From positions 310,001 to 374,000 of the forward strand of contig AP019755.1 of assembly GCA_006742785.1 (NCBI GenBank): DNA of 64,000 nucleotides, in the 5' to 3' direction. Position 1 is the first letter of the stretch. Each line of letters opens with the position of its first letter. The notes beneath the pieces were generated by a model. That model was not told where the DNA came from, made no database searches, and worked only from the letters and a program-made list of their open reading frames with translations. The stretch is from Nitrosomonas stercoris. GTDB taxonomy: Bacteria; Pseudomonadota; Gammaproteobacteria; Burkholderiales; Nitrosomonadaceae. Shown in pieces: positions 1 through 64,000 of the stretch. The translations under genes were made by a program, and so were the position numbers.

Positions 1-187
1 AATTCTATCCATTTCTCTCCTCATATATACCTACTTACAAGCACAAAAAACTCTAGTAAGTAGGTATGATGTATTTATATAAGCAAATCACTGCTTAAAA
101 TACTACCCATCATCAAATAAAAAATACTTCTGTTTCCAACAGACAGAAATTTATCCACTTAAATTTTCTAAAGTAGCTCAAAGTTCC

Positions 188-658
188 ATGAATCTCATTA
201 CCCAATTACTACCAGAATCCAATATCTTGATCGATCTGGATGCGACCAGTAAAAAACGTATATTTGAACAAGTTGGTCTGCTCTTTGAAAACAAACTACA
301 CATCGCGCGCAGCCAGGTTTTTGATAGCTTGTTCGCACGAGAAAAATTGGGTTCAACTGGTTTGGGTCAAGGTGTTGCAATCCCACACGGTCGAATCAAA
401 GGATTGCGCGAAGCTGCAGCGGCACTTGTTCGGATGAAAGAAGCCATACCTTTCGATGCGCCTGACGGTCAACCAGTCAATATCGCTTGCGTTTTACTGG
501 TACCAGAAAAAGCAACTGATCAACATTTGATGATACTAAGCGAGCTGGCACAAATGTTCAGCAACAAAAATTTCCGAGAGAAATTACTGCAAAGTAAAAA
601 TACTAAGGAAATTCATCAACTTATTTCTCAATGGACTCCTGAACATGTCTCAGGTTAG
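188..658 (+). CDS. ptsN: PTS IIA-like nitrogen regulatory protein PtsN
   Basis: A 156-residue single-domain EIIA(Ntr). The phosphoacceptor His is in the motif GQGVAIPHGR (His about residue 67), and the length is normal for the family. EIIA(Ntr) takes phosphate from NPr/EI-Ntr and regulates proteins by contact rather than importing sugar. The stop overlaps the start of hprK by 14 bases, so the two are translationally coupled. In betaproteobacteria this pair usually follows rpoN-hpf, which would lie left of the window. No sugar-specific PTS permease is in the window, which fits a purely regulatory role in an autotroph. Confidence 0.93.
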   Translation: MNLITQLLPESNILIDLDATSKKRIFEQVGLLFENKLHIARSQVFDSLFAREKLGSTGLGQGVAIPHGRIKGLREAAAALVRMKEAIPFDAPDGQPVNIACVLLVPEKATDQHLMILSELAQMFSNKNFREKLLQSKNTKEIHQLISQWTPEHVSG

Positions 659-1619
659 CGTGACACAACTGTTCGAAGAAAATAAAGAAAAATTATGTCT
701 ACAGTGGGGAGAATCCCCTCCAGTGATTGATCGTCAACTTGAAAATCACTTAATCACTCACACAACACAAGAACTGATCGGCCACCTCAATTTTGTTCAT
801 CCTAATTGGATACAGGTACTCAACCAGACTTCAGTCAAATATCTTGAACAGCTGGATGATTTCTCCTTGCAAAAGAAACTTGGTCAACTGGCAAAAAGTC
901 AGTTGACTTGCTTGATCATAACGGATGGCGCCCCTATTCCGTATGCAATTAAACAATTCACCAGTGAACAATCCATCCCTCTGATTTGTTCCAAAATTGC
1001 CAGCCTTGAGATTATCTGGAGATTACAAACCTATCTTGCACGCGTGCTTGCTCCCGTTATCAGCCGACATGGCGTGTTGCTTGACGTGCTGGGCATGGGT
1101 GTCATGATTACAGGAGAAAGCGGTATCGGAAAAAGTGAACTTGCTTTGGAGCTTATCAGTCGTGGGCACGGCTTAGTTGCAGATGATGTGGTTGAACTAC
1201 GCCGGATTGGCCCTGAAACGCTAGAAGGAAAATGTCCGCCATTATTGCGCGATTTCCTGGAAGTGCGAGGGTTAGGTATGCTGAACATCCGCACCATATT
1301 TGGTGAAACTGCAATTCGACGCCACAAAAATATGAAGTTGATTGTACATCTTGAAAAATCAGCTGATCATAAAAAGAATACTTATGAGCGCCTCCCGCTT
1401 GGCAATCTGGATGAAGTTATTTTGAATGTCAGCATACGCAAAGTCACTATCCCTGTAGATGCTGGTCGCAACTTAGCCGTATTGGTAGAAGCTGCAGTCC
1501 GCAATTATGTCTTGCAGTTACGCGGAATTGACAGTACCCAGGAATTTGTGCGTCGCCATGAATTCGCTATGAACAAGCATGCTTTAGAAAATCAGGATGA
1601 TTCCTCCGCAGAGGAATAA
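645..1619 (+). CDS. hprK: HPr kinase/phosphorylase HprK
   Basis: A 324-residue bifunctional kinase/phosphorylase acting on the seryl residue of HPr. Visible signatures are the P-loop GESGIGKS at residues 157-164, the preceding RHGVLLDV segment with the catalytic His, ADDVVEL after the P-loop, and the family motif LEVRGLGMLNIRTIFG. The N-terminal 130 residues match the usual HprK_N domain. It overlaps ptsN by 14 bases in another frame. In proteobacteria without sugar PTS the HprK/PtsN pair is thought to link phosphate or carbon status to regulation. Confidence 0.93.
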   Translation: MSQVSVTQLFEENKEKLCLQWGESPPVIDRQLENHLITHTTQELIGHLNFVHPNWIQVLNQTSVKYLEQLDDFSLQKKLGQLAKSQLTCLIITDGAPIPYAIKQFTSEQSIPLICSKIASLEIIWRLQTYLARVLAPVISRHGVLLDVLGMGVMITGESGIGKSELALELISRGHGLVADDVVELRRIGPETLEGKCPPLLRDFLEVRGLGMLNIRTIFGETAIRRHKNMKLIVHLEKSADHKKNTYERLPLGNLDEVILNVSIRKVTIPVDAGRNLAVLVEAAVRNYVLQLRGIDSTQEFVRRHEFAMNKHALENQDDSSAEE

Positions 1620-1796
1620 GGATCACTAACTGCTACTGGCTATACTGCTTTTCTGTGGATAGCAACAAACTACTATTATTCACAAAAACAACCATATTCA
1701 ATATCGATGCAACTAATAAACCTGGATTACACACAAACTTGATCTACTCGACGAATCATCCATCGTTAACTATCCTGATCCTTTTCCAACAACACA

Positions 1797-2411
1797 ATGA
1801 AAGCTAACCAAACAATTACTGTTGCGCTCACTGGTGCATCAGGTATGGCATACGGTATGCGCCTACTAGAAATATTATTACAGCAAAAACACCGCGTCTA
1901 CTTGCTCTATTCTCAAGCTGCTCAAATTGTTGCGCAGCACGAAATGGCACTAGCATTATCTTCTCGCCCCAAAGAAGCAGAGACATTTCTCAACAATTAT
2001 TTCGGGATCCCACCAGGTTTGTTAACAGTATTTGGTCGAGAAGAATGGTTCGCGCCGGTTGCCTCCGGTTCTAATCCGGCTGATGCTATGGTCGTATGTC
2101 CTTGCACCATGGGTACGTTATCTGCCATTTCAGTTGGATCTGGGCAAAAATTAATTGAGCGTGCAGCAGATGTTATGTTAAAAGAACAACGTAAACTCAT
2201 TCTTGTTGTTCGAGAAACACCTTTTTCTGCTATTCATCTAGAAAATATGCTCAGATTGGCACATAGTGGAGCGGTCATATTGCCTGCTAACCCTGGTTTC
2301 TATCATCAACCGGAAAACATTCAGGATATTGTTGATTTTATTGTTGCGCGAATATTGGATCAGCTAGATGTACCACACACCTTAATGCCTCGCTGGGGAA
2401 ATAATGAATAG
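1797..2411 (+). CDS. ubiX: Flavin prenyltransferase UbiX
   Basis: A 204-residue flavoprotein that prenylates FMN to make the cofactor of the UbiD decarboxylase in ubiquinone synthesis. The N-terminal motif TGASGMAYGMRLLEILL is the FMN-binding Rossmann-like start of the family. CPCTMGTLSAIS and ERAADVMLKEQRKLILVVRETPFS are the conserved central blocks, and LPANPGFYHQP sits near the C-terminus. A 177-base gap separates it from hprK, so it probably has its own promoter. It converges with the cyclo-ligase gene. Confidence 0.92.
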   Translation: MKANQTITVALTGASGMAYGMRLLEILLQQKHRVYLLYSQAAQIVAQHEMALALSSRPKEAETFLNNYFGIPPGLLTVFGREEWFAPVASGSNPADAMVVCPCTMGTLSAISVGSGQKLIERAADVMLKEQRKLILVVRETPFSAIHLENMLRLAHSGAVILPANPGFYHQPENIQDIVDFIVARILDQLDVPHTLMPRWGNNE

Positions 2412-2438
2412 TTATCGCCCAATTTCCATTAACAAAAT

Positions 2439-3077
2439 TCAAACACCTTGATTTCGACTTGCACAATCAGCAATTGGCAACGGTGTAAGCCCACTACTTG
2501 TTCTCAGAAATATAGATTGTTCGGTCACAATATAATCCATTGGAATATCATGCGGTTGTGGATGAATCGTTGGCAAACGCAGTGCTTCAAATGCTACACC
2601 AACAGTCAATGGAGGTGGATTCATAGCAGCCAGCGTACGATCAAAATAGCCACTACCATATCCCAATCGATAGCCTTGTTCATCAAAACCAAGTAGCGGT
2701 ACGATTAAGCTATCGATCGCAATTTCTTGCGTATTAGCCGGAAAAGAAATGCCATATTTCCCCTGACTCATCACTGCTTCTGGCCACCATTTAATAAATC
2801 TAAGTGGTGTATTCTTACCTATCACTTTTGGCAAAGCTAACGTAGCACCACGTGTATGTAAATGAGCCATAGCCGGAATCGGATCATATTCCCCTTGATA
2901 AGGCCAATAAAACCCGATTCGTTGTCTCTCAAAAACAGGAAAACCTTTTAACAAAGCCAACGTAATTGCATGACTCCATTGTGCACGTTGTGTAGCCGAA
3001 ATACCCAGTCGTAGTTTACGTAAGCGCATACGTTGTTGTTTCTTCCAATCCTGGGTAGTGACATTAATATCATTCAT
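2439..3077 (-). CDS. 5-formyltetrahydrofolate cyclo-ligase
   Basis: A 212-residue member of the 5-FCL (YgfA/MTHFS) family, which converts 5-formyl-THF to 5,10-methenyl-THF with ATP. The C-terminal motif LLGFDEQGYRLGYGSGYFDRTLA is the folate/ATP signature and YWPYQGEYDP is the central block. The start overlaps the end of mutY by 8 bases, so the two are cotranscribed. In many genomes this gene sits by the 6S RNA (ssrS); no such RNA is recognisable here. Confidence 0.9.
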   Translation of the reverse strand: MNDINVTTQDWKKQQRMRLRKLRLGISATQRAQWSHAITLALLKGFPVFERQRIGFYWPYQGEYDPIPAMAHLHTRGATLALPKVIGKNTPLRFIKWWPEAVMSQGKYGISFPANTQEIAIDSLIVPLLGFDEQGYRLGYGSGYFDRTLAAMNPPPLTVGVAFEALRLPTIHPQPHDIPMDYIVTEQSIFLRTSSGLTPLPIADCASRNQGV

Positions 3078-4224
3078 GCATAAAAGTCCGAAGTACAGGC
3101 TGCACAGCTAATAGCAATTTTCTAACTGGAGCAGGAATAGCACATGTCAATGCCTCTTCAATTCCTACCCAAAGATAATTATTTTCTCTATCGCTTTTTT
3201 TCCAGCTTGATTGATGTGATATTAATCGCAATATTTGCGGATAAATAGTAAGTTTAAAATGTGTAAATGTATGATTTAGCGGGGCTAACTCTGTCTGTCT
3301 CTCCACTTGCAAGCACAAGTTTTCCGCACAATAATCAATACCATTCTGATCTACTGTTACTTCTGGAAAACACCATAACCCTCCCCATATTCCAGAAGTT
3401 GGTCGTTTTGTCAGCAACACATGTCCCTGATTCAAGAGAATTAAATGAGCAACTTCTTTAGTCGGCAAGATTTTTTTAGGTTTAGCAGCAGGTAGAGTTG
3501 CAGTCAAATTATCTCGATAAGCTTTACAATCTACCTGTAATGGACAACGTTGACAGTGCGGCTGGGCACGAGTGCAAACTAATGCACCTAAATCCATTAA
3601 CCCTTGAGTATAAGCGGTCAACACTTGATGATCTTGTGTAGAGGGTAACAAATCCTCCGCTAATTCCCACAGATGTTGCTCAGTTTTCTTTTCACTGGGA
3701 TACGTACCAATCCCAAAATAGCGTGCAAGAATACGTTTAACATTTCCATCGAGAATCGCAACACGTTCCCCAACAGCAAAGACAGCAATTGCTGCTGCAG
3801 TAGAACGGCCGATTCCTGGCAGCTGTTGTAGTGAAGCTGCATCCTTAGGAAATTTGCCATCATATTGTGTCTGCAATATGCACGCTGTTCGATGCAGATT
3901 ACGTCCACGTGAGTAGTACCCTAAACCACTCCATAACGCCAATACTGCCTCAACCGATGCTGCTGCAAGCGCCGCAACATTCGGAAATGTTGCCATAAAA
4001 CGTTCAAAATATGGAATAACAGTGTTCACCTGCGTTTGCTGAAGCATAACTTCTGATATCCATATTACATACGGATCACGGGTACCCTGCCATGGTAAAG
4101 AATGCCGGCCGTGAGCAAGCTGCCATTGTACTAATCTATCAGCAAAGGAAGGGAATTCAACAATCTGGTAACTAGATTGTTTATATTGCGGTACAGTCTG
4201 CTGAATATTTTTCTCAGCTAGCAT
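3070..4224 (-). CDS. mutY: A/G-specific adenine DNA glycosylase MutY
   Basis: A 384-residue glycosylase that removes A mispaired with 8-oxoG. The helix-hairpin-helix is LPGIGRSTAAAI, the catalytic Asp lies in AILDGNVKRILAR, and the 4Fe-4S ligands follow C-X6-C-X2-C-X5-C (CTRAQPHCQRCPLQVDC). The N-terminal EVMLQQTQVNTVIPYF segment is typical. The C-terminal third is the NUDIX-like 8-oxoG recognition domain. It begins 2 bases after yciB ends and overlaps the cyclo-ligase gene, forming a yciB-mutY-ygfA-type operon. Confidence 0.95.
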   Translation of the reverse strand: MLAEKNIQQTVPQYKQSSYQIVEFPSFADRLVQWQLAHGRHSLPWQGTRDPYVIWISEVMLQQTQVNTVIPYFERFMATFPNVAALAAASVEAVLALWSGLGYYSRGRNLHRTACILQTQYDGKFPKDAASLQQLPGIGRSTAAAIAVFAVGERVAILDGNVKRILARYFGIGTYPSEKKTEQHLWELAEDLLPSTQDHQVLTAYTQGLMDLGALVCTRAQPHCQRCPLQVDCKAYRDNLTATLPAAKPKKILPTKEVAHLILLNQGHVLLTKRPTSGIWGGLWCFPEVTVDQNGIDYCAENLCLQVERQTELAPLNHTFTHFKLTIYPQILRLISHQSSWKKSDRENNYLWVGIEEALTCAIPAPVRKLLLAVQPVLRTFMHE

Positions 4225-4226
4225 TA

Positions 4227-4772
4227 TTATATTTTCTGATCATCACTCTTTTCCATGTATTTCCCCAGAAAGAAGGCTTGGATGATAATGAACACAAACA
4301 TCAATCCCATCAGACCAAACAACTTAAAATCTACCCAGGTATCTGTTGAATAGTTGTACGCAACATAAAGATTGATCGCACCTACCACACTAAAAAAAAC
4401 TGCCCAGCTTGCGTTGAGTTTTCCCCACACTGGTTCAGGTAATTTGACCTGCTCTTTCATCATGGCTCGAATCAGATTTTTATCAAATCCTTTATGCGCG
4501 ATCAAAAGTACAACTGCAAATAACCAATACAGTACAGTGGGTTTCCACTTGATAAAAGTTTCATCCTGCAAAATCAAGGTGGCGCCCCCGAAGAAAACAA
4601 TAATGACAAAATTTACCCACAGCATGTTGTCGATTTTACGATGACGTACCCACACCCAACCTATTTGCACAACAGTAGCAGCAATAGCAACTGCCGTTGC
4701 AATATAGATGCCGTAGATCTTAAAAGTGGCGAAAAATAGAATAATTGGAAAAAAATCAAAAAGAAATTTCAT
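4227..4772 (-). CDS. yciB: Inner-membrane septation protein YciB (IspA family)
   Basis: A 181-residue, very hydrophobic protein with about five membrane segments. It starts [14 protein letters not shown], which is the family signature, followed by [11 protein letters not shown]. The C-terminal [12 protein letters not shown] is also typical. YciB affects envelope and division physiology in enterobacteria; its molecular activity is not settled. It is first in the operon with mutY. Confidence 0.9.
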
Positions 4773-4879
4773 GCAAAATATTCCTTGATATGAACTATAT
4801 AATGAAATGTAATGAGTTCTTTGAATCTAATGCTTCCATATTGCTCTCGCACAGTAGCGTAAAAATATTGTTATCCTAA

Positions 4880-6592
4880 TTATCTACCTACAGCCGAATT
4901 TGAATCAGTAGAAAATGATAAGTTTAAATTTGCTGGATCCAACGATTGATCTGCGAATTGTTGCAATACGGAACGCGCTGAAATAATCAAGACTATACGG
5001 TTATTTAACAATGTATGGAGTGCTTGCAACAAAAAAGGATGACTAACATCAAAATAGCCAGATCGCTCATCTAAAATCACAATTTTGGGTCGCTTTAATA
5101 ATGCTCGCGCAATCAGGATACGTTGGCGCTGATCATCAGAAAGTGAATAATCATAACCAAGTTTTGTTTGTAGCCCATGTGGTAAATCGCGAATAAATTC
5201 CATTGCTTGACTAGTATGTGCTGCGGTAGTTATCGCAATTTCACTACTACAGCGCAAATTACCATAGGCAATATTCGCTGCCACAGTATCATTTAACAAA
5301 TTTTTATCCGGTGCAACCCAGGCAATGTTATTGTTTAACACCACGTGATCGACCTGAGAAATATCAATGTTATCTAAAAGAATTCTACCGGTAGTAGGTT
5401 GCTTGAATCCACAAACAAGGTCTGCCAATAATGTATTGACGCAAGCATCTGAATTAATTAATGCAACTCTTTCACCAAGCGCAATCTCCAAATCAAAACA
5501 AGATAGTTTAAGATGATCATCATCTTTATAACTAACACCTTCAAATCTCAACTTGCCCTTCACAGTCTTTATATATGGCGTTGGAGTATCTTCGATGACT
5601 GTTTGAGTATCGAGGCCCAATTGCGCAAACACAGCACGCAATGCTGCATCACAGTTTTTAAGCGGTAAATTGACACTTAATAGCTGTTTCAGTGGATAAA
5701 CAAGCATTAATCCGGCTACCACAAATGCGATCACATCTTCTGCAGGTAACAAATTCAAGGTTAATTGTTGCAGTAAATAGTAAAAGATTCCGGCACTAGC
5801 ACTCACCAAAAAAACAACGCTCAACAATTTTAACAACTTCGTTTGATACGCTTGTTTCAGTAAAATATTCTGAAACTGTTTCAGCATATTTCGAATATAT
5901 CGAATCTCCTGCTTTATCCCTTGATCCAGATAAACCATTCTGCTGTGATGCAGTACACTGGCCATACTCCCATAGATTTCATGCTGTTTTCGATTTAATT
6001 GCTCTCTTTGATAAATATCCACATTAAATATCTGTTTAACCAGAAAAACAATTAACAGCAAAGTGAATACTAATACGGATACATCCGGGCTCAGCCAAAT
6101 CATTACAGCAAACAATCCAATGACAATAAACGCATCCTGTGTCATGCAGTTACCTATTGCAGCAATATCGCAATACAATTTCTCCATATATTTAGAGAAA
6201 TATGCAGAAATTTTATGAGCTGAGAAGCTGATATACCCTGACGATGGCTGTTCTAGTAGTTTTTTAAATATTTCTGTACGAACTTGTAATAGAAATTTAC
6301 TCAATAATCGATGCAGCAAATAATGACTGAGCCAATTAGCAGCGATAATTACTAAAACAAACAATGCTAGCATTAACGTAAATGAAACAAGCAACTGCTG
6401 ATTACCATCAGGTAACACTACCTGAATAAGAAATTGCGCCGCCATCAACGGAATCACCGCAATAACTAAAGCAATCACACATCCGGCCACAGCAATCAGC
6501 ATCAAGAATACCCAGCCGAATTTATTTTGACTCAAAAAGTGCAGGAAATACTTCAACAAGTTCATCTGAAGTACAAAGAACTCATCTGGCAT
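4880..6592 (-). CDS. ABC exporter-like protein with degenerate nucleotide-binding domain
   Basis: A 570-residue half-transporter with type I ABC exporter architecture: six predicted membrane helices (residues about 20-310) followed by an ABC ATPase fold (about 345-560). The ATPase domain keeps the overall spacing and a Walker B-like IVILDE (about 504-509). The Walker A position reads INSDACVNTL (379-388) with no GxxGxGKS/T. The Q-loop Gln is missing (WVAPD), the signature is LSDDQ instead of LSGGQ, and the H-loop His is replaced (ISAR). The frame is intact over its full length, so this is not simple decay. It may be a catalytically dead subunit of a heterodimeric exporter or a structural protein. 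No partner gene is adjacent. Confidence 0.75.
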   Translation of the reverse strand: MPDEFFVLQMNLLKYFLHFLSQNKFGWVFLMLIAVAGCVIALVIAVIPLMAAQFLIQVVLPDGNQQLLVSFTLMLALFVLVIIAANWLSHYLLHRLLSKFLLQVRTEIFKKLLEQPSSGYISFSAHKISAYFSKYMEKLYCDIAAIGNCMTQDAFIVIGLFAVMIWLSPDVSVLVFTLLLIVFLVKQIFNVDIYQREQLNRKQHEIYGSMASVLHHSRMVYLDQGIKQEIRYIRNMLKQFQNILLKQAYQTKLLKLLSVVFLVSASAGIFYYLLQQLTLNLLPAEDVIAFVVAGLMLVYPLKQLLSVNLPLKNCDAALRAVFAQLGLDTQTVIEDTPTPYIKTVKGKLRFEGVSYKDDDHLKLSCFDLEIALGERVALINSDACVNTLLADLVCGFKQPTTGRILLDNIDISQVDHVVLNNNIAWVAPDKNLLNDTVAANIAYGNLRCSSEIAITTAAHTSQAMEFIRDLPHGLQTKLGYDYSLSDDQRQRILIARALLKRPKIVILDERSGYFDVSHPFLLQALHTLLNNRIVLIISARSVLQQFADQSLDPANLNLSFSTDSNSAVGR

Positions 6593-6761
6593 TACCCAAA
6601 AGTAAGAGCGTAAAACCAGAATAAATTAAAGTTGTGATGACGCAGTTACTTGGAAATGTGGAAAGAATATCTTGAAAATATGACTACGCCAATACACTAA
6701 ATAATATTTTTGGCTAGAAAATTAATATCTGCAATTTAGTTATTGTAAACTTCAATCAAAT

Positions 6762-6790
6762 AAAAAGGCAGAGCTAAAACTGCCCTGCCT
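6762..6790 (-). terminator. Rho-independent terminator after the amo/cop cluster
   Basis: On the minus strand this reads AGGCAGGGC, a short loop, GCTCTGCCT, then TTTT. It lies about 50 bases downstream of the stop of the His/Asp-rich periplasmic protein and would end the transcript that comes through the cop genes. Confidence 0.75.
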
Positions 6791-6840
6791 CTTCAATAAC
6801 TACATCCAAGAGATTAATTAATTACAAATTCTCTCTATAA

Positions 6841-7347
6841 TTAGTCTTCTTCGGAGTCACTTTCTTCTTGATCATCTGCATCGTCGTGATGATGATCATG
6901 TTCTTCATCCTCTGCAGCAGCGTCATCATTAGAAGATGATGCCCCTTCTACCAAAGATGAAAATCGTGCAGCATTGGTTTGAGTATTTCCCACTACTGCA
7001 AAAACGGATATTACTGTTTCAGGTGTAATCTTAAAATCACCTGTTCCTTTCATAAAATTTCCAAATATAGGTAATAATTCTACAGAGGTTATTTTGTTTC
7101 CATCTTTATCAAAGATATTTGCCTTACCTGATCCACCTTGAGTAAGAATCTTGTGATTATTATGGTCGGTTACATATAAGCGCAACTCACCATCTTTAGC
7201 TAGTAATTCATAATGGTAGTGTCCTGCGGTAACTAATTGTCCGCCATGTGGTCCTTTTACCGCATCCAAATGCGCATGCGACCATACTGGACCTGCAAAT
7301 AACACAACCAAACCAGAAAAAATAACACTAACTAAGAATTTTCTCAT
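6841..7347 (-). CDS. Periplasmic His/Asp/Glu-rich protein of the amo-cop cluster
   Basis: A 168-residue secreted protein with an N-terminal signal peptide (cleavage likely after PVWSHA). The middle (about residues 28-130) is a small beta-rich domain with HAHLDAVKGPHGG and HYHYELL. The last 35 residues are an acidic, His-rich tail (EEHDHHHDDADDQEE) that looks like a metal-binding sequence. It lies downstream of copD in the same orientation, so a periplasmic copper-binding or copper-buffering role is plausible. I do not recognise a named family. Confidence 0.7.
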   Translation of the reverse strand: MRKFLVSVIFSGLVVLFAGPVWSHAHLDAVKGPHGGQLVTAGHYHYELLAKDGELRLYVTDHNNHKILTQGGSGKANIFDKDGNKITSVELLPIFGNFMKGTGDFKITPETVISVFAVVGNTQTNAARFSSLVEGASSSNDDAAAEDEEHDHHHDDADDQEESDSEED

Positions 7348-7494
7348 TTATCACTCCCTCTACTGTTAAAAACTATTCTACAAAATTTACAATTTCGCTA
7401 TTAAACCTACTTAGTTTCACCAAATAGCTTGGATAAATACTAACTGCCCATTGTTACTTACTTCCTATTACTTTTATGAAGCTGCTCTGGAAAG

Positions 7495-9636
7495 TTAATG
7501 AGTGTGATCATGTAAATGTGCCACCACTCCCTTTTCCTGATCAAGTTGATGCAGTTGTGTTGTGAGTGATGACAAACTATCCCAGCCAGATTGATCTACC
7601 TTGGGTATCCAACGCGCGCGCAAATACCCTGAACGATCAACAAGAAATTCCATGTGATTCGGAATATCTCCTTTTCCCTGAATATCAGGATGACTTAATG
7701 TCCTTCTATACAAAGAATAGCTGTCTTTTATTTCGAGCCATCCGTCCCTTACTACTTCAAAATTATTATTTGCAAAATTAATAGCTACCGATTTGCTATA
7801 CTCATCCAATGGAATAGCAAGTATAACAGTATTCAAGTTTTTAATTTTCTCATAATTTTCACTTAATTCTTTCAGTCTCTCCATAGAACTTGGCCAACTA
7901 AAAAACGTTAACAAAACATTTTTATCCTGTCTATATTCCTTAAGTGTGCTTGTAATTTCAGCGTAAGTCGAAAACTGAAAATCAGGTGCCTTCGGCGAAG
8001 TCTTACGCGAAGCAATCGCTGAATTTAACCATCTTGTTTGGTAACCACTTGATGCTGCCTGGATATAATTAACAATATCCCATCGATCTTCCTCTTCTAG
8101 ATTCTCAGAAAATCCCGGCATACCTGAATTTTTAATACCATAAGTTATCCAGTGAAAAAAATCACCACCTGTGTATCTCGCCACAAATGGATCCGTTAAT
8201 AAATCCGATGGTACGTTAGGTAATGTTTTGGCCAGGATACCATTGCCTATACCTTGTATTCCATGACAATCAACGCAATTTTCAGAGAAATAACTCAACC
8301 CATTTGAAATTGATAGGGAGTCAAACGGAATAGGGTTTTTTCTATACGTTTCCGAATAAGCATCGATAGCAAACTGAGGAAGCGTTACAGCTATCCCTCC
8401 CATTACAAAAAAAACCGTAGCCACATTATACTTTTTAGGGGAAAGCTCATTTTTCCTTCCCAGTAAGAATGCGCCGGCAGCAGCGATAAATAAGATGACA
8501 CCCACCACCAGAAAGAATCGAGTACTAAATTCACCCCATGTCCCAATACCCAAGGTTCCATCTAGTGTAAAGCGAAATGCATAAGGCCAATTTTCTACCG
8601 TGGTATGCTTGGCGGGCATGGAATTGGAAAGGATAGTTGCAAATAATACTAGTAACAACGCAAATATAAACTCAATTCGGACCCACTTTCTTAAATTTTC
8701 TACGCCGTTACTAGGCGAATCAGCATCACTATTTTTTCTAATTTGACTAGCCTTGAATAATAATCGTGAGAACAAGGATTTTTGCTTCATATTATCCGCC
8801 GTGCCCACATTGAAATAGTCAGCTGGTTCGCAAATACGTTCAAATGAGGGTAACCACTTCGAACGAGCACGAGAAGCTATTGATAAAATAATAACTAGTA
8901 GAAATATTTTAATAAGTAGCGACCAACCATACGTACTCGCTACTAACGCATGATAATGATCTCCAACCATCCGATCCGTCATAATTAGTCCAGTCAATAT
9001 GATCAGAATCATCACGGGTAAAGCAAGAAAAGAAAATTTTTTGAGGCTTTCTATATTTAATGCTAATTGTGCTCCTTTTTCCTCACAATGACGACGATCA
9101 AAAACAATAAACAAAAAAGCAGGCAATGCTCCAAACCAAACAGCGGCCATCAGGACATGAGTTACATACACCGGAATATAGAATAAAAACTCCTCATCTG
9201 CGGCGGCATGGCTTGCCATAGTTGAAGCAACAAGAGGAAAAGAAGCTACCAGCGCAACCATAACGTAGTGCCATCTAACACGTTTAGGATTTAATACAAT
9301 AAATATAACTGCGCCCAGTAAAAACACAGCTGATACAGCACGGGCAGCCCAGATATGTCCCATATTAGTATTTTGGACAATTTTTACCCAAGCACTCGGA
9401 TTCCACACATCCGATTCAATCCCCGTTGCTTTTCCAGTGGTTGTTGCCAGAATTCCGACAAGACCAATTAAAACAATTCCGGCGAATACTGGAAATAATT
9501 TTTCCAAACGGGAAACCCAGGAGCTATTAAATAGAGCCTGCCGCGCGCCAGCTACTGCCAAATAGACACAACTACCGAATAAAATCAGGTTAGCAGCTAG
9601 TTGTAACCAACGAAAAAGTACCGCAACAACTTCCAT
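7495..9636 (-). CDS. copD: CopD-family membrane protein fused to cytochrome c and thioredoxin-like domains
   Basis: A 713-residue protein in three parts. Residues 1-430 are a multi-helix CopD-type copper-transport membrane domain. About 440-540 is a class I cytochrome c with haem-attachment motif CVDCH (454-458) and a likely axial Met in NSGMPGF. About 555-700 resembles a peroxiredoxin/TlpA-type thioredoxin fold (APDFQFSTYAE, VLLTFFSWPSS), but the usual CxxC is absent. The C-terminus ends HLHDHTH, possibly metal-binding. It starts 6 bases after copC. Inference: copper import or handling at the membrane combined with a redox-active haem domain next to ammonia monooxygenase. Confidence 0.85.
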   Translation of the reverse strand: MEVVAVLFRWLQLAANLILFGSCVYLAVAGARQALFNSSWVSRLEKLFPVFAGIVLIGLVGILATTTGKATGIESDVWNPSAWVKIVQNTNMGHIWAARAVSAVFLLGAVIFIVLNPKRVRWHYVMVALVASFPLVASTMASHAAADEEFLFYIPVYVTHVLMAAVWFGALPAFLFIVFDRRHCEEKGAQLALNIESLKKFSFLALPVMILIILTGLIMTDRMVGDHYHALVASTYGWSLLIKIFLLVIILSIASRARSKWLPSFERICEPADYFNVGTADNMKQKSLFSRLLFKASQIRKNSDADSPSNGVENLRKWVRIEFIFALLLVLFATILSNSMPAKHTTVENWPYAFRFTLDGTLGIGTWGEFSTRFFLVVGVILFIAAAGAFLLGRKNELSPKKYNVATVFFVMGGIAVTLPQFAIDAYSETYRKNPIPFDSLSISNGLSYFSENCVDCHGIQGIGNGILAKTLPNVPSDLLTDPFVARYTGGDFFHWITYGIKNSGMPGFSENLEEEDRWDIVNYIQAASSGYQTRWLNSAIASRKTSPKAPDFQFSTYAEITSTLKEYRQDKNVLLTFFSWPSSMERLKELSENYEKIKNLNTVILAIPLDEYSKSVAINFANNNFEVVRDGWLEIKDSYSLYRRTLSHPDIQGKGDIPNHMEFLVDRSGYLRARWIPKVDQSGWDSLSSLTTQLHQLDQEKGVVAHLHDHTH

Positions 9637-9642
9637 TACTTC

Positions 9643-10059
9643 TTACTTAACAGTAAATTTATATTCCGATTCCATTACATGACCATCTACTGACAATACA
9701 CGATAGTTAACTGTATACCTGCCTTTTTCCAACTCCGGCAATTCTAAATAAATAGATTTAGCATCATCCGGTAATCCCATAGGTTTAGCATCCGTCAAAA
9801 CTTTACCACTTTTGTCTGTCAAGGAAAGTGAAGCATAATCCACCTCAATTTCCTCATTAAACCATAACTTTATTTGCTCAGGCGACGTTGTAAGAGTGGC
9901 TCTGCTCGCTGGTTCTGACTTAATCAGCTCAGCATGTGCGAATACTGTATTAGGATAAAAAATCAGTGCGATTAAAGCAAAATTCAGAACAACAGCACTT
10001 GCTTTTATTGAAGCTAATACCTTTGATAAAACAGAATTAAAATGACTATCCTTTCTCAT
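9643..10059 (-). CDS. copC: Periplasmic copper-binding protein CopC
   Basis: A 138-residue CopC-family protein. An N-terminal hydrophobic segment ends in VFAHAELIKSEPA, where the His after signal cleavage is the N-terminal Cu(II) ligand of the family. LWFNEEIEVDYASLSL and RVLSVDGHVMESEYKF are the family beta-sandwich motifs; the last contains the second conserved His. It forms an operon with copD and lies downstream of amoD. A dyad operator candidate sits 89 bases upstream, so copCD may be regulated apart from amo. Confidence 0.92.
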   Translation of the reverse strand: MRKDSHFNSVLSKVLASIKASAVVLNFALIALIFYPNTVFAHAELIKSEPASRATLTTSPEQIKLWFNEEIEVDYASLSLTDKSGKVLTDAKPMGLPDDAKSIYLELPELEKGRYTVNYRVLSVDGHVMESEYKFTVK

Positions 10060-10147
10060 GTCATACCTTATTAATTAATAATTTAAGCAAAAAAATTAAA
10101 GCGTATTAAAACTAAAAAATTCTAGATCAGCTTATTAAGAGATGCAA

Positions 10148-10164
10148 TGCGACATATTGTCGCA
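10148..10164. promoter_or_regulatory. 17-bp dyad operator candidate upstream of copC
   Basis: TGCGACATATTGTCGCA, a perfect dyad with 7-base arms and a 3-base centre. It lies in the 186-base gap between amoD and copC, 89 bases before the copC start. The same pattern occurs as a tandem pair upstream of the mbtH relic and in weaker form upstream of the TonB receptor. The regulator is unknown. Confidence 0.65.
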
Positions 10165-10245
10165 GTAGGCTAGACAATCCTTAAAAAAACAGATGCTAGC
10201 AATAATAGCTATAGCCATCCCTCATAACGTTGTTTATACGCGCTA

Positions 10246-10851
10246 TTAGCTCTCTGCCTTTTTTTCTTCTTTTTCTTTTTTATCTTTTCTGAGGGAGTAG
10301 AAGAAATAGCTTCCGCCAATGATAATGATCAACAATGGCCACAGGAACATATTGGGTTTAAATTTCCCGCCTGTACCCACCGCAAAGGGGAAACGTGAAA
10401 CATATTCCGTACCGTTATCATTAACAGTCACCAATCCTACAAAGTCACCTTCTTCCGGAAAAAAGTGTTCAAAGGTAATGGAGCCATTGGCATAAACTTG
10501 TGCCGGAATGTGCATCACGGTAATTTGCTCCAGATCACCTTCTTCTCCTTCTGGTGCACCGGTATCCACAATAATGCGTACCTCGGTTGTCAATGGTCTT
10601 AGTGCTTCATCAATATAGTCTAGAGCAACAATGGTACGACCAGTATTGGGAATGTCTTCACAGAATTCCTGTTCTTGTGAGCTTTCAGGTTGATAACCTG
10701 TAAAGTGCATGAAGTAAGGGCCTACTGTCAGTTTGCACATGTCTTCTGCCATGGACAATCCGCCATGAGCATACGCCTGTAGTCCAAAAGTCATTCCCAA
10801 TAACATGCCAATCAGCCATTTCATGCTGGTTGTGATCCATTTTTTAATCAT
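10246..10851 (-). CDS. amoD: AmoD (amo cluster orf5) periplasmic membrane-anchored protein
   Basis: A 201-residue protein with a signal sequence ending QAYAHGG, a periplasmic beta-rich domain, one C-terminal membrane helix (about 170-190) and a short basic cytoplasmic tail (RKDKKEKEEKKAE). It has the Cys pair typical of the AmoD/PmoD family (MCKLTVG, then EFCEDIP). PmoD proteins bind copper; an equivalent role in assembly or copper supply of the monooxygenase is inferred. It is related to the preceding amoE product and separated from it by 63 bases. Confidence 0.88.
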   Translation of the reverse strand: MIKKWITTSMKWLIGMLLGMTFGLQAYAHGGLSMAEDMCKLTVGPYFMHFTGYQPESSQEQEFCEDIPNTGRTIVALDYIDEALRPLTTEVRIIVDTGAPEGEEGDLEQITVMHIPAQVYANGSITFEHFFPEEGDFVGLVTVNDNGTEYVSRFPFAVGTGGKFKPNMFLWPLLIIIIGGSYFFYSLRKDKKEKEEKKAES

Positions 10852-10914
10852 TTAATTATTTCCTCCCTCTTTCCATTGACGCTATCAATTATTTATAGCC
10901 TACAAAGTAATCAC

Positions 10915-11487
10915 TTATTCATCTTCAGAGCCAAACAATCTTTTCAAACGACCTGATCGGATTAGTTTGTATAGTGCCCAACTCAGAAATAAAAATGCCA
11001 ATACTGGTGCTGCCCATGTGCGCACCTGTTTACCATAATCAATCGTTTCAACGTGTACTATGTAATCAAAATTCAAGGGCGGTACACCTTCAGCTGTCAC
11101 TGCAATTGAATAGATGCCTTTGTCCAATCGACCAATGCCATTAATTACACCATCTGGATGATGCTGTGCATCCACTTGGATAATCACATCTCCTTCTTTG
11201 TCTTTGCCTCTAAATACTTTTACGCCTACTGGCATTTCTCGCAGCGCCGTGTCAATCAGATCTACCACCAGATAGGCTTCTCCTGCTGTGGGCACTTCAG
11301 TACAGTAGTGGCCGGCTCGATCAAATTGAGGTTGGTAGATGTTGAGATGTACCAGGTTCTCACCAACCTGGCGTACACAGGTGTCTTCTTCCAAGGAGGC
11401 TTTCCCATGCGCCAAAGCGGTATTGGTATAACACAGAACAGCAAGCATGCAAGTGGTAAAAGTCAGTCGTACCAGACGCTTTAACAT
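10915..11487 (-). CDS. amoE: AmoE (amo cluster orf4) periplasmic membrane-anchored protein
   Basis: A 190-residue protein with the same plan as AmoD: signal peptide (NTALAHG), periplasmic domain with a paired Cys motif (TCVRQVG, then HYCTEVP), a C-terminal membrane helix (about 160-178) and a basic tail. It is the gene next to amoB in betaproteobacterial ammonia oxidisers. A strong terminator lies between amoB and this gene, so it is expressed by read-through or from a promoter in 11488-11616. Confidence 0.88.
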   Translation of the reverse strand: MLKRLVRLTFTTCMLAVLCYTNTALAHGKASLEEDTCVRQVGENLVHLNIYQPQFDRAGHYCTEVPTAGEAYLVVDLIDTALREMPVGVKVFRGKDKEGDVIIQVDAQHHPDGVINGIGRLDKGIYSIAVTAEGVPPLNFDYIVHVETIDYGKQVRTWAAPVLAFLFLSWALYKLIRSGRLKRLFGSEDE

Positions 11488-11616
11488 GACGATTCCTTAC
11501 TTGTCTTTAGTAAATACACTCTTCTCATTTTTATATTTTCCTTCTATTCAGTCGTAAAGTACTAAATAGGATAGGTCGCTTATTTGCTTTCGTTCAGAAT
11601 TTGTACTGTAACAAAA

Positions 11617-11657
11617 AACCGGTACATCTCTGTCGTATGACAGGCGATGTACCGGTT
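11617..11657 (-). terminator. Terminator downstream of amoB
   Basis: A 12-bp perfect stem (AACCGGTACATC paired with GATGTACCGGTT) enclosing a smaller GTC/GAC hairpin. On the minus strand it is followed by a run of six T. It lies 38 bases after the amoB stop and separates amoAB from amoED-copCD. A partial terminator here would set the stoichiometry of enzyme to accessory proteins. Confidence 0.85.
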
Positions 11658-11694
11658 CCGTGTTAACTAATGCGCAGTACCTCAGTACTGTTTA

Positions 11695-12960
11695 TTAGAG
11701 CTTGGTAAAGACTGGAATCACCGGACCAGCAATACTGTTGATATGGCGATTTCCTTCTGAATCCCAAGACATTAATAAGCCACCAAAACGGCTCTCAGGG
11801 TCACCTAACAAGGCCATCAAACGTTGGATTTCCCACAAAGCATCTTTAGCTTCCATTCTCAGCTCTTTGGTTTCTCCAGGTTGAATAGCATTTTCGTCAT
11901 CAAAGTTCAAACCAACTGCAATTAATTCACGTGGATATTTTGGATCCAGGTATTTGCGGCCAGTGTTGTTGATGAAACGAATACCAGCTGTGGTAAATTC
12001 ACCAAATGTAATTGGCAGATCACCATTGTTGGTCACTTCCATTGTTACGCGCAGTGCACGTCCCGGTACGTCATAGTTGGCATCGCCAATGGTGATAGCA
12101 ACTGGATTAGGTGCTACTGGCAATGGAGCAATCTTGGTTTCACCAGCCTGGATAGGTACTGTGTAAGGATGTTTCGTTTCTGTGTAACGATATCCTCCCC
12201 AGACTATCGCCAAGGTCAGAATTGCCAGAACCCAGGTGATTTTCTTATCCATTGGGTCCATGAGAATTTCGTCACCATAGGCTAGTAGAACACGACTGCG
12301 TGGCAGGAACATTGGACGAGCTACGAAAATACCAATCCAGAAGATACCGATGGCCATCCAGAGACCATGCCAGAATATTGAGTTGGCAAAGTTGAATGTT
12401 TCAGTATCAATGGTCTCGCCTGTAAGCAGTTTGATCGGGTTGGTAAAATCAGACCAACTACCAGTGATGTTCATCCAGGATCCAGGGCCAGCAATTGGAC
12501 CTGCATCTTTGACGTTCAACATGGCATGCATATGGTGACGACCTGGAATGCGGGCTCTCAAATCAACCTCGAATTCGTAGTCACGACCAATTTGCATTGG
12601 GCCAGAAATAAACGTTGGGGAGCCGTTAATCTTTGTACTCAAACGTACAAATACTGAACTAGGGCTACCTACGTTAAAGAATGCATAATGTGGGCTCGCT
12701 GCTGCACGTGGCCAGTCTTCAGCCAGGTGGAACTTACCTGTGATTTTAGCATTCTCGTTAACTTTGGTAACTTCCGGACCCCATTTAACGTCATACCATT
12801 GCACGGTACGCATCCGGAGGAATGGTTCCTGAGAACGTTCTCCGTGGGCTGCTACTGTAGAAACATCTAATGTTACAGTCATGGTCAGTGCTGCCATTGC
12901 ATAGGCCGCAACGCCACAAAGCCCTAACACTGTACGCTTGTAAAGGTTTTTGATACCCAT
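11695..12960 (-). CDS. amoB: Ammonia monooxygenase subunit B
   Basis: A 421-residue subunit with N-terminal signal peptide (cleaved before HGERSQEPF, so His is the first mature residue and a copper ligand), periplasmic cupredoxin domain with the [10 protein letters not shown] copper motif, two membrane helices (about 207-230 and 255-275) and a second C-terminal periplasmic domain. The ATG at 12958-12960 follows the amoA stop by one base and is preceded by GAGGGGATC. The open frame continues 12 codons upstream inside amoA, but that is not the likely start. AmoB is thought to carry or lie next to the catalytic copper sites. Confidence 0.97.
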
Positions 12961-12961
12961 T

Positions 12962-13792
12962 TTATTTGATCCCCTCTGCAAATCCTTCTTCTCCAAATGC
13001 TGTCACATCATTGCGATGTACAACGCGTCCTCTTTTACCTTTAACGTAGAAGAAAGCTGTGCAGTAAACTTTGCCCAGATACCACCAAACTGTAAACATC
13101 AGCATGGAGATAAAGGCTGAGAAGAATGCTGCAATAACTGTCGTGTGACCACCAAAGGTACGCAGTGAACCTTGTTCAATCTTACGAACGTACTCCGGTG
13201 TACCGGTACGAACATACAAGTGACCCATGTAGTCAGCTAAAGATAACAAAGTACCTTCTACAACAACTGGCAAGTGGGTTGGTCCGAAGATTGGCCAGTT
13301 ACCTGGGTAGAACAGCAAACCAAAGAATGCACCACCAATTAACGCTGTGATCAACCAGCTACGTGTCAGATACAGGGTGAAATCCAGCATCAATGCACCT
13401 GGAAGCATGGTGGATGGTGTCACAAAGTTAAGTGGGTAGTGTGACCACCAGTAGAAGCCCCAGTAGCGGGTTATCCATTCACCTGTCAGCATACAGACCA
13501 CACACAACGTGGCGCCAAACGGTTGGCGGTAGTTTACCCATAGGTAGTACATGATGGCTGAGCAGTACATGATACCAACAATTGGTGACAGTACCGGCCA
13601 CCATTGACGGTCTTTCCAATCCAACCAGAAATCCCAGTCACCTGCCAGCAGCATGAAGTGCATGTGATAGGTGCCAATCAGCAGGACAATTAGAATAGGA
13701 AAATATACCGCGTCAATCATACGCGACATATGGATCGCCTCCGGCGGCATTTTAGCCGCTTTCAGGATCTCGTCTGTTTTAAATATACTCAA
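12962..13792 (-). CDS. amoA: Ammonia monooxygenase subunit A
   Basis: A 276-residue, multi-spanning membrane protein highly typical of Nitrosomonas Amo[65 protein letters not shown]. The start is a TTG preceded by the strong ribosome site GGGGAGGG. It is the acetylene-binding subunit of ammonia monooxygenase, oxidising NH3 to hydroxylamine. Oddly, amoC is not upstream as it is in known amoCAB operons; the next gene upstream is ygfX. Confidence 0.98.
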
Positions 13793-13853
13793 CTTTACCC
13801 TCCCCTCTTATAATTGAAAGTTAACATCACTACACCTTGTTACATTAAAACTT

Positions 13854-13880
13854 GTGATAAAAATCAATGCTTTTTATCAC
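13854..13880 (-). other. Perfect 10-bp hairpin in the amoA leader
   Basis: GTGATAAAAA and TTTTTATCAC flank a 7-base loop, about 62 bases upstream of the amoA start. The stem is AT-rich and lacks a GC core, so it is a weak terminator at best. A leader mRNA stability structure or a protein-binding dyad is also possible. Confidence 0.6.
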
Positions 13881-14197
13881 TTTCCATTTTTTGCGAATAA
13901 CCACAACAATAAAAAGGTTTTCGCTTGACTGTGTTGCTTTTTTTGTTCCAGCAAGACCGTAATAGCCATACCAGATACATTCGAAAGGCTAGTCACCTTG
14001 CCTCTTTTAGTCAAGTCCTTTTTTATTTAACCTACTAGAAATTTTTACTACTTATCAGAAAATCAATCATTTATAATAGCCAACACAATCAAAAACATTA
14101 CAAAAACTAAACAAATAACATCATAACCATACAAATCATAAGGAATTGAGTTCGTACCAACGCAATAGAGGATTAACAGCTAGCAACTCTTCGTTTT

Positions 14198-14340
14198 CTC
14201 ATAGTTTGCCCAAGAATTCCATAAATATGAGGCAGGTTGGACAAAATTGAGTGAGAAAACGGGACATGCTCAAAACAGATGAACTTTTTGGATTCGATTT
14301 TAATGCTGTATGCACCCTTCAATGAAATATTGGGCAAGAT
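14198..14340. repeat. MITE-like 145-bp repeat, degenerate copy A
   Basis: Aligns end to end with the copies at 49378 and 57388. Shared blocks are the CAAAATTG-A-GAGAAA segment, TTCAATTTTAACG-like sequence, and CCCTTCA-TGAAATATTG near the right end. It abuts the ygfX stop codon and fills the left half of the amoA-ygfX gap. Confidence 0.65.
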
Positions 14341-14781
14341 TCAATCGGAATTAGCCTGCCACTTCCATTTCAACCAAACGCGCAGCCGCCTAAAATCATT
14401 CGCATCAATACTATCTGGCAAGATGACAATCGTGTGATAACAATAAGTCTGCTCTCTCTTCAAACACAGTACTGTCAAATAAGGCGCAACAAAGGAAGTA
14501 GCATCAATGACAGTACGAATAGATTTTCCTGTGACCGTTTCTATTTCGCAATGATTCTTTCCAAGCAGGCGTAATGTAGTAATAGCATTCGAAGAAATTA
14601 ACCAGGCATAGCGACGCAAATAGTAATAAAGACTACCAGCCAACAACAAGTTAATTATAATTTTTACGACAATGGGCAGTTCCAATGGCCAGAACACACC
14701 TGCTGCCGTACAATGAGCCAAACTTAACAATCCCGCCAATTGTCTGGAAGGTTGTAACTGAACTAACAATTCATTCATCAA
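14341..14781 (-). CDS. ygfX: YgfX/CptA-like membrane protein
   Basis: A 146-residue protein with two hydrophobic helices in the first 60 residues (around LAGLLSLAHCTAAGVFW and VVKIIINLLLAGSLYYYL) and a cytoplasmic C-terminal domain ending RRLRVWLKWKWQ. This matches the YgfX (CptA) family, known in E. coli as partner of SdhE/YgfY. Divergent ygfZ next door supports the assignment, since ygfXYZ genes commonly cluster. No sdhE is present here. Confidence 0.75.
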   Translation of the reverse strand: MMNELLVQLQPSRQLAGLLSLAHCTAAGVFWPLELPIVVKIIINLLLAGSLYYYLRRYAWLISSNAITTLRLLGKNHCEIETVTGKSIRTVIDATSFVAPYLTVLCLKREQTYCYHTIVILPDSIDANDFRRLRVWLKWKWQANSD

Positions 14782-14818
14782 TTGCCATGCTTGCTAATAT
14801 CGTTTTTTCGTTTTACTT

Positions 14819-15880
14819 ATGAATCCAGATTGGTTTACCTTTCTATCTACTCAATACAAAGCCTTTATTAAACAAAACCGGGTGATTTACTTCGATCAAC
14901 CTACTCTGGAATCTTTAGGATCAACTTCAAAATCAGCACTTATAGATCTGTCTCATCTCGGCTTAATTCACTTTTCAGGTGAAGAAGCACAGAAATTTCT
15001 ACAAAGCCAACTGAGCTGTGATGTAAATACGATTAACATTAATCAAGCGGTTCATGGAGGTTATTGCACACCTAAAGGCCGTCTACTATGCAGCTTTTTA
15101 CTGTGGCAAATAGCTGATCATAGCTATCTGATGCAGCTACCAATTGAACTAGTAGAATCTATCAGCAAACGTCTAAAAATGTTTGTGTTGCGTACTAAAG
15201 TCACCATACAAAACCAAACAAACGACTACATCCGCATAGGAATAATCGGCCAAAGAGCCTATACATTACTGCAAGATACGCTAGCAACAACACTTACCAC
15301 TAAACCCTTGTCAATTACAAATATTTCCAGCGCTCTCATCAACGGACAAGTCATTTGTCATAGTGAAAACAGATTTGAAATTCTGACAGATATTACTCAA
15401 GCTATTCCCTTATGGGAAAAATTAGCTCAACAGGCTCAGTGTGTAGGCGCAACTAACTGGGACCAACAAGAAATTCAAGAAGGTATTCCAGCAATTTTTC
15501 AAACCACTCAGGAACAATTCATACCACAAATGGTTAATTTGGACGTTATTGGTGGCGTTAGCTTTAACAAAGGATGCTATCCTGGCCAGGAAATTGTTGC
15601 TCGTACCCAATATCTTGGCAAAGTAAAACGTCGTATGTATCGTGCGCATCTAGCAGATTCTTCACTACAGGTCACGTCAGGCGATCACCTGTTCAGCACA
15701 AATACCGGCAATCAAGCATGCGGAACAATTGTTAATGCCGCACCTGCTGCTAATGGGGGAATTGATATTCTGGCAGTGATCCAAATCAGCAATCTAGACA
15801 ATACTTCCATTCACTGGAAAACATTAGATGGACCACAGCTAGATATTCAGACACTCCCCTATTCAATTGATCATCAATAA
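14819..15880 (+). CDS. ygfZ: tRNA-modifying/Fe-S assembly folate-binding protein YgfZ
   Basis: A 353-residue member of the GcvT-like YgfZ/IbaG57 family. It carries the signature KGCYPGQEIVARTQYLGKVKRR with the conserved Cys, and N-terminal LIHFSGEEAQKFLQSQLSCDV. YgfZ uses folate and supports repair or assembly of certain Fe-S enzymes such as MiaB. It is transcribed divergently from ygfX with a 37-base gap and converges with the ankyrin gene. Confidence 0.92.
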   Translation: MNPDWFTFLSTQYKAFIKQNRVIYFDQPTLESLGSTSKSALIDLSHLGLIHFSGEEAQKFLQSQLSCDVNTININQAVHGGYCTPKGRLLCSFLLWQIADHSYLMQLPIELVESISKRLKMFVLRTKVTIQNQTNDYIRIGIIGQRAYTLLQDTLATTLTTKPLSITNISSALINGQVICHSENRFEILTDITQAIPLWEKLAQQAQCVGATNWDQQEIQEGIPAIFQTTQEQFIPQMVNLDVIGGVSFNKGCYPGQEIVARTQYLGKVKRRMYRAHLADSSLQVTSGDHLFSTNTGNQACGTIVNAAPAANGGIDILAVIQISNLDNTSIHWKTLDGPQLDIQTLPYSIDHQ

Positions 15881-15894
15881 CGTTACGAAAAATC

Positions 15895-16557
15895 TCAGTG
15901 TGCGGCATCATTGTGTGACAAAAGCTGCACAATATCCGTATGTCCTCCTTTCTGGGCCCAGCTTAAAGCGGTATCATTAGCCTCATTTTTCATAGAAGTA
16001 TTAGCACCATATTTCAATAGCAACTCTGCTGCATTGTAATAATTGCCACGTGCAGCCATCATCAACGCAGTTGTGCCATTTTCTGTTGTTGCATCAACTC
16101 GCGCGCCATAATCCAGTAAAAACCCAACTATTTCTGTATAGCCTTTACTAGCAGCATAAATCAATGGATTCCAGCCATCATGATCAATCCTAGCTCCTTT
16201 AGCGTAAAGCTGTTTAATTAAATTTAATTGTCCATAATAACTGGCCAGCATGGCTGCTGTTTCTCCATATTTATTTTGCAAATTAGGATTCGCTCCCGCT
16301 TCCAACAATAAATAGCCTATTTCCGGATTCTTGTTGCGTGCAGCCAACATCAGCATTGTTTCTCCATGTAAATCTCGCACGTCAGGATCAGCACCTGCTT
16401 CTAACAAATTTTTAATTCGATGGGTACGATTATTTTCCACTGCCGAGATCAAATCTTCATCTACGCCAGCATAGGCTGGAAAATGCAAAACCACGGTACA
16501 CAATAGAAACATAGCTAATGAAGCCACCCATTGTTTCCTAAAAGATTGACGTATCAT
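15895..16557 (-). CDS. Secreted ankyrin-repeat protein
   Basis: A 220-residue protein with N-terminal signal peptide (hydrophobic stretch to FPAYAG) and about five ankyrin repeats from residue 40 to the end, for example DLHGETMLMLAARNKNPEIGYLLLEAGANPN and later ENGTTALMMAARGNYYNAAELLLKYGAN. Likely a periplasmic protein-binding module; the partner is unknown. It begins 2 bases after tatD ends, so it is cotranscribed with tatD. Confidence 0.85.
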   Translation of the reverse strand: MIRQSFRKQWVASLAMFLLCTVVLHFPAYAGVDEDLISAVENNRTHRIKNLLEAGADPDVRDLHGETMLMLAARNKNPEIGYLLLEAGANPNLQNKYGETAAMLASYYGQLNLIKQLYAKGARIDHDGWNPLIYAASKGYTEIVGFLLDYGARVDATTENGTTALMMAARGNYYNAAELLLKYGANTSMKNEANDTALSWAQKGGHTDIVQLLSHNDAAH

Positions 16558-16559
16558 CT

Positions 16560-17324
16560 CTATGCCACCTTAAACAGATTAAAAAAGTTATCAGTCGTTG
16601 CCGCTGCGATTTCAACGATACTCTTTTCACGTAACCGAGCAATCTCCTCAGCCACATGGCATACAAATGCAGGTTGATTAGTTTTTCCTCGATGTGGAAC
16701 AGGAGCAAGATAGGGAGAATCAGTCTCTATCAACATGCGATCAAGCGGAACATTCTTCGCCACCTCTTTAATCGTCGCAGCATTTTTGAATGTCACTATT
16801 CCGGAAAACGAAATATAAAAATTCAAATCAAGTGCACGCTGCGCCACTTCCCAGGATTCCGTAAAACAATGCATCACACCACCAACTTCATCGGCGCGCT
16901 CTTCTTCCATAACGCGTAATGTATCTTCCGCAGCAGCACGTGTATGAATAATTAATGGCTTGCTACTCTGCTTGGCTGCACGAATATGACATCTAAATCG
17001 ATCACGCTGCCATTCAAGATCTCCTTTGAGCCGAAAATAATCCAGACCAGTTTCTCCTAACGCAACCACCTTGGGATGTTCAGCTAACTCTGTCAGTTTC
17101 TCTACAGTAGGCTCTTCGGTATTCTCGTAATCAGGATGCACCCCAACTGAAGCAAATAAGTTCGGATATGTTTCAGCCAGCGCACGCACTCGCGGAAAAT
17201 GCGCCAAATTAACGCCAACACACAAAGCATGTGTGACTTGATTAGCTCGCATATTTTCCAGCAATTGATCCAGATTATTAGCAAGATCAGGAAAATCAAG
17301 ATGACAATGAGAATCAACAAACAT
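16560..17324 (-). CDS. TatD-family metal-dependent DNase/hydrolase
   Basis: A 254-residue TIM-barrel hydrolase. The metal site begins with FVDSHCHLDFPD, followed by VALGETGLDYFR, PLIIHTRAA, GGVMHCFTES and ETDSPYLAPVPHRGKTNQPAF, all family hallmarks. The ATG at 17322-17324 gives the canonical MFVDSHCHLD start. Related to YcfH; in many bacteria it lies next to holB-pilZ, which are absent here. Confidence 0.92.
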   Translation of the reverse strand: MFVDSHCHLDFPDLANNLDQLLENMRANQVTHALCVGVNLAHFPRVRALAETYPNLFASVGVHPDYENTEEPTVEKLTELAEHPKVVALGETGLDYFRLKGDLEWQRDRFRCHIRAAKQSSKPLIIHTRAAAEDTLRVMEEERADEVGGVMHCFTESWEVAQRALDLNFYISFSGIVTFKNAATIKEVAKNVPLDRMLIETDSPYLAPVPHRGKTNQPAFVCHVAEEIARLREKSIVEIAAATTDNFFNLFKVA

Positions 17325-17371
17325 AACAACCAATCAATCTTTGATTAAAAAATACTATCTTTATCTTAAAT

Positions 17372-17848
17372 TTAAGCATTGCTTGAATCCGAGTCTTGAT
17401 CGAAATCCACTCGGTTTATATCTGCCCAACAATTAGGTGTTTCAAATAGGCGAATATGCTCCAACGCCAGCCTATCTGCATACCTATCTCGGAAAACACG
17501 CTGCAATTTATCGAACGCTATCAATGCGAGGTTTTCTACAGTGGGTTGTACTTCCAACACAACTGTCTTATGCCCATCCATTGATTGCAAAAATTCCAAT
17601 ACGCGCGTATCACCTGCATACACCAAAAAAGCATGATCCCACTGATCTACTAAGGCTTCTTGGATGATACGTTTAACATTAGAAAAATCCATCACCATGC
17701 CTTGTTCCGGCACCGCATCATCGGTAATAATATTTCCAGAAATGGTGACTTCAAGCACATATCGATGCCCATGCAAATTGCGACACTGACTCTGATGGGT
17801 AGAAATACGATGGCCTGCGTCAAACTCGAATTTTCGCGTAATCAACAT
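17372..17848 (-). CDS. queD: 6-carboxy-5,6,7,8-tetrahydropterin synthase QueD
   Basis: A 158-residue PTPS-fold enzyme. Zinc ligands are in EFDAGHRIS and LHGHRYVLEV, the catalytic Cys in QSQCRNLHGH, and MVMDFSNVK and WDHAFLV are the other active-site segments. It makes the queuosine precursor from dihydroneopterin triphosphate. No other que gene is adjacent. It ends 48 bases upstream of the tatD start on the same strand. Confidence 0.9.
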   Translation of the reverse strand: MLITRKFEFDAGHRISTHQSQCRNLHGHRYVLEVTISGNIITDDAVPEQGMVMDFSNVKRIIQEALVDQWDHAFLVYAGDTRVLEFLQSMDGHKTVVLEVQPTVENLALIAFDKLQRVFRDRYADRLALEHIRLFETPNCWADINRVDFDQDSDSSNA

Positions 17849-18203
17849 GGTTGAAATTATAGCACCGCACTTACTGTGAGATACCCAGCTAGTGAGCTAC
17901 TTAATAGTAAAAATCAAACGGGATAAGAATAGCTTGAAAGCAGCCTTGTTTTCTTTGTCTAACCAAAGCTTGCCTATTTGAAATGAAAAACTTGTCATCA
18001 CTCAAATACAAGCAAATCAGGAAGGAATCCAACCACAGCTTCATCAACGTACGATGAGCGGATGATATCAAATGATATTAAAACAGCATTGTTCAATCAA
18101 GATAGAAAGGATTGAAACTTAAAATCACCCAGTATTTCCACCCTCTCTATCTGCTTTCCCGGTTTAAAAACCTCTCTCCCAGGATTTATTAGATTTACAA
18201 ATC
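17849..18203. other. Intergenic region queD-XRE
   Basis: No credible gene. It holds one 7-bp inverted repeat with an 11-base loop (TTCAATC / GATTGAA, around 18092-18117) and several ATATCA-like short repeats. No tRNA or terminator is obvious. Confidence 0.5.
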
Positions 18204-18494
18204 TTATTTTTTTAATTGCCTAGCCGATTTTTTAAGTGCTTTATATAAATCAGGATGTTGCGCTTTTAACATCTCTGCAATCAAGAGATCATCTCTTTTC
18301 ACCTTGGTCAAGTCAACATGTTCTATATGCACTAGCCTTAATAACTCCCGCACCGCTTTGGGCATTTCCCGACCACTTTCATAACGCGAGCCACCACTTT
18401 GGGTAACTCCCACTTTACTCCAAAAATCCTGCTGGTTTAAACCAAGATTCCGACGTATCTCTTTCGGATTAGGTATGCTTTTAAAAAGTTTCAT
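18204..18494 (-). CDS. Small XRE-type HTH transcriptional regulator
   Basis: A 96-residue protein with a Cro/C1-type helix-turn-helix at about residues 12-50 (IRRNLGLNQQDFWSKVGVTQSGGSRYESG) and a basic C-terminus ending KKSARQLKK. It resembles HigA/antitoxin-like regulators, but no toxin gene is adjacent on either side. It is the only stand-alone DNA-binding regulator I can identify in the window; its target is unknown. Confidence 0.8.
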   Translation of the reverse strand: MKLFKSIPNPKEIRRNLGLNQQDFWSKVGVTQSGGSRYESGREMPKAVRELLRLVHIEHVDLTKVKRDDLLIAEMLKAQHPDLYKALKKSARQLKK

Positions 18495-18845
18495 TTTGTT
18501 TTCGTCTTAGAAGTCAAAAATATAATTGATGGTTTAATGCAACATCATGTTTTTATATATCGTCATAAAAGAATCTGACTTAAGCATATCTATCCATTCA
18601 TCAAGAATATTTTTACCCGCCTTTTATCCTTTTATCCTTAAGACACACTTAAAATCTGATTTCACATCAGATCACGCCATACAACGTAATAAATTCATCA
18701 CCCCAAAGAAAACCACAAATTTCAGATTATCATCAACAGTTAACATAATAACCAATGCGTCTCGCATAATTACAATGAGATTGGAATATCGTATTAAAAG
18801 TTCGACAAACCCACCCGCACCATCCGATCATTATTTAACAATCAA
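18495..18845. other. Intergenic region XRE-CDF transporter
   Basis: AT-rich with no supported gene. A 101-codon open frame on the plus strand (18547-18852) has composition unlike a real protein and no recognisable domain. Confidence 0.45.
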
Positions 18846-19772
18846 TCACTGATGTGCTCGATCAAGCTGTCCGGGCGGGTCCACCTGTACCGTCACATGA
18901 TCAATTGCATAATGTTCCCATAACCATGACGATACCAAAGAAGGCAAGGAAAACGGATCAACTTCGCGAACGGGGCTCACATGCACTGTTGCAATAATCG
19001 TTTCGTCTGCCAGAACCCAGGCATGGAAATGTCCTGCTTCCTCAATCCCAGGCAGCCGAGCTAAGCTTTCTTCCACAGCTCTAACGTCTACACCATGCGG
19101 TACAACTTGCAACAATATATGTATCGACTCCCTGACCAAACTCCAGGCAGAACGAACAATCAATAAAGCAACCAGCACAGACAAAAGTGGATCCAGTATT
19201 GACCAGCCAGTTAGCATAATACCAATCGCAGCAGCAATTGCTCCAATTGATCCCAACAGATCTCCAACTACATGCAACCAGGCGCCGCGCAAATTGCCGT
19301 CCGTTCTATTACCCGACCATAATACCCACGCACCTGCTATGTTCACGCCCAAACCGATGACGGCCACAATCAACATCGGCTCAGCCAATACCGCTACTGG
19401 CACATAAATACGCCCAATGGCTTCCCAGATAATCCAGGCAACCAACAGCAACAACGCTGCACCATTCACTAGTGCTGCTAAGACTCTCACTCGATGAAAG
19501 CCATAGGTACGCGTACTATCCGCCGGGCGTCTGGCGATACGATAGGCCATCAATGCCAATAACAACACCGCCGCATCCGAAGCCATATGGCCCGAATCTG
19601 CAATCAAAGCCAGTGAACCAGATAACCAACCACCTACCGCCTGAATCAACGCATAGCTAGCAGTAAAAAAGAATACCAGCCGAATGCGTCGCTCATTACC
19701 AGCTGTAACAGCTTGCTGGTGATGATGCCTATCATTTTGGCCATGACCAAAATGAAGTGGTGAACCAACCAT
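18846..19772 (-). CDS. Cation diffusion facilitator (Zn/Co/Cd efflux, CzcD/ZitB-like)
   Basis: A 308-residue CDF transporter with six predicted membrane helices. Metal-site motifs are DSGHMASDAA in helix II and HVVGDLLGS in helix V. A short His-rich N-terminus (HFGHGQNDRHHHQQ) precedes helix I, and the C-terminal cytoplasmic domain has GHFHAWVL. It exports divalent metal from cytoplasm to periplasm by proton antiport. It follows copA by 22 bases on the same strand, giving a metal-efflux operon. Confidence 0.9.
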   Translation of the reverse strand: MVGSPLHFGHGQNDRHHHQQAVTAGNERRIRLVFFFTASYALIQAVGGWLSGSLALIADSGHMASDAAVLLLALMAYRIARRPADSTRTYGFHRVRVLAALVNGAALLLLVAWIIWEAIGRIYVPVAVLAEPMLIVAVIGLGVNIAGAWVLWSGNRTDGNLRGAWLHVVGDLLGSIGAIAAAIGIMLTGWSILDPLLSVLVALLIVRSAWSLVRESIHILLQVVPHGVDVRAVEESLARLPGIEEAGHFHAWVLADETIIATVHVSPVREVDPFSLPSLVSSWLWEHYAIDHVTVQVDPPGQLDRAHQ

Positions 19773-19794
19773 AAGCTATACGCCGATCAATACA

Positions 19795-22284
19795 CTATGT
19801 AGCAAACAAAGAAGGAGGTTGAAAGCGACGCAAGCGCAACGCATTACCCAATACAAACACACTTGACATCGCCATTGCACCTGCTGCAAACACTGGCGAT
19901 AACAACAAACCCAACGATGGATATAAAACCCCCGCTGCCAAGGGAATGAGCGCCGTATTATAAGCGAATGCCCAAAATAAATTCTGGCGAATATTGGTAA
20001 TAGTTGCTTTTGATAATGCAATAGCATTAGGTACCACTTGTAAATTACCAGACATCAACACCACATCGGCTGATTCCATCGCAATGTCAGTCCCTGTGCC
20101 AATAGCTAGACCCACATCCGCTGCAGCTAATGCTGGCGCATCATTAATACCATCGCCAATAAACGCAATACGTCCATAAGTAGTTTTCAAACGTTGCACA
20201 GCCGCAACTTTTCCTTCCGGCAAAACTTCCGCCACTACCTCATCAATTCCCAATTGGCTGGCAATTGCCTGTGCGGTACGCGTGTTATCACCTGTAATCA
20301 TAGCGACTTTAAGTCCCAGCTGATGTAACGCCTCAATGGCTGCAGGAGTATTGGGCTTGATTGGATCAGCAACTGCAACAATAGCCGCTAATTGCTTACC
20401 AATTGCAGCATAAATAGGAGTCTTGCCTTCACTACCTAAACGCTCTGCCACCTCAGCAAAATCGGTAACCGCTATTCCCAGCTCGTGCATGTAGTGATCA
20501 GAGCCTACTGCCACGCGCGCATCTTCCACCATAGCCCATGCTCCCCTACCTGTTACGGATTCAAATTCGGTTAAAGCTGGAACCGCCATCCCTTCTTGCG
20601 TAGCAGCTTCTACAATGGCACGTGCAATCGGGTGCTCAGAACGAGATTCCACCGCGGCAATCTGTGCTAATACTTTGTTACGCTCGAAACCTGCTGCCAC
20701 TTCCAAGTCTGTCAGTGCTGGCCGCCCTTCAGTCAATGTTCCAGTTTTGTCCACTGCAACTACTTGTGCATCTTTTAACAATTGCAAAGCTTCTCCCTTG
20801 CGAAACAGGATACCCATTTCAGCACCACGGCCGATACCCACCATAATAGAGGTTGGCGTTGCCAAACCCATTGCACAAGGACAAGCAATAATCAACACCG
20901 CAACTGCATTCACCAGCGCAAACGTTAATGCCGGAGCAGGACCAAATATTAGCCAAACCAGAAACGTAATTGCAGCAGCCAACATCACCGCCGGCACGAA
21001 CCACAACGTTACCTTATCTACCATCGCCTGAATGGAAAGCTTGGATCCCTGCGCTTGCTCAACTAAACGAATAATTTGGGCTAACATGGTTTGCCCTCCT
21101 ACCGCTGTTGCACGCAAAGTCAATGCCCCACGCTGATTAACAGTGCCGCCCACCACTTCATTACCCACCGTTTTTTCAACAGGCACAGGCTCACCGGTAA
21201 TCATGGATTCATCTACAAAACTGCGCCCCTCCGTCACTTCACCATCCACTGGCACACGCTCTCCAGGCCGCACTTCGACATGATCTCCCAGCGTCACTTC
21301 GCTCACTGGAATATCAACAACCTCGTTTCCTCGCACGACATGCGCTACTTTAGCTTGCAAACCAATCAACCGTTTGATCGCCTCAGAAGTACGTCCCTTG
21401 GCACGCGCTTCTAGAAAACGGCCTAATAAAATCAAAACTACAATGACAGCTGCTGCTTCGTAATAGACATTGACTGTCCCAGCTGGCAGTAGATCTGGCG
21501 CAAAAGTGGCAATAACTGAATAACCAAACGCCGCGGCGGTGCCTACTGCCACCAACGAGTTCATGTCTGGCGCACGCTGTAACAATGCTGGAAATCCTTT
21601 GGCATAGAAAACTCTTCCTGGAAATAGCATCACCAATGCTGTCAAAATAAATTGCAAATACCAACTTTGTTGCATGCCAATGGTGTTAGCTACCCAAGCG
21701 CGCATCCCTGGTACAACATGTGAGCCCATTTCAATAATAAATACTGGCAATGCTAATACGCTAGCCAATATCAAATCACGCTTAAGTAATGCGCGTTCTG
21801 CATCCTTTTTATCAGCGAGTTCATCATTAATCTGAGCGGCCGTATCGATTATTCGAGCGGAAAATCCGCTATCGGTCACTGCCTTAATTAAAACATCTGC
21901 AGCAGCAGTTCCACGTATAACAGCGTGCTCAGTGGCCAAATTGACGTTTGCCTCTTGCACGCCAGGAATCGCTTTTAGCGCCCGCTCAATTCGCCCTACA
22001 CAAGAAGCGCGAGTCATGCCTTCTACTACCAACTCTGTGGTTTCCGCAGGCACACCAAATCCCGTTTTCTCAACTGCTTGCACCAATGCCATACGATCCA
22101 CTGGATTTGCCAGCTGAACTGTTGCTCGTTCAGTAGCTAGATTCACGGCCACATCACGCACGCCTTCAACTTTTGCCAACGCTGCCTCTACTCGCCCGAC
22201 ACAACTTGCACAAGTCATGCCCTCAATAGGCAAATCAATTGTTGCGTTGTCCGTTACATCTTGATGTTTATTTGGCTTATTCAT
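19795..22284 (-). CDS. copA: Copper-translocating P1B-type ATPase CopA
   Basis: An 829-residue Cu+ exporter with two N-terminal heavy-metal-associated domains, eight predicted membrane helices, the transport motif [11 protein letters not shown], the phosphorylation site [11 protein letters not shown] motif SEHPIARA and hinge [11 protein letters not shown]. The first metal-binding domain has the normal GMTCASC. The second reads GMTRASC, so one of its two Cys is lost by a single base change (CGC for TGC). The ATG at 22282-22284 is preferred; a TTG 21 bases upstream is also possible. It is upstream of the CDF gene in the same operon. Confidence 0.95.
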
Positions 22285-22414
22285 AGCGTTATTTCCCGGA
22301 ATCAATTCTCAATAGCAAATGTTTTTTGTAATTACTTATTCACACTCACCTACTTTATAAAGACAAGTTGTCAAGTGAATAAATTCCTTTTCTGACATAG
22401 CAAAACAAAGATGA

Positions 22415-24613
22415 TCAAATCAAAATAATGCCCGCCAATGGAGGCAAAGTAATATTGATGGAATCGGACCAACCTGCCCATGGTTGTCCAGTCGGTGTAA
22501 TAACGCCAGCATTACCACTATTACTGCCGCCATAGTAGGTTGAATCGCTATTGAATACTTCTTGGTAGTTTCTGGATACCGGTACTCCTACCCGATAATT
22601 TATGCGTGGTACTGGCGTAAAATTAAGAATCACCACAACAAACGATCCATCACTGGCACGCCGTTGATAACTGATCACGGATTGCTCTGAATCATGACAA
22701 TCCAGCCAGGAAAATCCTTCTGCGAAAAAATCCAGCTCATATAGCGCTGGCGTATTCAAATAAAGGTGATTCAAATCCCGTATCAAGGCTTGCATGCCAC
22801 GATGTGCGTCACGTTCCAGCAAATACCAGTCAAGCTCATGATTAACTCGCCATTCACGCCCTTGTGCAAATTCATTTCCCATAAAATTGATTTTCTTGCC
22901 CGGACAAGTTATTTGATAAGTAAACAACAAACGCAAATTGGCAAACATCTGCCAAGCATCTCCCGGCATTTTATCCAGTAGGGATTTTTTGCCATGCACT
23001 ACCTCATCATGGGAAAAAGGTAATGCAAAATTCTCGGTATAAGCATATAACTGATGGAACGTCAGCTCGTTATGATGATAACGCCGGTGAATCGGATCGA
23101 GCTGCATATAGCGCAGGGTATCGTTCATCCAGCCCATATTCCATTTCATGGAAAAACCAAGCCCGCCCAGATAAACCGGACGCGACACTCCTGGCCAAGA
23201 GGTAGATTCTTCAGCAATGGTCAGCGTACCTGGAAATTCCTCATGCACCATGGCATTCAATTCGCGTAAAAAACTGATTGCTTCCAGATTTTCACGTCCA
23301 CCAAAACAATTGGGCACCCACTCTCCTGCTTTGCGCGAATAATCGAGATACAGCATAGAAGCGACCGCATCCACACGCAATCCGTCAAGATGAAACACAG
23401 ATAACCAGTAATGCGCGCTGGACAGCAAAAATGATTTCACTTCATTACGCCCATAATTAAAGATATACGTTCCCCAGTCCTGGTGATAACCCAAACGGGG
23501 ATCGGCATGTTCATACAGTGCCGTACCGTCAAAGCGTGCCAGCGCAAAACCATCCTGCGGAAAATGCGCCGGTACCCAATCAAGAATCACCCCGATGCCG
23601 GCCTGATGACAGCGATCGACAAAACACTTGAATGCTGCAGGGTTACCATAACGGCTGGTCGGCGCAAAATAGCCAGTTGCCTGATAGCCCCAGGATTCAT
23701 CCAACGGATGCTCGGAAATGGGTAACAACTCAACATGGGAATATCCCATGTCCTGCAAATAAGGAATCAAGTGATCAGCTAATTCCTGGTAGGAATAAAA
23801 GCTGCCGTCCGGATGACGTTTCCACGAACCAACATGCAACTCATAAATATTGACCGGCGCATGCAACCAGTCCCATTGAGCACGCTGTGTCATCCAATCT
23901 CTATCTTGCCACTGGTATTGTTCTGTAACCGGTGTCAGGGCAGCCGTACTCGGACGTAATTCATAGCAAGTTGCGTAAGGATCTGTTTTCAACACAATCT
24001 CGCCCGTGGCACGATTACGGATTTCATATTTATATAAGGTATTCGTAGGCAAACCTGGTATGAATAATTCCCATACCCCGCTGTTGCCACGCATCAGCAT
24101 AGGATTGATCCGGCCATCCCAACGATTAAAATCACCTACCACGCTTACCCGTTCTGCATTTGGTGCCCACACAGCAAAGCGCGTACCAGCGATTCCCTGA
24201 TTTTTGGTTTGGTGTGCTCCCAGCATAAGGTACGCCTGCAGCAAACGCCCTTCATTGAACAAATACAAATCATGCCCTGAAATCTGTACAGGGAAAGCAT
24301 AAGGATCATAACGCTCCTCAATTACGCCTGTTCCAGCCTGCTCCAGACGCAGCAAATAGGGGCGTGCCACCGTTTTCCCTATCCACTCAAACACATCTGT
24401 CCCGGGGATACGTGTCATCAACTCAAAACCGGTTGTCGCTTGTAACCATACACGCGACACATACGGCTGAAATACTCTAACCCGTTCACCATCAGGAATA
24501 GCATGAATTCCCAGAAAGGAATCAGGATTATGGAGTCTAGCAGCCAGCAGGCGCGACAATGCGGCACCGACTGCAAAATCCCGGGATGCAATAGGCAAGA
24601 ACTTGGTTGACAT
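22415..24613 (-). CDS. glgB: 1,4-alpha-glucan branching enzyme GlgB
   Basis: A 732-residue GH13 enzyme: an N-terminal extension and CBM48 domain ([21 protein letters not shown]), then the catalytic barrel with [13 protein letters not shown] (nucleophile Asp), EEST (acid/base Glu) and [14 protein letters not shown]. It introduces alpha-1,6 branches in glycogen. The start ATG follows GGGAG at good spacing. It is divergent from glgC, so the shared 196-base gap holds both promoters. Confidence 0.95.
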
Positions 24614-24636
24614 AAATTGATTGCTCCCTGCAATGC

Positions 24637-24700
24637 TAGGGGATCTCTGAAAAACCTCAGCAAGACTGTCAGCTCAAAGTAAAAGCGATCACACTGATGG
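24637..24700. repeat. Partial copy D of the 145-bp repeat
   Basis: About 60 bases matching the left end of the 57388 copy: CTGAAAAA, a variable stretch, then CAGCTCAAAG-AAAA. The right half is missing. It lies in the glgB-glgC promoter gap. Confidence 0.45.
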
Positions 24701-24809
24701 TTTTTAAGAAATTCCCTGGCTAGTAATGGTTATTCGGATCAAGTAAGATAATCACCAACGAATGCAGAGTATGTGGTTTTGCAACACACTGCAAATTAGA
24801 AAGAACATT

Positions 24810-26111
24810 ATGAAAAGACAGCAGGTTGCCCATATGAATGATAATCCACGTTTTGTCAGCACACTCACTCGCAACACACTTGCTCTGATACTGGCTGGTG
24901 GACGCGGTACACGTCTGAAAAACTTGACAGACTGGCGCGCTAAACCTGCTGTTCCCTTCGGTGGCAAATTTCGTATCGTTGATTTTACTTTATCTAATTG
25001 TGTGAATTCTGGCGTACGCCGCATCGGCGTGGTCACCCAATACAAGGCACAAAGTCTGATTCGCCATATTCAGCGTGGCTGGAGTTTCCTGGATGGTCGT
25101 TTCAAGGAATTCGTCGAATTGCTACCCGCCCAGCAACGTACCGATGAAGAAACCTGGTACCAGGGCACTGCCGACGCTGTCTTTCAAAATCTCGACATCA
25201 TTCGCGAACACAATCCAAACTATGTCCTGATTCTGGGCGGAGATCATATTTATAAAATGGACTATGGGAGGATACTGGCTGAACATGCGGAAAAACAGGC
25301 TGATTTGACCATTGCTTGCCTGGAAGTACCGCTAAAAGATGCTAGTGCCTTTGGTGTCATGGCAGTCGATGAAGATTGGCGCATTACTGGTTTCACTGAG
25401 AAGCCTGCTCACCCTGAACCTATTCCCGGTAAACCCGGATATGCCTTGGTCAGCATGGGGATTTACGTGTTCAATGCCAAACTCTTATACGAACAGTTAA
25501 TCCTGGACCACGACCTAGAAGATTCTTCACATGATTTCGGCAAGGACGTTATTCCTCGTATGGTGGCAAGCAGTGCTCGCGTCTACGCACATCGTTTTCA
25601 GAACAGCTGCGTCAACATGATATTGGATGCACCTTACTGGCGCGATGTCGGAACCGTTGATGCTTATTGGGAGGCCAACATTAATCTCACCACGGTGACA
25701 CCAGACTTAAATCTATATGATGAGGATTGGCCTATCTGGACTTACCAGGAGCAATTGCCCCCTGCTAAATTTGTATTCGATGATGATCACCGCCGTGGCC
25801 AAGCGCTGGACTCAATGGTATCCGGTGGTTGTATTATCAGTGGCGCAACCATACGGTGCTCGCTCTTGTTTTCCAATGTTCAGGTGCGAGAATATAGCAC
25901 CATCGAGGATTCAGTTATCTTGCCTGATGTCCATATTGACAAACATGTTCGCCTCAGACGCGTCATAGTAGAAAAAGGTTGTCGAATTCCTGAAAATACA
26001 GAAATAGGCTTTCATCCTGAACAGGATAAACAACGTTTTCATATTACAGATAATGGCATTACTCTAGTCGTCCCAGAAATGCTAAATCAACATGTCCATC
26101 ACACTCGTTAA
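24810..26111 (+). CDS. glgC: Glucose-1-phosphate adenylyltransferase GlgC
   Basis: A 433-residue enzyme making ADP-glucose, the rate-limiting step of glycogen synthesis. It has the nucleotide-binding LALILAGGRGTRLKNLT, allosteric KPAVPFGGKFRIVDF, GTADAVFQN, GGDHIYKMDY, FTEKP, and a C-terminal left-handed beta-helix. Three Met starts are possible (24762, 24810, 24834). 24810 is chosen for its weak AGAAAG site; 24834 gives an equally plausible N-terminus. It precedes a GH57 gene in the same direction. Confidence 0.93.
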   Translation: MKRQQVAHMNDNPRFVSTLTRNTLALILAGGRGTRLKNLTDWRAKPAVPFGGKFRIVDFTLSNCVNSGVRRIGVVTQYKAQSLIRHIQRGWSFLDGRFKEFVELLPAQQRTDEETWYQGTADAVFQNLDIIREHNPNYVLILGGDHIYKMDYGRILAEHAEKQADLTIACLEVPLKDASAFGVMAVDEDWRITGFTEKPAHPEPIPGKPGYALVSMGIYVFNAKLLYEQLILDHDLEDSSHDFGKDVIPRMVASSARVYAHRFQNSCVNMILDAPYWRDVGTVDAYWEANINLTTVTPDLNLYDEDWPIWTYQEQLPPAKFVFDDDHRRGQALDSMVSGGCIISGATIRCSLLFSNVQVREYSTIEDSVILPDVHIDKHVRLRRVIVEKGCRIPENTEIGFHPEQDKQRFHITDNGITLVVPEMLNQHVHHTR

Positions 26112-26189
26112 CCATGCCGTTCTTGTCCGAACATGCTCATGCAATCGGCTGATTCAATCTTGTTTACCCTGAATATTCCTTAAGACAAC

Positions 26190-27911
26190 ATGACCGATCA
26201 TTTATCCAAACTTGATCTGGTGTTACTTTGGCATATGCACCAACCCGATTATCGCGACTACAAAACGGGTGAATTTATGCTGCCGTGGGTTTATCTGCAT
26301 GCCATCAAAGATTACACCGACATGGCGCACCATCTTGAAAACCACCCTGGCATTCGCCTAGTGGTCAATTTTGTGCCGGTGTTACTTGATCAGCTAGAGG
26401 ATTATGCAGATCAGTTTACCAGTGGCACTATTCGCGATCCGTTATTACGCTTGCTCGCCACGCCAGATCTCGATCATATTGCGCCCGATGAACGTTTGTT
26501 GATCCTGAACAGCTGCTTTCTGAACAATCATGCCACCATGCTCAAGCCTTATCCGGCTTATCAGCAATTACGTGATTTATACGATCATTTACAGATAATT
26601 GGCGACAAAGAGCTAATGTATATTTCCGGACAATATCTGGCTGATTTGCTCGTGTGGTATCACCTCGCCTGGACAGGGGAAAGTGTACGTCGGGAAAACA
26701 AATGTATTGTTGATTTAATGGCACAAGGAAAACTGTTTAGCCACGGTGACCGTATTTTGCTATTTAATCTTATTGGAAAACTGATCCAAGACATCATTCC
26801 ACGTTACCGCAAGCTGGCAGAGTCTGGCCAAATTGAGCTTTCTACCACTCCCCATTACCACCCGCTGGCACCTCTAATGATTGATTTCAACTCCGCTCGG
26901 GATAGCCTACCTGATATCAGCCTGCCAGCAAATTCAGCTTACCCCGGTGGACGCGAGCGAGTCACCTTTCACTTGCAGTCTGCTATCCAAAGCCACCAAC
27001 AGCGCTTTGGCAGTGAACCCTGTGGAATCTGGCCTGCTGAAGGCTCCATCTCACAATCTTTTTTGAATATTTTAAGTAAGCACGGCCGCCAATGGTGCGC
27101 CAGTGGCGAAGGGGTATTAGCCAATAGCCTGAGAAAATCTTACCCCGACCAACCTTTGCCAGCACGCAACGAATACCTGTATCGCCCTTATCGTATTCAA
27201 TCTGAAAATCATAGCATCGTGTGCTTCTACCGTGATGATCAACTCTCCGATCTAATTGGTTTTGAATACGCAAAATGGTTTGGACGAGATGCTGCTGAAA
27301 ATCTTGTGCATCAACTGGAACAAATCCATCACACCCCCACAGATAATCCAGCTCCGGTAGTCAGTATTATTCTTGATGGAGAAAATGCCTGGGAAACCTA
27401 CCCTTACAACGGTTACCATTTTCTGAATGACTTATACGGAATCTTGGAAGAAACACCCCATATCAGCACCACAACCTATCAAGCATACTTGGCTAAATTA
27501 ACTGCCAACACCACTGAGATTTGCTCATTACCGACACTGGCAGCTGGCAGTTGGGTCTATGGCAATTTTTCCACCTGGATCGGTGATCCAGACAAAAATC
27601 GAGCATGGGATTTATTATGTGCCGCCAAACAAAGCTACGATATTGTCATGCAAAGCGATCGACTGACACCGGCAGAGAAGCAAGCTGCAGAACAACAATT
27701 GGCTTCCTGTGAAAGTTCGGACTGGTTCTGGTGGTTTGGCGATTACAACTCTCCACACTCTGTGGCAAGTTTTGATCTCGCCTTTCGTAAAAATTTAGCT
27801 AATCTTTACCATTTACTGGGGACACCAACTCCCGTTTCCATTCTTGAGCCTATCAGCCACGGTGGTGCCGCAACAGGTGAAAGCGGAGCCATGCGGCACG
27901 CAGCCTCATAA
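26190..27911 (+). CDS. Glycoside hydrolase family 57 protein
   Basis: A 573-residue GH57 enzyme beginning LVLLWHMHQPDYRDYKTGEFMLPWVYLHAIKDY, the standard family start with the conserved HMHQP. Catalytic region GIWPAEGSIS contains the likely nucleophile Glu, and SIILDGENAWETYP is the fourth conserved region. GH57 members are alpha-amylases, amylopullulanases or glucanotransferases; the exact specificity cannot be told. It sits 78 bases after glgC, so it is probably a glycogen-modifying enzyme in the glgC operon. Confidence 0.88.
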   Translation: MTDHLSKLDLVLLWHMHQPDYRDYKTGEFMLPWVYLHAIKDYTDMAHHLENHPGIRLVVNFVPVLLDQLEDYADQFTSGTIRDPLLRLLATPDLDHIAPDERLLILNSCFLNNHATMLKPYPAYQQLRDLYDHLQIIGDKELMYISGQYLADLLVWYHLAWTGESVRRENKCIVDLMAQGKLFSHGDRILLFNLIGKLIQDIIPRYRKLAESGQIELSTTPHYHPLAPLMIDFNSARDSLPDISLPANSAYPGGRERVTFHLQSAIQSHQQRFGSEPCGIWPAEGSISQSFLNILSKHGRQWCASGEGVLANSLRKSYPDQPLPARNEYLYRPYRIQSENHSIVCFYRDDQLSDLIGFEYAKWFGRDAAENLVHQLEQIHHTPTDNPAPVVSIILDGENAWETYPYNGYHFLNDLYGILEETPHISTTTYQAYLAKLTANTTEICSLPTLAAGSWVYGNFSTWIGDPDKNRAWDLLCAAKQSYDIVMQSDRLTPAEKQAAEQQLASCESSDWFWWFGDYNSPHSVASFDLAFRKNLANLYHLLGTPTPVSILEPISHGGAATGESGAMRHAAS

Positions 27912-28072
27912 CAAAACAACATGCATCCTTCACCACATTAAAAACAATCACACCAACAAACCAGACTCCGTTAGAATTATCAGAGCAATACACACCTACA
28001 CTGAAATTTTGTATACTGCAGCGGCAAAATTTTTGTACAACCAAATTCCTCCTTTCGAAGAAAAATTTCTAA

Positions 28073-28921
28073 GAGCCTGTTTACGATCTTCTGAGTAATA
28101 GTGCCAAGAAAGCCAAATGAATGAGCTGCAAGCTGGTATCAAGTTTACGTTCGCAGTTTTTCCATAATCTTCGGCACTTTTCCAGCCAGGCGAAACTACG
28201 TTCCACTATCCAGCGCCTGGGCATAACCTTGAAGGTATGCAGTTTGCTGCGTTTGGCGATCTGCACGGTGACAGGTTTGCCCAGAATTTCTTGCACACTT
28301 TCGGCAAATGGTGCTCCAGTATAGCCACCGTCACACAGCAAACCTTGCACTTGTCCCAAACTCGATCTGCAACGCTTCAAGGCCTGCAATGCACCGTTAC
28401 GGTCAGTCACTTCCGCTGTCGTCACTGCAATGGCGTGCGGCAACCCCAAGGTATCAACAGCGATATGGCGCTTGATGCCCGACACCTTCTTGCCGGCGTC
28501 ATAGCCTTTCTGGTCAGCCGTGTCTGTATTCTTCACGCTTTGCGCGTCCACAATCAAGAACGTGCTGCAAGCGTTGCGCCCCAGTTTCTCTCGGGCCGCG
28601 CCAACCTGATTTTTTTAATGCCTGCTCCAGCACGCTCACGCCGTGCTGGTCAGGCTCATTCCATTTGCGCCAATAGGCATATACACTCTGCCATTTGGGA
28701 AACTCTCCGGGCAAAAATCTCCACTGGCAACCAGTACGCAGCAGATACAGCACAGCACAAAATACTTCATACAAATCTATTGTCGTGGGTTTGGTGCTGC
28801 GCCTCACGCTACGCAATAGCGGCTCTATCTCGGCAAACTTCTCTTTGCTAATATCACCGGCATATTTTGTTCTCTTCATCCACGTATCGTAAGGAATAAT
28901 GATGAGATCGTAAACAGGCTC
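28073..28921 (-). mobile_element. IS5-family insertion sequence (ISL2/IS1031-like), 849 bp
   Basis: Perfect 17-bp terminal inverted repeats GAGCCTGTTTACGATCT at both ends, flanked by a 3-bp direct repeat TAA (28070-28072 and 28922-28924), as expected for the TNA target of this IS5 subgroup. It contains one transposase in two overlapping frames. It marks the left border of the accessory island. Confidence 0.92.
28081..28879 (-). CDS. IS5-family transposase in two frames (frameshifted)
   Basis: The upstream frame (28514-28879) begins MKRTKYAGDISKEKFAEI and carries the N-terminal part. The downstream frame (28081-28557 and a little upstream) carries STFLIVDAQSVKNTD with the first catalytic Asp, LLCDGGYTG with the second, and the final Glu in RWIVERSFAWLEKCRRL. 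The frames are linked at an A7 run (about 28610-28616) where the plus-one frame opens to QVGAAREKLGRN. This fits programmed frameshifting or transcriptional slippage rather than random damage, because both parts are otherwise intact. Confidence 0.85.
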
Positions 28922-28990
28922 TAAGATGTTTAGTCCCACGATGTGCTGGGATGGGTTAACGATAAAACGATCTGGCTCGTCTGCTTCGAC

Positions 28991-30487
28991 TCAAGATGTA
29001 CGGTAGGAAATCAGCGCTGCCGCCAGTACGATCAGCATCGACGTTGCGGAAATGAATTGTATACTGGCGGTAAATGCATGCCGTGAGGCAGTAAGCAACT
29101 CGATCTTTGCGGGCTCCAGTAATTTGTCAGCGACGGCAACCGCCGCGCTCAGTGAACCATTTGCATATGCGAGAGCATCTTCGGGCACGCCTGATAATGA
29201 TTCGGGAGAAAATTCCATGCGATAGATCAGGCTAGCGAGGCTACCCAACAGAGCGATGCCCAGCGCACCACTGAGTTCGGAGCCTGTCTCGGACAATGCT
29301 GCCGCAGCCCCTGCCCTCTCTGAAGGGACTTGGGCGATGATTAGCTCGACGCTGAAAGTGAACAGCGGTGCCAGCCCCAGCGCCAGCATCACTGTCCCGG
29401 TAATAATTACTTCCTTGTCAGACGAACCACCTACTTGCGTCAACAGGGCAAATCCCAATGCCGACAACAACAGGCCACAGGTGGTGATGCGGTTGGGATG
29501 CCAATAGCGTGCGACGCGCGGTGCCGTGGCGGAGCCAATCATGAAAGCGCCCCCCCAGGGTGCAAGCCAGCAGGCGGCCTTGAATGGCGAAAGATCGAGC
29601 ACTAGTTGCAGATACTGGGTCAGAAGGATTGAGAGTCCGAACAACACAAAGAAGCCGAATGCGTAGCTGAGCATGGCCGCGGAAAAACCAGGCCTACTGA
29701 ACAGCTGCAGATCCACCATGGGATAGGCCAGTCGCGTCTGACGATGCAGAAATACTCCGGCTAGCGCCACACCAACGACCAGCGACAAAACAGGCGACCA
29801 ACTCAGGCCTTGTCCTGCCCCTTCTTTCATACCGTACACAACAGCCAATACGGCGCCTAGCGATAACAGTACGCTACACAGGTCGACACGGCCCGGGGCC
29901 GGATCGCGATATTCAGGCAGCAGCCAGGGACCCAGTGCCAACAACAGCAACATTGCAGGTACGGAGATGAGAAATACCGAGCTCCAATGAAAATGCGTAA
30001 TCAGTATCCCGCCCAACAAGGGGCCGATCACTGCTCCGGCCGAGAAGCTAGCCATCCAGATGCCGATAGCTGTCGTCCGTTCGTTCTTGTTGTGAAACAT
30101 GTTGCGAATCAGTGAGAGAGTGGACGGCGCCAACGTTGCGCCGGCCACTCCGAGCAAGGCGCGAAGAAGAATCAAGGCGCCGGCACTTTTGACTAGTGCA
30201 GCGAGGATCGAGACGATGCCAAAAGCCGCTGCACCAATCAGCAACAGTCGCCGTCGCCCGATGCGGTCGCCGATAGTACCCATGGTGATCAGGAAGCCGG
30301 CAACCATGAAGCCATAGATATCCACCATCCATAGCATCTGTGCGTTAGTGGCGTGCAGCGTTGCACTGATGGTCGGTAGTGCCAAGGTCATGATCGTCAG
30401 ATCCATGGAGTACAGCAGACATGGCAGGGCGATCACTGCTAAGCCGATCCATTCGCGCCGCGTGGCCTTGGCCGCTATGCTGGACAC
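28991..30487 (-). CDS. MFS exporter, DHA2 (QacA/SmvA-like) family
   Basis: A 498-residue permease with about 14 predicted membrane helices. Motif A-like sequence is GTIGDRIGRRRLLLIGA, and motif C-like is GIWMASFSAGAVIGPLLGG. The N-terminus LPCLLYSMDLTIMTLALPTI is typical of DHA2 drug/H+ antiporters. It is the last gene of the receptor-methyltransferase-synthase-ligase operon, 166 bases after the ligase gene. Inference: it exports the small molecule made by the upstream enzymes. G+C content is higher than in the glycogen genes to the left. Confidence 0.88.
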   Translation of the reverse strand: MSSIAAKATRREWIGLAVIALPCLLYSMDLTIMTLALPTISATLHATNAQMLWMVDIYGFMVAGFLITMGTIGDRIGRRRLLLIGAAAFGIVSILAALVKSAGALILLRALLGVAGATLAPSTLSLIRNMFHNKNERTTAIGIWMASFSAGAVIGPLLGGILITHFHWSSVFLISVPAMLLLLALGPWLLPEYRDPAPGRVDLCSVLLSLGAVLAVVYGMKEGAGQGLSWSPVLSLVVGVALAGVFLHRQTRLAYPMVDLQLFSRPGFSAAMLSYAFGFFVLFGLSILLTQYLQLVLDLSPFKAACWLAPWGGAFMIGSATAPRVARYWHPNRITTCGLLLSALGFALLTQVGGSSDKEVIITGTVMLALGLAPLFTFSVELIIAQVPSERAGAAAALSETGSELSGALGIALLGSLASLIYRMEFSPESLSGVPEDALAYANGSLSAAVAVADKLLEPAKIELLTASRHAFTASIQFISATSMLIVLAAALISYRTS

Positions 30488-30502
30488 GGGATTGCCAGCC
30501 TA

Positions 30503-30537
30503 GGCGGCCACCTCTGGTAAAGTTGGGCCGCCAGAGG
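30503..30537 (-). other. Overlapping inverted repeats before the exporter gene
   Basis: Arm 1 GGCGGCC (30503-30509) pairs with GGCCGCC (30526-30532). Arm 2 CCTCTGG (30511-30517) pairs with CCAGAGG (30531-30537). The arms interleave, so in RNA they form either a pseudoknot or two mutually exclusive stems. It ends 16 bases upstream of the exporter start. No T-run follows, so translational control is likelier than termination. Confidence 0.45.
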
Positions 30538-30653
30538 CTCAGCCTCGACCAGCCGTCGGTGCCGTAATCCACATAGGGGTAACGTAGACATCAGATCGAG
30601 CCAGCTTTTCTGGGTGCCTCCATTTATGCTAAATTGAGCGGTATTTATCACTG

Positions 30654-32468
30654 TTATGCCGGCGGGTCTTTGGGACTTAGGTAAGACGAGTGGCGGCGAG
30701 CGATGACATCCATACCGTGCAAGCGGTAGAAGATGTCATAGCCGCGGCTCCTCCGCTCGCGCCAAGCTCGTCGGAGATAGGCCATGTCAAACAGTCCAAG
30801 CTTATCAAGGCCGCTATCCGGCTCTAGCGAACTCTCCATCCGCGCCTCAAACTCGGGCGATGCATATACCATCTGCGGCACTGGAAAACCGATCTTCTTT
30901 CGGCTCGAGATTGTGCTAGGGAGCCAGGGCGACATCGCCTGCTTGAAGATCCATTTTTCCGAATCCTCATAGTGCTTGAGCCTCGGTAGAAAGGAAAACG
31001 CACTTTGAATGACCTGCTGGTCGGCTAGTGGGATTCTGACTTCAATGCTGTGCGCCATGCTGGCCATGTCTATCTGACGATATTCGGAGACCACGCACTC
31101 GCCGTGATAATCGAGCAGGCAGGTGAGCTGTTGGCTGTCCTGCGTATCATGCGCGTACAGATCGAGATAGGGCTGCACGGCGGAAATGAAGGCGGCACGG
31201 GCATCGACCTCAAGCATTAGTTGCCCGAGGTCGATATCCCCCACCGCATTGAAATAATCGAAATAGGCACCCGCCACCAGCCTCGAGGGGATGGTTTTCA
31301 GCCTGTGTCCATGACTGTAACCATCGAATACCTCGTCCGGCCCGCTGCCACAAAACGCCACGCGATGACCGTCGGCGGCGATTTGCTCAAGCAGCAGGAA
31401 CAGACAGACTGCCTCGGGTGCACCGTTCGGTTCGCAGCATAGCGACCACCAGCGGTCCATGGCTTCGCAATAGATCTGGCTCGTCACCTCGATTTCCCGG
31501 TGCTCCGTGCCGAAGGCCTCGGCCACCAGCCGAGAGTAGCTGAACTCGTTATGCATGATGGCAGCTGCCCTCAACCCAGATTCGGGAAAACCGATAGCAT
31601 AGGTGTGCAGTTCCAAGCCCTGTCTCCTAGCTCGGGCTACCACGCTGGACGAATCAATGCCACCGCTTAATAAATAGGCATACGGAATTTCCAGGTCGAA
31701 ACAGCGTGTGCAGCCTGCAGCCACTGCGTCCCGAATACGTTCGGTGATTGCGGTGACATCCTGTTGCAATTCATCACCGATGACGATCTTGTGATAGCGC
31801 CGATGACGCGGGCGTTCACCCTGTTCGACGACCAGGCAACATCCAGCCTCAAGCTTCTTGATCTCGCGGATATGAGTATGGGGGCCAAATACGAACATGA
31901 TGCCCGCGGCCTGGGCCAAACCTTCGCGATCCCAGCTGAAGTTGAGATGAGGGATACGCAAAATGGTCTCAATATCCGAGGCAAAATACAGTTCGTCCCC
32001 GGCTCCAAGCGTGTAGTACAGTGGCTTTTGCCCCGTTGGATCCACAGCCAGCAGCGTTCGTCTGGCCGACCGATCGTGCAGACAGAAGGCAAACATGCCC
32101 TCGAGCATGCTTAGCATGTCCAGGCCATGACGTTGGTAGATGGCGAGCAGGCTCTCGGCATCCGATTTGGTACGGAAGTGATAGTCCGGACACAAGCGCC
32201 GCAGATCGAGATGATTGTAGATTTCGCCGTTGAAGGTCAGGGTCAGCATACCGTCGGCACTTTGCATTGGCATGTCTGCCTCAGAATTACGCATATCGGT
32301 CACGCGCAGACGAGTATTGCCCAGTACGACCCGTTCATCCGCGACCACCGTGCCTTGGCTGTCTGGCCCGCGCCGTTGCATGGCATCGGTTTGCACCATG
32401 TCCTCGACTACCCTAATGCGCAAGGTCGCTGGGGTCTCGCGCCCAACGAACCCAGCGATTCCGCTCAT
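30654..32468 (-). CDS. Asparagine-synthetase-like amide ligase lacking the glutaminase Cys
   Basis: A 604-residue protein with N-terminal class II glutamine amidotransferase fold (1-210) and C-terminal ATP-dependent ligase domain with PP-loop LLSGGIDSSSV (267-276). The start MSGIAGFVG replaces the invariant Cys after Met with Ser (codon AGC), while RRGPDS, FNGEIYN and KSDAE of the glutaminase site remain. The ATG is one base after the synthase stop (TGA-G-ATG), so they are coupled. Loss of this Cys is known in beta-lactam and carbapenam synthetases, which adenylate a carboxylate and use an amine. By analogy it may form an amide or ring in the metallophore. True asparagine synthesis from ammonia is the alternative. 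Confidence 0.85.
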   Translation of the reverse strand: MSGIAGFVGRETPATLRIRVVEDMVQTDAMQRRGPDSQGTVVADERVVLGNTRLRVTDMRNSEADMPMQSADGMLTLTFNGEIYNHLDLRRLCPDYHFRTKSDAESLLAIYQRHGLDMLSMLEGMFAFCLHDRSARRTLLAVDPTGQKPLYYTLGAGDELYFASDIETILRIPHLNFSWDREGLAQAAGIMFVFGPHTHIREIKKLEAGCCLVVEQGERPRHRRYHKIVIGDELQQDVTAITERIRDAVAAGCTRCFDLEIPYAYLLSGGIDSSSVVARARRQGLELHTYAIGFPESGLRAAAIMHNEFSYSRLVAEAFGTEHREIEVTSQIYCEAMDRWWSLCCEPNGAPEAVCLFLLLEQIAADGHRVAFCGSGPDEVFDGYSHGHRLKTIPSRLVAGAYFDYFNAVGDIDLGQLMLEVDARAAFISAVQPYLDLYAHDTQDSQQLTCLLDYHGECVVSEYRQIDMASMAHSIEVRIPLADQQVIQSAFSFLPRLKHYEDSEKWIFKQAMSPWLPSTISSRKKIGFPVPQMVYASPEFEARMESSLEPDSGLDKLGLFDMAYLRRAWRERRSRGYDIFYRLHGMDVIARRHSSYLSPKDPPA

Positions 32469-32469
32469 C

Positions 32470-34413
32470 TCAAGCCCCCAGTGTCGCAGAGGTTGCAACG
32501 GTGGCGTGCTCTGCCTCGGGTGTCTCATAATCCTCGAACAGCGCGGGACGCATCTGCTCGATCCAGCTCAGATACAGTTCCACTCGATCACAGACGATGA
32601 TTACAGCGCTCTTGCGCTCTGTCTGCTTGGCATCAATAGCTCGCAGGTAGCGCAGTGCAGCTAGATAGGTGGCGCCACTGGAAGGGCCTGCCATCACTCC
32701 ATAGTCACGGATTAGGGCGAGCATACCATCAAGTGCCTCGCTCGCCGTGATGCCAACTAACTGATCATACTTTTGTTCCTCAAAGGGGCCGACGTAGAAC
32801 ATCTCATCCATGTGACGGATGCCGGGAATGGCGCTGTCCTTGGTCGAAACGATACCGGACACTTTCAATTTCTCGTTCGCTTCTCGAAGGCGCCGGCCGA
32901 TACCGATACTGGAACCCGCAGTGCCGACTGGTGCAAAAAAGTAGTCGACCGGCCCGAGATCCTCCAGGATCTCCTGCGCCGTGGTGGCGTAGTGGGTGCA
33001 GTCATTGTTGGGATTGCGGTATTGATCGGTATAGAGATAACGATCGCGCTGCTCGTATGCGCGCGCATCGACGTACAGCAAGGCTGCCATGGCATCGGTG
33101 GGGTCGACGTCTCCCGCCATCGGTGAAACCTTGGCGCCCTGTACTACCAGCATGCGGCGCATCTCCTGAATACGGATACGGTTGGTAATGGTCTCAAGGG
33201 CGCTGCCATAGATAGATGCCACTGCCTGAAGTGCACGCGCTGCATTGCCGCTCGATAGCTCCAACAACTGCTTGTTACTGGACTGCAGAGTACCCAAGTG
33301 CGGGCGTAGCATTGCCCATGCCGTCCGATCCTTGATCGAGCCAAACGGGTTGAGGTGCTCGAGCTTGGCATACAAGTCGATATTCGTCAGGCTAGTCTTG
33401 GCTGGATTCAATTTCAAGATCGGCGTATTACCGATCAGATCGGTGATCGAATCGACCACCAGTCGTTTCCTGCTAGTGGCCATCTTGGCTGGCTCGTCAT
33501 CGGCACGACGGATGGTCTCTGTCGATTCGGTAGCTTCCGATTGACTCAGCAGGCTGAATATCAGCGAGATCAGGGAGAGGCCTGGTCGTTTCTCTGTCTG
33601 ATATCGGAACCTGAAACCATGTTCGCACACACGATTGGGATCAATCATGTCATTGATAATGAAACCCAAGCTATTACGGGGCGCGCTGCGGAATATGAAG
33701 TACTGGATATTGGTGAACTTCCGCAGATGGCGTAACAAAGGTTGCTTGTCGGCGATCCAGTTCGACACGAATACCAAGTCGCAATCACTGAAATCGTACT
33801 TACTGCCATCGACACAAATCACACGGACCAGATGGTCCAACCCCACCTTGGCAATCAACTCCGTGGCAAAGGCGGCGGATCTGGTGTGAGGATCCAACAC
33901 CACGACCTGATAGCCGAGTCGCTGCGCCAACAGCATGGCCGGAAGCGGCAGCGCGCCACCGCCTATGTAGCCGATGCGACAGCATTGAGTGGCAGCGGAC
34001 GGATAAGTAGATTCAGTACAGGAGCGCAGCTGACCTTCTCGTTCGAGCCAGGTCAGCTCGTCCTCCATCAGGCCCTGATAGATCTGTCCATGGTAGGCGC
34101 GATAGATCTTGCCGAAGGTCAGGTTAGATTCCCCTAATAAATTTTCTGCAATCCGACATTCTTCGAGAACACCGGCGTCGCAGGAGATAGGAAAGACGTC
34201 GCGGGCTAGAGCAAGAACGTCCGCATCAGCGGCGATCACGCTCGCGTCGCTAACCGACACGTCGGAGCTAGCGATGGAGTACAACTTGTAGCGGGCTTGA
34301 TGAAACTGCGCATTCTCCGGGCCACAAGCACCGAATGCGAGTATGCGTTCTCCAGCTTCCAGGATGTGCCGTTTCAGATCGACGATGCTGTCAGATAGAT
34401 AAATGTTTTTCAT
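32470..34413 (-). CDS. Fusion of nicotianamine-synthase-like and cysteine-synthase/SbnA-like domains
   Basis: A 647-residue two-domain protein. Residues about 1-290 resemble nicotianamine synthase/CntL: SAM motif IGYIGGGALPLPAMLLAQ (147-163), acidic VVLDPH, CDLVFVSNWI, and a closing FIFRSAPRNSLGF segment that parallels the RSAHGxRxFLYP block of the family. After a linker, residues 320-640 are a fold II PLP enzyme: LIGNTPILKL, PLP Lys361 in NPFGSIKDR, LSSGNAA, GTAGSSIGIGRR. The PLP half is closest in style to enzymes joining O-phospho- or O-acetylserine to an amino acid (SbnA, EDDS or aspergillomarasmine type). Inferred role: build an aminopropionate link and add aminobutyrate from SAM. Confidence 0.8.
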   Translation of the reverse strand: MKNIYLSDSIVDLKRHILEAGERILAFGACGPENAQFHQARYKLYSIASSDVSVSDASVIAADADVLALARDVFPISCDAGVLEECRIAENLLGESNLTFGKIYRAYHGQIYQGLMEDELTWLEREGQLRSCTESTYPSAATQCCRIGYIGGGALPLPAMLLAQRLGYQVVVLDPHTRSAAFATELIAKVGLDHLVRVICVDGSKYDFSDCDLVFVSNWIADKQPLLRHLRKFTNIQYFIFRSAPRNSLGFIINDMIDPNRVCEHGFRFRYQTEKRPGLSLISLIFSLLSQSEATESTETIRRADDEPAKMATSRKRLVVDSITDLIGNTPILKLNPAKTSLTNIDLYAKLEHLNPFGSIKDRTAWAMLRPHLGTLQSSNKQLLELSSGNAARALQAVASIYGSALETITNRIRIQEMRRMLVVQGAKVSPMAGDVDPTDAMAALLYVDARAYEQRDRYLYTDQYRNPNNDCTHYATTAQEILEDLGPVDYFFAPVGTAGSSIGIGRRLREANEKLKVSGIVSTKDSAIPGIRHMDEMFYVGPFEEQKYDQLVGITASEALDGMLALIRDYGVMAGPSSGATYLAALRYLRAIDAKQTERKSAVIIVCDRVELYLSWIEQMRPALFEDYETPEAEHATVATSATLGA

Positions 34414-34498
34414 AGTCGGAAACTCTCTAATCTTGTTTAAGATGATGGGAGTGAAAATGGCACAAGAAGGTGGTCACTAAAGACCTCCGCAGTCTCTT

Positions 34499-35176
34499 TC
34501 ATCGTACCTTCTCACAGCGGAAGGCATAGTTGTGGACATACTCCGCGTCGACATGGTTAATAACCTTCTGGTACCATGCGCTCGGTTTTGAGAGCGAGGT
34601 GTAGCCCTTGGGCACGATGCGCTTGATGCTGGTCTTGAAGCCGACCCCGATGAAGGCATCAGCGATATCATCCAAGGTGTGCTCCTTGACCTTGATGGCG
34701 GCGAAGCGATTGATTGCCGTTCGCAGTTCGGTACCAGCGTCGTCGTTCATGTAGTCCGGGTGTGTAGCGAAATAGATACCACCAGGCTTCAGTACTCGGT
34801 ATATCTGTTGAGCATGGTCTCTCAGATCTTCTATCAGATAGATCACCGCCGTGCTGATGGCGATATCGAACCGATTCTCAAAATCGGCCATAGTGTCGGT
34901 GGCAATGTATTCGATCGGGCGATCACCACATCTCGAACGGGCGACTTCGATCGAACTGCGGGCTAAATCGACGCCAACGGCCTGGCGGAATTTGTGTTCG
35001 TCGTACAGCTTGCGCAGGAATCCACCTTGGTTGCAACCAAAATCCAGCAGGATTTTGTCCGTAAGGCTGACATCAAAGGTCTGCGAGGCAACTCGCTCCC
35101 AGAACTCACCATGCTCGTCCTCCATCGACTGGTCACCAGCATCGGGTTCGGTCCACCACTGTTCAATCATTTTCAT
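34499..35176 (-). CDS. Class I SAM-dependent methyltransferase
   Basis: A 225-residue methyltransferase with motif I LLDFGCNQGGFLRKL, the acidic loop VGVDLARSSIEVAR, motif IV FDIAISTAVIYLIEDL and post-motif VLKPGGIYFATHPDYM. It lies between the receptor and the fusion synthase on the same strand (85-base gap downstream) and is probably a tailoring enzyme for the same product. It could instead be a small-molecule resistance methylase. The substrate cannot be predicted. Confidence 0.82.
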   Translation of the reverse strand: MKMIEQWWTEPDAGDQSMEDEHGEFWERVASQTFDVSLTDKILLDFGCNQGGFLRKLYDEHKFRQAVGVDLARSSIEVARSRCGDRPIEYIATDTMADFENRFDIAISTAVIYLIEDLRDHAQQIYRVLKPGGIYFATHPDYMNDDAGTELRTAINRFAAIKVKEHTLDDIADAFIGVGFKTSIKRIVPKGYTSLSKPSAWYQKVINHVDAEYVHNYAFRCEKVR

Positions 35177-35348
35177 GAGTTATGCCTCCTTTGGCAGTTT
35201 TTTGTGTACTCACCTGCTGTACTAAAATCCGAATCAAGGGATCGACTTTGATTGAATCCACCATGCTATTTGCACCACGAGATGAATGTGGAAGCAGAGC
35301 GATGCTGGTTTCATTCAGATCGTAATCGAGTAAACACCAGCATCCGAC

Positions 35349-37649
35349 TCATAAGCGGTAAGATAGCGTTAGTAAAAATGTGCGCGGTGGATTGGGGATT
35401 AGGGTGTAGTTGTAGACACCACTCGCGCCGCCGTAGTAGTACTTGGTGTCGAACAGATTGTTGACGTTAAATTGGGCACGCCAGTTACCAGTGTCGTAGT
35501 AGGCGGTGGTATCCATGCGTACGTAGGCCCCCAGTTTGTGGGAATTCGGCAGAGTTGCCTGGCGCGATGAGGCAGCATAGATGCCACCGCCCACACCGAG
35601 GCCTTGCAGAACACCACCGGGTTCGTAGGTCGTCCACAGATTGCCGCTGTGCCGAGGGACATCGGGCAGCTTATCGCCGACCGGGAAGAAGCCATCCGCT
35701 TTCACTTCGGCGTGGGTATAGGCATAGCTGGCAATTACCTTCCAGCGCCGTGTCAACTCACCACTGACATCAAGTTCGAAGCCGTGGCTAGATTGACGTC
35801 CTGCAAGGATGTTTCGTAGAGGGTCGTTCGGATCGCTGGTAAGAATGTGACGACGGGTTAGCTTGTAGGCTGCTAGCGTAGCGTTCAGTCGCCGGTCAAA
35901 AAAGTTAAATTTGGCACCAATTTCTTTCTGGGTACCCACTTCGGCGTCAAATACGCTGGCATCGATACTGCGTGTAATATTTGGCGAGTGCGACCGACCC
36001 ACACGGGTGAACAACGCGGCTGTCGGATTTAATTCCCACACCGCACCGACCTGCCAAGACAGCGCCATCTGGTTCGCGCTATTCGTATAATCACTGCTCT
36101 TGGCTTCGTTATGGAAACGATCCAGTCGAAGACCAGCTAACAACTTCACCGCAGATGTCAGTGTCAATAGGTCCTGTGCATAAATTCCAATATCGTCTCC
36201 CCGGCCCTCGTTATAACCTTCACCAGGAATGATGGGCTCGTGATGAGCAGAGCGCATGCCAGGATCAAACAGGTCGAGGACAAAACTCGTTTGGTCGGTA
36301 TTGTTAAACCCGTTTACGATCTTTCTGTATTCCGTGCCGAATAGCAAGTTATGCTCAAAGCTCCAAGTATGGACCTGTCCGCGCAACTCAGCTTGCACGG
36401 CGTGTCCGCGGGACCACTCATGGCCATTCATGTAATGGGTGAAGTGTAGCTTATTGTCGCCAGTGTACAGGTAGTTGTCAGGAAAGGACTGGGTCGAATC
36501 CTGAGTGGCTCTGTGGTACTGTGTGGCGATCCGAAGGCCCCAGGTCTGGCTCAGCTGGTGATGGAGGATAGCAGTACCCACGTAAGTCTCGTTGAGTCCG
36601 CTATCGCCTGGAAGGTCAGGGTAGTCCCCTTTGCGCAGCCCGAAGTAACGGGTACGAGAGAGGTGACGGAAGTTCGGCAGATTAGGCAGGCCGAAGTCGA
36701 ATAGATCCTGGTCGAGGCGATTGTATTCCGCTAATAATGTGACACTGGTCCTTTCCCCTTGCCAAGATATTGCCGGGGCTAGGGAATATGATTCGAATCC
36801 GCTACCATCACGAAAGGTACCGTTGTTCTCGTACGCACCGTTCAATCTCACGGAAAAACCTTTACCCAGGACGCGGTTGATGTCAAAGGTCGGTCGCCAT
36901 TGCTGGTAATTCCCCCACAGCAGATTGATTGCACCATAATTGTAGTAGAGCGGTCGTTTTGAAACCGTGTTAACCTGGCCACCTAGCGAACCAACGCCGC
37001 CATAGAGCGTACCGGATGGCCCTTTCATCACCTCGATCCGTTCGATGTTCTGCACATCGCGAGTAACCAGGTTGCCGTTGTATTGAAATCCATCGCGACT
37101 GCTGCTGTGGGTCGTGAAGCCGCGTATATTGAAGAACATTCCGCGATTCCCACCGTAGCTGGCTTCGGTCTGCACGCCGCTGACGTTTTCTAGCAGTTGG
37201 CCGGGCTGGGTCACTGCGCGGTCGCGCAACACTTCATGCGGTACCACCTGGATTGAGACGGGGATGTCGCTCAGAGACAGATCCGTCCTGGTGAGACTGT
37301 CGGCACGGTTAGTAGTGTAGCCACTCAATTCGGGAGAAGCAGGGGCGCCAGTGACTGTCATCGCCGGCAACTGCGTGACAGGCCCTGTGGGTACTGCCAC
37401 TTCTACATCACGAGCTATCTGCCCAGCATCCTCTCCCTCGGAACCATCTGCAATCTCCTGTCCTTGCATCATAGAATCGGATTTCATCTTTACGCCCTGC
37501 GCCAGATACACCCGCCCTGATTCTAAAGCAGACGTTTCTCTCACACCCTGTTCCTCTTTCACTACGCGGTTTTCTTCAGCCCCAAACAGTGGATTGCTTA
37601 GAGTTGTCCCTAAAAGTATCCACAATAAGGTGATAGAGGATTCTTCCAT
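35349..37649 (-). CDS. TonB-dependent siderophore-type receptor
   Basis: A 766-residue outer-membrane receptor. A signal peptide (about 1-23, ending LFGAEE) and a linker of about 75 residues precede the plug: LPAMTVTGAPA, SDIPVSIQVVPHEVLRD, VSGVQTEASYGG, FFNIRGF, VQNIERIEVMKGPSGTLYGG, GGQVNTVSKRP. This plug follows the FpvA/FhuE siderophore subclass. The barrel ends NPPRTFLLTLSYRL. No FecI/FecR pair is adjacent and no signalling domain is visible. It is first in the five-gene operon and most likely imports the metal-loaded product of that operon. Confidence 0.92.
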   Translation of the reverse strand: MEESSITLLWILLGTTLSNPLFGAEENRVVKEEQGVRETSALESGRVYLAQGVKMKSDSMMQGQEIADGSEGEDAGQIARDVEVAVPTGPVTQLPAMTVTGAPASPELSGYTTNRADSLTRTDLSLSDIPVSIQVVPHEVLRDRAVTQPGQLLENVSGVQTEASYGGNRGMFFNIRGFTTHSSSRDGFQYNGNLVTRDVQNIERIEVMKGPSGTLYGGVGSLGGQVNTVSKRPLYYNYGAINLLWGNYQQWRPTFDINRVLGKGFSVRLNGAYENNGTFRDGSGFESYSLAPAISWQGERTSVTLLAEYNRLDQDLFDFGLPNLPNFRHLSRTRYFGLRKGDYPDLPGDSGLNETYVGTAILHHQLSQTWGLRIATQYHRATQDSTQSFPDNYLYTGDNKLHFTHYMNGHEWSRGHAVQAELRGQVHTWSFEHNLLFGTEYRKIVNGFNNTDQTSFVLDLFDPGMRSAHHEPIIPGEGYNEGRGDDIGIYAQDLLTLTSAVKLLAGLRLDRFHNEAKSSDYTNSANQMALSWQVGAVWELNPTAALFTRVGRSHSPNITRSIDASVFDAEVGTQKEIGAKFNFFDRRLNATLAAYKLTRRHILTSDPNDPLRNILAGRQSSHGFELDVSGELTRRWKVIASYAYTHAEVKADGFFPVGDKLPDVPRHSGNLWTTYEPGGVLQGLGVGGGIYAASSRQATLPNSHKLGAYVRMDTTAYYDTGNWRAQFNVNNLFDTKYYYGGASGVYNYTLIPNPPRTFLLTLSYRL

Positions 37650-37791
37650 TCTTTTTTCTCCTGATCGTTTTGTCCGGCTGGGTACTCACTCGGTCGAATT
37701 CGGCCTGGATTCTAAAATCCGCTTTCGTCGTGATGTTGGCGATCAAGTTGAGCACAACGTCGCGACTAACATTCATAATTGATATTGGCGA

Positions 37792-37809
37792 TATACAGCT
37801 AGCTGTATA
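37792..37809. promoter_or_regulatory. Perfect 18-bp palindrome upstream of the receptor gene
   Basis: TATACAGCTAGCTGTATA is fully self-complementary and lies about 143 bases upstream of the receptor start. It is a good candidate repressor site overlapping the promoter of the metallophore operon. It does not match Fur or Zur boxes. Confidence 0.55.
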
Positions 37810-37852
37810 CTCAATGTGGAGAAGTTATACAGAACAAAAGCAGAATTTGGAA

Positions 37853-37869
37853 TGTGACATAACGTCGCA
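37853..37869. promoter_or_regulatory. 17-bp dyad operator candidate upstream of the receptor gene
   Basis: TGTGACATAACGTCGCA, matching TGYGACA-N3-TGTCRCA with one mismatch, 204 bases upstream of the receptor start. Same pattern as at copC (10148) and mbtH (42969). Confidence 0.5.
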
Positions 37870-37879
37870 CCCGATTCAA

Positions 37880-38525
37880 TCCGAGCCCGCAAGCTGATTT
37901 TGCCAGTTTGTCCGGTGTATCAGCCAGAACAGCTTGAGGATTGAACAAGATCACTATCACCAGACGAACAGCCATGCTGGATCTCATATGATCATGACGC
38001 GGGTGTTCACAATGGGGCGTTCTGCTGAGGATGGTTGTCGATCGTTCAAAAGCTGCCTTCCAGCGTCAGATAAAGAGTGATGTGAGGTATAGCAACAGCT
38101 TGCATGCAAATGAAGCCAGTAAATCAGGGCGTGGGATCAGTAGTCCAGCCGGCGGTTGTGGCGAGGGGTACGGGCAGCATCTGTTTGACAGTTGAAGCGG
38201 AGACAAGGTTACCACCGCCGTGTCGATGGCAGGAATCGCTCCTTCCAGATAACAACCAGTAGAATCTCCAATAAGCTGCATCTGATTTTGAGCCTGTGCC
38301 AGATCGGTAGCACCAACCGGTACCGTCAATCCCCGTTCAAACCAGCCTCGCACCAGGCTGGCAATGGTGCTGCAACCTGGGCGAACCATTGATCCGGAAT
38401 GGGCAAATCAATGTTGCTGAGCTCGCGCGGCGGTGTGTGGTGCAATCATGAACAACAACAACAGACATGACACGGATAACCTGCCACAACTGCTTATGAC
38501 AGCCCAACACGTTCTACTCATCACA
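37880..38525 (-). pseudogene. Remnant of a small secreted protein gene
   Basis: On the minus strand a signal-peptide-like stretch (SCLLLLFMIAPHTAARAQQH, near 38460) is followed in frame by a stop, and then by an open frame at 38066-38389 (VRGWFERGLTVPVGATDLAQAQNQM and on). The two pieces read as one exported protein with a nonsense codon. I do not recognise the family. It directly follows the broken PepSY gene on the same strand, so both may belong to a decayed receptor-associated operon. Below 38066 nothing is recognisable down to the operator sites. Confidence 0.35.
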
Positions 38526-39083
38526 CTACGGCAGACGAGGCGTTGACGAATTCAGATAAGACAATTCCTGTTGACGACTACTCACACTTAAACGGGCCCG
38601 CCGCTTTTTCAGCTAGATAATAATGCCTGTCACCGAAAACAGGGCAATGACCAAACCCAGCACACAGACAAAAATCCGATAAGGCAGCCCAAACACATTG
38701 GCCATGTGCAGGGCTTTGAGCCAGGTGGTTACAGTATTGCCACTGTACTGGCCGCTTGGCAACAATGCCGGTTTAAGCTCACCCGAACTGGCATCGAAAT
38801 ATATGCTCGTTTCTCCCCGCTTATCCTGTATCTCTTTTGAGCTGTGCACGGTGTAAACATACACTTCATTCATACGATTCAATGCCAAGGCAACCACCCG
38901 TTCAACCGCGAAATCATGTTGATCTGCCTGTTCAGCCATTAATTTCTCAGCGATGGATTGTTCTCGCCAGCTGATATTGGGCACGGCCAGCGGAACCTCT
39001 CGTTTTTCCAGTTCAGTCCAAGGGGCCTTGAATTCAAACACTGCACGCGTCGTCCAAGTATAAACCGTATCCCACATATTCAT
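38526..39083 (-). pseudogene. Truncated PepSY-type membrane protein with amber codon
   Basis: The frame encodes the C-terminal part of a PepSY-associated TM protein (siderophore/iron-reduction type): FDASSGELKPALLPSG, TWLKALHMANVFGLPYRIFVCVLGLVIALFSVTGIII. At 38613-38615 a TAG stands where family members have Trp (GIIIW), and the frame then continues 29 codons as LKKRRARLSVSSRQQE to a TAG at 38526. The N-terminal half (first helix and periplasmic part) is missing; an in-frame TAA lies directly before the first ATG. So it is both truncated and interrupted. Confidence 0.75.
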
Positions 39084-39193
39084 TTAAATGCAAGCTGACC
39101 ATACCCAGATCAAAGCAGGCAAGCGGATACGCAAAGAAACACTGAAAAAGGCCATTGCGACCAGAGGTCGCATCATAAAAAATGCCTGTCATG

Positions 39194-40411
39194 CTAATCA
39201 AGTGTTACCGCGACAAGACGCACTTTTTTCTTTATCGGGTCAGTCCAGGCAACGAAAGCCTGGTGATCGAGGACTACCATGTCCGGATATTTACTGGGCC
39301 AACCCGGAAAATCTCCCTGATAAATAGCGGTTTGCCGGCTGATACCATCCGTTGTCACTTTCGCAATACGAAGTTCATCTTCCGGCCCCACTCTCTTGCG
39401 CCAGCTGACCAGCGCAGCATTGGTGCTCAGCAACGCTACGTTGACATAACCTCTGGCATCGTCATCGACTTCGAACGGTTTAGTGAAACTTTTACCACCG
39501 TCTGTGGAAAAAGCAACTTTAAAACGGCCTTTATCGTCAGCAGCGGAAAACCAGGCTAAGGCTACCGACGAAGCGGACATATCAACCGCCGGGCCATTGC
39601 TTGGACAACCTTCGATACGCCAGCCATCACCCGGGGCAGAGAGTGCTTGCACCTTACCGTCTGTATCCCAGCGCACAGCGCCGGTATCACGTATTTCGCC
39701 CTGGCTATGATCGCGGTAAACCGTTAACAGGCTCTCTCCTTCAGCAGTGGTAGATGCACGGCAACAAGAGCAAATATCATCATCCAGCCTCAGCTCCGTG
39801 CCTGCCGATTGTTGCCCCTTCGCAAGCACAGTGGCCATCAGTTGGTAGCGATCGTCTTTCCTAGGATCACCTGTTTCGCGCATATCAGTCCAAACCAGCG
39901 CGATGCGGGCATTTGGCAATGCCGTCAGCGACATTTGCGCGTCGTAGACACGTGCCGATTCACCATAAGGTTTAAACGCTTTGCTCCATGTCAAGCCACC
40001 ATCCTGCGAACGAGCTAGGAGAATGTCTGCCACATATTTGCTTTTTCCGCCTTTGACATAAGGCATCCAGGCAGCCGCCAAACTGCCATCGTCGAGACCG
40101 AATACAACGGGCGGGTCACCCAGCTTACCGTCGACTGAGGTCACGGTACGTACAGGCGACCAGCCCTGCCCCTCGCGAATGACAAAACGGACTGTGCTGT
40201 TTTGCCCGTCGCTTTCGACCCAGCTGAGGATCAGACGGCCGCCGTCCGTTTTCGCCAAATGATGCTGCTTACTCTCTTTACTGGTCGGTACGGTAATTTC
40301 TTGTATTGGAAACTCGGGCTGGTCAGCTTCTGCATTCACTGGCAGCGACCAGCAGAACCATACAAGCAACCCGACCGGGAAAATTTTTGTCAACGTGTTT
40401 TGAATCGTCAC
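39194..40411 (-). CDS. Exported sialidase-like (BNR/Asp-box) beta-propeller protein
   Basis: A 405-residue protein with a signal peptide (FPVGLLVWFCWSLPVNAEA) and repeated Asp-box-like motifs: SQDGGLTWSKAF and STDGGKSFTKPF. A CSCC motif (DDICSCCRAST) in the middle could bind metal. The GTG at 40409-40411 is chosen because GGAGG lies 10 bases upstream; the open frame extends 15 codons further. Proteins like this often accompany TonB receptors and PepSY proteins in iron loci. Sialidase activity is not implied. Confidence 0.75.
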   Translation of the reverse strand: MTIQNTLTKIFPVGLLVWFCWSLPVNAEADQPEFPIQEITVPTSKESKQHHLAKTDGGRLILSWVESDGQNSTVRFVIREGQGWSPVRTVTSVDGKLGDPPVVFGLDDGSLAAAWMPYVKGGKSKYVADILLARSQDGGLTWSKAFKPYGESARVYDAQMSLTALPNARIALVWTDMRETGDPRKDDRYQLMATVLAKGQQSAGTELRLDDDICSCCRASTTAEGESLLTVYRDHSQGEIRDTGAVRWDTDGKVQALSAPGDGWRIEGCPSNGPAVDMSASSVALAWFSAADDKGRFKVAFSTDGGKSFTKPFEVDDDARGYVNVALLSTNAALVSWRKRVGPEDELRIAKVTTDGISRQTAIYQGDFPGWPSKYPDMVVLDHQAFVAWTDPIKKKVRLVAVTLD

Positions 40412-40577
40412 TTCTTTCGTCCTCCAAAATAAAATGAATGATCGCGATGGGATCATTACTTCACAGGATGATATCCTGTCCAGTTTGTTGAATTACCCAG
40501 GCTCAATATTCAAGACACAAGGAACCCAGAATGGTCAGCGGAGCACCGAGATAGACACCCAGCCAGGAGACGCGACA

Positions 40578-41603
40578 TTAATATGCCCTGCCAGTAACAA
40601 ACAACGTTGCTTCTGCCAGTCCATAGCAGGGGAAAAAAGCTGTCTTACGAAAACCACAAGAGGAAAACACATCCGCGAATCGATTCAGGGTAGTAGAACG
40701 TACCGGTTCGGATCCGTTAAAAGCCAAATTCCAGCAGCTCAAATCGATCGTATTGATTTGTTCGGGCGTAATTTTCCGGGCACAAAGCTCGTAGGCAAAA
40801 TTAGGCCCGCCAGAGGTAGTAGCGCGGTATTTTGAGATCGTGTTCAACCATCGGATCGGCTTTTCCAGAAATGCCATCGGTGACATGAGGATCGCCGGTA
40901 CGCCCAGATAAAGCGGCTGCAGAATGTTACCGATCAGACCCATGTCATGGTAGAACGGCAACCATCCCACTACAACTGTATCATCTGAATGTTTAAACGC
41001 TGCCTGAATCGCACGTTGATTAGCCATCAGATTCCCATGGCTTACCATTACCCCTTTTGGGGTTCCAGTAGACCCTGATGTATATTGTAAGAATGCAAGG
41101 CTATCCGGCTTTAGCAGGTAAGCTTTCCAGCCAGGTGTAGCATTCCCACTCAGCTGCTGATCAGTCACCAGCCAGTCAAAACAGTTTTGTCCCCAGTTTT
41201 CCTGGCCATTCCCCTGTAACTTTGATTGCCACTCGGTAGTGGTCAGTATGATAGTGGGTGTGGCATCGTGAATGATAGCCTCAAGCCGTCGCAGATGATG
41301 GCGGGATGGTGGATAAACAGGGACTGCAATGAGTTCTGCGTACAGACAAGCAAAAAATGCAACGATGTAATCGAGACCAGATGGATAAAGTAGTAACGCA
41401 CGTTCACCTGCTTTATGAGTGGCTTGCAGGTATCCCGCAATCATTCTTGCTCTGGAATCCAACTCTTTGTACGTTATTGATTGCTCCTGATGCTCACCAT
41501 CCATTAAAAACACGTAAGCACAAGCATCTGGCATCTGATCTACTCGATGCCGCAAGAGCGTGACCAGATTCTCGTCAGTACAGGCGGAACGCAGCATTTT
41601 CAC
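40578..41603 (-). pseudogene. Fatty-acyl-AMP ligase, 3' truncated
   Basis: 341 codons of a FAAL/acyl-CoA-synthetase-type adenylation domain: AMP-binding core YTSGSTGTPKGVMVSHGNL, GWLPFYHDMGLIG, LAFNGSEPVR and FPCYGLAEATLFVTG. It stops at TGRAY, where the family continues with the remaining roughly 200 residues and often an NRPS. The lost part includes the catalytic Lys subdomain, so it is inactive. Its start overlaps the phosphopantetheinyl transferase gene. This looks like the 5' stub of a lipopeptide-siderophore synthetase removed by deletion near 40577. Confidence 0.85.
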
Positions 41604-42393
41604 TATGATTTCTCTCTTCTAAATACCTTGTGGCTACCTCAATAACGTCAGTCTGCTCAGGCCATGTTTTAAACATAATCAATGCAGGAGCGCCGCCTAT
41701 GACCAGTGCTGATTCATACCCCGGGAATACGCTAAAGGAATACAACCGAAAATGACCCTCTGTGTGCAGGCGGTATTCAGTATTTATTCGGAAGTTACTG
41801 ACAACAGGTCCAAAAGGCACCTCAATCTGTTTCAAAGGAAAAAACAATCCTGTACCTCTGGCTTTTACATAAGCCTCCTTTCGCGTCCAGCCCCGTAGAA
41901 GTGCCACTGTTTTCTGGTCAACAGGGAAAGTATCGAATATCGCCTGTTCACGATCTGAAAAGATCAGGCTGGCAATTGACTCCGCAGCACAATCGAAATG
42001 CAGCGCTTCGATATCAATCCCTATTTCACATTCCCGGGATACCGCATATAGCGCAGTCGAACCACTATGTGACAGGTTAAATGTGAGCTGTGTATCTGGT
42101 TTGATTACTTCAGGTTTACCGCCAGGACCGTAACCAAACCTGATTTCATGAGGATGCACATCCAGATAATCTGCTAACAAAAACCTTAAAATTCCACGTG
42201 CAACAATAAAGCGTTGTCGATCCGTGACAAACTGATAACGAAGGGCACGACACTGTTCATCCTGTGATAAAACTTTATAAAAATCTCCAGACTGATATGC
42301 ATGCGCATCCAAATCTACCTTCCACACCTGCACTATACGTCTTGGCAGGATATTTTCGGTATTTGTCTCGTTACACATCAGCGCTTGCATCAT
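41575..42393 (-). CDS. 4'-phosphopantetheinyl transferase, Sfp type
   Basis: A 272-residue intact enzyme with LTFNLSHSGS, IGIDIEAL (Mg ligands) and WTRKEAYVKARGTGL. It would load phosphopantetheine on carrier domains of NRPS/PKS proteins. It overlaps the thioesterase remnant upstream and the FAAL stub downstream, all minus strand. It is one of two undamaged genes left in this relic and may be kept because it serves carriers elsewhere in the genome. Confidence 0.9.
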   Translation of the reverse strand: MMQALMCNETNTENILPRRIVQVWKVDLDAHAYQSGDFYKVLSQDEQCRALRYQFVTDRQRFIVARGILRFLLADYLDVHPHEIRFGYGPGGKPEVIKPDTQLTFNLSHSGSTALYAVSRECEIGIDIEALHFDCAAESIASLIFSDREQAIFDTFPVDQKTVALLRGWTRKEAYVKARGTGLFFPLKQIEVPFGPVVSNFRINTEYRLHTEGHFRLYSFSVFPGYESALVIGGAPALIMFKTWPEQTDVIEVATRYLEERNHSENAAFRLY

Positions 42394-42617
42394 GCGGCTT
42401 TATGAATAAAAGGATGAAACCGAGAACAATATGATTTGAACAAAGAAAAATCAGCTCTGATATCGATCGTTCCAGGAAAGCACTTTGCCCATGTCGGATA
42501 TATCGAAGCACTGCCACCTGCGTACGGTAAACAGAAAAGGTGCGATCTTACTGACGGCTTAATACGCACTCTTGGAAACCAGGAGGAAACGTCATTATCC
42601 ATTTGAGTCTTGGTCAT
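42390..42617 (-). pseudogene. Type II thioesterase, internally deleted
   Basis: 75 codons. The first 50 match the N-terminus of an NRPS-associated thioesterase (SHLFCLPYAGGSASIYPTWAKCFPGTIDIRA), then the sequence leaves the family. The end (HPFIHKAA) could be the last few residues of the same gene. About 170 residues, including the GxSxG Ser and catalytic His, are absent. The stop overlaps the phosphopantetheinyl transferase ATG. Confidence 0.75.
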
Positions 42618-42640
42618 CTTTAACCAGGTAAACCATGGAA

Positions 42641-42874
42641 TTATTGGGGGTTGATTTGAGATTTTGTCTCAGCCATTTGCTTACGGAGACTCAGTGGGCG
42701 CATATCCGTCCATACTTCCTCAATATAGGCAAGACAATCATCTTTCTTCCCGGATTTGCCTACGGAACGCCACCCACCGGGTATTTCCTTGTATTCAGGC
42801 CATATTGAATATTGTTCTTCGTGATTCATAACCACATGGTAAGTCGTCGTATCTTCTTCATCATTCCAAGCCAC
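42641..42874 (-). CDS. MbtH-like protein
   Basis: A 77-residue MbtH family member with the expected [42 protein letters not shown] core: paired Trp, SxWP and TDMRP. MbtH proteins activate NRPS adenylation domains. It is the first gene of the relic siderophore cluster (mbtH, thioesterase remnant, phosphopantetheinyl transferase, FAAL stub). No full NRPS is in the window for it to assist. Confidence 0.92.
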
Positions 42875-42968
42875 ATGAACCCCCTTTTATTCGACAGGAA
42901 TAGTAATTACTAAAAAGTATTAAATATCCGTTGGAAGAGAAATTAACCCTGGCCACTCAAATCGTCAA

Positions 42969-43000
42969 TGTGACAAATTGTCACGCGACAATTTGTCGCA
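42969..43000. promoter_or_regulatory. Tandem pair of 17-bp dyad operators upstream of mbtH
   Basis: Two abutting dyads, GTGACAAATTGTCAC (42970-42984) and GCGACAATTTGTCGC (42985-42999 with flanks to 43000), 95-126 bases upstream of mbtH. Each matches TGYGACA-N3-TGTCRCA with one end mismatch. The rest of the 463-base gap (42875-43337) holds no supported gene; a 102-codon plus-strand open frame there is unconvincing. Confidence 0.65.
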
Positions 43001-43337
43001 CACTCTCCTTCAGCACTTTAATTGGCAAAAAATATGGACTATCTCAGGCTTCGCCAGCAAACATATGGGCGAGCAATTTACTGAGAACCCGTTTAGAATA
43101 TCTTTCGGGGCGGATACTCTCTGGACGAAAAGCACGTCTGAGAACTGTCGATCTTGTACGAGGTGTTTTGTTCGGTGCTGTATTTGCTCAAGAGTATCTG
43201 CCCAGATTACGAGTTACCTCCATGGCTGTATTACCCTAACCAAGCACCAGACTGATGACAGCTAATTCAAATTCCTTTGTGCATTGTTTCCTCTGCTTAA
43301 GCTATTCTCTCTTAACTGAACTGTCCGGTTTTGTTAA

Positions 43338-44954
43338 TTAGGCTAAGTGTTCAAACAGTCGCGCAACCGCCTCAGCACCTGGATCAACATGTCCGACCAA
43401 ATGTTTGGCATTAACATAGGAAGCGCGACCTGCATTCGCCTTACTCATGCGAGCAGTGCGATTGGCACCCGCACGTGCGGCTTTCGCTGCTTCAGACAGA
43501 CCTTCTTCTAGGGCATCAAGGGCCGGCGCAAGAGCATCGACCATGGTGCGGTCACCCGGACGTGCCCCGCCGATCTCCTGCATTCTCCGCAGTCCGGCCT
43601 GCAACGCTTCGTACATTGGCAAGCCGCTTGACGCGGCGTCGCCCGTTGCAGCGAAGAAGATCGCGAGGAGCACACCAAACGAGCCTCCCATGGTTTGGGA
43701 AAACTCCAAGCCAATGGCTTGATAAAGCCGGGCGTGGTCGGCAAGCGGTAATCGATCCACAGCGCTAATCAAAGCGCGTGCCGCACCGGCTAGCGTGCTG
43801 CCAGTATCGCCATCACCTGACTTCGCATCAAGCGCATTGAGGTCGTTCTCGGCGGCGATCAGAACCTCGCAACATCTGGTCAGAAACTCTCTGGTCGGCT
43901 TATGCGTCGAGGGCACCGGAACAACTGTCGTCAAGCCATCCGGAAGCGCTTGAATCGTGACCTGGCCAAGCAGGGAGATCCCTGGCCATGCTGACAGTGG
44001 TGTGTGTTGCTTGAGCAGGGCGATCTCGGCATCGTCGGCGGGATAGATTGAAATCGAGAAACCGTGCATGTCGAGCGATGTCATCATAGCCGCCGGCCCG
44101 ATGACGTGGGTTATCCGCTCGCCAATCGCTGACTGCCGGATTTCGTTAAGGATGATCGACATCTCGATGATCGATGTGCCGCCGAGATTGTTGACCATAG
44201 CAACATGCGGCTTTTCTTCCATTGTAGCTAACAGGCGCTCGACCATGGCAGCGACAGCTTCGCTCGCGCCCTTGAACTCGATCTGCTCAACCCCAGCTTC
44301 ACCGTGAATGCCAAGCCCAAGCTCGGCCATGCCACACGGGATGCGATCTTCCTTTGGCAAACCTGGGATGGTGCAGGTGCTGAGCGACATGCCGATACTT
44401 TTTGTCTTTGACACGACCTTGCGTGCGGCCGCGGTGACGTGTGCCAAGTCGGCGCCATTCTCGGCCAACGCGCCAGCTATCTTGTGGACAAAAAGGGTGC
44501 CAGCGATGCCGCGGGCTTGGGGCAAGCCTGGCAACGCCACATCATCGTCGACGATGACTATCTCGACAATCAAGCCAAACTGGCGAGCGCGCTCAGCCGC
44601 CAGCCCGAAATTCAATCGGTCACCGGTATAATTCTTGACGATGAGCAGGCAACCGGACGATCCCGTCACGGCAAGGATGCCTGCCAGTACCGCATCGACT
44701 GTCGGCGAGGCGAAGATGTCGCCGCACACCGCAGCCGTCAGCATCCCTTCCCCGACGAAACCCGCATGTGCCGGTTCGTGGCCCGATCCACCTCCCGAAA
44801 TTAACGCGACCTTGGACTTGTCCCAGTCATTGCGTACGACCACCCGTATATACGGATAGCCGTCAAGCCGCGCCAGTTTACCGCCAGACGCCGCAACCAG
44901 ACCATCGATGGCTTCGGTGACGATGCTTTCTCTACTGTTGATGAACTGGGCCAT
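43338..44954 (-). CDS. Dihydroxyacetone kinase, DhaK-DhaL fusion (ATP type)
   Basis: A 538-residue single-chain kinase. The DhaK part (1-330) has SGGGSGHEPAHAGFVG, GCLLIVKNYTGDRLNFGLA and the substrate-linking His in GLGIHGEAGVE. The DhaL part (about 350-538) has LDAKSGDGDTGSTLA (Mg-ADP Asp residues), MGGSFGVLL and GDRTMVDALAPA. It phosphorylates dihydroxyacetone, or a related triose or tetrose. G+C-rich codon use and its place beside an IS suggest acquisition by transfer. No glycerol dehydrogenase or DhaM is nearby. Confidence 0.92.
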   Translation of the reverse strand: MAQFINSRESIVTEAIDGLVAASGGKLARLDGYPYIRVVVRNDWDKSKVALISGGGSGHEPAHAGFVGEGMLTAAVCGDIFASPTVDAVLAGILAVTGSSGCLLIVKNYTGDRLNFGLAAERARQFGLIVEIVIVDDDVALPGLPQARGIAGTLFVHKIAGALAENGADLAHVTAAARKVVSKTKSIGMSLSTCTIPGLPKEDRIPCGMAELGLGIHGEAGVEQIEFKGASEAVAAMVERLLATMEEKPHVAMVNNLGGTSIIEMSIILNEIRQSAIGERITHVIGPAAMMTSLDMHGFSISIYPADDAEIALLKQHTPLSAWPGISLLGQVTIQALPDGLTTVVPVPSTHKPTREFLTRCCEVLIAAENDLNALDAKSGDGDTGSTLAGAARALISAVDRLPLADHARLYQAIGLEFSQTMGGSFGVLLAIFFAATGDAASSGLPMYEALQAGLRRMQEIGGARPGDRTMVDALAPALDALEEGLSEAAKAARAGANRTARMSKANAGRASYVNAKHLVGHVDPGAEAVARLFEHLA

Positions 44955-44987
44955 GTTTTCAAATCTGTTGCAAAAAATATTTAGTTA

Positions 44988-45845
44988 GGAATCTTAAATA
45001 GTGTAGTCACAAGATACCCGCCCAGAGGGCGATACATCTAATTTGTATAGCGGCAAGGAAAGAAGAGGTGTTTTTGGCGTATTTTGTAGCAACACCACGC
45101 CACCTTTTGAGATGAAGGAAAGCATTTTCGACAAGATGCCTCAATTCATACAGCGTTTTATCATAATATCTTTGCGTCTTCCGGTTCTTCTTTGGAGGAA
45201 TAACCACCTTCATTCCCTGTTTTTCTGCCTGTTCAATAATGGCATTACTATCGTAGCCACGATCTGCCAACAGATAATGTGCATCCATCCCTTCGATCAG
45301 GCGGCCAGCTTGCGTGCAATCAGCAGTGGTACCTTGTGTAACAAGGATTCTGACCGGCATACCATGCGCATCCACGGCCAGGTGTATCTTGGTGTTGAGC
45401 CCCCTTTTGTCTGACTTATAGTCTGGTTACCACCTTTGGCTCCGCTGGCATGTGGATGAACCTTGCAATGGCTGGCATCAATCATCAGCCACTCATAATC
45501 CGGATCATCAATCAGGATTTCCAGCAGCTTTTCCCAGATACCTTTATCACGCCAGCGAATAAAACGACGGTGGGTATTGCTCCAGCCGCCGTAGTCCGGC
45601 GGTAAATCTCTCCATGGCGCGCCTGTTCGGATAATCCAGAAAACAGCGTTGATAAACTGACGATTATCGGTAGCTACTCCTCCCCAAGCTCCTTCTCGTC
45701 CCGGTAAATGATCCTTTAGCAGTGCCCATACCTGATCTGAAATATCATGCCTGCGATGTGATTGTGTCATGAGAACCCCCTTTCATTTAACTTCCTGAAA
45801 GGATCTCATATTTTTAATCTCTTGACTACGCTATCTAAGATTCAG
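44988..45845 (-). mobile_element. IS5-family insertion sequence (IS427-like), about 858 bp
   Basis: Imperfect terminal inverted repeats: left GAATCTTAAATAGTGTAGTCA (from 44989) against right-end complement GAATCTTAGATAGCGTAGTCA (ending 45843), 19 of 21 identical. TTA lies just outside on both sides (44985-44987, 45846-45848), a possible target duplication, but exact ends differ by one base so this is uncertain. It marks the right border of the accessory island. Confidence 0.85.
45007..45770 (-). CDS. IS5-family (IS427 group) transposase in two frames
   Basis: The upstream frame (45297-45770) has the N-terminal DUF4096-like part and the first catalytic Asp in WLMIDASHCKVHPHASGA. The downstream frame (45007-45375) has LADRGYDSNAI and ENAFLHLKRWRGVATKYAK with the second Asp and the Glu. 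They join by a minus-one shift at an A4G5 run near 45404-45412, giving TKGGLNTKIHLAVDAHGMP, the normal IS427-group sequence. Both halves are otherwise intact, so the element is probably functional. Confidence 0.85.
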
Positions 45846-45942
45846 TTAATATAAATAACTTCCAGCCAGTATCATTCCGCTTAGGAATTCCTTACAATCG
45901 GAACAGCAGCTCTACCCTTAACAATCACTTAAGGATATATCG

Positions 45943-47955
45943 ATGCCTTCATCCGTATCTTTGCTTCTTGGTGTACATGCTCACCAACCAATCGGTAACT
46001 TCCCTGAAGTTGTCATTGATGCACACGAGCGCTGCTACCAACCTTTTCTGCATACCTTGCACCGCTACCCGGAATTCCGGTTTTCCGTCCATTTTTCTGG
46101 CTGGTTACTGAATTTTTTACTGAAGCACTATCCCAAAGATATGGCTCTGCTGCGCGAAATGGTCAAACGTGGGCAAATTGAAGTATTCGGCGCTGGTGAT
46201 ACTGAACCTGTGTTAGCAGCCATTCCCGAACGAGATCGTATTGGCCAACTCAAAGAGCTTTCTCGCAAACTCAAAAAAAATCTGGGGCAAACTCCTCGTG
46301 GTGCCTGGCTAACAGAGCGTGTCTGGGAACCCACTGTCACCCCCGCATTAGCACGTTGTGGCATTCACTATGTCATGGTGGATGATTACCACTTTTACTG
46401 TGCTGGTAAAAACAAAACAGAACTGAATGGCTATTACACCACCGAAGAAGACCATCATACGCTTGATCTTTTCCCAATCTCGGAAGCGATGCGCTATCGG
46501 CTCCCTTTCTCACCAGCAACAGATGCCATTGCCTATATAGAGTCCCTGCTAGATCAGGCAACACCTGGTCATCAGCCGGCTGCCATTTACTTTGATGACA
46601 TTGAAAAATTTGGTATCTGGCCAGAAACTTACCAATGGGTATATGAACAAGGCTGGCTGGAACAATTTATCCAAGGTGTACTGGCCTCACCTCACATCCA
46701 AACACAACATTATCGCGATTATCACGCTAGCGAAAAAACTCGCGGCATTATCTATCTGCCTACTACTTCTTACATTGAAATGAATGAGTGGACCTTGCTC
46801 GCCGAACCGGCGCATCTGTACGATGATTTGGTGCAACAAGCAAAATCCACTGGCCAATATGAGCATACTCGGCCATTTCTACGCGGCGGCATCTGGAAAA
46901 ATTTTTTCTCGCGTTACCCCGAATCCAACTGGATGCATAAACGCATGCTCAAACTTTCTGCGCGCTACGCCAAATTAAAAATTAAGCAACGCACTGCCAC
47001 CATGCAACAACATTTGTATGCGGCTCAAGCTAATGATGCTTACTGGCATGGCATGTTTGGTGGCTTATATCTACCCCATCTTCGACGCACTATTTACAAC
47101 AACCTGCTCGCACTAGAAACATTACTTGATCAGCAAGCACCTCGCCCGGCCCAATACCAGGAAGATACTGATCTGGATGGCATCACTGAAATCTATTTGC
47201 ACAACCACACCCTGCAAATCGTACTTAAGGCAGATGCCAACGCCAGTATCTGCGAACTAGACAGCTACCTTCTCCAACATAACTTTGGAGATACTCTCAC
47301 TCGCCAAACGGAACACTATTACCGCAAGATTCAGCACAATGCACAGCAAAATTCACATCAGCACCAAGCTGGCATTGCTTCTGCTCACGACCGCATCAGC
47401 TTCAAGCAAACTATCAACCCGGAAGATCTGATACCAGATCCACATGCCCAGCGCCTGTTTATCGAGCGCTTAAATAATGAAGCATTGTGCTATCAACCAC
47501 AATCAACAACTCGTGATAACGAAATCACCTTTCAAGCAACAACTGCTACAGGTTCAATCACTAAACATTTTTTGATCTCTAGCAATCAACTGCAAGTTAC
47601 CTACCACTACATGGGAGAATCACAAGGTCACCTACAAACCGAAATCAACCTGGCCATGCCCAGCTGCGATGGCCCCGGTGGACGTTATATTAAAAACAAC
47701 ACTATCCTCTCTGGCTTTGGTGAACCCATCACACTGGAGGAACTGAATATGCTGACGCTGGAAGATGACACACTGGGCGGCAGCCTGACCTTGGCAACCA
47801 CAGCTCCTGCTACCTTGCATGCACAATCACACTACACCGTCTCACAATCAGAAGGGGGATTTGAAAAAATCATGCAAGCTGTCAAACTCACTCTCACCTG
47901 GCCCACTTCTACCAACAAACAACAAATCACCTTGCAATTTACCAGGAAGAAATAA
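45943..47955 (+). CDS. GH57 alpha-amylase/4-alpha-glucanotransferase
   Basis: A 670-residue GH57 enzyme of the 4-alpha-glucanotransferase type: N-terminal LLLGVHAHQPIGNFPEV, GAGDTEPVLAAIP, catalytic Glu in LTERVWEP, Asp in IYFDDIEKFGIWPETY, followed by alpha-amylase/DUF1925-like and DUF1926-like C-terminal domains. It probably disproportionates or trims glycogen. It runs in the same direction as glgC and the first GH57 gene but is separated from them by the 18-kb IS-bracketed island. Confidence 0.9.
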   Translation: MPSSVSLLLGVHAHQPIGNFPEVVIDAHERCYQPFLHTLHRYPEFRFSVHFSGWLLNFLLKHYPKDMALLREMVKRGQIEVFGAGDTEPVLAAIPERDRIGQLKELSRKLKKNLGQTPRGAWLTERVWEPTVTPALARCGIHYVMVDDYHFYCAGKNKTELNGYYTTEEDHHTLDLFPISEAMRYRLPFSPATDAIAYIESLLDQATPGHQPAAIYFDDIEKFGIWPETYQWVYEQGWLEQFIQGVLASPHIQTQHYRDYHASEKTRGIIYLPTTSYIEMNEWTLLAEPAHLYDDLVQQAKSTGQYEHTRPFLRGGIWKNFFSRYPESNWMHKRMLKLSARYAKLKIKQRTATMQQHLYAAQANDAYWHGMFGGLYLPHLRRTIYNNLLALETLLDQQAPRPAQYQEDTDLDGITEIYLHNHTLQIVLKADANASICELDSYLLQHNFGDTLTRQTEHYYRKIQHNAQQNSHQHQAGIASAHDRISFKQTINPEDLIPDPHAQRLFIERLNNEALCYQPQSTTRDNEITFQATTATGSITKHFLISSNQLQVTYHYMGESQGHLQTEINLAMPSCDGPGGRYIKNNTILSGFGEPITLEELNMLTLEDDTLGGSLTLATTAPATLHAQSHYTVSQSEGGFEKIMQAVKLTLTWPTSTNKQQITLQFTRKK

Positions 47956-47970
47956 CAACGTCTGTAATTC

Positions 47971-48135
47971 CTGGATTGCCACGTCACATTGCTCCTCCCT
48001 TGCGTCTTTGCGACCGCCGCAGGTGGGAAGCAATCCAGTACAACCGCTACAACAAAGGAAAACTGTCATCTTTGCGCATTCTGCTGCTATTACTTTTGGA
48101 TTGCCACGTCACGTCGCTCCTTACGATGGCGAACT
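47971..48135. repeat. Palindromic intergenic repeats between convergent genes
   Basis: TGGATTGCCACGTCAC occurs at 47972 and again at 48098, each followed by a TCGCTCC/TTGCTCC-type block. The first is closed by GCAATCCAG at 48030-48038, giving a long hairpin. Such GGATTGCCACGTC units are common bacterial interspersed palindromes. Here they sit between convergent genes and may act as bidirectional terminators. Confidence 0.65.
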
Positions 48136-48169
48136 GGTAGTTCCTGATCAAAGAAAATACTGCGGTTGC

Positions 48170-48880
48170 TTATCCATGTAACAAAAATACGGTGGGTTTT
48201 TTGTGCAAATCCGGCCAGTTGCCTTGCCGCCAGATACTAATAGCTTGCGTCAGGATGAGTTCATCTAGTTGGGTTAAATTACAGGCAATTGTCAGATCCG
48301 TAGTTGCATGACATTGTTCCACCAACGCTTGCAGCAATTTCCGGTTGCGGTAAGGAGTTTCAATGAAAATTTGGGTTGTATTCGCTGCGATGGATGCTTT
48401 TTCCAGTTCTGCAATTTTTTTAGCACATGCTGCGGGGTCAATCGGCAAATAGCCATGAAAACAAAATTGCTGGCCATTTAATCCGGACGCCATCAACGCC
48501 AGCAAAATTGCAGAAGGCCCCACCAGCGGTACGACTCGGACATGTTTGCGATGTGCCAAACGAACCAGCGGACTGCCAGGATCAGCCACTGCCGGACAAC
48601 CCGCTTCAGATAATAAACCGACATCCTCTCCCGCAAGCAGTGGTGCCAGCAGCGTTTCCAGTTCTGTTGCCGGCGTGTGTTTATCCAATACTTCCAGCTG
48701 CAGAGTTTGAATTGTTTGCTGCAAATTCAGCTGTTTAAGAAAATGACGGGCTGTTTTGGGATGTTCTACAATAAATCGTTGCAGCCGGCTGATTTGCTGT
48801 TGCACACCGGTGGGTAATATCCAGTTGAGTTCGCCCGCTCCCAAGGGTGTGGGAATCAGATAAAGCGTACCAGTAGCCAT
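48170..48880 (-). CDS. RsmI-like SAM-dependent methylase (tetrapyrrole methylase fold)
   Basis: A 236-residue TP-methylase family protein with LYLIPTPLG at the start, LLSEAGCPAVADPGSPLVRLA, VVPLVGPSAILLALMASG and QIFIETPYRNRKLL. This is the arrangement of RsmI (16S rRNA C1402 2'-O-methylation) but shorter and with a different N-terminal segment, as in the second RsmI-like paralogue of many betaproteobacteria. The ATG at 48878-48880 is preferred over an upstream TTG. It follows apaG by 22 bases. Confidence 0.82.
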   Translation of the reverse strand: MATGTLYLIPTPLGAGELNWILPTGVQQQISRLQRFIVEHPKTARHFLKQLNLQQTIQTLQLEVLDKHTPATELETLLAPLLAGEDVGLLSEAGCPAVADPGSPLVRLAHRKHVRVVPLVGPSAILLALMASGLNGQQFCFHGYLPIDPAACAKKIAELEKASIAANTTQIFIETPYRNRKLLQALVEQCHATTDLTIACNLTQLDELILTQAISIWRQGNWPDLHKKPTVFLLHG

Positions 48881-48902
48881 TTTCAGCAATGATATTGGCT
48901 CA

Positions 48903-49286
48903 TCAATGCAGTACGCGCGGTACGCTCAGTATGAATTCGGGGATGGCAACCAGAAAATGAAAGCCGTCTTCCGCTACCATTTGATAGGTGCCTTGCATGG
49001 TTCCTACAATTGAAGAAATAACAGTACCGCTGGTGTATTCAAAACTTTCACCCGGTTTCAGCAATGGTTGTTCACCCACCACACCTAATCCGCGCACCTC
49101 CTTAATTTCTCCTTCTCCGCTGTCCACAATCCAGTGGCGACTGATTAATTGTGCTGCCATGTTGCCAGTGTTATTCAGGGTAATGGTATAAGCAAAAACA
49201 TACTGCTCGCTGGCAGGATCAGATTGGTCCGGCAGGTAAACTGTGTGTACTGCTACTTCAATACTGTATTTTTGGTCATTTTTCAT
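48903..49286 (-). CDS. apaG: ApaG protein
   Basis: A 127-residue FN3-like domain protein with FAYTITLNNTGNMAAQLISRHWIV, VRGLGVVGEQPLLKPGESFEYTSGT and GTMQGTYQMV, diagnostic of ApaG. Its biochemical role is unclear (linked to Co/Mg homeostasis in enterics). It is upstream of the RsmI-like gene. ApaG is usually beside rsmA/ksgA-apaH; that context is absent. Confidence 0.93.
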   Translation of the reverse strand: MKNDQKYSIEVAVHTVYLPDQSDPASEQYVFAYTITLNNTGNMAAQLISRHWIVDSGEGEIKEVRGLGVVGEQPLLKPGESFEYTSGTVISSIVGTMQGTYQMVAEDGFHFLVAIPEFILSVPRVLH

Positions 49287-49377
49287 GGGACCTATTCCAC
49301 ACTATTTTGCGGGTGGCGGCAAGCAAATAAAACTTAGCCTAATTCCACCAGCAGCAAAAACAACACGATTCATTACT

Positions 49378-49521
49378 GAGAATCTGTTCAAGATCTCGAT
49401 CAAGGGATGCAGTGCAAGGCAAAATTGAACGAGAAAGCGGAGCATACTTGAAGTATGTGAGCATTTTGAGTTCAATTTCAACGCCGTAATGCGCCCTTCA
49501 GTAAAATATTGAACAGGCTCT
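49378..49521. repeat. MITE-like 145-bp repeat, copy B
   Basis: Best-preserved copy. Ends are inverted: left GAGAATCTGTTCAAGATCT, right-end complement CAGAGCCTGTTCAAT. A central dyad GCATACTTGAAGTATG lies near 49442. No coding capacity. The left end matches 11 of 13 bases with the IS terminal repeat at 28073 (CTGTTTACGATCT). It lies between apaG and the riboswitch. Confidence 0.75.
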
Positions 49522-49675
49522 GAGAAAAAGTAATGAGATATGGAATAACAAGGAACTCATATATTCAATATACAAATCAAATCAATGTTTATTTCACCTC
49601 AAGTTTTTTAAAAAACTAATCTGTCACTATAAAGGTTGGCTAGCAAACAGTCGTTAGTCTGTCTCACACACATTA

Positions 49676-49771
49676 TCGAACCGAAAAAGGCTAACCAGTC
49701 GCGAGGCTGGGGCGCAAAGTTTCCGGTCCTGATGAGTTGCTTATCAGGAAAGCGGGACTGTCGAAGTTCGC
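49676..49771 (+). ncRNA. GEMM-I riboswitch (cyclic dinucleotide sensor)
   Basis: The core GGCTAACC (49689-49696), a stem AGTC/GGCT, GGGGCGCAAAGTTTCCGG (49709-49727), a second hairpin (TCCTGA...TCAGGA) and AGCGGGACTGTCG follow the GEMM-I consensus of c-di-GMP-I riboswitches. The closing stem pairs CGAAC (49678-49682) with GTTCG (49766-49770). It lies 78 bases upstream of the subtilase start codon, which leaves room for an expression platform. c-di-GMP is the most likely ligand; 3',3'-cGAMP variants of GEMM exist and cannot be excluded. Confidence 0.85.
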
Positions 49772-49848
49772 AAATGCCATGATTTTGTTCTGGCATGCGT
49801 ACTACCACCGGATCGATCCATTCCACTTATTATTTATAGGGATAACGC

Positions 49849-51969
49849 ATGTTACATACAAAAATCCATTTGCTATTCTTGTGCCGCGTGCACTATGCAT
49901 TGCATTTTTTGATGGTACTGTTCTTATTCATTATTTTTTCCATTAGCCATGACAGTTACGCCGACTCAAGCCAGCATCAGCAAGCTGTTACGCAATCAGG
50001 AGCAAGCCATACTGCAGCACCGGCACGCTGGGCCAAAGGCCGCTTGCTGGTTATTCCACGCGCCGGTTTGTCAGAAAAAAGATTCGACAAGGCTATCCGC
50101 CCCCATGGCTTTAAATCCAGACGCAAGCTGAATCGATTAAACGCACATGTTTATGAGCTGCCGGAGGGCGTGGATGAAGTCAAGATCATGAACAAACTCA
50201 AAAAAGATCGGCGCTTCAAAGCAGTCGAGCTGGATCAGCTGGTTGGTCCATCTCAGGAAATCTCTGATCCCTCATTTAACAAAAGTTGGGCACTTCCCAA
50301 GATCCAAGCGCCTTTCGCCTGGGATATTGCCAGCGGAGCAGGTGTTACCATTGCTATTCTCGATACCGGAGTAGATAACACGCATCCCGATCTGGCTGCC
50401 AATATGGTGCCCGGCTGGAACGTTTATGACAGCAACAGTGATACCAATGATGTATACGGGCATGGTACCAAAGTAGCTGGCACGGCAGCTGCTTCTGCCA
50501 ACAATGGTGTTGGTAGTGCTGGCGTAGCCTGGAATGCTCATATTATGCCAATTCGAATCTCTGGCACTGATGGTTATGCTTATTTCAGCGCGATAGCTGA
50601 AGGTATTCGTTGGGCAGCAGATAACGGCGCACGCGTGGCCAATATCAGCTATGAAAATGCTGCGGGCAGTATCACTGTGCAATCAGCTGCCAACTACATG
50701 CGCAGCAAAGGCGGTGTGGTGGTAGTTTCTGCAGGCAATACCAGTGGGCTGGTGAATTACGCACCCAGTAGCGCACTGCTGGTTGTTTCAGCCACTGACA
50801 GCAACGACAAATTGGCCAGTTGGTCCAGCTATGGTCCTTCAGTGGATGTTTCTGCACCTGGAGTCAGTATTTATACCACTACCCGTGGTGGTGGATATGG
50901 TAACGTTTCTGGCACTTCTTTCTCTAGTCCAATTGTTGCGGCTACAACAGCGCTACTTTTTTCCACTAACCCTAACCTGACTCCCAGCGATGTGGATCAG
51001 ATTTTGACCAGCACTACACAAGATCTAGGTGAACCTGGCTACGACCAATATTTTGGGCACGGACGACTCAACGCCGGGGCAGCAGTTCATCACACTTACG
51101 CACAACTCAACACTGATAATATTGCGCCTACCATTCGTATTACCTCGCCAACCAGCGGCACTGTATCGGGAGATGTGCTGGTAGATGTCAGCTATTCTGA
51201 CAATAAAGAAGTGGTACGTGTGGAGTTATACGTTAATGGCCAAAAAACCATTGTCGATACGCAACCACCTTTTGCTTTTGCCTGGGACACTAGCGAGCTT
51301 GCAAATGGTGACTACACTCTAGTTGCATGCGCATTCGATGCTGCAGGCAACCAAGGTACCTCTGACCCGGTCAAAGTCACAGTGAAAAATATCGAAGCAG
51401 ATACGACACCACCAACGATTAACATTACTGCTCCTACTAGTGGCACAGTGTCGGGTAACGTACCAGTGAGTGTTAATTTTTCCGACAATGTAGGAGTGGT
51501 GCGTACTGAGTTGTATGTAAACGGTAACAAAGTAGCAGAGAGCAATGCCACCGAAGCTAATGCAAGTACCAGCTTTGATTGGAACACAGCTACTTTAACC
51601 GATGGCAACTATACTTTGATTGCGTATGCGTTTGATGAGGCAGGTAATCAAGGCAGCTCAGCACCGGTTCAAGTGACTGTGAAAAATACCAGCAGCACAG
51701 CACCTTTGCCAACAATCAACCAATTCAGTCTCCAAAACAGAGCAAATGTCGGTCGCTTTGAAAACGTCAAGGTGAAAGCAGATATTCGCACCAAGCAAAT
51801 CACGATGAAAGTGGACGGCAATACGATTGCATCTGCTCAAGGTAATATATTGCTTTATCGCTGGAGCACCTGGGAAAGTGCACCCCGTGGCAGCACGCTG
51901 AGTGTGACAGTGGAAGCCAGTAATGCCGAGGGAGGAGTTGTTAGTGAAACGGTAACCGTCAAAAACTAA
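49849..51969 (+). CDS. Secreted subtilisin-like (S8) serine protease with Ig-like domains
   Basis: A 706-residue exported protease: signal anchor (about 18-40), propeptide (about 60-130), then the S8 domain with catalytic Asp172 (AILDTGVDNTHP), His205 (YGHGTKVAGTAAA) and Ser357 (SGTSFSSPIVAA). Two bacterial Ig-like repeats follow (starting PTIRITSPTSGTVSG and PTINITAPTSGTVSG, about 90 residues each), then a short C-terminal beta domain. AGGGA lies 6 bases before the ATG. Control by the GEMM riboswitch suggests a role in biofilm or surface change. No cell-wall anchor or T1SS tail is visible. Confidence 0.92.
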   Translation: MLHTKIHLLFLCRVHYALHFLMVLFLFIIFSISHDSYADSSQHQQAVTQSGASHTAAPARWAKGRLLVIPRAGLSEKRFDKAIRPHGFKSRRKLNRLNAHVYELPEGVDEVKIMNKLKKDRRFKAVELDQLVGPSQEISDPSFNKSWALPKIQAPFAWDIASGAGVTIAILDTGVDNTHPDLAANMVPGWNVYDSNSDTNDVYGHGTKVAGTAAASANNGVGSAGVAWNAHIMPIRISGTDGYAYFSAIAEGIRWAADNGARVANISYENAAGSITVQSAANYMRSKGGVVVVSAGNTSGLVNYAPSSALLVVSATDSNDKLASWSSYGPSVDVSAPGVSIYTTTRGGGYGNVSGTSFSSPIVAATTALLFSTNPNLTPSDVDQILTSTTQDLGEPGYDQYFGHGRLNAGAAVHHTYAQLNTDNIAPTIRITSPTSGTVSGDVLVDVSYSDNKEVVRVELYVNGQKTIVDTQPPFAFAWDTSELANGDYTLVACAFDAAGNQGTSDPVKVTVKNIEADTTPPTINITAPTSGTVSGNVPVSVNFSDNVGVVRTELYVNGNKVAESNATEANASTSFDWNTATLTDGNYTLIAYAFDEAGNQGSSAPVQVTVKNTSSTAPLPTINQFSLQNRANVGRFENVKVKADIRTKQITMKVDGNTIASAQGNILLYRWSTWESAPRGSTLSVTVEASNAEGGVVSETVTVKN

Positions 51970-52000
51970 AGCTAATCTGTGTACTAGCTGCTTGTACTGC

Positions 52001-52039
52001 AAGAAGCGGTGTAAATCAACAAGATTTGCATCGCTTCTT
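52001..52039 (+). terminator. Terminator after the subtilase gene
   Basis: AAGAAGCGGTGTAAATC pairs with GATTTGCATCGCTTCTT (17-bp stem, two G-T-type imperfections, 5-base loop), followed by ATTTTCT. It lies 32 bases after the stop and may also serve the convergent ovoB gene. Confidence 0.85.
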
Positions 52040-52074
52040 ATTTTCTACTGACATTTATGTTGGCAAAAAATTAA

Positions 52075-53268
52075 CTATTGAATGGAAGTGCTCCGCTGCA
52101 CCCAAGCATTGCGTATGTTATCCAATGCTTGCTGGATGTGATGTCTAGGGGTACCAATATTCATGCGCATGAAGCCACTACCTTCCTTGCCATAGCTGAT
52201 GCCCGGATTCAACCCAATACCCGCTTCAAGGATAAAGAATTGTCTCAGTTCGTCATCGGATAATCCTAAATTGCGACAATCCAGCCATAACAAATAAGTT
52301 CCCTGTGAGAGAGTCAGTTTGATTTGTGGTAAATAATCCTGCAAATACTGTCGCACCATTTCGCATGTATCGGCAAGATAATCCATTAAGCTAGCCAACC
52401 ATGCTGTTCCGCCCTGATAAGCTGCTGTAAACGCAGCAATGCTGAACGGATTAGCCGCGCTGACATGCATGACATCCAGTTGCTCCCGGATAGCAGCTCG
52501 ATATACCGGATGTGGCACAATCAAAGCGGATAAATTAAGACCGGGAATATTGAAGGTTTTACTCGGCGCAACCGCAGTAATGACTGATTCCGGAGCATCG
52601 GCCAGACTGGCAAGCATATGATGTTTATTGCCGGGATAAATCAGATCAGCATGAATTTCATCAGAGATAATAATCAAGTCATGCTGTTTGGCAATCGCTA
52701 ATAATTTCTCTAGTTCCGACTCACTCCACACTCGACCAACCGGATTATGTGGTGAACACAACAACAATATACGTGCGGTTGCCGCTTGCTGCGCCAGATC
52801 TGCCAGATCCATGCTGTAATGTGCCTGCTCCTGCCGCAGTGCGTTGTACAACAGCTTTCTGCCACTCTTGTTCACCACCGAAAAGAACGGGTAATACACC
52901 GGTGGCTGCACAATAACTGCTTCCCCCGGTTTGCTGAGTGCCAGAATAGAAGTGCTTAGCGAAGGGACAACTCCTGGACAGAAAATGATCCACTCCCGCT
53001 CTATTTGCCAGCCATGGCGTACCGCCAACCAGTTTATTAATGACTTATATAAGCTATCCGGAAATTGTGTGTAGCCATACACTGGATGAGTGGCACGTTT
53101 GAGCAGCGCATCAGTTACCGCCGCCGGAGCAGCAAAATCCATATCCGCCACCCATAACGGCATGACTTCCGCTTGCCCGAACATGGACAGGCGACCATCG
53201 TACTTAACGCTAAACGTTCCAGCACGATCAATTGCGCGATCGAAGTCCTGATCAGGATTGTTACTCAA
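52075..53268 (-). CDS. ovoB: PLP-dependent C-S lyase (PatB/MalY type), probable OvoB
   Basis: A 397-residue fold I aminotransferase-class enzyme: MPLWVADMDFAAPAAVTDAL, LCSPHNPVGRVWSESEL, IISDEIHADLIYPG, and PLP Lys in APSKTFNIPGL. Alone it would be called cystathionine beta-lyase. Its TTG start overlaps the ovoA stop (TTGA), so it is coupled to the ovothiol sulfoxide synthase and most likely cleaves the 5-histidylcysteine sulfoxide C-S bond to 5-thiohistidine. Confidence 0.85.
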   Translation of the reverse strand: MSNNPDQDFDRAIDRAGTFSVKYDGRLSMFGQAEVMPLWVADMDFAAPAAVTDALLKRATHPVYGYTQFPDSLYKSLINWLAVRHGWQIEREWIIFCPGVVPSLSTSILALSKPGEAVIVQPPVYYPFFSVVNKSGRKLLYNALRQEQAHYSMDLADLAQQAATARILLLCSPHNPVGRVWSESELEKLLAIAKQHDLIIISDEIHADLIYPGNKHHMLASLADAPESVITAVAPSKTFNIPGLNLSALIVPHPVYRAAIREQLDVMHVSAANPFSIAAFTAAYQGGTAWLASLMDYLADTCEMVRQYLQDYLPQIKLTLSQGTYLLWLDCRNLGLSDDELRQFFILEAGIGLNPGISYGKEGSGFMRMNIGTPRHHIQQALDNIRNAWVQRSTSIQ

Positions 53269-55394
53269 ACGATTTTCTCCCAGAGGGTGACTTCTGACAG
53301 CGTGTGCTGAAATTTACGGCGCGTTTCACGAATCACAAACGGCACTTGTTGTGGCTCATCATTCAGCAGGCGGAAGTGAGTGCTCAACATCTCTTTCAAG
53401 CCATCCAGTGTGGTGAAATTTTCACCATCGCGTTTGAACCCTCCCACCCAGAACTCACGTTTGGTATGTTCTTCCAGCCAGGTATAAGGCGAAGCCAGCA
53501 ACAGCAATCCGCCCTTGTTCAAACGTTCATGCACCATCGTCAGGAATTTAGCAGGTTCATATAAACGATCAATTAGATTGGCTGCCAAAATTAAGTCATA
53601 GCCGGTTAATATCGGTTTCAGGTTACAGGCATCCCCTTGGTAGAACTCCACCTTGTGTTTGGCTTCCTGCAGCCCCAGGCCAGCCAGCGTGGCTTCCCGA
53701 TAAGAAACCAGTTCGCCTTCATCAGTCAGGGTATAGCGCAAAATACCGTGGCGCGCCAACATCACTCCCTGATTGATAAAGCGGGCAGAAAAGTCCACGC
53801 CCGTTACCTGCTCAAAATGCTTTGCCAGTTCAAAAGTGGCACGTCCGGATGCACAACCAAGATCAAGCGCGGTGCGCGCAGGGCGATCTCCCATGGCAGT
53901 AATCGCCAGTTTTGCCAGTGTCGCCGGAAAATTGGGAACATCAAAATAGGTGTCGCCGTAATGGAATTCTGCATACTGCGATAGCAGCTCGTCTGTTTCA
54001 TAATGCGAACTATGATGCTCAGCAGAAGCCGAAGAAACAACATAACGAAAACCGGCATGCTGAAAAAAGTGGCGGCGAAATGCGTAACGTGCAGAACGAA
54101 TGGATTCGTTACCACATGCAATCCAGGAACCGCCCTTGATGAGGTTATGCTGATCATCAAAAGTAGGTGTTGTGAAATCGTCATACAGCGGATGCACTTC
54201 AAAACCCGGGAACGGATGCATAGGAGTTTCAGTCCATTGCCAAACGTTACCGATCACATCAAAAAACTCACCTTGCTGAAATGTATCTACCGGGCAGCTG
54301 GAGGCATAATAATCCAGATGAATATTGCCTTGCGCCTGTTTAGTACGGGGGATTTCGCTCAAACCGGCGACATCATATAAACGATACCATTCATCCTCTG
54401 TGGGTAAACGCACTGGCTGGCCGGTTGTGCTTGCTTTCCAGTTGCAAAAGGCTTTGGCTTCATGGTAGTTAACTTCCACCGGCCAATTCCACGGCATGGC
54501 GACTTCTTCTGTCATCAAACGCAATTGCCATTGCTCTCCCTGTCGCACCCAAAAAGTAGGATGTGTCGCCTGACTAAACTTGCGCCAGGCTAAACCTTCT
54601 TCTTCCCAATACGCATCAGTCGCGTAGCCATTTGCTTCGACAAAGCCTAAAAATTCCTGATTGCTGACCAGATAGCGGCTTGCCTGAAAAGCAGGCAACT
54701 CCGCCTCATGATGCCCATATTCATTATCCCAACCATAAACCGGATCGGTTTTATCTTTACCCAGTTGTACTTTGCCCGCAGACACTGCAACCAGCTCATT
54801 TTCCGGTGCGCTTCCTGCACTGCCTTGAGTACGACAAGGTTGCCAATCAGGATGTGATTGCACATATTGCAATGCATGTTGGCGAATCAGGACGGAAGAC
54901 GTTTCCAGATGAATACGCTCATGCTCCACTCCCATGACAATTGCCCACCATGGACTTTCCCAAGTGATTGGCAAAGTCAACGGCAAGGAACTAATCAGTT
55001 CATCTACTTTCTGGCGCATAGCACGACGATACGCCATCACTTCCGCCACAGTGGGCCACTCATAATTGGCTTCATCCAAATCATCCCAACTCATCTCATC
55101 TACACCCACCGCAAAAATGGATTCCAGTTTGGGATCAATGCGTTCTGTCAGCATTCCTGCCAAAACCAATTTGTTGATAAAAAAAGTGGCAGTATGGCCT
55201 AGATAAAAAATCAATGGATGACGCAGAGAAATCGGTTTGATGTAATAAGCTTCATCACTACGCAAGGTTGCAAACAATTGTTCGTAACGATCTAGTGTGG
55301 TATGAAAATAAGTGCGCAACTCCTCACGTTTGGCTTCAATATCTTCGCCATTTAACAGCGGAGTTCTTTGAAATAATTCAGGTTTAACAAGCAT
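53265..55394 (-). CDS. ovoA: 5-histidylcysteine sulfoxide synthase/methyltransferase OvoA
   Basis: A 709-residue trifunctional-type protein: N-terminal DinB-like domain (LRHPLIFYLGHTATFFINKL and HERIHLET with Fe-ligand His), FGE-sulfatase domain (ANGYATDAYWEEEG, NWPVEVNYHEAKAFCNWKA, VIGNVWQWTETPMHPFPGF) and a C-terminal methyltransferase (ALDLGCASGRATFELAKHF). This order is specific for OvoA, which joins His and Cys with O2 and later methylates the imidazole. The ATG at 55392-55394 is preferred; a TTG 33 bases upstream has no ribosome site. Ovothiol is a redox-protective thiol. Confidence 0.92.
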   Translation of the reverse strand: MLVKPELFQRTPLLNGEDIEAKREELRTYFHTTLDRYEQLFATLRSDEAYYIKPISLRHPLIFYLGHTATFFINKLVLAGMLTERIDPKLESIFAVGVDEMSWDDLDEANYEWPTVAEVMAYRRAMRQKVDELISSLPLTLPITWESPWWAIVMGVEHERIHLETSSVLIRQHALQYVQSHPDWQPCRTQGSAGSAPENELVAVSAGKVQLGKDKTDPVYGWDNEYGHHEAELPAFQASRYLVSNQEFLGFVEANGYATDAYWEEEGLAWRKFSQATHPTFWVRQGEQWQLRLMTEEVAMPWNWPVEVNYHEAKAFCNWKASTTGQPVRLPTEDEWYRLYDVAGLSEIPRTKQAQGNIHLDYYASSCPVDTFQQGEFFDVIGNVWQWTETPMHPFPGFEVHPLYDDFTTPTFDDQHNLIKGGSWIACGNESIRSARYAFRRHFFQHAGFRYVVSSASAEHHSSHYETDELLSQYAEFHYGDTYFDVPNFPATLAKLAITAMGDRPARTALDLGCASGRATFELAKHFEQVTGVDFSARFINQGVMLARHGILRYTLTDEGELVSYREATLAGLGLQEAKHKVEFYQGDACNLKPILTGYDLILAANLIDRLYEPAKFLTMVHERLNKGGLLLLASPYTWLEEHTKREFWVGGFKRDGENFTTLDGLKEMLSTHFRLLNDEPQQVPFVIRETRRKFQHTLSEVTLWEKIV

Positions 55395-55494
55395 AAGCCA
55401 CTCAGGACAGTCCTCCGTCCTTTTCAAAAATAGCTGATTATAACGCTACTCGCGGAATGAACATCGAAAAAGCAGGCAATTGCAACACCTAAGA

Positions 55495-55542
55495 AATCAA
55501 TTTCAGTTGCTTGGAAACCAAGCCAAGCAACTGAAATTGATT
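55495..55542. terminator. 20-bp perfect hairpin between the TPR gene and ovoA
   Basis: AATCAATTTCAGTTGCTTGG (55495-55514) and its exact complement (55523-55542) with an 8-base loop. It lies 84 bases downstream of the TPR gene stop and about 100 bases upstream of ovoA. There is only a short T-stretch after it, so it may be a terminator, a processing site or a protein-binding element. Confidence 0.7.
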
Positions 55543-55625
55543 AAAAGCAGAACGATCATTCAATCAATGAACTGCACAAGCTGCGCATCCAGAGATTCAA
55601 TGCACAAGGGTCGTGTAGCGATCTG

Positions 55626-57353
55626 TTATCGCCCCATGCGTGAAGCAGAAAGTGTAATATCCGAATGCTGCCACGCTTCCTTGAAGCGCGCTGCCACAGC
55701 TTCAGCTTCGGTAGTTTTATTTTGTGCTTGCAGCGCCTGCTGCAAGCCAAATAGTGCCCAGCCATTATTGCGATTGTGTCGCAAGTCAGCCCAGTATACG
55801 GTTTCTGCTTCATCTGGATGCCCAGCTTCCAGCAAAATCGCGCCTAAAGACAAACGGGGTGGATAATGCCATTCAAAAGGTTCGGTATAAACCAACCCAT
55901 CTTCTAGCCGCACCGCTCGCTCCAGATGAGTAATTGCTGTGTCAAATTTACCATGCGCGGCTGCCAGTTCTCCCGCCAACACTTCAGGTGCAATTCGCAA
56001 CACTGCATATGCTGTATTTTGAGACAGCAGTTGATAATCCAGCTGAGCAGAATTACCAACAATTTTGCGTAACCGTGCCAATTCCGTTGCTGCTTGCTTC
56101 AATTTGCCCGTCGCTACATAAGCCAAGCCACGCACATAATGCCAACTTCCCGTGAGAAAAGCGTTATCCGCAGGTGGTGCCGATTCATCCAGTACGCTTT
56201 GCCATTGTCCAAAACGTGCTAACGTCCAGTAAGGCAACACTCGGAAGATGGAGGTAAATGGAAATTGTTGCAGCAGAGTATCATCTATTTTCTCAGCGGT
56301 ATCACGCGCACTTTTCAGCGCTAAAGCATATTGGCCGCTGGCGGAAGCAGCAAACCAGAGAAAATGAATGTTATGCGGATAATAAGCCAGTGGATACAAG
56401 CCTTGCGCCTTGAATTGCGCAATGTATTCTTCATCTGCCTGAATCGCCATCTGATTGCTCCTGACTGCATCAGCATAACGCCCTACGCGCTGATAAATAT
56501 GCGAAGACATATGAATCATGTGCCCTGCTTGCGGCATAAGTGTCAGCAGTGTATCCGCTGCCTGTTCAGCTCGCTCCGGATAAGGCGTTGGTTCCATTAA
56601 ATGGATATACATATGCAATGCGCCAGGGTGATTGGGATAACGACGCAATATATCTTCCGTCAGCGCAACGATGTCAGCGGTGCCCGCATACGGATAACCA
56701 TCCCGCATCCAGTAACCCCAAGGGCGTAGATTCATGGTGGATTCTACATACAATACGGCAATATCCGGATCACCCGGAAACTGGTGATGCACTCCACGCA
56801 TGGCATCTGCATACGCTTGATCGTTGAGCTTACGCGCTTCAGCCATGCCTGAATAACGTTTTTCCAGTGCTTGGATCAAAGCTTGCTCCTTCGGTGAAGC
56901 AGTTGCCATCAGTGCTTTGGCCTGATTAATCAATTTAACTGCCAGCGGTTCTTCGTTTGCATCCATCGGGGCATTGATATTAGGCCCTAATACCAACGCT
57001 TGCCCCCAGTAAGCCATGGCCAGCTTGGGATCCAATCGAGCAGCCTCTTTGAAAGCACGACCAGCTTCAGTATGATTGAAACCATAGGCAAGATTCAACC
57101 CTTGATTGATAAATTGCTGTGCCAGTTTATTTTTCGTGCTAACAGGAAAAGTATGCGTACCTAGATCCAATAGTACCGAGGCTTGTCGTTCGTCCGCCAG
57201 CAATTCATCGGTTACCGATGAAGCAGTATCTTCGTCATGGATAACTGGCATTTCATCGTTGCCATGACCAGTGTGCGCAAATGAGCAAGGCATGCCAACC
57301 ATACCAATTATTACCAGCAAACTGCCAACCAGTACAGGTTTTTCAAAAGACAT
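55626..57353 (-). CDS. Exported tetratricopeptide-repeat protein
   Basis: A 575-residue protein with a signal peptide (ending PCSFAHTGHG) and TPR-like helical repeats, for example LNLAYGFNHTEAGRAFKEAARLDPKLAMAYWGQALVLGP near residue 90 and LAAAHGKFDTAITHLERAVRL near 475. His-containing motifs (HMYIHLMEPTPYPERA, GHMIHMSSHIYQRVGRY) are conserved in this uncharacterised periplasmic family. No enzymatic motif is recognised. Single gene with its own downstream hairpin; a repeat copy lies upstream. Confidence 0.75.
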   Translation of the reverse strand: MSFEKPVLVGSLLVIIGMVGMPCSFAHTGHGNDEMPVIHDEDTASSVTDELLADERQASVLLDLGTHTFPVSTKNKLAQQFINQGLNLAYGFNHTEAGRAFKEAARLDPKLAMAYWGQALVLGPNINAPMDANEEPLAVKLINQAKALMATASPKEQALIQALEKRYSGMAEARKLNDQAYADAMRGVHHQFPGDPDIAVLYVESTMNLRPWGYWMRDGYPYAGTADIVALTEDILRRYPNHPGALHMYIHLMEPTPYPERAEQAADTLLTLMPQAGHMIHMSSHIYQRVGRYADAVRSNQMAIQADEEYIAQFKAQGLYPLAYYPHNIHFLWFAASASGQYALALKSARDTAEKIDDTLLQQFPFTSIFRVLPYWTLARFGQWQSVLDESAPPADNAFLTGSWHYVRGLAYVATGKLKQAATELARLRKIVGNSAQLDYQLLSQNTAYAVLRIAPEVLAGELAAAHGKFDTAITHLERAVRLEDGLVYTEPFEWHYPPRLSLGAILLEAGHPDEAETVYWADLRHNRNNGWALFGLQQALQAQNKTTEAEAVAARFKEAWQHSDITLSASRMGR

Positions 57354-57387
57354 ATGACAAACTCCTTTTATGATTTTTAGTTTAGGG

Positions 57388-57533
57388 AGCTTCTGAAAAA
57401 TGTTGATAAAGCAATCAGCTCAAAGCAAAATTGGATGAAAAAATGGAGTATATTCGAAACGTGAAAATAAGATTTTAGGTTCAATTTTAACGTCGTAATG
57501 TACCCTTCAGTGAGACATTGAACCGGTTCTCAG
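57388..57533. repeat. MITE-like 145-bp repeat, copy C
   Basis: Aligns over its length with copy B (shared GTTCAATTTTAACG-CGTAATG-ACCCTTCAGTGA block). Ends GAGCTTCTGAAAAATG on the left and GAACCGGTTCTCAG on the right. The right-end CTGAG (minus strand) supplies the stop codon of the dehydrogenase gene. Confidence 0.7.
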
Positions 57534-58888
57534 CCATCATAAACATTAATTGTCTTGATATTGGCGAATTCTCTTAAGCCCCAACGAGAAAGTTCTCGAC
57601 CCAGACCACTTTCCTTGATACCACCAAATGGCATGCGCGGATCTGATTTGGTAATGCCATTCACAAATACTGCCCCTGCCTCCAGCTTGCGTGCCACTCG
57701 TTCACCATGTGCTAGATCCTGACTCCAGACACTGGCTCCCAAGCCAAAGCGTGTATTATTAGCCAAGGCAACCACCTCATTCTCAGTTTGCGCGACGATC
57801 ACCGGAATCACTGGGCCAAACACTTCCTCGGTCAATACCGCCATTTCCGCAGTCACATTGGTCAGCACGGTTGGAAAAAAATAAGCACCTTGACGTTTCC
57901 CTCCTGTTTGCACTACCGCTCCTTTTTCAAATGCATCCGCCACAAATTGCTCCATTTTCTCGGCAGCTTGTTCGTTTACCAGCGGCCCGATATCTGTTTC
58001 CTCAGCCAGCGGATCTCCCATCACCAATTTTTCTACTTCAGCTAGCAATGCGTGCATGTAAGCCGCCTGTACTTCTTGCTGAACAATCACACGCTTGGCG
58101 GCGATACAACTTTGGCCATTATTTCTGAATCTGCCTGCCACCGTTGCCTTTGCTGCTGTCGCAACATCTGCATCTGCCAATACAATCAAGGGATCAGAGC
58201 CACCCAATTCCAGCACAACCTTTTTTAGATATTTACCAGCCGTTGCAGCAATCGTCTTGCCTGCTTCTGTGCTGCCTGTCAGGGACACTCCTTGACACAA
58301 CGGGTGTGCGATAATCTGCTCAACTTGCTGATGAGTCGCTAAAATCGTAGCAAACAAACCTGCTGGAAAACCTGCTTCATTAATTATCTTCTGGATACCC
58401 AGTGCCGAGCCAGTCACATTACTTGCGTGTTTTAATAGAGCGCCATTACCTGTGAGTAAAGCAGGAACTAAAAAACGAATAACCTGCCAGAACGGAAAAT
58501 TCCAGGGCATGACTGCCAGGATAACGCCTAATGGTTCAATAACAATACGATGCTTGCGACCATCAGCTGCAACCGTCTCTTCTGCCAGCCAGCTGGTGGC
58601 ATGGGTAGCATATACCTCACATGCCCAGGCACATTTTTCTATTTCAGCTCTGGCGGAACGAATAGTTTTGCCCATTTCTTCAGACATCAACCGGGCATAC
58701 TGCTCTGATTTTTCACGTAGCATTTCTGCCAATCGATTTAACAGTACTACTCGCTCGGCAAGTGGAGTTTCTCGCCAGGCAAGCTGCGCTGTATGCGCGT
58801 GTGCCAATGCATCCAAAATCATTTGATCAGAATGTTGCGTATAGGTACGCAATGTTTTGCCAGTTGCAGGATTGATGGTCAGGATCAT
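57530..58888 (-). CDS. NAD(P)-dependent succinate-semialdehyde dehydrogenase-like aldehyde dehydrogenase
   Basis: A 452-residue aldehyde dehydrogenase with VMPWNFPFWQVIRFLVPALLTGN, VSLTGSTEAGKTIAATAG, general-base Glu in LELGGSDPLIVL, catalytic Cys in NNGQSCIAAKRVIV, and PFGGIKESGLGRELS. The short form beginning ILTINPATGKTLRTY matches the GabD2/Sad-type SSADH group. It oxidises succinate semialdehyde or a similar aldehyde; in an autotroph with an atypical TCA cycle this could complete a 2-oxoglutarate to succinate route. The stop codon lies in repeat copy C. Confidence 0.85.
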   Translation of the reverse strand: MILTINPATGKTLRTYTQHSDQMILDALAHAHTAQLAWRETPLAERVVLLNRLAEMLREKSEQYARLMSEEMGKTIRSARAEIEKCAWACEVYATHATSWLAEETVAADGRKHRIVIEPLGVILAVMPWNFPFWQVIRFLVPALLTGNGALLKHASNVTGSALGIQKIINEAGFPAGLFATILATHQQVEQIIAHPLCQGVSLTGSTEAGKTIAATAGKYLKKVVLELGGSDPLIVLADADVATAAKATVAGRFRNNGQSCIAAKRVIVQQEVQAAYMHALLAEVEKLVMGDPLAEETDIGPLVNEQAAEKMEQFVADAFEKGAVVQTGGKRQGAYFFPTVLTNVTAEMAVLTEEVFGPVIPVIVAQTENEVVALANNTRFGLGASVWSQDLAHGERVARKLEAGAVFVNGITKSDPRMPFGGIKESGLGRELSRWGLREFANIKTINVYDG

Positions 58889-58902
58889 GTTGCTGGAACC
58901 AA

Positions 58903-60012
58903 TCAGTATTTGGCTTGCAAAGCAAGCGGAGCCTCTGCTCCCAGTTGTTCTGCAGATAAAAAGCAGATCTCCCCACCTTGTTGCATCGCCAACTCAATAA
59001 ACGTATCCACCACATCATCCACCACATTTGAAGCCGTGGCAACTTCGTCTATCGTGACAATTTTTTTCTCAAAATCAATCACACCTGGCTGAATATAACC
59101 CTGGCGTACAAACAAACGCACGACATTGCCTTCTGTTATTGCCCGGAAAATAGTAGAAAAATCCGTTAGTAATTGATTAGCATTACGCGCCTGCACAATA
59201 TGTTGCATGGCAATTTCAGCGCGGTTAAGACGATATTCAGCTAACACACTGCGCGCTTCTGGTACTATTTTGTCAGCAGGAATCTTGAGATCAGGCACTG
59301 ACGTAATCGCTCCAACAATATCGGCAGGTTGATCACACACTTCTTTAAAGAATGCAACATTACGTGTATCGCCAATCACGATAACTGGTAAGCGTTTATT
59401 ATCAGGATGATTTTGAATTTCCTGTAACCCTTTGTCTACACGATTAAAAAATTCTTTGAGGTTGCTGGTTTCATTAGGCGTTTGTGGACGACTTGGTCCT
59501 TTCACCGTCGATAAAAAAGAATTTTCCATCGGGAAACTGCCTACCCGCAAGGTGGTTTTCTCATCAAATTCATGCACTGGGCGATCATTAAATGCTTCGA
59601 TCAGACGTGCGGAAGTGCGCGAAATAACCAGCATGTGGTAATGAACTGCCTCATTGATTTCTCGCACCAGATCCCGTACTGCAAAAGTATCATCAATAAT
59701 CACGCGCGCCTTGGTGGAAAACGGAAAGCGAATAACTTGCACACCATGACGGCTGGCAAATACACCCAGGCTATCCAGGTTGTAATTATGATTGAGATCA
59801 TTTATTTCTTTATGAATAGCATGAATAATAGCCTCGACTTCTCTCTTATCAAGCTGGGCACTGAGTCGATCTTCAGCCTCTTTGAGCAGATTTTTCAGCG
59901 TAATTGCATCCTGTTTGTTATCTGGAAAAGTTCGATGAGTGGGCAATAAAATACTAATTGCCAGCTCATTTTTATGTTGGCCAAGTTGATTCAGAAGTGA
60001 TTTCAAATTCAT
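58903..60012 (-). CDS. baeRF-family (archaeo-eukaryotic release factor-like) protein
   Basis: A 369-residue protein with three parts typical of bacterial aeRF1-like proteins: N-terminal SILLPTHRTFPDNKQDAITLKNLLKEAE, central VLVISRTSARLIEAF-type segment (HYHMLVISRTSARLIEAFNDRP) and C-terminal RQGYIQPGVIDFEKK with a peptide-release-factor-like fold. The ATG at 60010-60012 follows GGAG; the open frame upstream is not used. The role is unknown; a stress-related ribosome function has been proposed for the family. It lies between galU and the dehydrogenase, all one strand. Confidence 0.75.
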   Translation of the reverse strand: MNLKSLLNQLGQHKNELAISILLPTHRTFPDNKQDAITLKNLLKEAEDRLSAQLDKREVEAIIHAIHKEINDLNHNYNLDSLGVFASRHGVQVIRFPFSTKARVIIDDTFAVRDLVREINEAVHYHMLVISRTSARLIEAFNDRPVHEFDEKTTLRVGSFPMENSFLSTVKGPSRPQTPNETSNLKEFFNRVDKGLQEIQNHPDNKRLPVIVIGDTRNVAFFKEVCDQPADIVGAITSVPDLKIPADKIVPEARSVLAEYRLNRAEIAMQHIVQARNANQLLTDFSTIFRAITEGNVVRLFVRQGYIQPGVIDFEKKIVTIDEVATASNVVDDVVDTFIELAMQQGGEICFLSAEQLGAEAPLALQAKY

Positions 60013-60128
60013 GAGAACTCCTTGATAGTTCAGTTTAAACCAAAGATTGAAAACAGGTTTTATCCACGCGACTACATATAAAGCTATAAGAACCTGCGCA
60101 AGATCTCGCTGAAGATACATTACAATGG

Positions 60129-61001
60129 TTAATGCGCGTCACGCTGACGCAGCCATGTTGAAAATTCATTCCCTATTTTTGCATGGCGCTCGCCCAGATC
60201 AACCGTAGCCTGTAAAAAACCTAATTTACTGCCGCAATCATAACGCACCCCCGCATATCGGTAAGCAAATACTTTTTCACGTTGCATCAATCGAGCAATA
60301 CCATCTGTCAGCTGAATTTCTCCTCCCACCCCACTGGGCATGTTTTCCAACTCACTGAAAATACCTGGCGTCAAAACATAGCGACCTGCAACCCCCAATG
60401 TTGTTGGTGCAACATCAGGCATGGGTTTTTCAATAATTCCACTCACATCTACCAGATTCGGAGCAACATTTTGTCCACTCACTATGCCGTAACGCATGGT
60501 ATGTTCACGTGGTACATCCTGCACTGCCAGAATACTTGCCTGTTTTTCGGCAAACTGTTTCACCATTTGAGCAATGATAGAAGGTTCTCCAATCATTAAA
60601 TCATCTGCAAGCAATACTGCGAAAGGTTCTTGCCCCACTAATTCTTTTGCGCATAACACCGCATGCCCCAAACCCATCGCGCGCGATTGGCGAACATAAG
60701 TACAAGTCATATCACCAGGAGTAATGCTACGGGCAACATCCAGCAACATATTTTTTCCCGCTAACTCCAGTTCGTTCTCCAGTTCGTAAGCGGTATCAAA
60801 ATGATCCTCCACACTGCGCTTGGTGCGACCAGTCACAAAGATCATATGTCGTATGCCAGCAGAATATGCCTCTTCAACCGCGTATTGAATCAATGGTTTA
60901 TCCACAACCGGCAACATCTCCTTGGGAGCAGCTTTAGTTGCAGGCAAGAAACGGGTACCCAACCCCGCAATTGGAAATACAGCTTTTTTTACTTCCTTCA
61001 T
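60129..61001 (-). CDS. galU: UTP-glucose-1-phosphate uridylyltransferase GalU
   Basis: A 290-residue enzyme with KAVFPIAGLGTRFLPATKAAPKEMLPVVDKPLIQYAVEEA, FAVLLADDLMIG, IEKPMPDVAPTTLGVAGRYVLTP and FAYRYAGVRYDCGSKLGFLQA, all GalU signatures. It makes UDP-glucose for envelope polysaccharides or sucrose/glycogen-related pools. About 117 bases upstream of the baeRF gene start. Confidence 0.95.
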   Translation of the reverse strand: MKEVKKAVFPIAGLGTRFLPATKAAPKEMLPVVDKPLIQYAVEEAYSAGIRHMIFVTGRTKRSVEDHFDTAYELENELELAGKNMLLDVARSITPGDMTCTYVRQSRAMGLGHAVLCAKELVGQEPFAVLLADDLMIGEPSIIAQMVKQFAEKQASILAVQDVPREHTMRYGIVSGQNVAPNLVDVSGIIEKPMPDVAPTTLGVAGRYVLTPGIFSELENMPSGVGGEIQLTDGIARLMQREKVFAYRYAGVRYDCGSKLGFLQATVDLGERHAKIGNEFSTWLRQRDAH

Positions 61002-61498
61002 AATTATAAGATCTTGTTATTCACAGATAGATAAGGATACTCGAGCTACACCCATTTTCCTATGACAGAATCATCATGCTTGCCTGACAGAGATAAGCAG
61101 ATGCAAGTTTATGTGCCTGACTATTCGGATGAACAATTAATAGGGGTCGAATAATTTTCTTTCAAGCAACAACAACTGGAAATCTGATGCGATGCAACAC
61201 ACAATCAAGGCACTTTCATAAATTTGCTGTGATTTCTCTGGCTGCATCGCCTTGTCTAACCTGGTTCAGCAACATATGGGCATATGGATTCAAGTCGATT
61301 TTTATGATACTGCAATTGCAGCGAGTGATACTGGGAGGGGGAAATCCTATATATCTATAACACAATGGCTTACATGCTTCCGGTGTAGTTTTGGCGTACT
61401 TCAAACATACTTTGATGCAATCCTCTGCTTCTATTTTATCAGAATTAAAGATGTGCGGCCCTTGGACACGTATCTCATGACTACAAATCCAGATCCAC
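61002..61498. other. Intergenic region galU-efflux lipoprotein
   Basis: About 500 bases without a supported gene. A minus-strand open frame of 62-90 codons (to 61216) is Cys- and Pro-rich and matches no family I know. No clear terminator or tRNA is seen. Confidence 0.45.
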
Positions 61499-62878
61499 TT
61501 ATAAAATATTCAGCTTAGTATCTGCAGTTCTCCACCCGCCTCCCAGCGCCCGGTAGAGTGATACTCTAGCCTGTAGCATCAGCAACTTGAATTGCACAGC
61601 ATTATCCAGCGCAGCATAAAGGGTGCGTTGCACGTCGAGCAGCGTCATCAGAGTCTCCGCTCCCGCCTTGTAGCGTGATTCCGCCAGATCGTACGCTCGT
61701 TGTGCCTGGGCAAGCTCCTGTGCCTGTGCAATTGCCTGCAGGTCGTAACCCGTTACTGCATTGAGTGCTACTTCGACATTACCAAATGCACTGATGATGA
61801 CGCTGCGATAGCCGATCAGTAATTCTTCATGCTGGGCGATGGCGAGATCACGCCCGGCAGCCAGTCGGCCTGCATTAAAGATCGGCGCCATCAAACCGGC
61901 TGCCACATTGTAAAGCGGGCCATCAAAAGGGGTTACGACCCCCACACTGGCAGTCAACTGCAGGCTGGGGAGCATAGCTGCACGGGCAGCAATGATATTT
62001 GCGTTGGCTGCAGCCAGTTGCGCCTCAGCACTGGCGATATCCGGCCGGCGTACCAGCAGATCAGAAGGTAATCCGGCACTGATAGAAGGTACCTGCAATG
62101 CATCGAGTCGGCTGCTTTTCACGGTAAAAGTGGAAGCCGGCAGACCCAGCAGCACCGCCAGCGCAGTCTGCGTATCATTTGCCTGCTGACGCAAGGCAGT
62201 CAGCATACGCTGTTGAGCCGCTACCAGCCCGCGCTGACGCGCCACATCCAGCAGTGTAGCAGCACCTGCCCGCCGGCGTGCTTCCACCAGTGCCAGGAAA
62301 CGACTGGCATTCTCCAGATTACGCTCAGCAATATCGATACGTTGACACAATGCCGTTGTCTGCAGCCATAACTGGGCGGTACCGGCAGTAACCGTCAGTG
62401 AAACCGTATCGTGATCAAATTCGGTAGCGCGCAAAATCGCCCGTGCAGCATCGCGCCATGCACTATTCTTGCCCCAGAAGTCGACTTCGTAGCTGGCAAC
62501 CAGCCCGCCTGAGAAAGTATTATTGCGAAACGCATTATCACCATATTGCTCCCTGCGGCTGAAATCGGCATTGGCAGATAATTCCGGTAGCAACGGCGCG
62601 CCGGCAATGCGGGCAGCAGCTTCGGCCTGATGTACACGTGCGACAGCGGCGACGACATCGAGACTCTGTTGCTGTGCCTGAACGATCAGCTGCGCCAGCT
62701 CCCTGCTGCCGAAACTGCGCCACCAGTCACGCGTGACATCCGGTGCGGCAGGATCAGAGGTTGCACGCCATTGGGCCGGCACGCTGAGCGCTTCTGACGG
62801 CATATTCGATTCCGTCGGCGTCAGGCTGGTACAGGCAACCGGCAACCATACCAGCAGAAATAATACAATCCTGTTCAT
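61499..62878 (-). CDS. RND/MacAB-type outer-membrane efflux lipoprotein (NodT family)
   Basis: A 459-residue TolC-like protein with lipobox LPVACTSL (Cys about residue 16), internal repeats of the OEP domain, ELSANADFSRREQYGDN, VASYEVDFWGKNSAWRDAARA, LVRRPDIASAEAQLAAANANI and MAPIFNAGRLAAGRD. It forms the outer-membrane exit duct of a tripartite pump. It begins 7 bases after the MacB-type permease gene, so the two make one efflux system. Confidence 0.92.
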   Translation of the reverse strand: MNRIVLFLLVWLPVACTSLTPTESNMPSEALSVPAQWRATSDPAAPDVTRDWWRSFGSRELAQLIVQAQQQSLDVVAAVARVHQAEAAARIAGAPLLPELSANADFSRREQYGDNAFRNNTFSGGLVASYEVDFWGKNSAWRDAARAILRATEFDHDTVSLTVTAGTAQLWLQTTALCQRIDIAERNLENASRFLALVEARRRAGAATLLDVARQRGLVAAQQRMLTALRQQANDTQTALAVLLGLPASTFTVKSSRLDALQVPSISAGLPSDLLVRRPDIASAEAQLAAANANIIAARAAMLPSLQLTASVGVVTPFDGPLYNVAAGLMAPIFNAGRLAAGRDLAIAQHEELLIGYRSVIISAFGNVEVALNAVTGYDLQAIAQAQELAQAQRAYDLAESRYKAGAETLMTLLDVQRTLYAALDNAVQFKLLMLQARVSLYRALGGGWRTADTKLNIL

Positions 62879-62885
62879 CAGTGGC

Positions 62886-64000
62886 TCACTCCGAGGATAA
62901 CGCCACGACCGGATCCAGCCGCGCTGCCGTCCGGGCCGGCATATAACCGAATATCAGCCCGGTAATCACCGCACAGGAAAATGCACCGATCATGACACCA
63001 AACGAGAAAATAACCGGGGTCTCCCAGAAAATGAGCAGGGCGCCAATGATCAGACCAAGTATCACACCGACTGTCCCACCCACGATTGTTACCAGCATGG
63101 CCTCGATCAGAAACTGGCTGAGAATGTCGTAATCTCGCGCACCGGTTGCCATCCGGATGCCGATCTCGCGCGTGCGCTCCCGGACGGTCATCAGCATGAC
63201 ATTCATGACACCGATGCCCCCAACCAGCAGCGATACGGCTGCAACCAGCCCCAGCATCCGGGTCATGGTATCGCGTGTTTCCAGCTGTGCCTTCAATCTG
63301 GCGGCTGCATTACCGATGCGGATATCCTCACGCCCATGGCGTTCCAGCAGCAAAGCTCTGACCGCATCTTCGGCCACCTGCACCCGATCCATTGAGGCGG
63401 CTTCCATGACGACATAGTCAGGTTGTTCCTGTGTCTGATAAACACGTGCGCGGCCGGCCCGATAGGGAATAAATACCATATCGTCATAATTCTGCGAGCC
63501 GGATTCCGCACCTCGCTCAGCCATGACACCGATCACTTCGAATGGAGAAGTACCGATCAGCAGATACTGTCCCACAGGATTCGACAAATAAGGAAAAAAA
63601 TCACGATACACCTGGTAGCCAAGGACAACCACAGGGGCCAGTTCACGATCCTCTGCTTCGGTAAAAAAGCGCCCCTGTGCTACTTGCCAGTGATGGACCA
63701 GCGGCATGATATGCGGACTGGCAAACACATAGATCTGTTTGTCTACATTTCGGTGTCTTACCAGAATCGGATCACCAATCACCGGCATGATCCGGTTGAT
63801 TTCAGGCAAACGGGCCACTTCATCCAGATCTTCTTCGGTCAGTACCCCTACTGGCCCGCCTGTAGGTGGAGCACTGCTGTTCAGATACATAATGGTCGTA
63901 CCCAGCGACCCCATTTGGTCGATTACCTGCTGCTTGGTCCCTTCTCCAATGGCCAGCAGGCACGTCAAATATTCTGGTACTGATTTCAGCCGATCCGGCG
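62886..64000 (-). CDS. MacB-type ABC transporter permease, 5' end outside the window
   Basis: The 371 codons in the window cover the periplasmic MacB_PCD domain and the FtsX-like C-terminal helices: LLAIGEGTKQQVIDQMGSLGTTIMYLN, VVVLGYQVYRDFFPYL, VAAVSLLVGGIGVMNVMLMTVRERTREIGIRMATGA, VTGLIFGYMPARTAARLDPVVALSSE. The upstream ATPase domain and first helix would lie beyond 64000. The residues before CLLAIGEG (DRLKSVPEYLT) are not the usual hydrophobic helix, so the gene may be rearranged at this point. Confidence 0.85.
   Translation of the reverse strand, partial: PDRLKSVPEYLTCLLAIGEGTKQQVIDQMGSLGTTIMYLNSSAPPTGGPVGVLTEEDLDEVARLPEINRIMPVIGDPILVRHRNVDKQIYVFASPHIMPLVHHWQVAQGRFFTEAEDRELAPVVVLGYQVYRDFFPYLSNPVGQYLLIGTSPFEVIGVMAERGAESGSQNYDDMVFIPYRAGRARVYQTQEQPDYVVMEAASMDRVQVAEDAVRALLLERHGREDIRIGNAAARLKAQLETRDTMTRMLGLVAAVSLLVGGIGVMNVMLMTVRERTREIGIRMATGARDYDILSQFLIEAMLVTIVGGTVGVILGLIIGALLIFWETPVIFSFGVMIGAFSCAVITGLIFGYMPARTAARLDPVVALSSE

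Follow-up and report, generated by a model that had tools for sequence, protein, structure and literature searches.

Organization and Mobility of the Operon

The window considered here is a stretch of 64,000 nucleotides from Nitrosomonas stercoris (contig AP019755.1, positions 310,001 to 374,000), in which five intact open reading frames occupy the minus strand between 28991 and 37649, at the places and on the strand where an earlier note had claimed them. The first gene of the operon encodes a TonB-dependent siderophore-type receptor of 766 aa (35349..37649), followed by a class I SAM methyltransferase of 225 aa (34499..35176; Methyltransf_11, E = 1e-15) and a fusion protein of 647 aa (32470-34413). 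The latter joins a putative divergent nicotianamine synthase (NAS) domain (aa 1-311; 33480..34413), matched by hhalign to the NAS/CntL profile, to a CysM-like PLP β-replacement domain (aa 312-647; 32470..33477; PALP, E = 3.8e-53). Then come an AsnB-type amide synthetase of 604 aa (30654..32468; TIGR01536), with Ser in place of Cys1 in the window copy, and a DHA2-family MFS exporter of 498 aa (28991..30487; MFS_1, E = 1.2e-44). Read from the exporter backwards, Pfam and NCBIfam assign these products to a DHA2-type MFS protein, Asn_synthase with GATase, PALP, a class I methyltransferase and a TonB siderophore receptor. The one-base gap reported between synthase and ligase is also found: base 32469 separates the stop of the fusion gene from the ligase start, placed at 32468, the listed start at 32528 overlapping the fusion gene.

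Of 61 Nitrosomonas genomes, four carry this set of five genes as one block, each time at a non-homologous chromosomal site; thus, they belong together, and their recurrence as a unit exceeds chance. Homology of two other copies (L111 and L113) to the window starts at 28975 and stops at 37958-38082, the flanking DNA being non-homologous, and these limits together with GC content define a mobile high-GC block at 28975..37958. The GC content of the block is 54.5% vs. 44.5%, and no other 9-kb window exceeds 0.482. All five frames are open in the four copies, with dN/dS values of 0.04-0.23 for every gene, and the cassette is a horizontally mobile unit under purifying selection. As to the co-occurrence check proposed in the earlier note, the block moves as a unit in four Nitrosomonas genomes, and the five-gene set was not found outside these in the sets searched.

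At the left edge of the block lies an IS5-type element (28063..28931, minus strand), with a DUF4096 transposase and 27-nt terminal inverted repeats, and an element related to it abuts the block in L113. Upstream of the receptor, a truncated PepSY_TM (FoxB/FpvG-like) remnant is present (38613..39083, minus strand), matched only over positions 239-291 of 295, whereas this gene is intact in L111 and L113. In genome G001, the block adjoins a complete NIS siderophore cluster. Upstream of the operon, no Fur or Zur box was detected above chance. An 18-bp palindrome in front of the receptor was discarded as a regulon site, since it is unique in the genome and missing in the other three copies.

The NAS-PLP Fusion Protein

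The N-terminal half of the fusion is, judging by its sequence, a divergent NAS homologue, in agreement with what had been proposed for it. Among 177,635 PDB sequences, its top match is MtNAS (phmmer, E = 2.3e-4), and a search of 369 genomes gives a true NAS (PF03059, E = 2.5e-49) as its best non-self match. Against the NAS/CntL profile, hhalign gives a probability of 97.2% (E = 3.1e-11), compared to 0.35% and 0.08% for the negative controls, the first of which is the operon methyltransferase, not itself NAS-like; the homology over the SAM-binding domain thus goes beyond that of generic methyltransferases. The PF03059 score is 12.2 bits, below the gathering cut-off of 27.1, and for this reason the domain is named a divergent homologue rather than a Pfam NAS member. 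The GGGxLPL SAM-binding motif is present as IGGGALPL at aa 150-157, aligned to IGGGPLPL of MtNAS. As to the catalytic residues of MtNAS, both tentatively placed, E85 falls in the column of Glu81, and Tyr107 would correspond to Y107 or Y112, varying with gap placement.

AlphaFold models of this half, at a pLDDT of only 37-47 that stayed low even when a distant NAS was added, show a putative helical N-domain and Rossmann C-domain and rank MtNAS first, so in the structural check suggested earlier the fold ranking counts as supporting evidence only. MtNAS (thermonicotianamine synthase, PDB 3FPE) is the nearest solved relative by sequence and by fold ranking, and both share GGGxLPL; however, they are only about 20% identical, and MtNAS is a stand-alone enzyme. 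The azetidine-2-carboxylate synthases AzeJ and VioH turn up neither among the PDB sequence matches nor among the top 50 fold matches listed.

Outside Nitrosomonas, the sets searched contain no close relative of the N-half, and therefore the conservation of its residues cannot be judged by alignment depth. The same sets hold no second NAS-PLP fusion, and no description of one was found in the open-access literature. A tblastn search of plasmids and phages with the N-half returned no match (viral contigs scanned: none). A PF03059 scan of 299 Pseudomonadota recovered only CheR-type methyltransferases, the weak matches of an order scan turned out to be flavoproteins or PurE-like proteins, and one of six weak matches in a class scan (L025) is a true NAS.

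The C-terminal half is a fold-type II PALP domain (181 bits over a cut-off of 35), whose PLP lysine, within NPFGSIKDR, is invariant in the alignment. On sequence grounds, it is classed as a CysM-like PLP enzyme and not as a member of the SbnA family, contrary to the identity first given to it: the CysM/CysK models (cysKM) score 167 bits vs. 145 bits for the SbnA model TIGR03945 (2,3-diaminopropionate synthase), whose cut-off is 349.95 bits. It is 42-50% identical to a LysA-linked CysK clade, with which it groups (branch support 100/100) apart from the housekeeping CysK/CysM enzymes, the joining branches being long. The PLP enzymes of SbnA, EDDS and aspergillomarasmine biosynthesis share fold-type II and the cysteine synthase superfamily with the C-half, unlike which they stand outside the LysA-linked clade; by analogy with them, the C-half may form a C-N bond from activated serine. 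A LysA-like decarboxylase adjoins the relatives of the C-half in 81 of 81 loci, and no decarboxylase occurs among the operon genes of the window. These relatives often adjoin Fur or CobW genes as well; of the 21 genera or groups, 11 have Fur-family genes nearby. The LysA-CysK-SufS module with such neighbours, seen in many phyla, hints at another pathway linked to metals that has yet to be described.

Proposed Metallophore Biosynthesis

The receptor exceeds the siderophore-receptor cut-off of TIGR01783 (316.9 bits over 223.5), its dN/dS is 0.14-0.23, and its nearest solved structures are FetA (enantio-pyochelin) and the PiuA/FhuA/FoxA types. The genome itself holds neither an NRPS condensation domain nor IucA/IucC, so among the classes tested the operon is its sole locus of siderophore type. 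The genome has a CysM-type enzyme and an AsnB of its own, so the operon does not carry the housekeeping versions.

The locus is best explained by a metallophore, on account of the NAS-like N-half, the movement of the gene set as a unit, the siderophore-type receptor and the absence of NRPS and NIS synthetases from the genome. Further support comes from the siderophore genes next to the block in G001 (NIS) and G021 (an NRPS fragment) and from the Fur-family neighbours of the C-half relatives. On these grounds the metallophore proposal of the earlier note is kept in part, without an SbnA identity of the PLP half and without an inherently Cys-less, ring-closing ligase. The operon is thus probably a self-contained, horizontally mobile metallophore system, with C-N backbone steps, amidation, methylation, export and TonB-dependent return, and its product would most likely be an undescribed small metal-scavenging molecule, made and recovered by the cassette. 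Counting against it are the lack of a Fur or Zur box, the lack of an inner-membrane importer among the five genes, the resemblance of the MFS protein to drug exporters, the PF03059 score below cut-off and the want of close N-half relatives beyond Nitrosomonas by which its residues could be judged.

The catalytic steps, their order, the product and its metal may be as follows. The PLP half would couple O-acetyl- or O-phosphoserine with an amino acid through its amine, which would yield a 2,3-diaminopropionate-type unit, and the NAS half would pass the aminobutyrate (3-amino-3-carboxypropyl) moiety from SAM to an amine of this product or of its precursor. The AsnB-type enzyme would then convert a carboxylate and ammonia into an amide, where loss of the Cys nucleophile may be tolerated, as free ammonia can substitute for glutamine in an ammonia oxidiser. 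Finally, the methyltransferase would act on N or O, the MFS protein would export the polyaminocarboxylate, whose complex with a metal (most likely ferric) would re-enter via the TonB receptor. More tentatively, and with somewhat worse than even chances, a single polypeptide could form two successive C-N bonds (from SAM via NAS, from activated serine via PLP), giving a mixed aminobutyrate/diaminopropionate backbone amidated by an ammonia-driven ligase; this would be a new NRPS-free and NIS-free metallophore class, spreading among ammonia oxidisers as a five-gene cassette. Such a fusion would unite two metallophore-building reactions in one enzyme and could serve as a query for pathways of a class that NRPS- and NIS-based genome mining overlooks.

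The closest described systems are the cnt loci of the opine metallophores (staphylopine, pseudopaline, yersinopine and bacillopaline), which likewise combine an aminobutyrate transferase of NAS type with an MFS exporter and, in Gram-negatives, a TonB receptor, and use no NRPS (PMC7438024). Unlike these cntKLM pathways, the operon has no histidine racemase, and none of its five genes is a CntM-type opine dehydrogenase next to the NAS gene; in their stead it encodes an AsnB-type ligase, a methyltransferase and, fused to NAS, a PLP β-replacement domain. Nitrosomonas europaea has been reported to lack siderophore production although its demand for iron is high (PMC3050691). If some of its relatives have a compact, movable cassette for a metallophore, they would be able to make their own.

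Alternative Explanations

The most serious alternative, although an unlikely one, is that the enzymes produce an antimetabolite, an antibiotic or a compound resembling a sideromycin for export, with self-protection by the QepA-like pump and a receptor that is incidental or takes up a conjugate. The best models of the exporter are indeed drug pumps (QepA, LfrA and SmvA, all under cut-off), AsnB-type and PLP enzymes are found in antibiotic pathways too, and the block is mobile and rare. Nevertheless, the receptor is retained under purifying selection in all four copies and scores above its siderophore cut-off, and the NAS enzymes of known product make metallophores or nicotianamine (PMC10248798, PMC10491745).

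Slightly less probable again is that the receptor served a now-decayed NRPS siderophore, the other four genes, inserted beside it, being there to supply a building block or produce some unrelated metabolite. Outside the mobile block, at 40578..42874 (minus strand), lie remnants of an NRPS siderophore locus (a truncated AMP-ligase, an Sfp-type PPTase, a thioesterase fragment and MbtH), which qualify the claim of a locus without NRPS, true for the operon and, as to condensation domains, for the genome. In genome G021, the block comes after a piece of an NRPS, and an A-PCP fragment lies immediately upstream of the receptor, whose N-terminus differs and carries an STN domain; 16 bases separate this receptor from the methyltransferase gene. 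The receptor could thus have belonged to a decayed siderophore system. However, it accompanies the other four genes wherever the block has moved, at sites unrelated to each other, its GC3 of 0.59 resembles that of the operon (0.59-0.66) rather than that of two tested remnant genes (0.39-0.46), and no NRPS is left in the genome to use a building block.

Within the metallophore reading, the ligase might close a ring, such as a lactam, without adding ammonia, as β-lactam synthetase and carbapenam synthetase do, giving a cyclic metallophore, which we regard as improbable. β-Lactam synthetase and CarA, both Cys-less, are among its PDB matches, and Cys1 is Ser (ATG AGC) in the window, L111 and L113. 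The G021 copy (L112), meanwhile, begins with GTG TGC (Met-Cys), so the Cys-less description fits three orthologues and not the fourth, and the notion of an inherently Cys-less, ring-closing ligase is set aside. In the glutamine pocket, the G021 copy has NGK and the others NGE, the window copy retaining both NGE and SD motifs. Moreover, the AsnB match (E = 7e-34) is far stronger than that to β-lactam synthetase (E = 8e-15), and TIGR01536 scores 310.5 bits over 267.1. The AsnB Glu348 position, Gln in two aligned relatives, is Ser in the ligase, unlike the catalytic Tyr348 of β-lactam synthetase. AsnB and N-acetylglutaminylglutamine amide synthetase share the glutamine-amidotransferase and ATP-PPi synthetase domains with the ligase, which differs by Ser at Cys1 and at the Glu348 position. 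As the fourth copy keeps Cys1, the ligase appears to be a recently altered AsnB-type amidotransferase and not of the β-lactam-synthetase type, with amidation likelier than a possible ring closure.

Last, a decaying acquisition without present function, as the surrounding IS elements and gene remnants and the lost Cys1 might suggest, is very hard to reconcile with open frames in all four copies and the low dN/dS of every gene.

Organization and mobility of the operon

The five minus-strand genes described in an earlier note on this DNA were all found, encoding a TonB siderophore-type receptor (35349-37649), a methyltransferase (34499-35176), a 647-aa fusion of a nicotianamine synthase (NAS)-like half and a PLP half (32470-34413), an AsnB-type ligase (30654-32468) and an MFS exporter (28991-30487), separated by 172, 85, 1 and 166 bases, respectively. 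The one-base synthase-ligase gap is likewise real, as the ligase starts at 32468, one base beyond the TGA of the fusion. The receptor exceeds the threshold of the siderophore-receptor model. Upstream of it lies a perfect 18-bp palindrome, TATACAGCTAGCTGTATA (37792-37809), occurring once in the genome and missing from the other copies of the block.

Regarding base composition, the block (28975-37958) has a GC content of 0.545 compared to 0.445 in the remaining window, where any 9-kb stretch reaches at most 0.482. The co-occurrence proposed earlier as a check was observed: of 61 Nitrosomonas genomes, four carry the same five genes (G000, G001, G021 and G036, the last matching N. eutropha Nm24). 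As seen by Blast against the other loci, the flanks are non-homologous between sites, and all five genes are open in every copy, with dN/dS of 0.04-0.23. Given this GC contrast, occurrence, flanks, open frames and dN/dS, the five-gene set is a mobile, selected unit. IS elements often adjoin it. In the G021 copy, the receptor and methyltransferase genes are just 16 bases apart; this receptor (L112:10279-12660) has an STN-like signalling domain and an N-terminus unlike the other three copies, and directly follows an NRPS A-PCP fragment.

The fusion protein

The NAS-like nature attributed to the N-terminal half (aa 1-311) was borne out by several comparisons. Its best match among all PDB sequences is the thermonicotianamine synthase MtNAS (E=2.3e-4), and its top non-self match among 369 genomes of the class is L025 (E=9.6e-5), a bona fide NAS (PF03059, E=2.5e-49). 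Profile alignment with four NAS/CntL proteins gave 97.2% probability (E=3.1e-11), while the operon's own methyltransferase, used as a control, failed against both NAS (0.35%) and the N-terminal half (0.08%). The SAM motif IGGGALPL is retained; relative to the MtNAS catalytic residues Glu81 and Tyr107 (PMC10491745), the MAFFT alignment pairs E85 with the glutamate and either Y107 or Y112 with the tyrosine. Judged by sequence, this half is a NAS homologue, and a divergent one because it falls below the Pfam NAS cut-off (PF03059, 12.2 vs 27.1). In the suggested structure prediction, AlphaFold models were poor (pLDDT 37 and 47); Foldseek ranked MtNAS first with both, lending slight support to a NAS fold.

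The C-terminal half (aa 312-647) is a PALP enzyme nearer CysM than SbnA, with which it had been compared before. Its relatives at 42-50% identity form one clade (support 100/100), hosted by Streptomyces, Nocardia and scattered MAGs from other phyla. A LysA-like decarboxylase is nearby in all 81 loci of these relatives, along with a class V aminotransferase in 79, a Fur-family gene in 18 and a CobW gene in 17; no NAS domain like that of the window was detectable in the 81. The metal link of this clade supports, without proving, a metallophore role of the operon.

A LysA-like decarboxylase, CysK and class V aminotransferase module is widespread (L022, L023, L032-L110) in Actinomycetota, Obscuribacterales, Bacilli, Patescibacteria and others, frequently accompanied by a Fur-family regulator, CobW GTPase or ribosomal protein S18, and is probably zinc- or iron-linked. 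In L061, Pfam shows a rhodanese domain on its CysK.

The ligase

The ligase passes TIGR01536, and the genome holds a separate, stronger AsnB. Its description as Cys-less stands for three copies, in which Cys1 is Ser, but not for G021, which keeps Cys. The glutamine-pocket motifs NGE and SD are retained in the window copy, compared to NGK in G021, and the position of E. coli AsnB Glu348 is Ser in all four copies and Gln in two relatives. Most simply, the ligase can be read as an amide synthetase with a recently weakened glutaminase, which the free ammonia of an ammonia oxidiser could feed.

Genome setting and proposed pathway

The genome contains neither an NRPS condensation domain, in agreement with the absence of NRPS noted earlier for the operon, nor an IucA/IucC protein; therefore, of the classes tested, the operon is its only siderophore-like biosynthetic locus. 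The NRPS remnants at 40578-42874 are a decayed siderophore locus (MbtH, thioesterase fragment, Sfp-type PPTase and truncated AMP-ligase), where the two genes tested have GC3 of 0.39 and 0.46 compared to 0.59-0.66 for the operon. In G001, the block adjoins a complete-looking NRPS-independent siderophore cluster (L144, L111:212-4846) with two IucA/IucC enzymes, MFS, PLP decarboxylase, TonB receptor and PepSY-like protein.

As inferred from family chemistry for every catalytic step, the PLP half would join a serine-derived unit to an amine, the NAS half would add aminobutyrate from SAM, and the ligase and methyltransferase would amidate and methylate the product, which the MFS protein would export and the receptor recover as metal complex. 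Iron is the favoured metal of this predicted metallophore, owing to the receptor type and neighbourhood.

NAS-dependent metallophores are already known (PMC7438024, PMC10491745), and the bacterial ones described in those papers use an opine dehydrogenase, whereas this operon has a PLP beta-replacement domain instead; no description of a NAS-PLP fusion was found in the open-access literature searched. In a 2.05-Mb Gammaproteobacterium, L154:2626-12243 holds a true NAS gene with a divergent MFS exporter, Fur-like, Opp/Nik-type ABC, CobW GTPase and ZIP-like transporter genes, the names other than NAS being assigned by reading the sequences, and looks like a zincophore locus.
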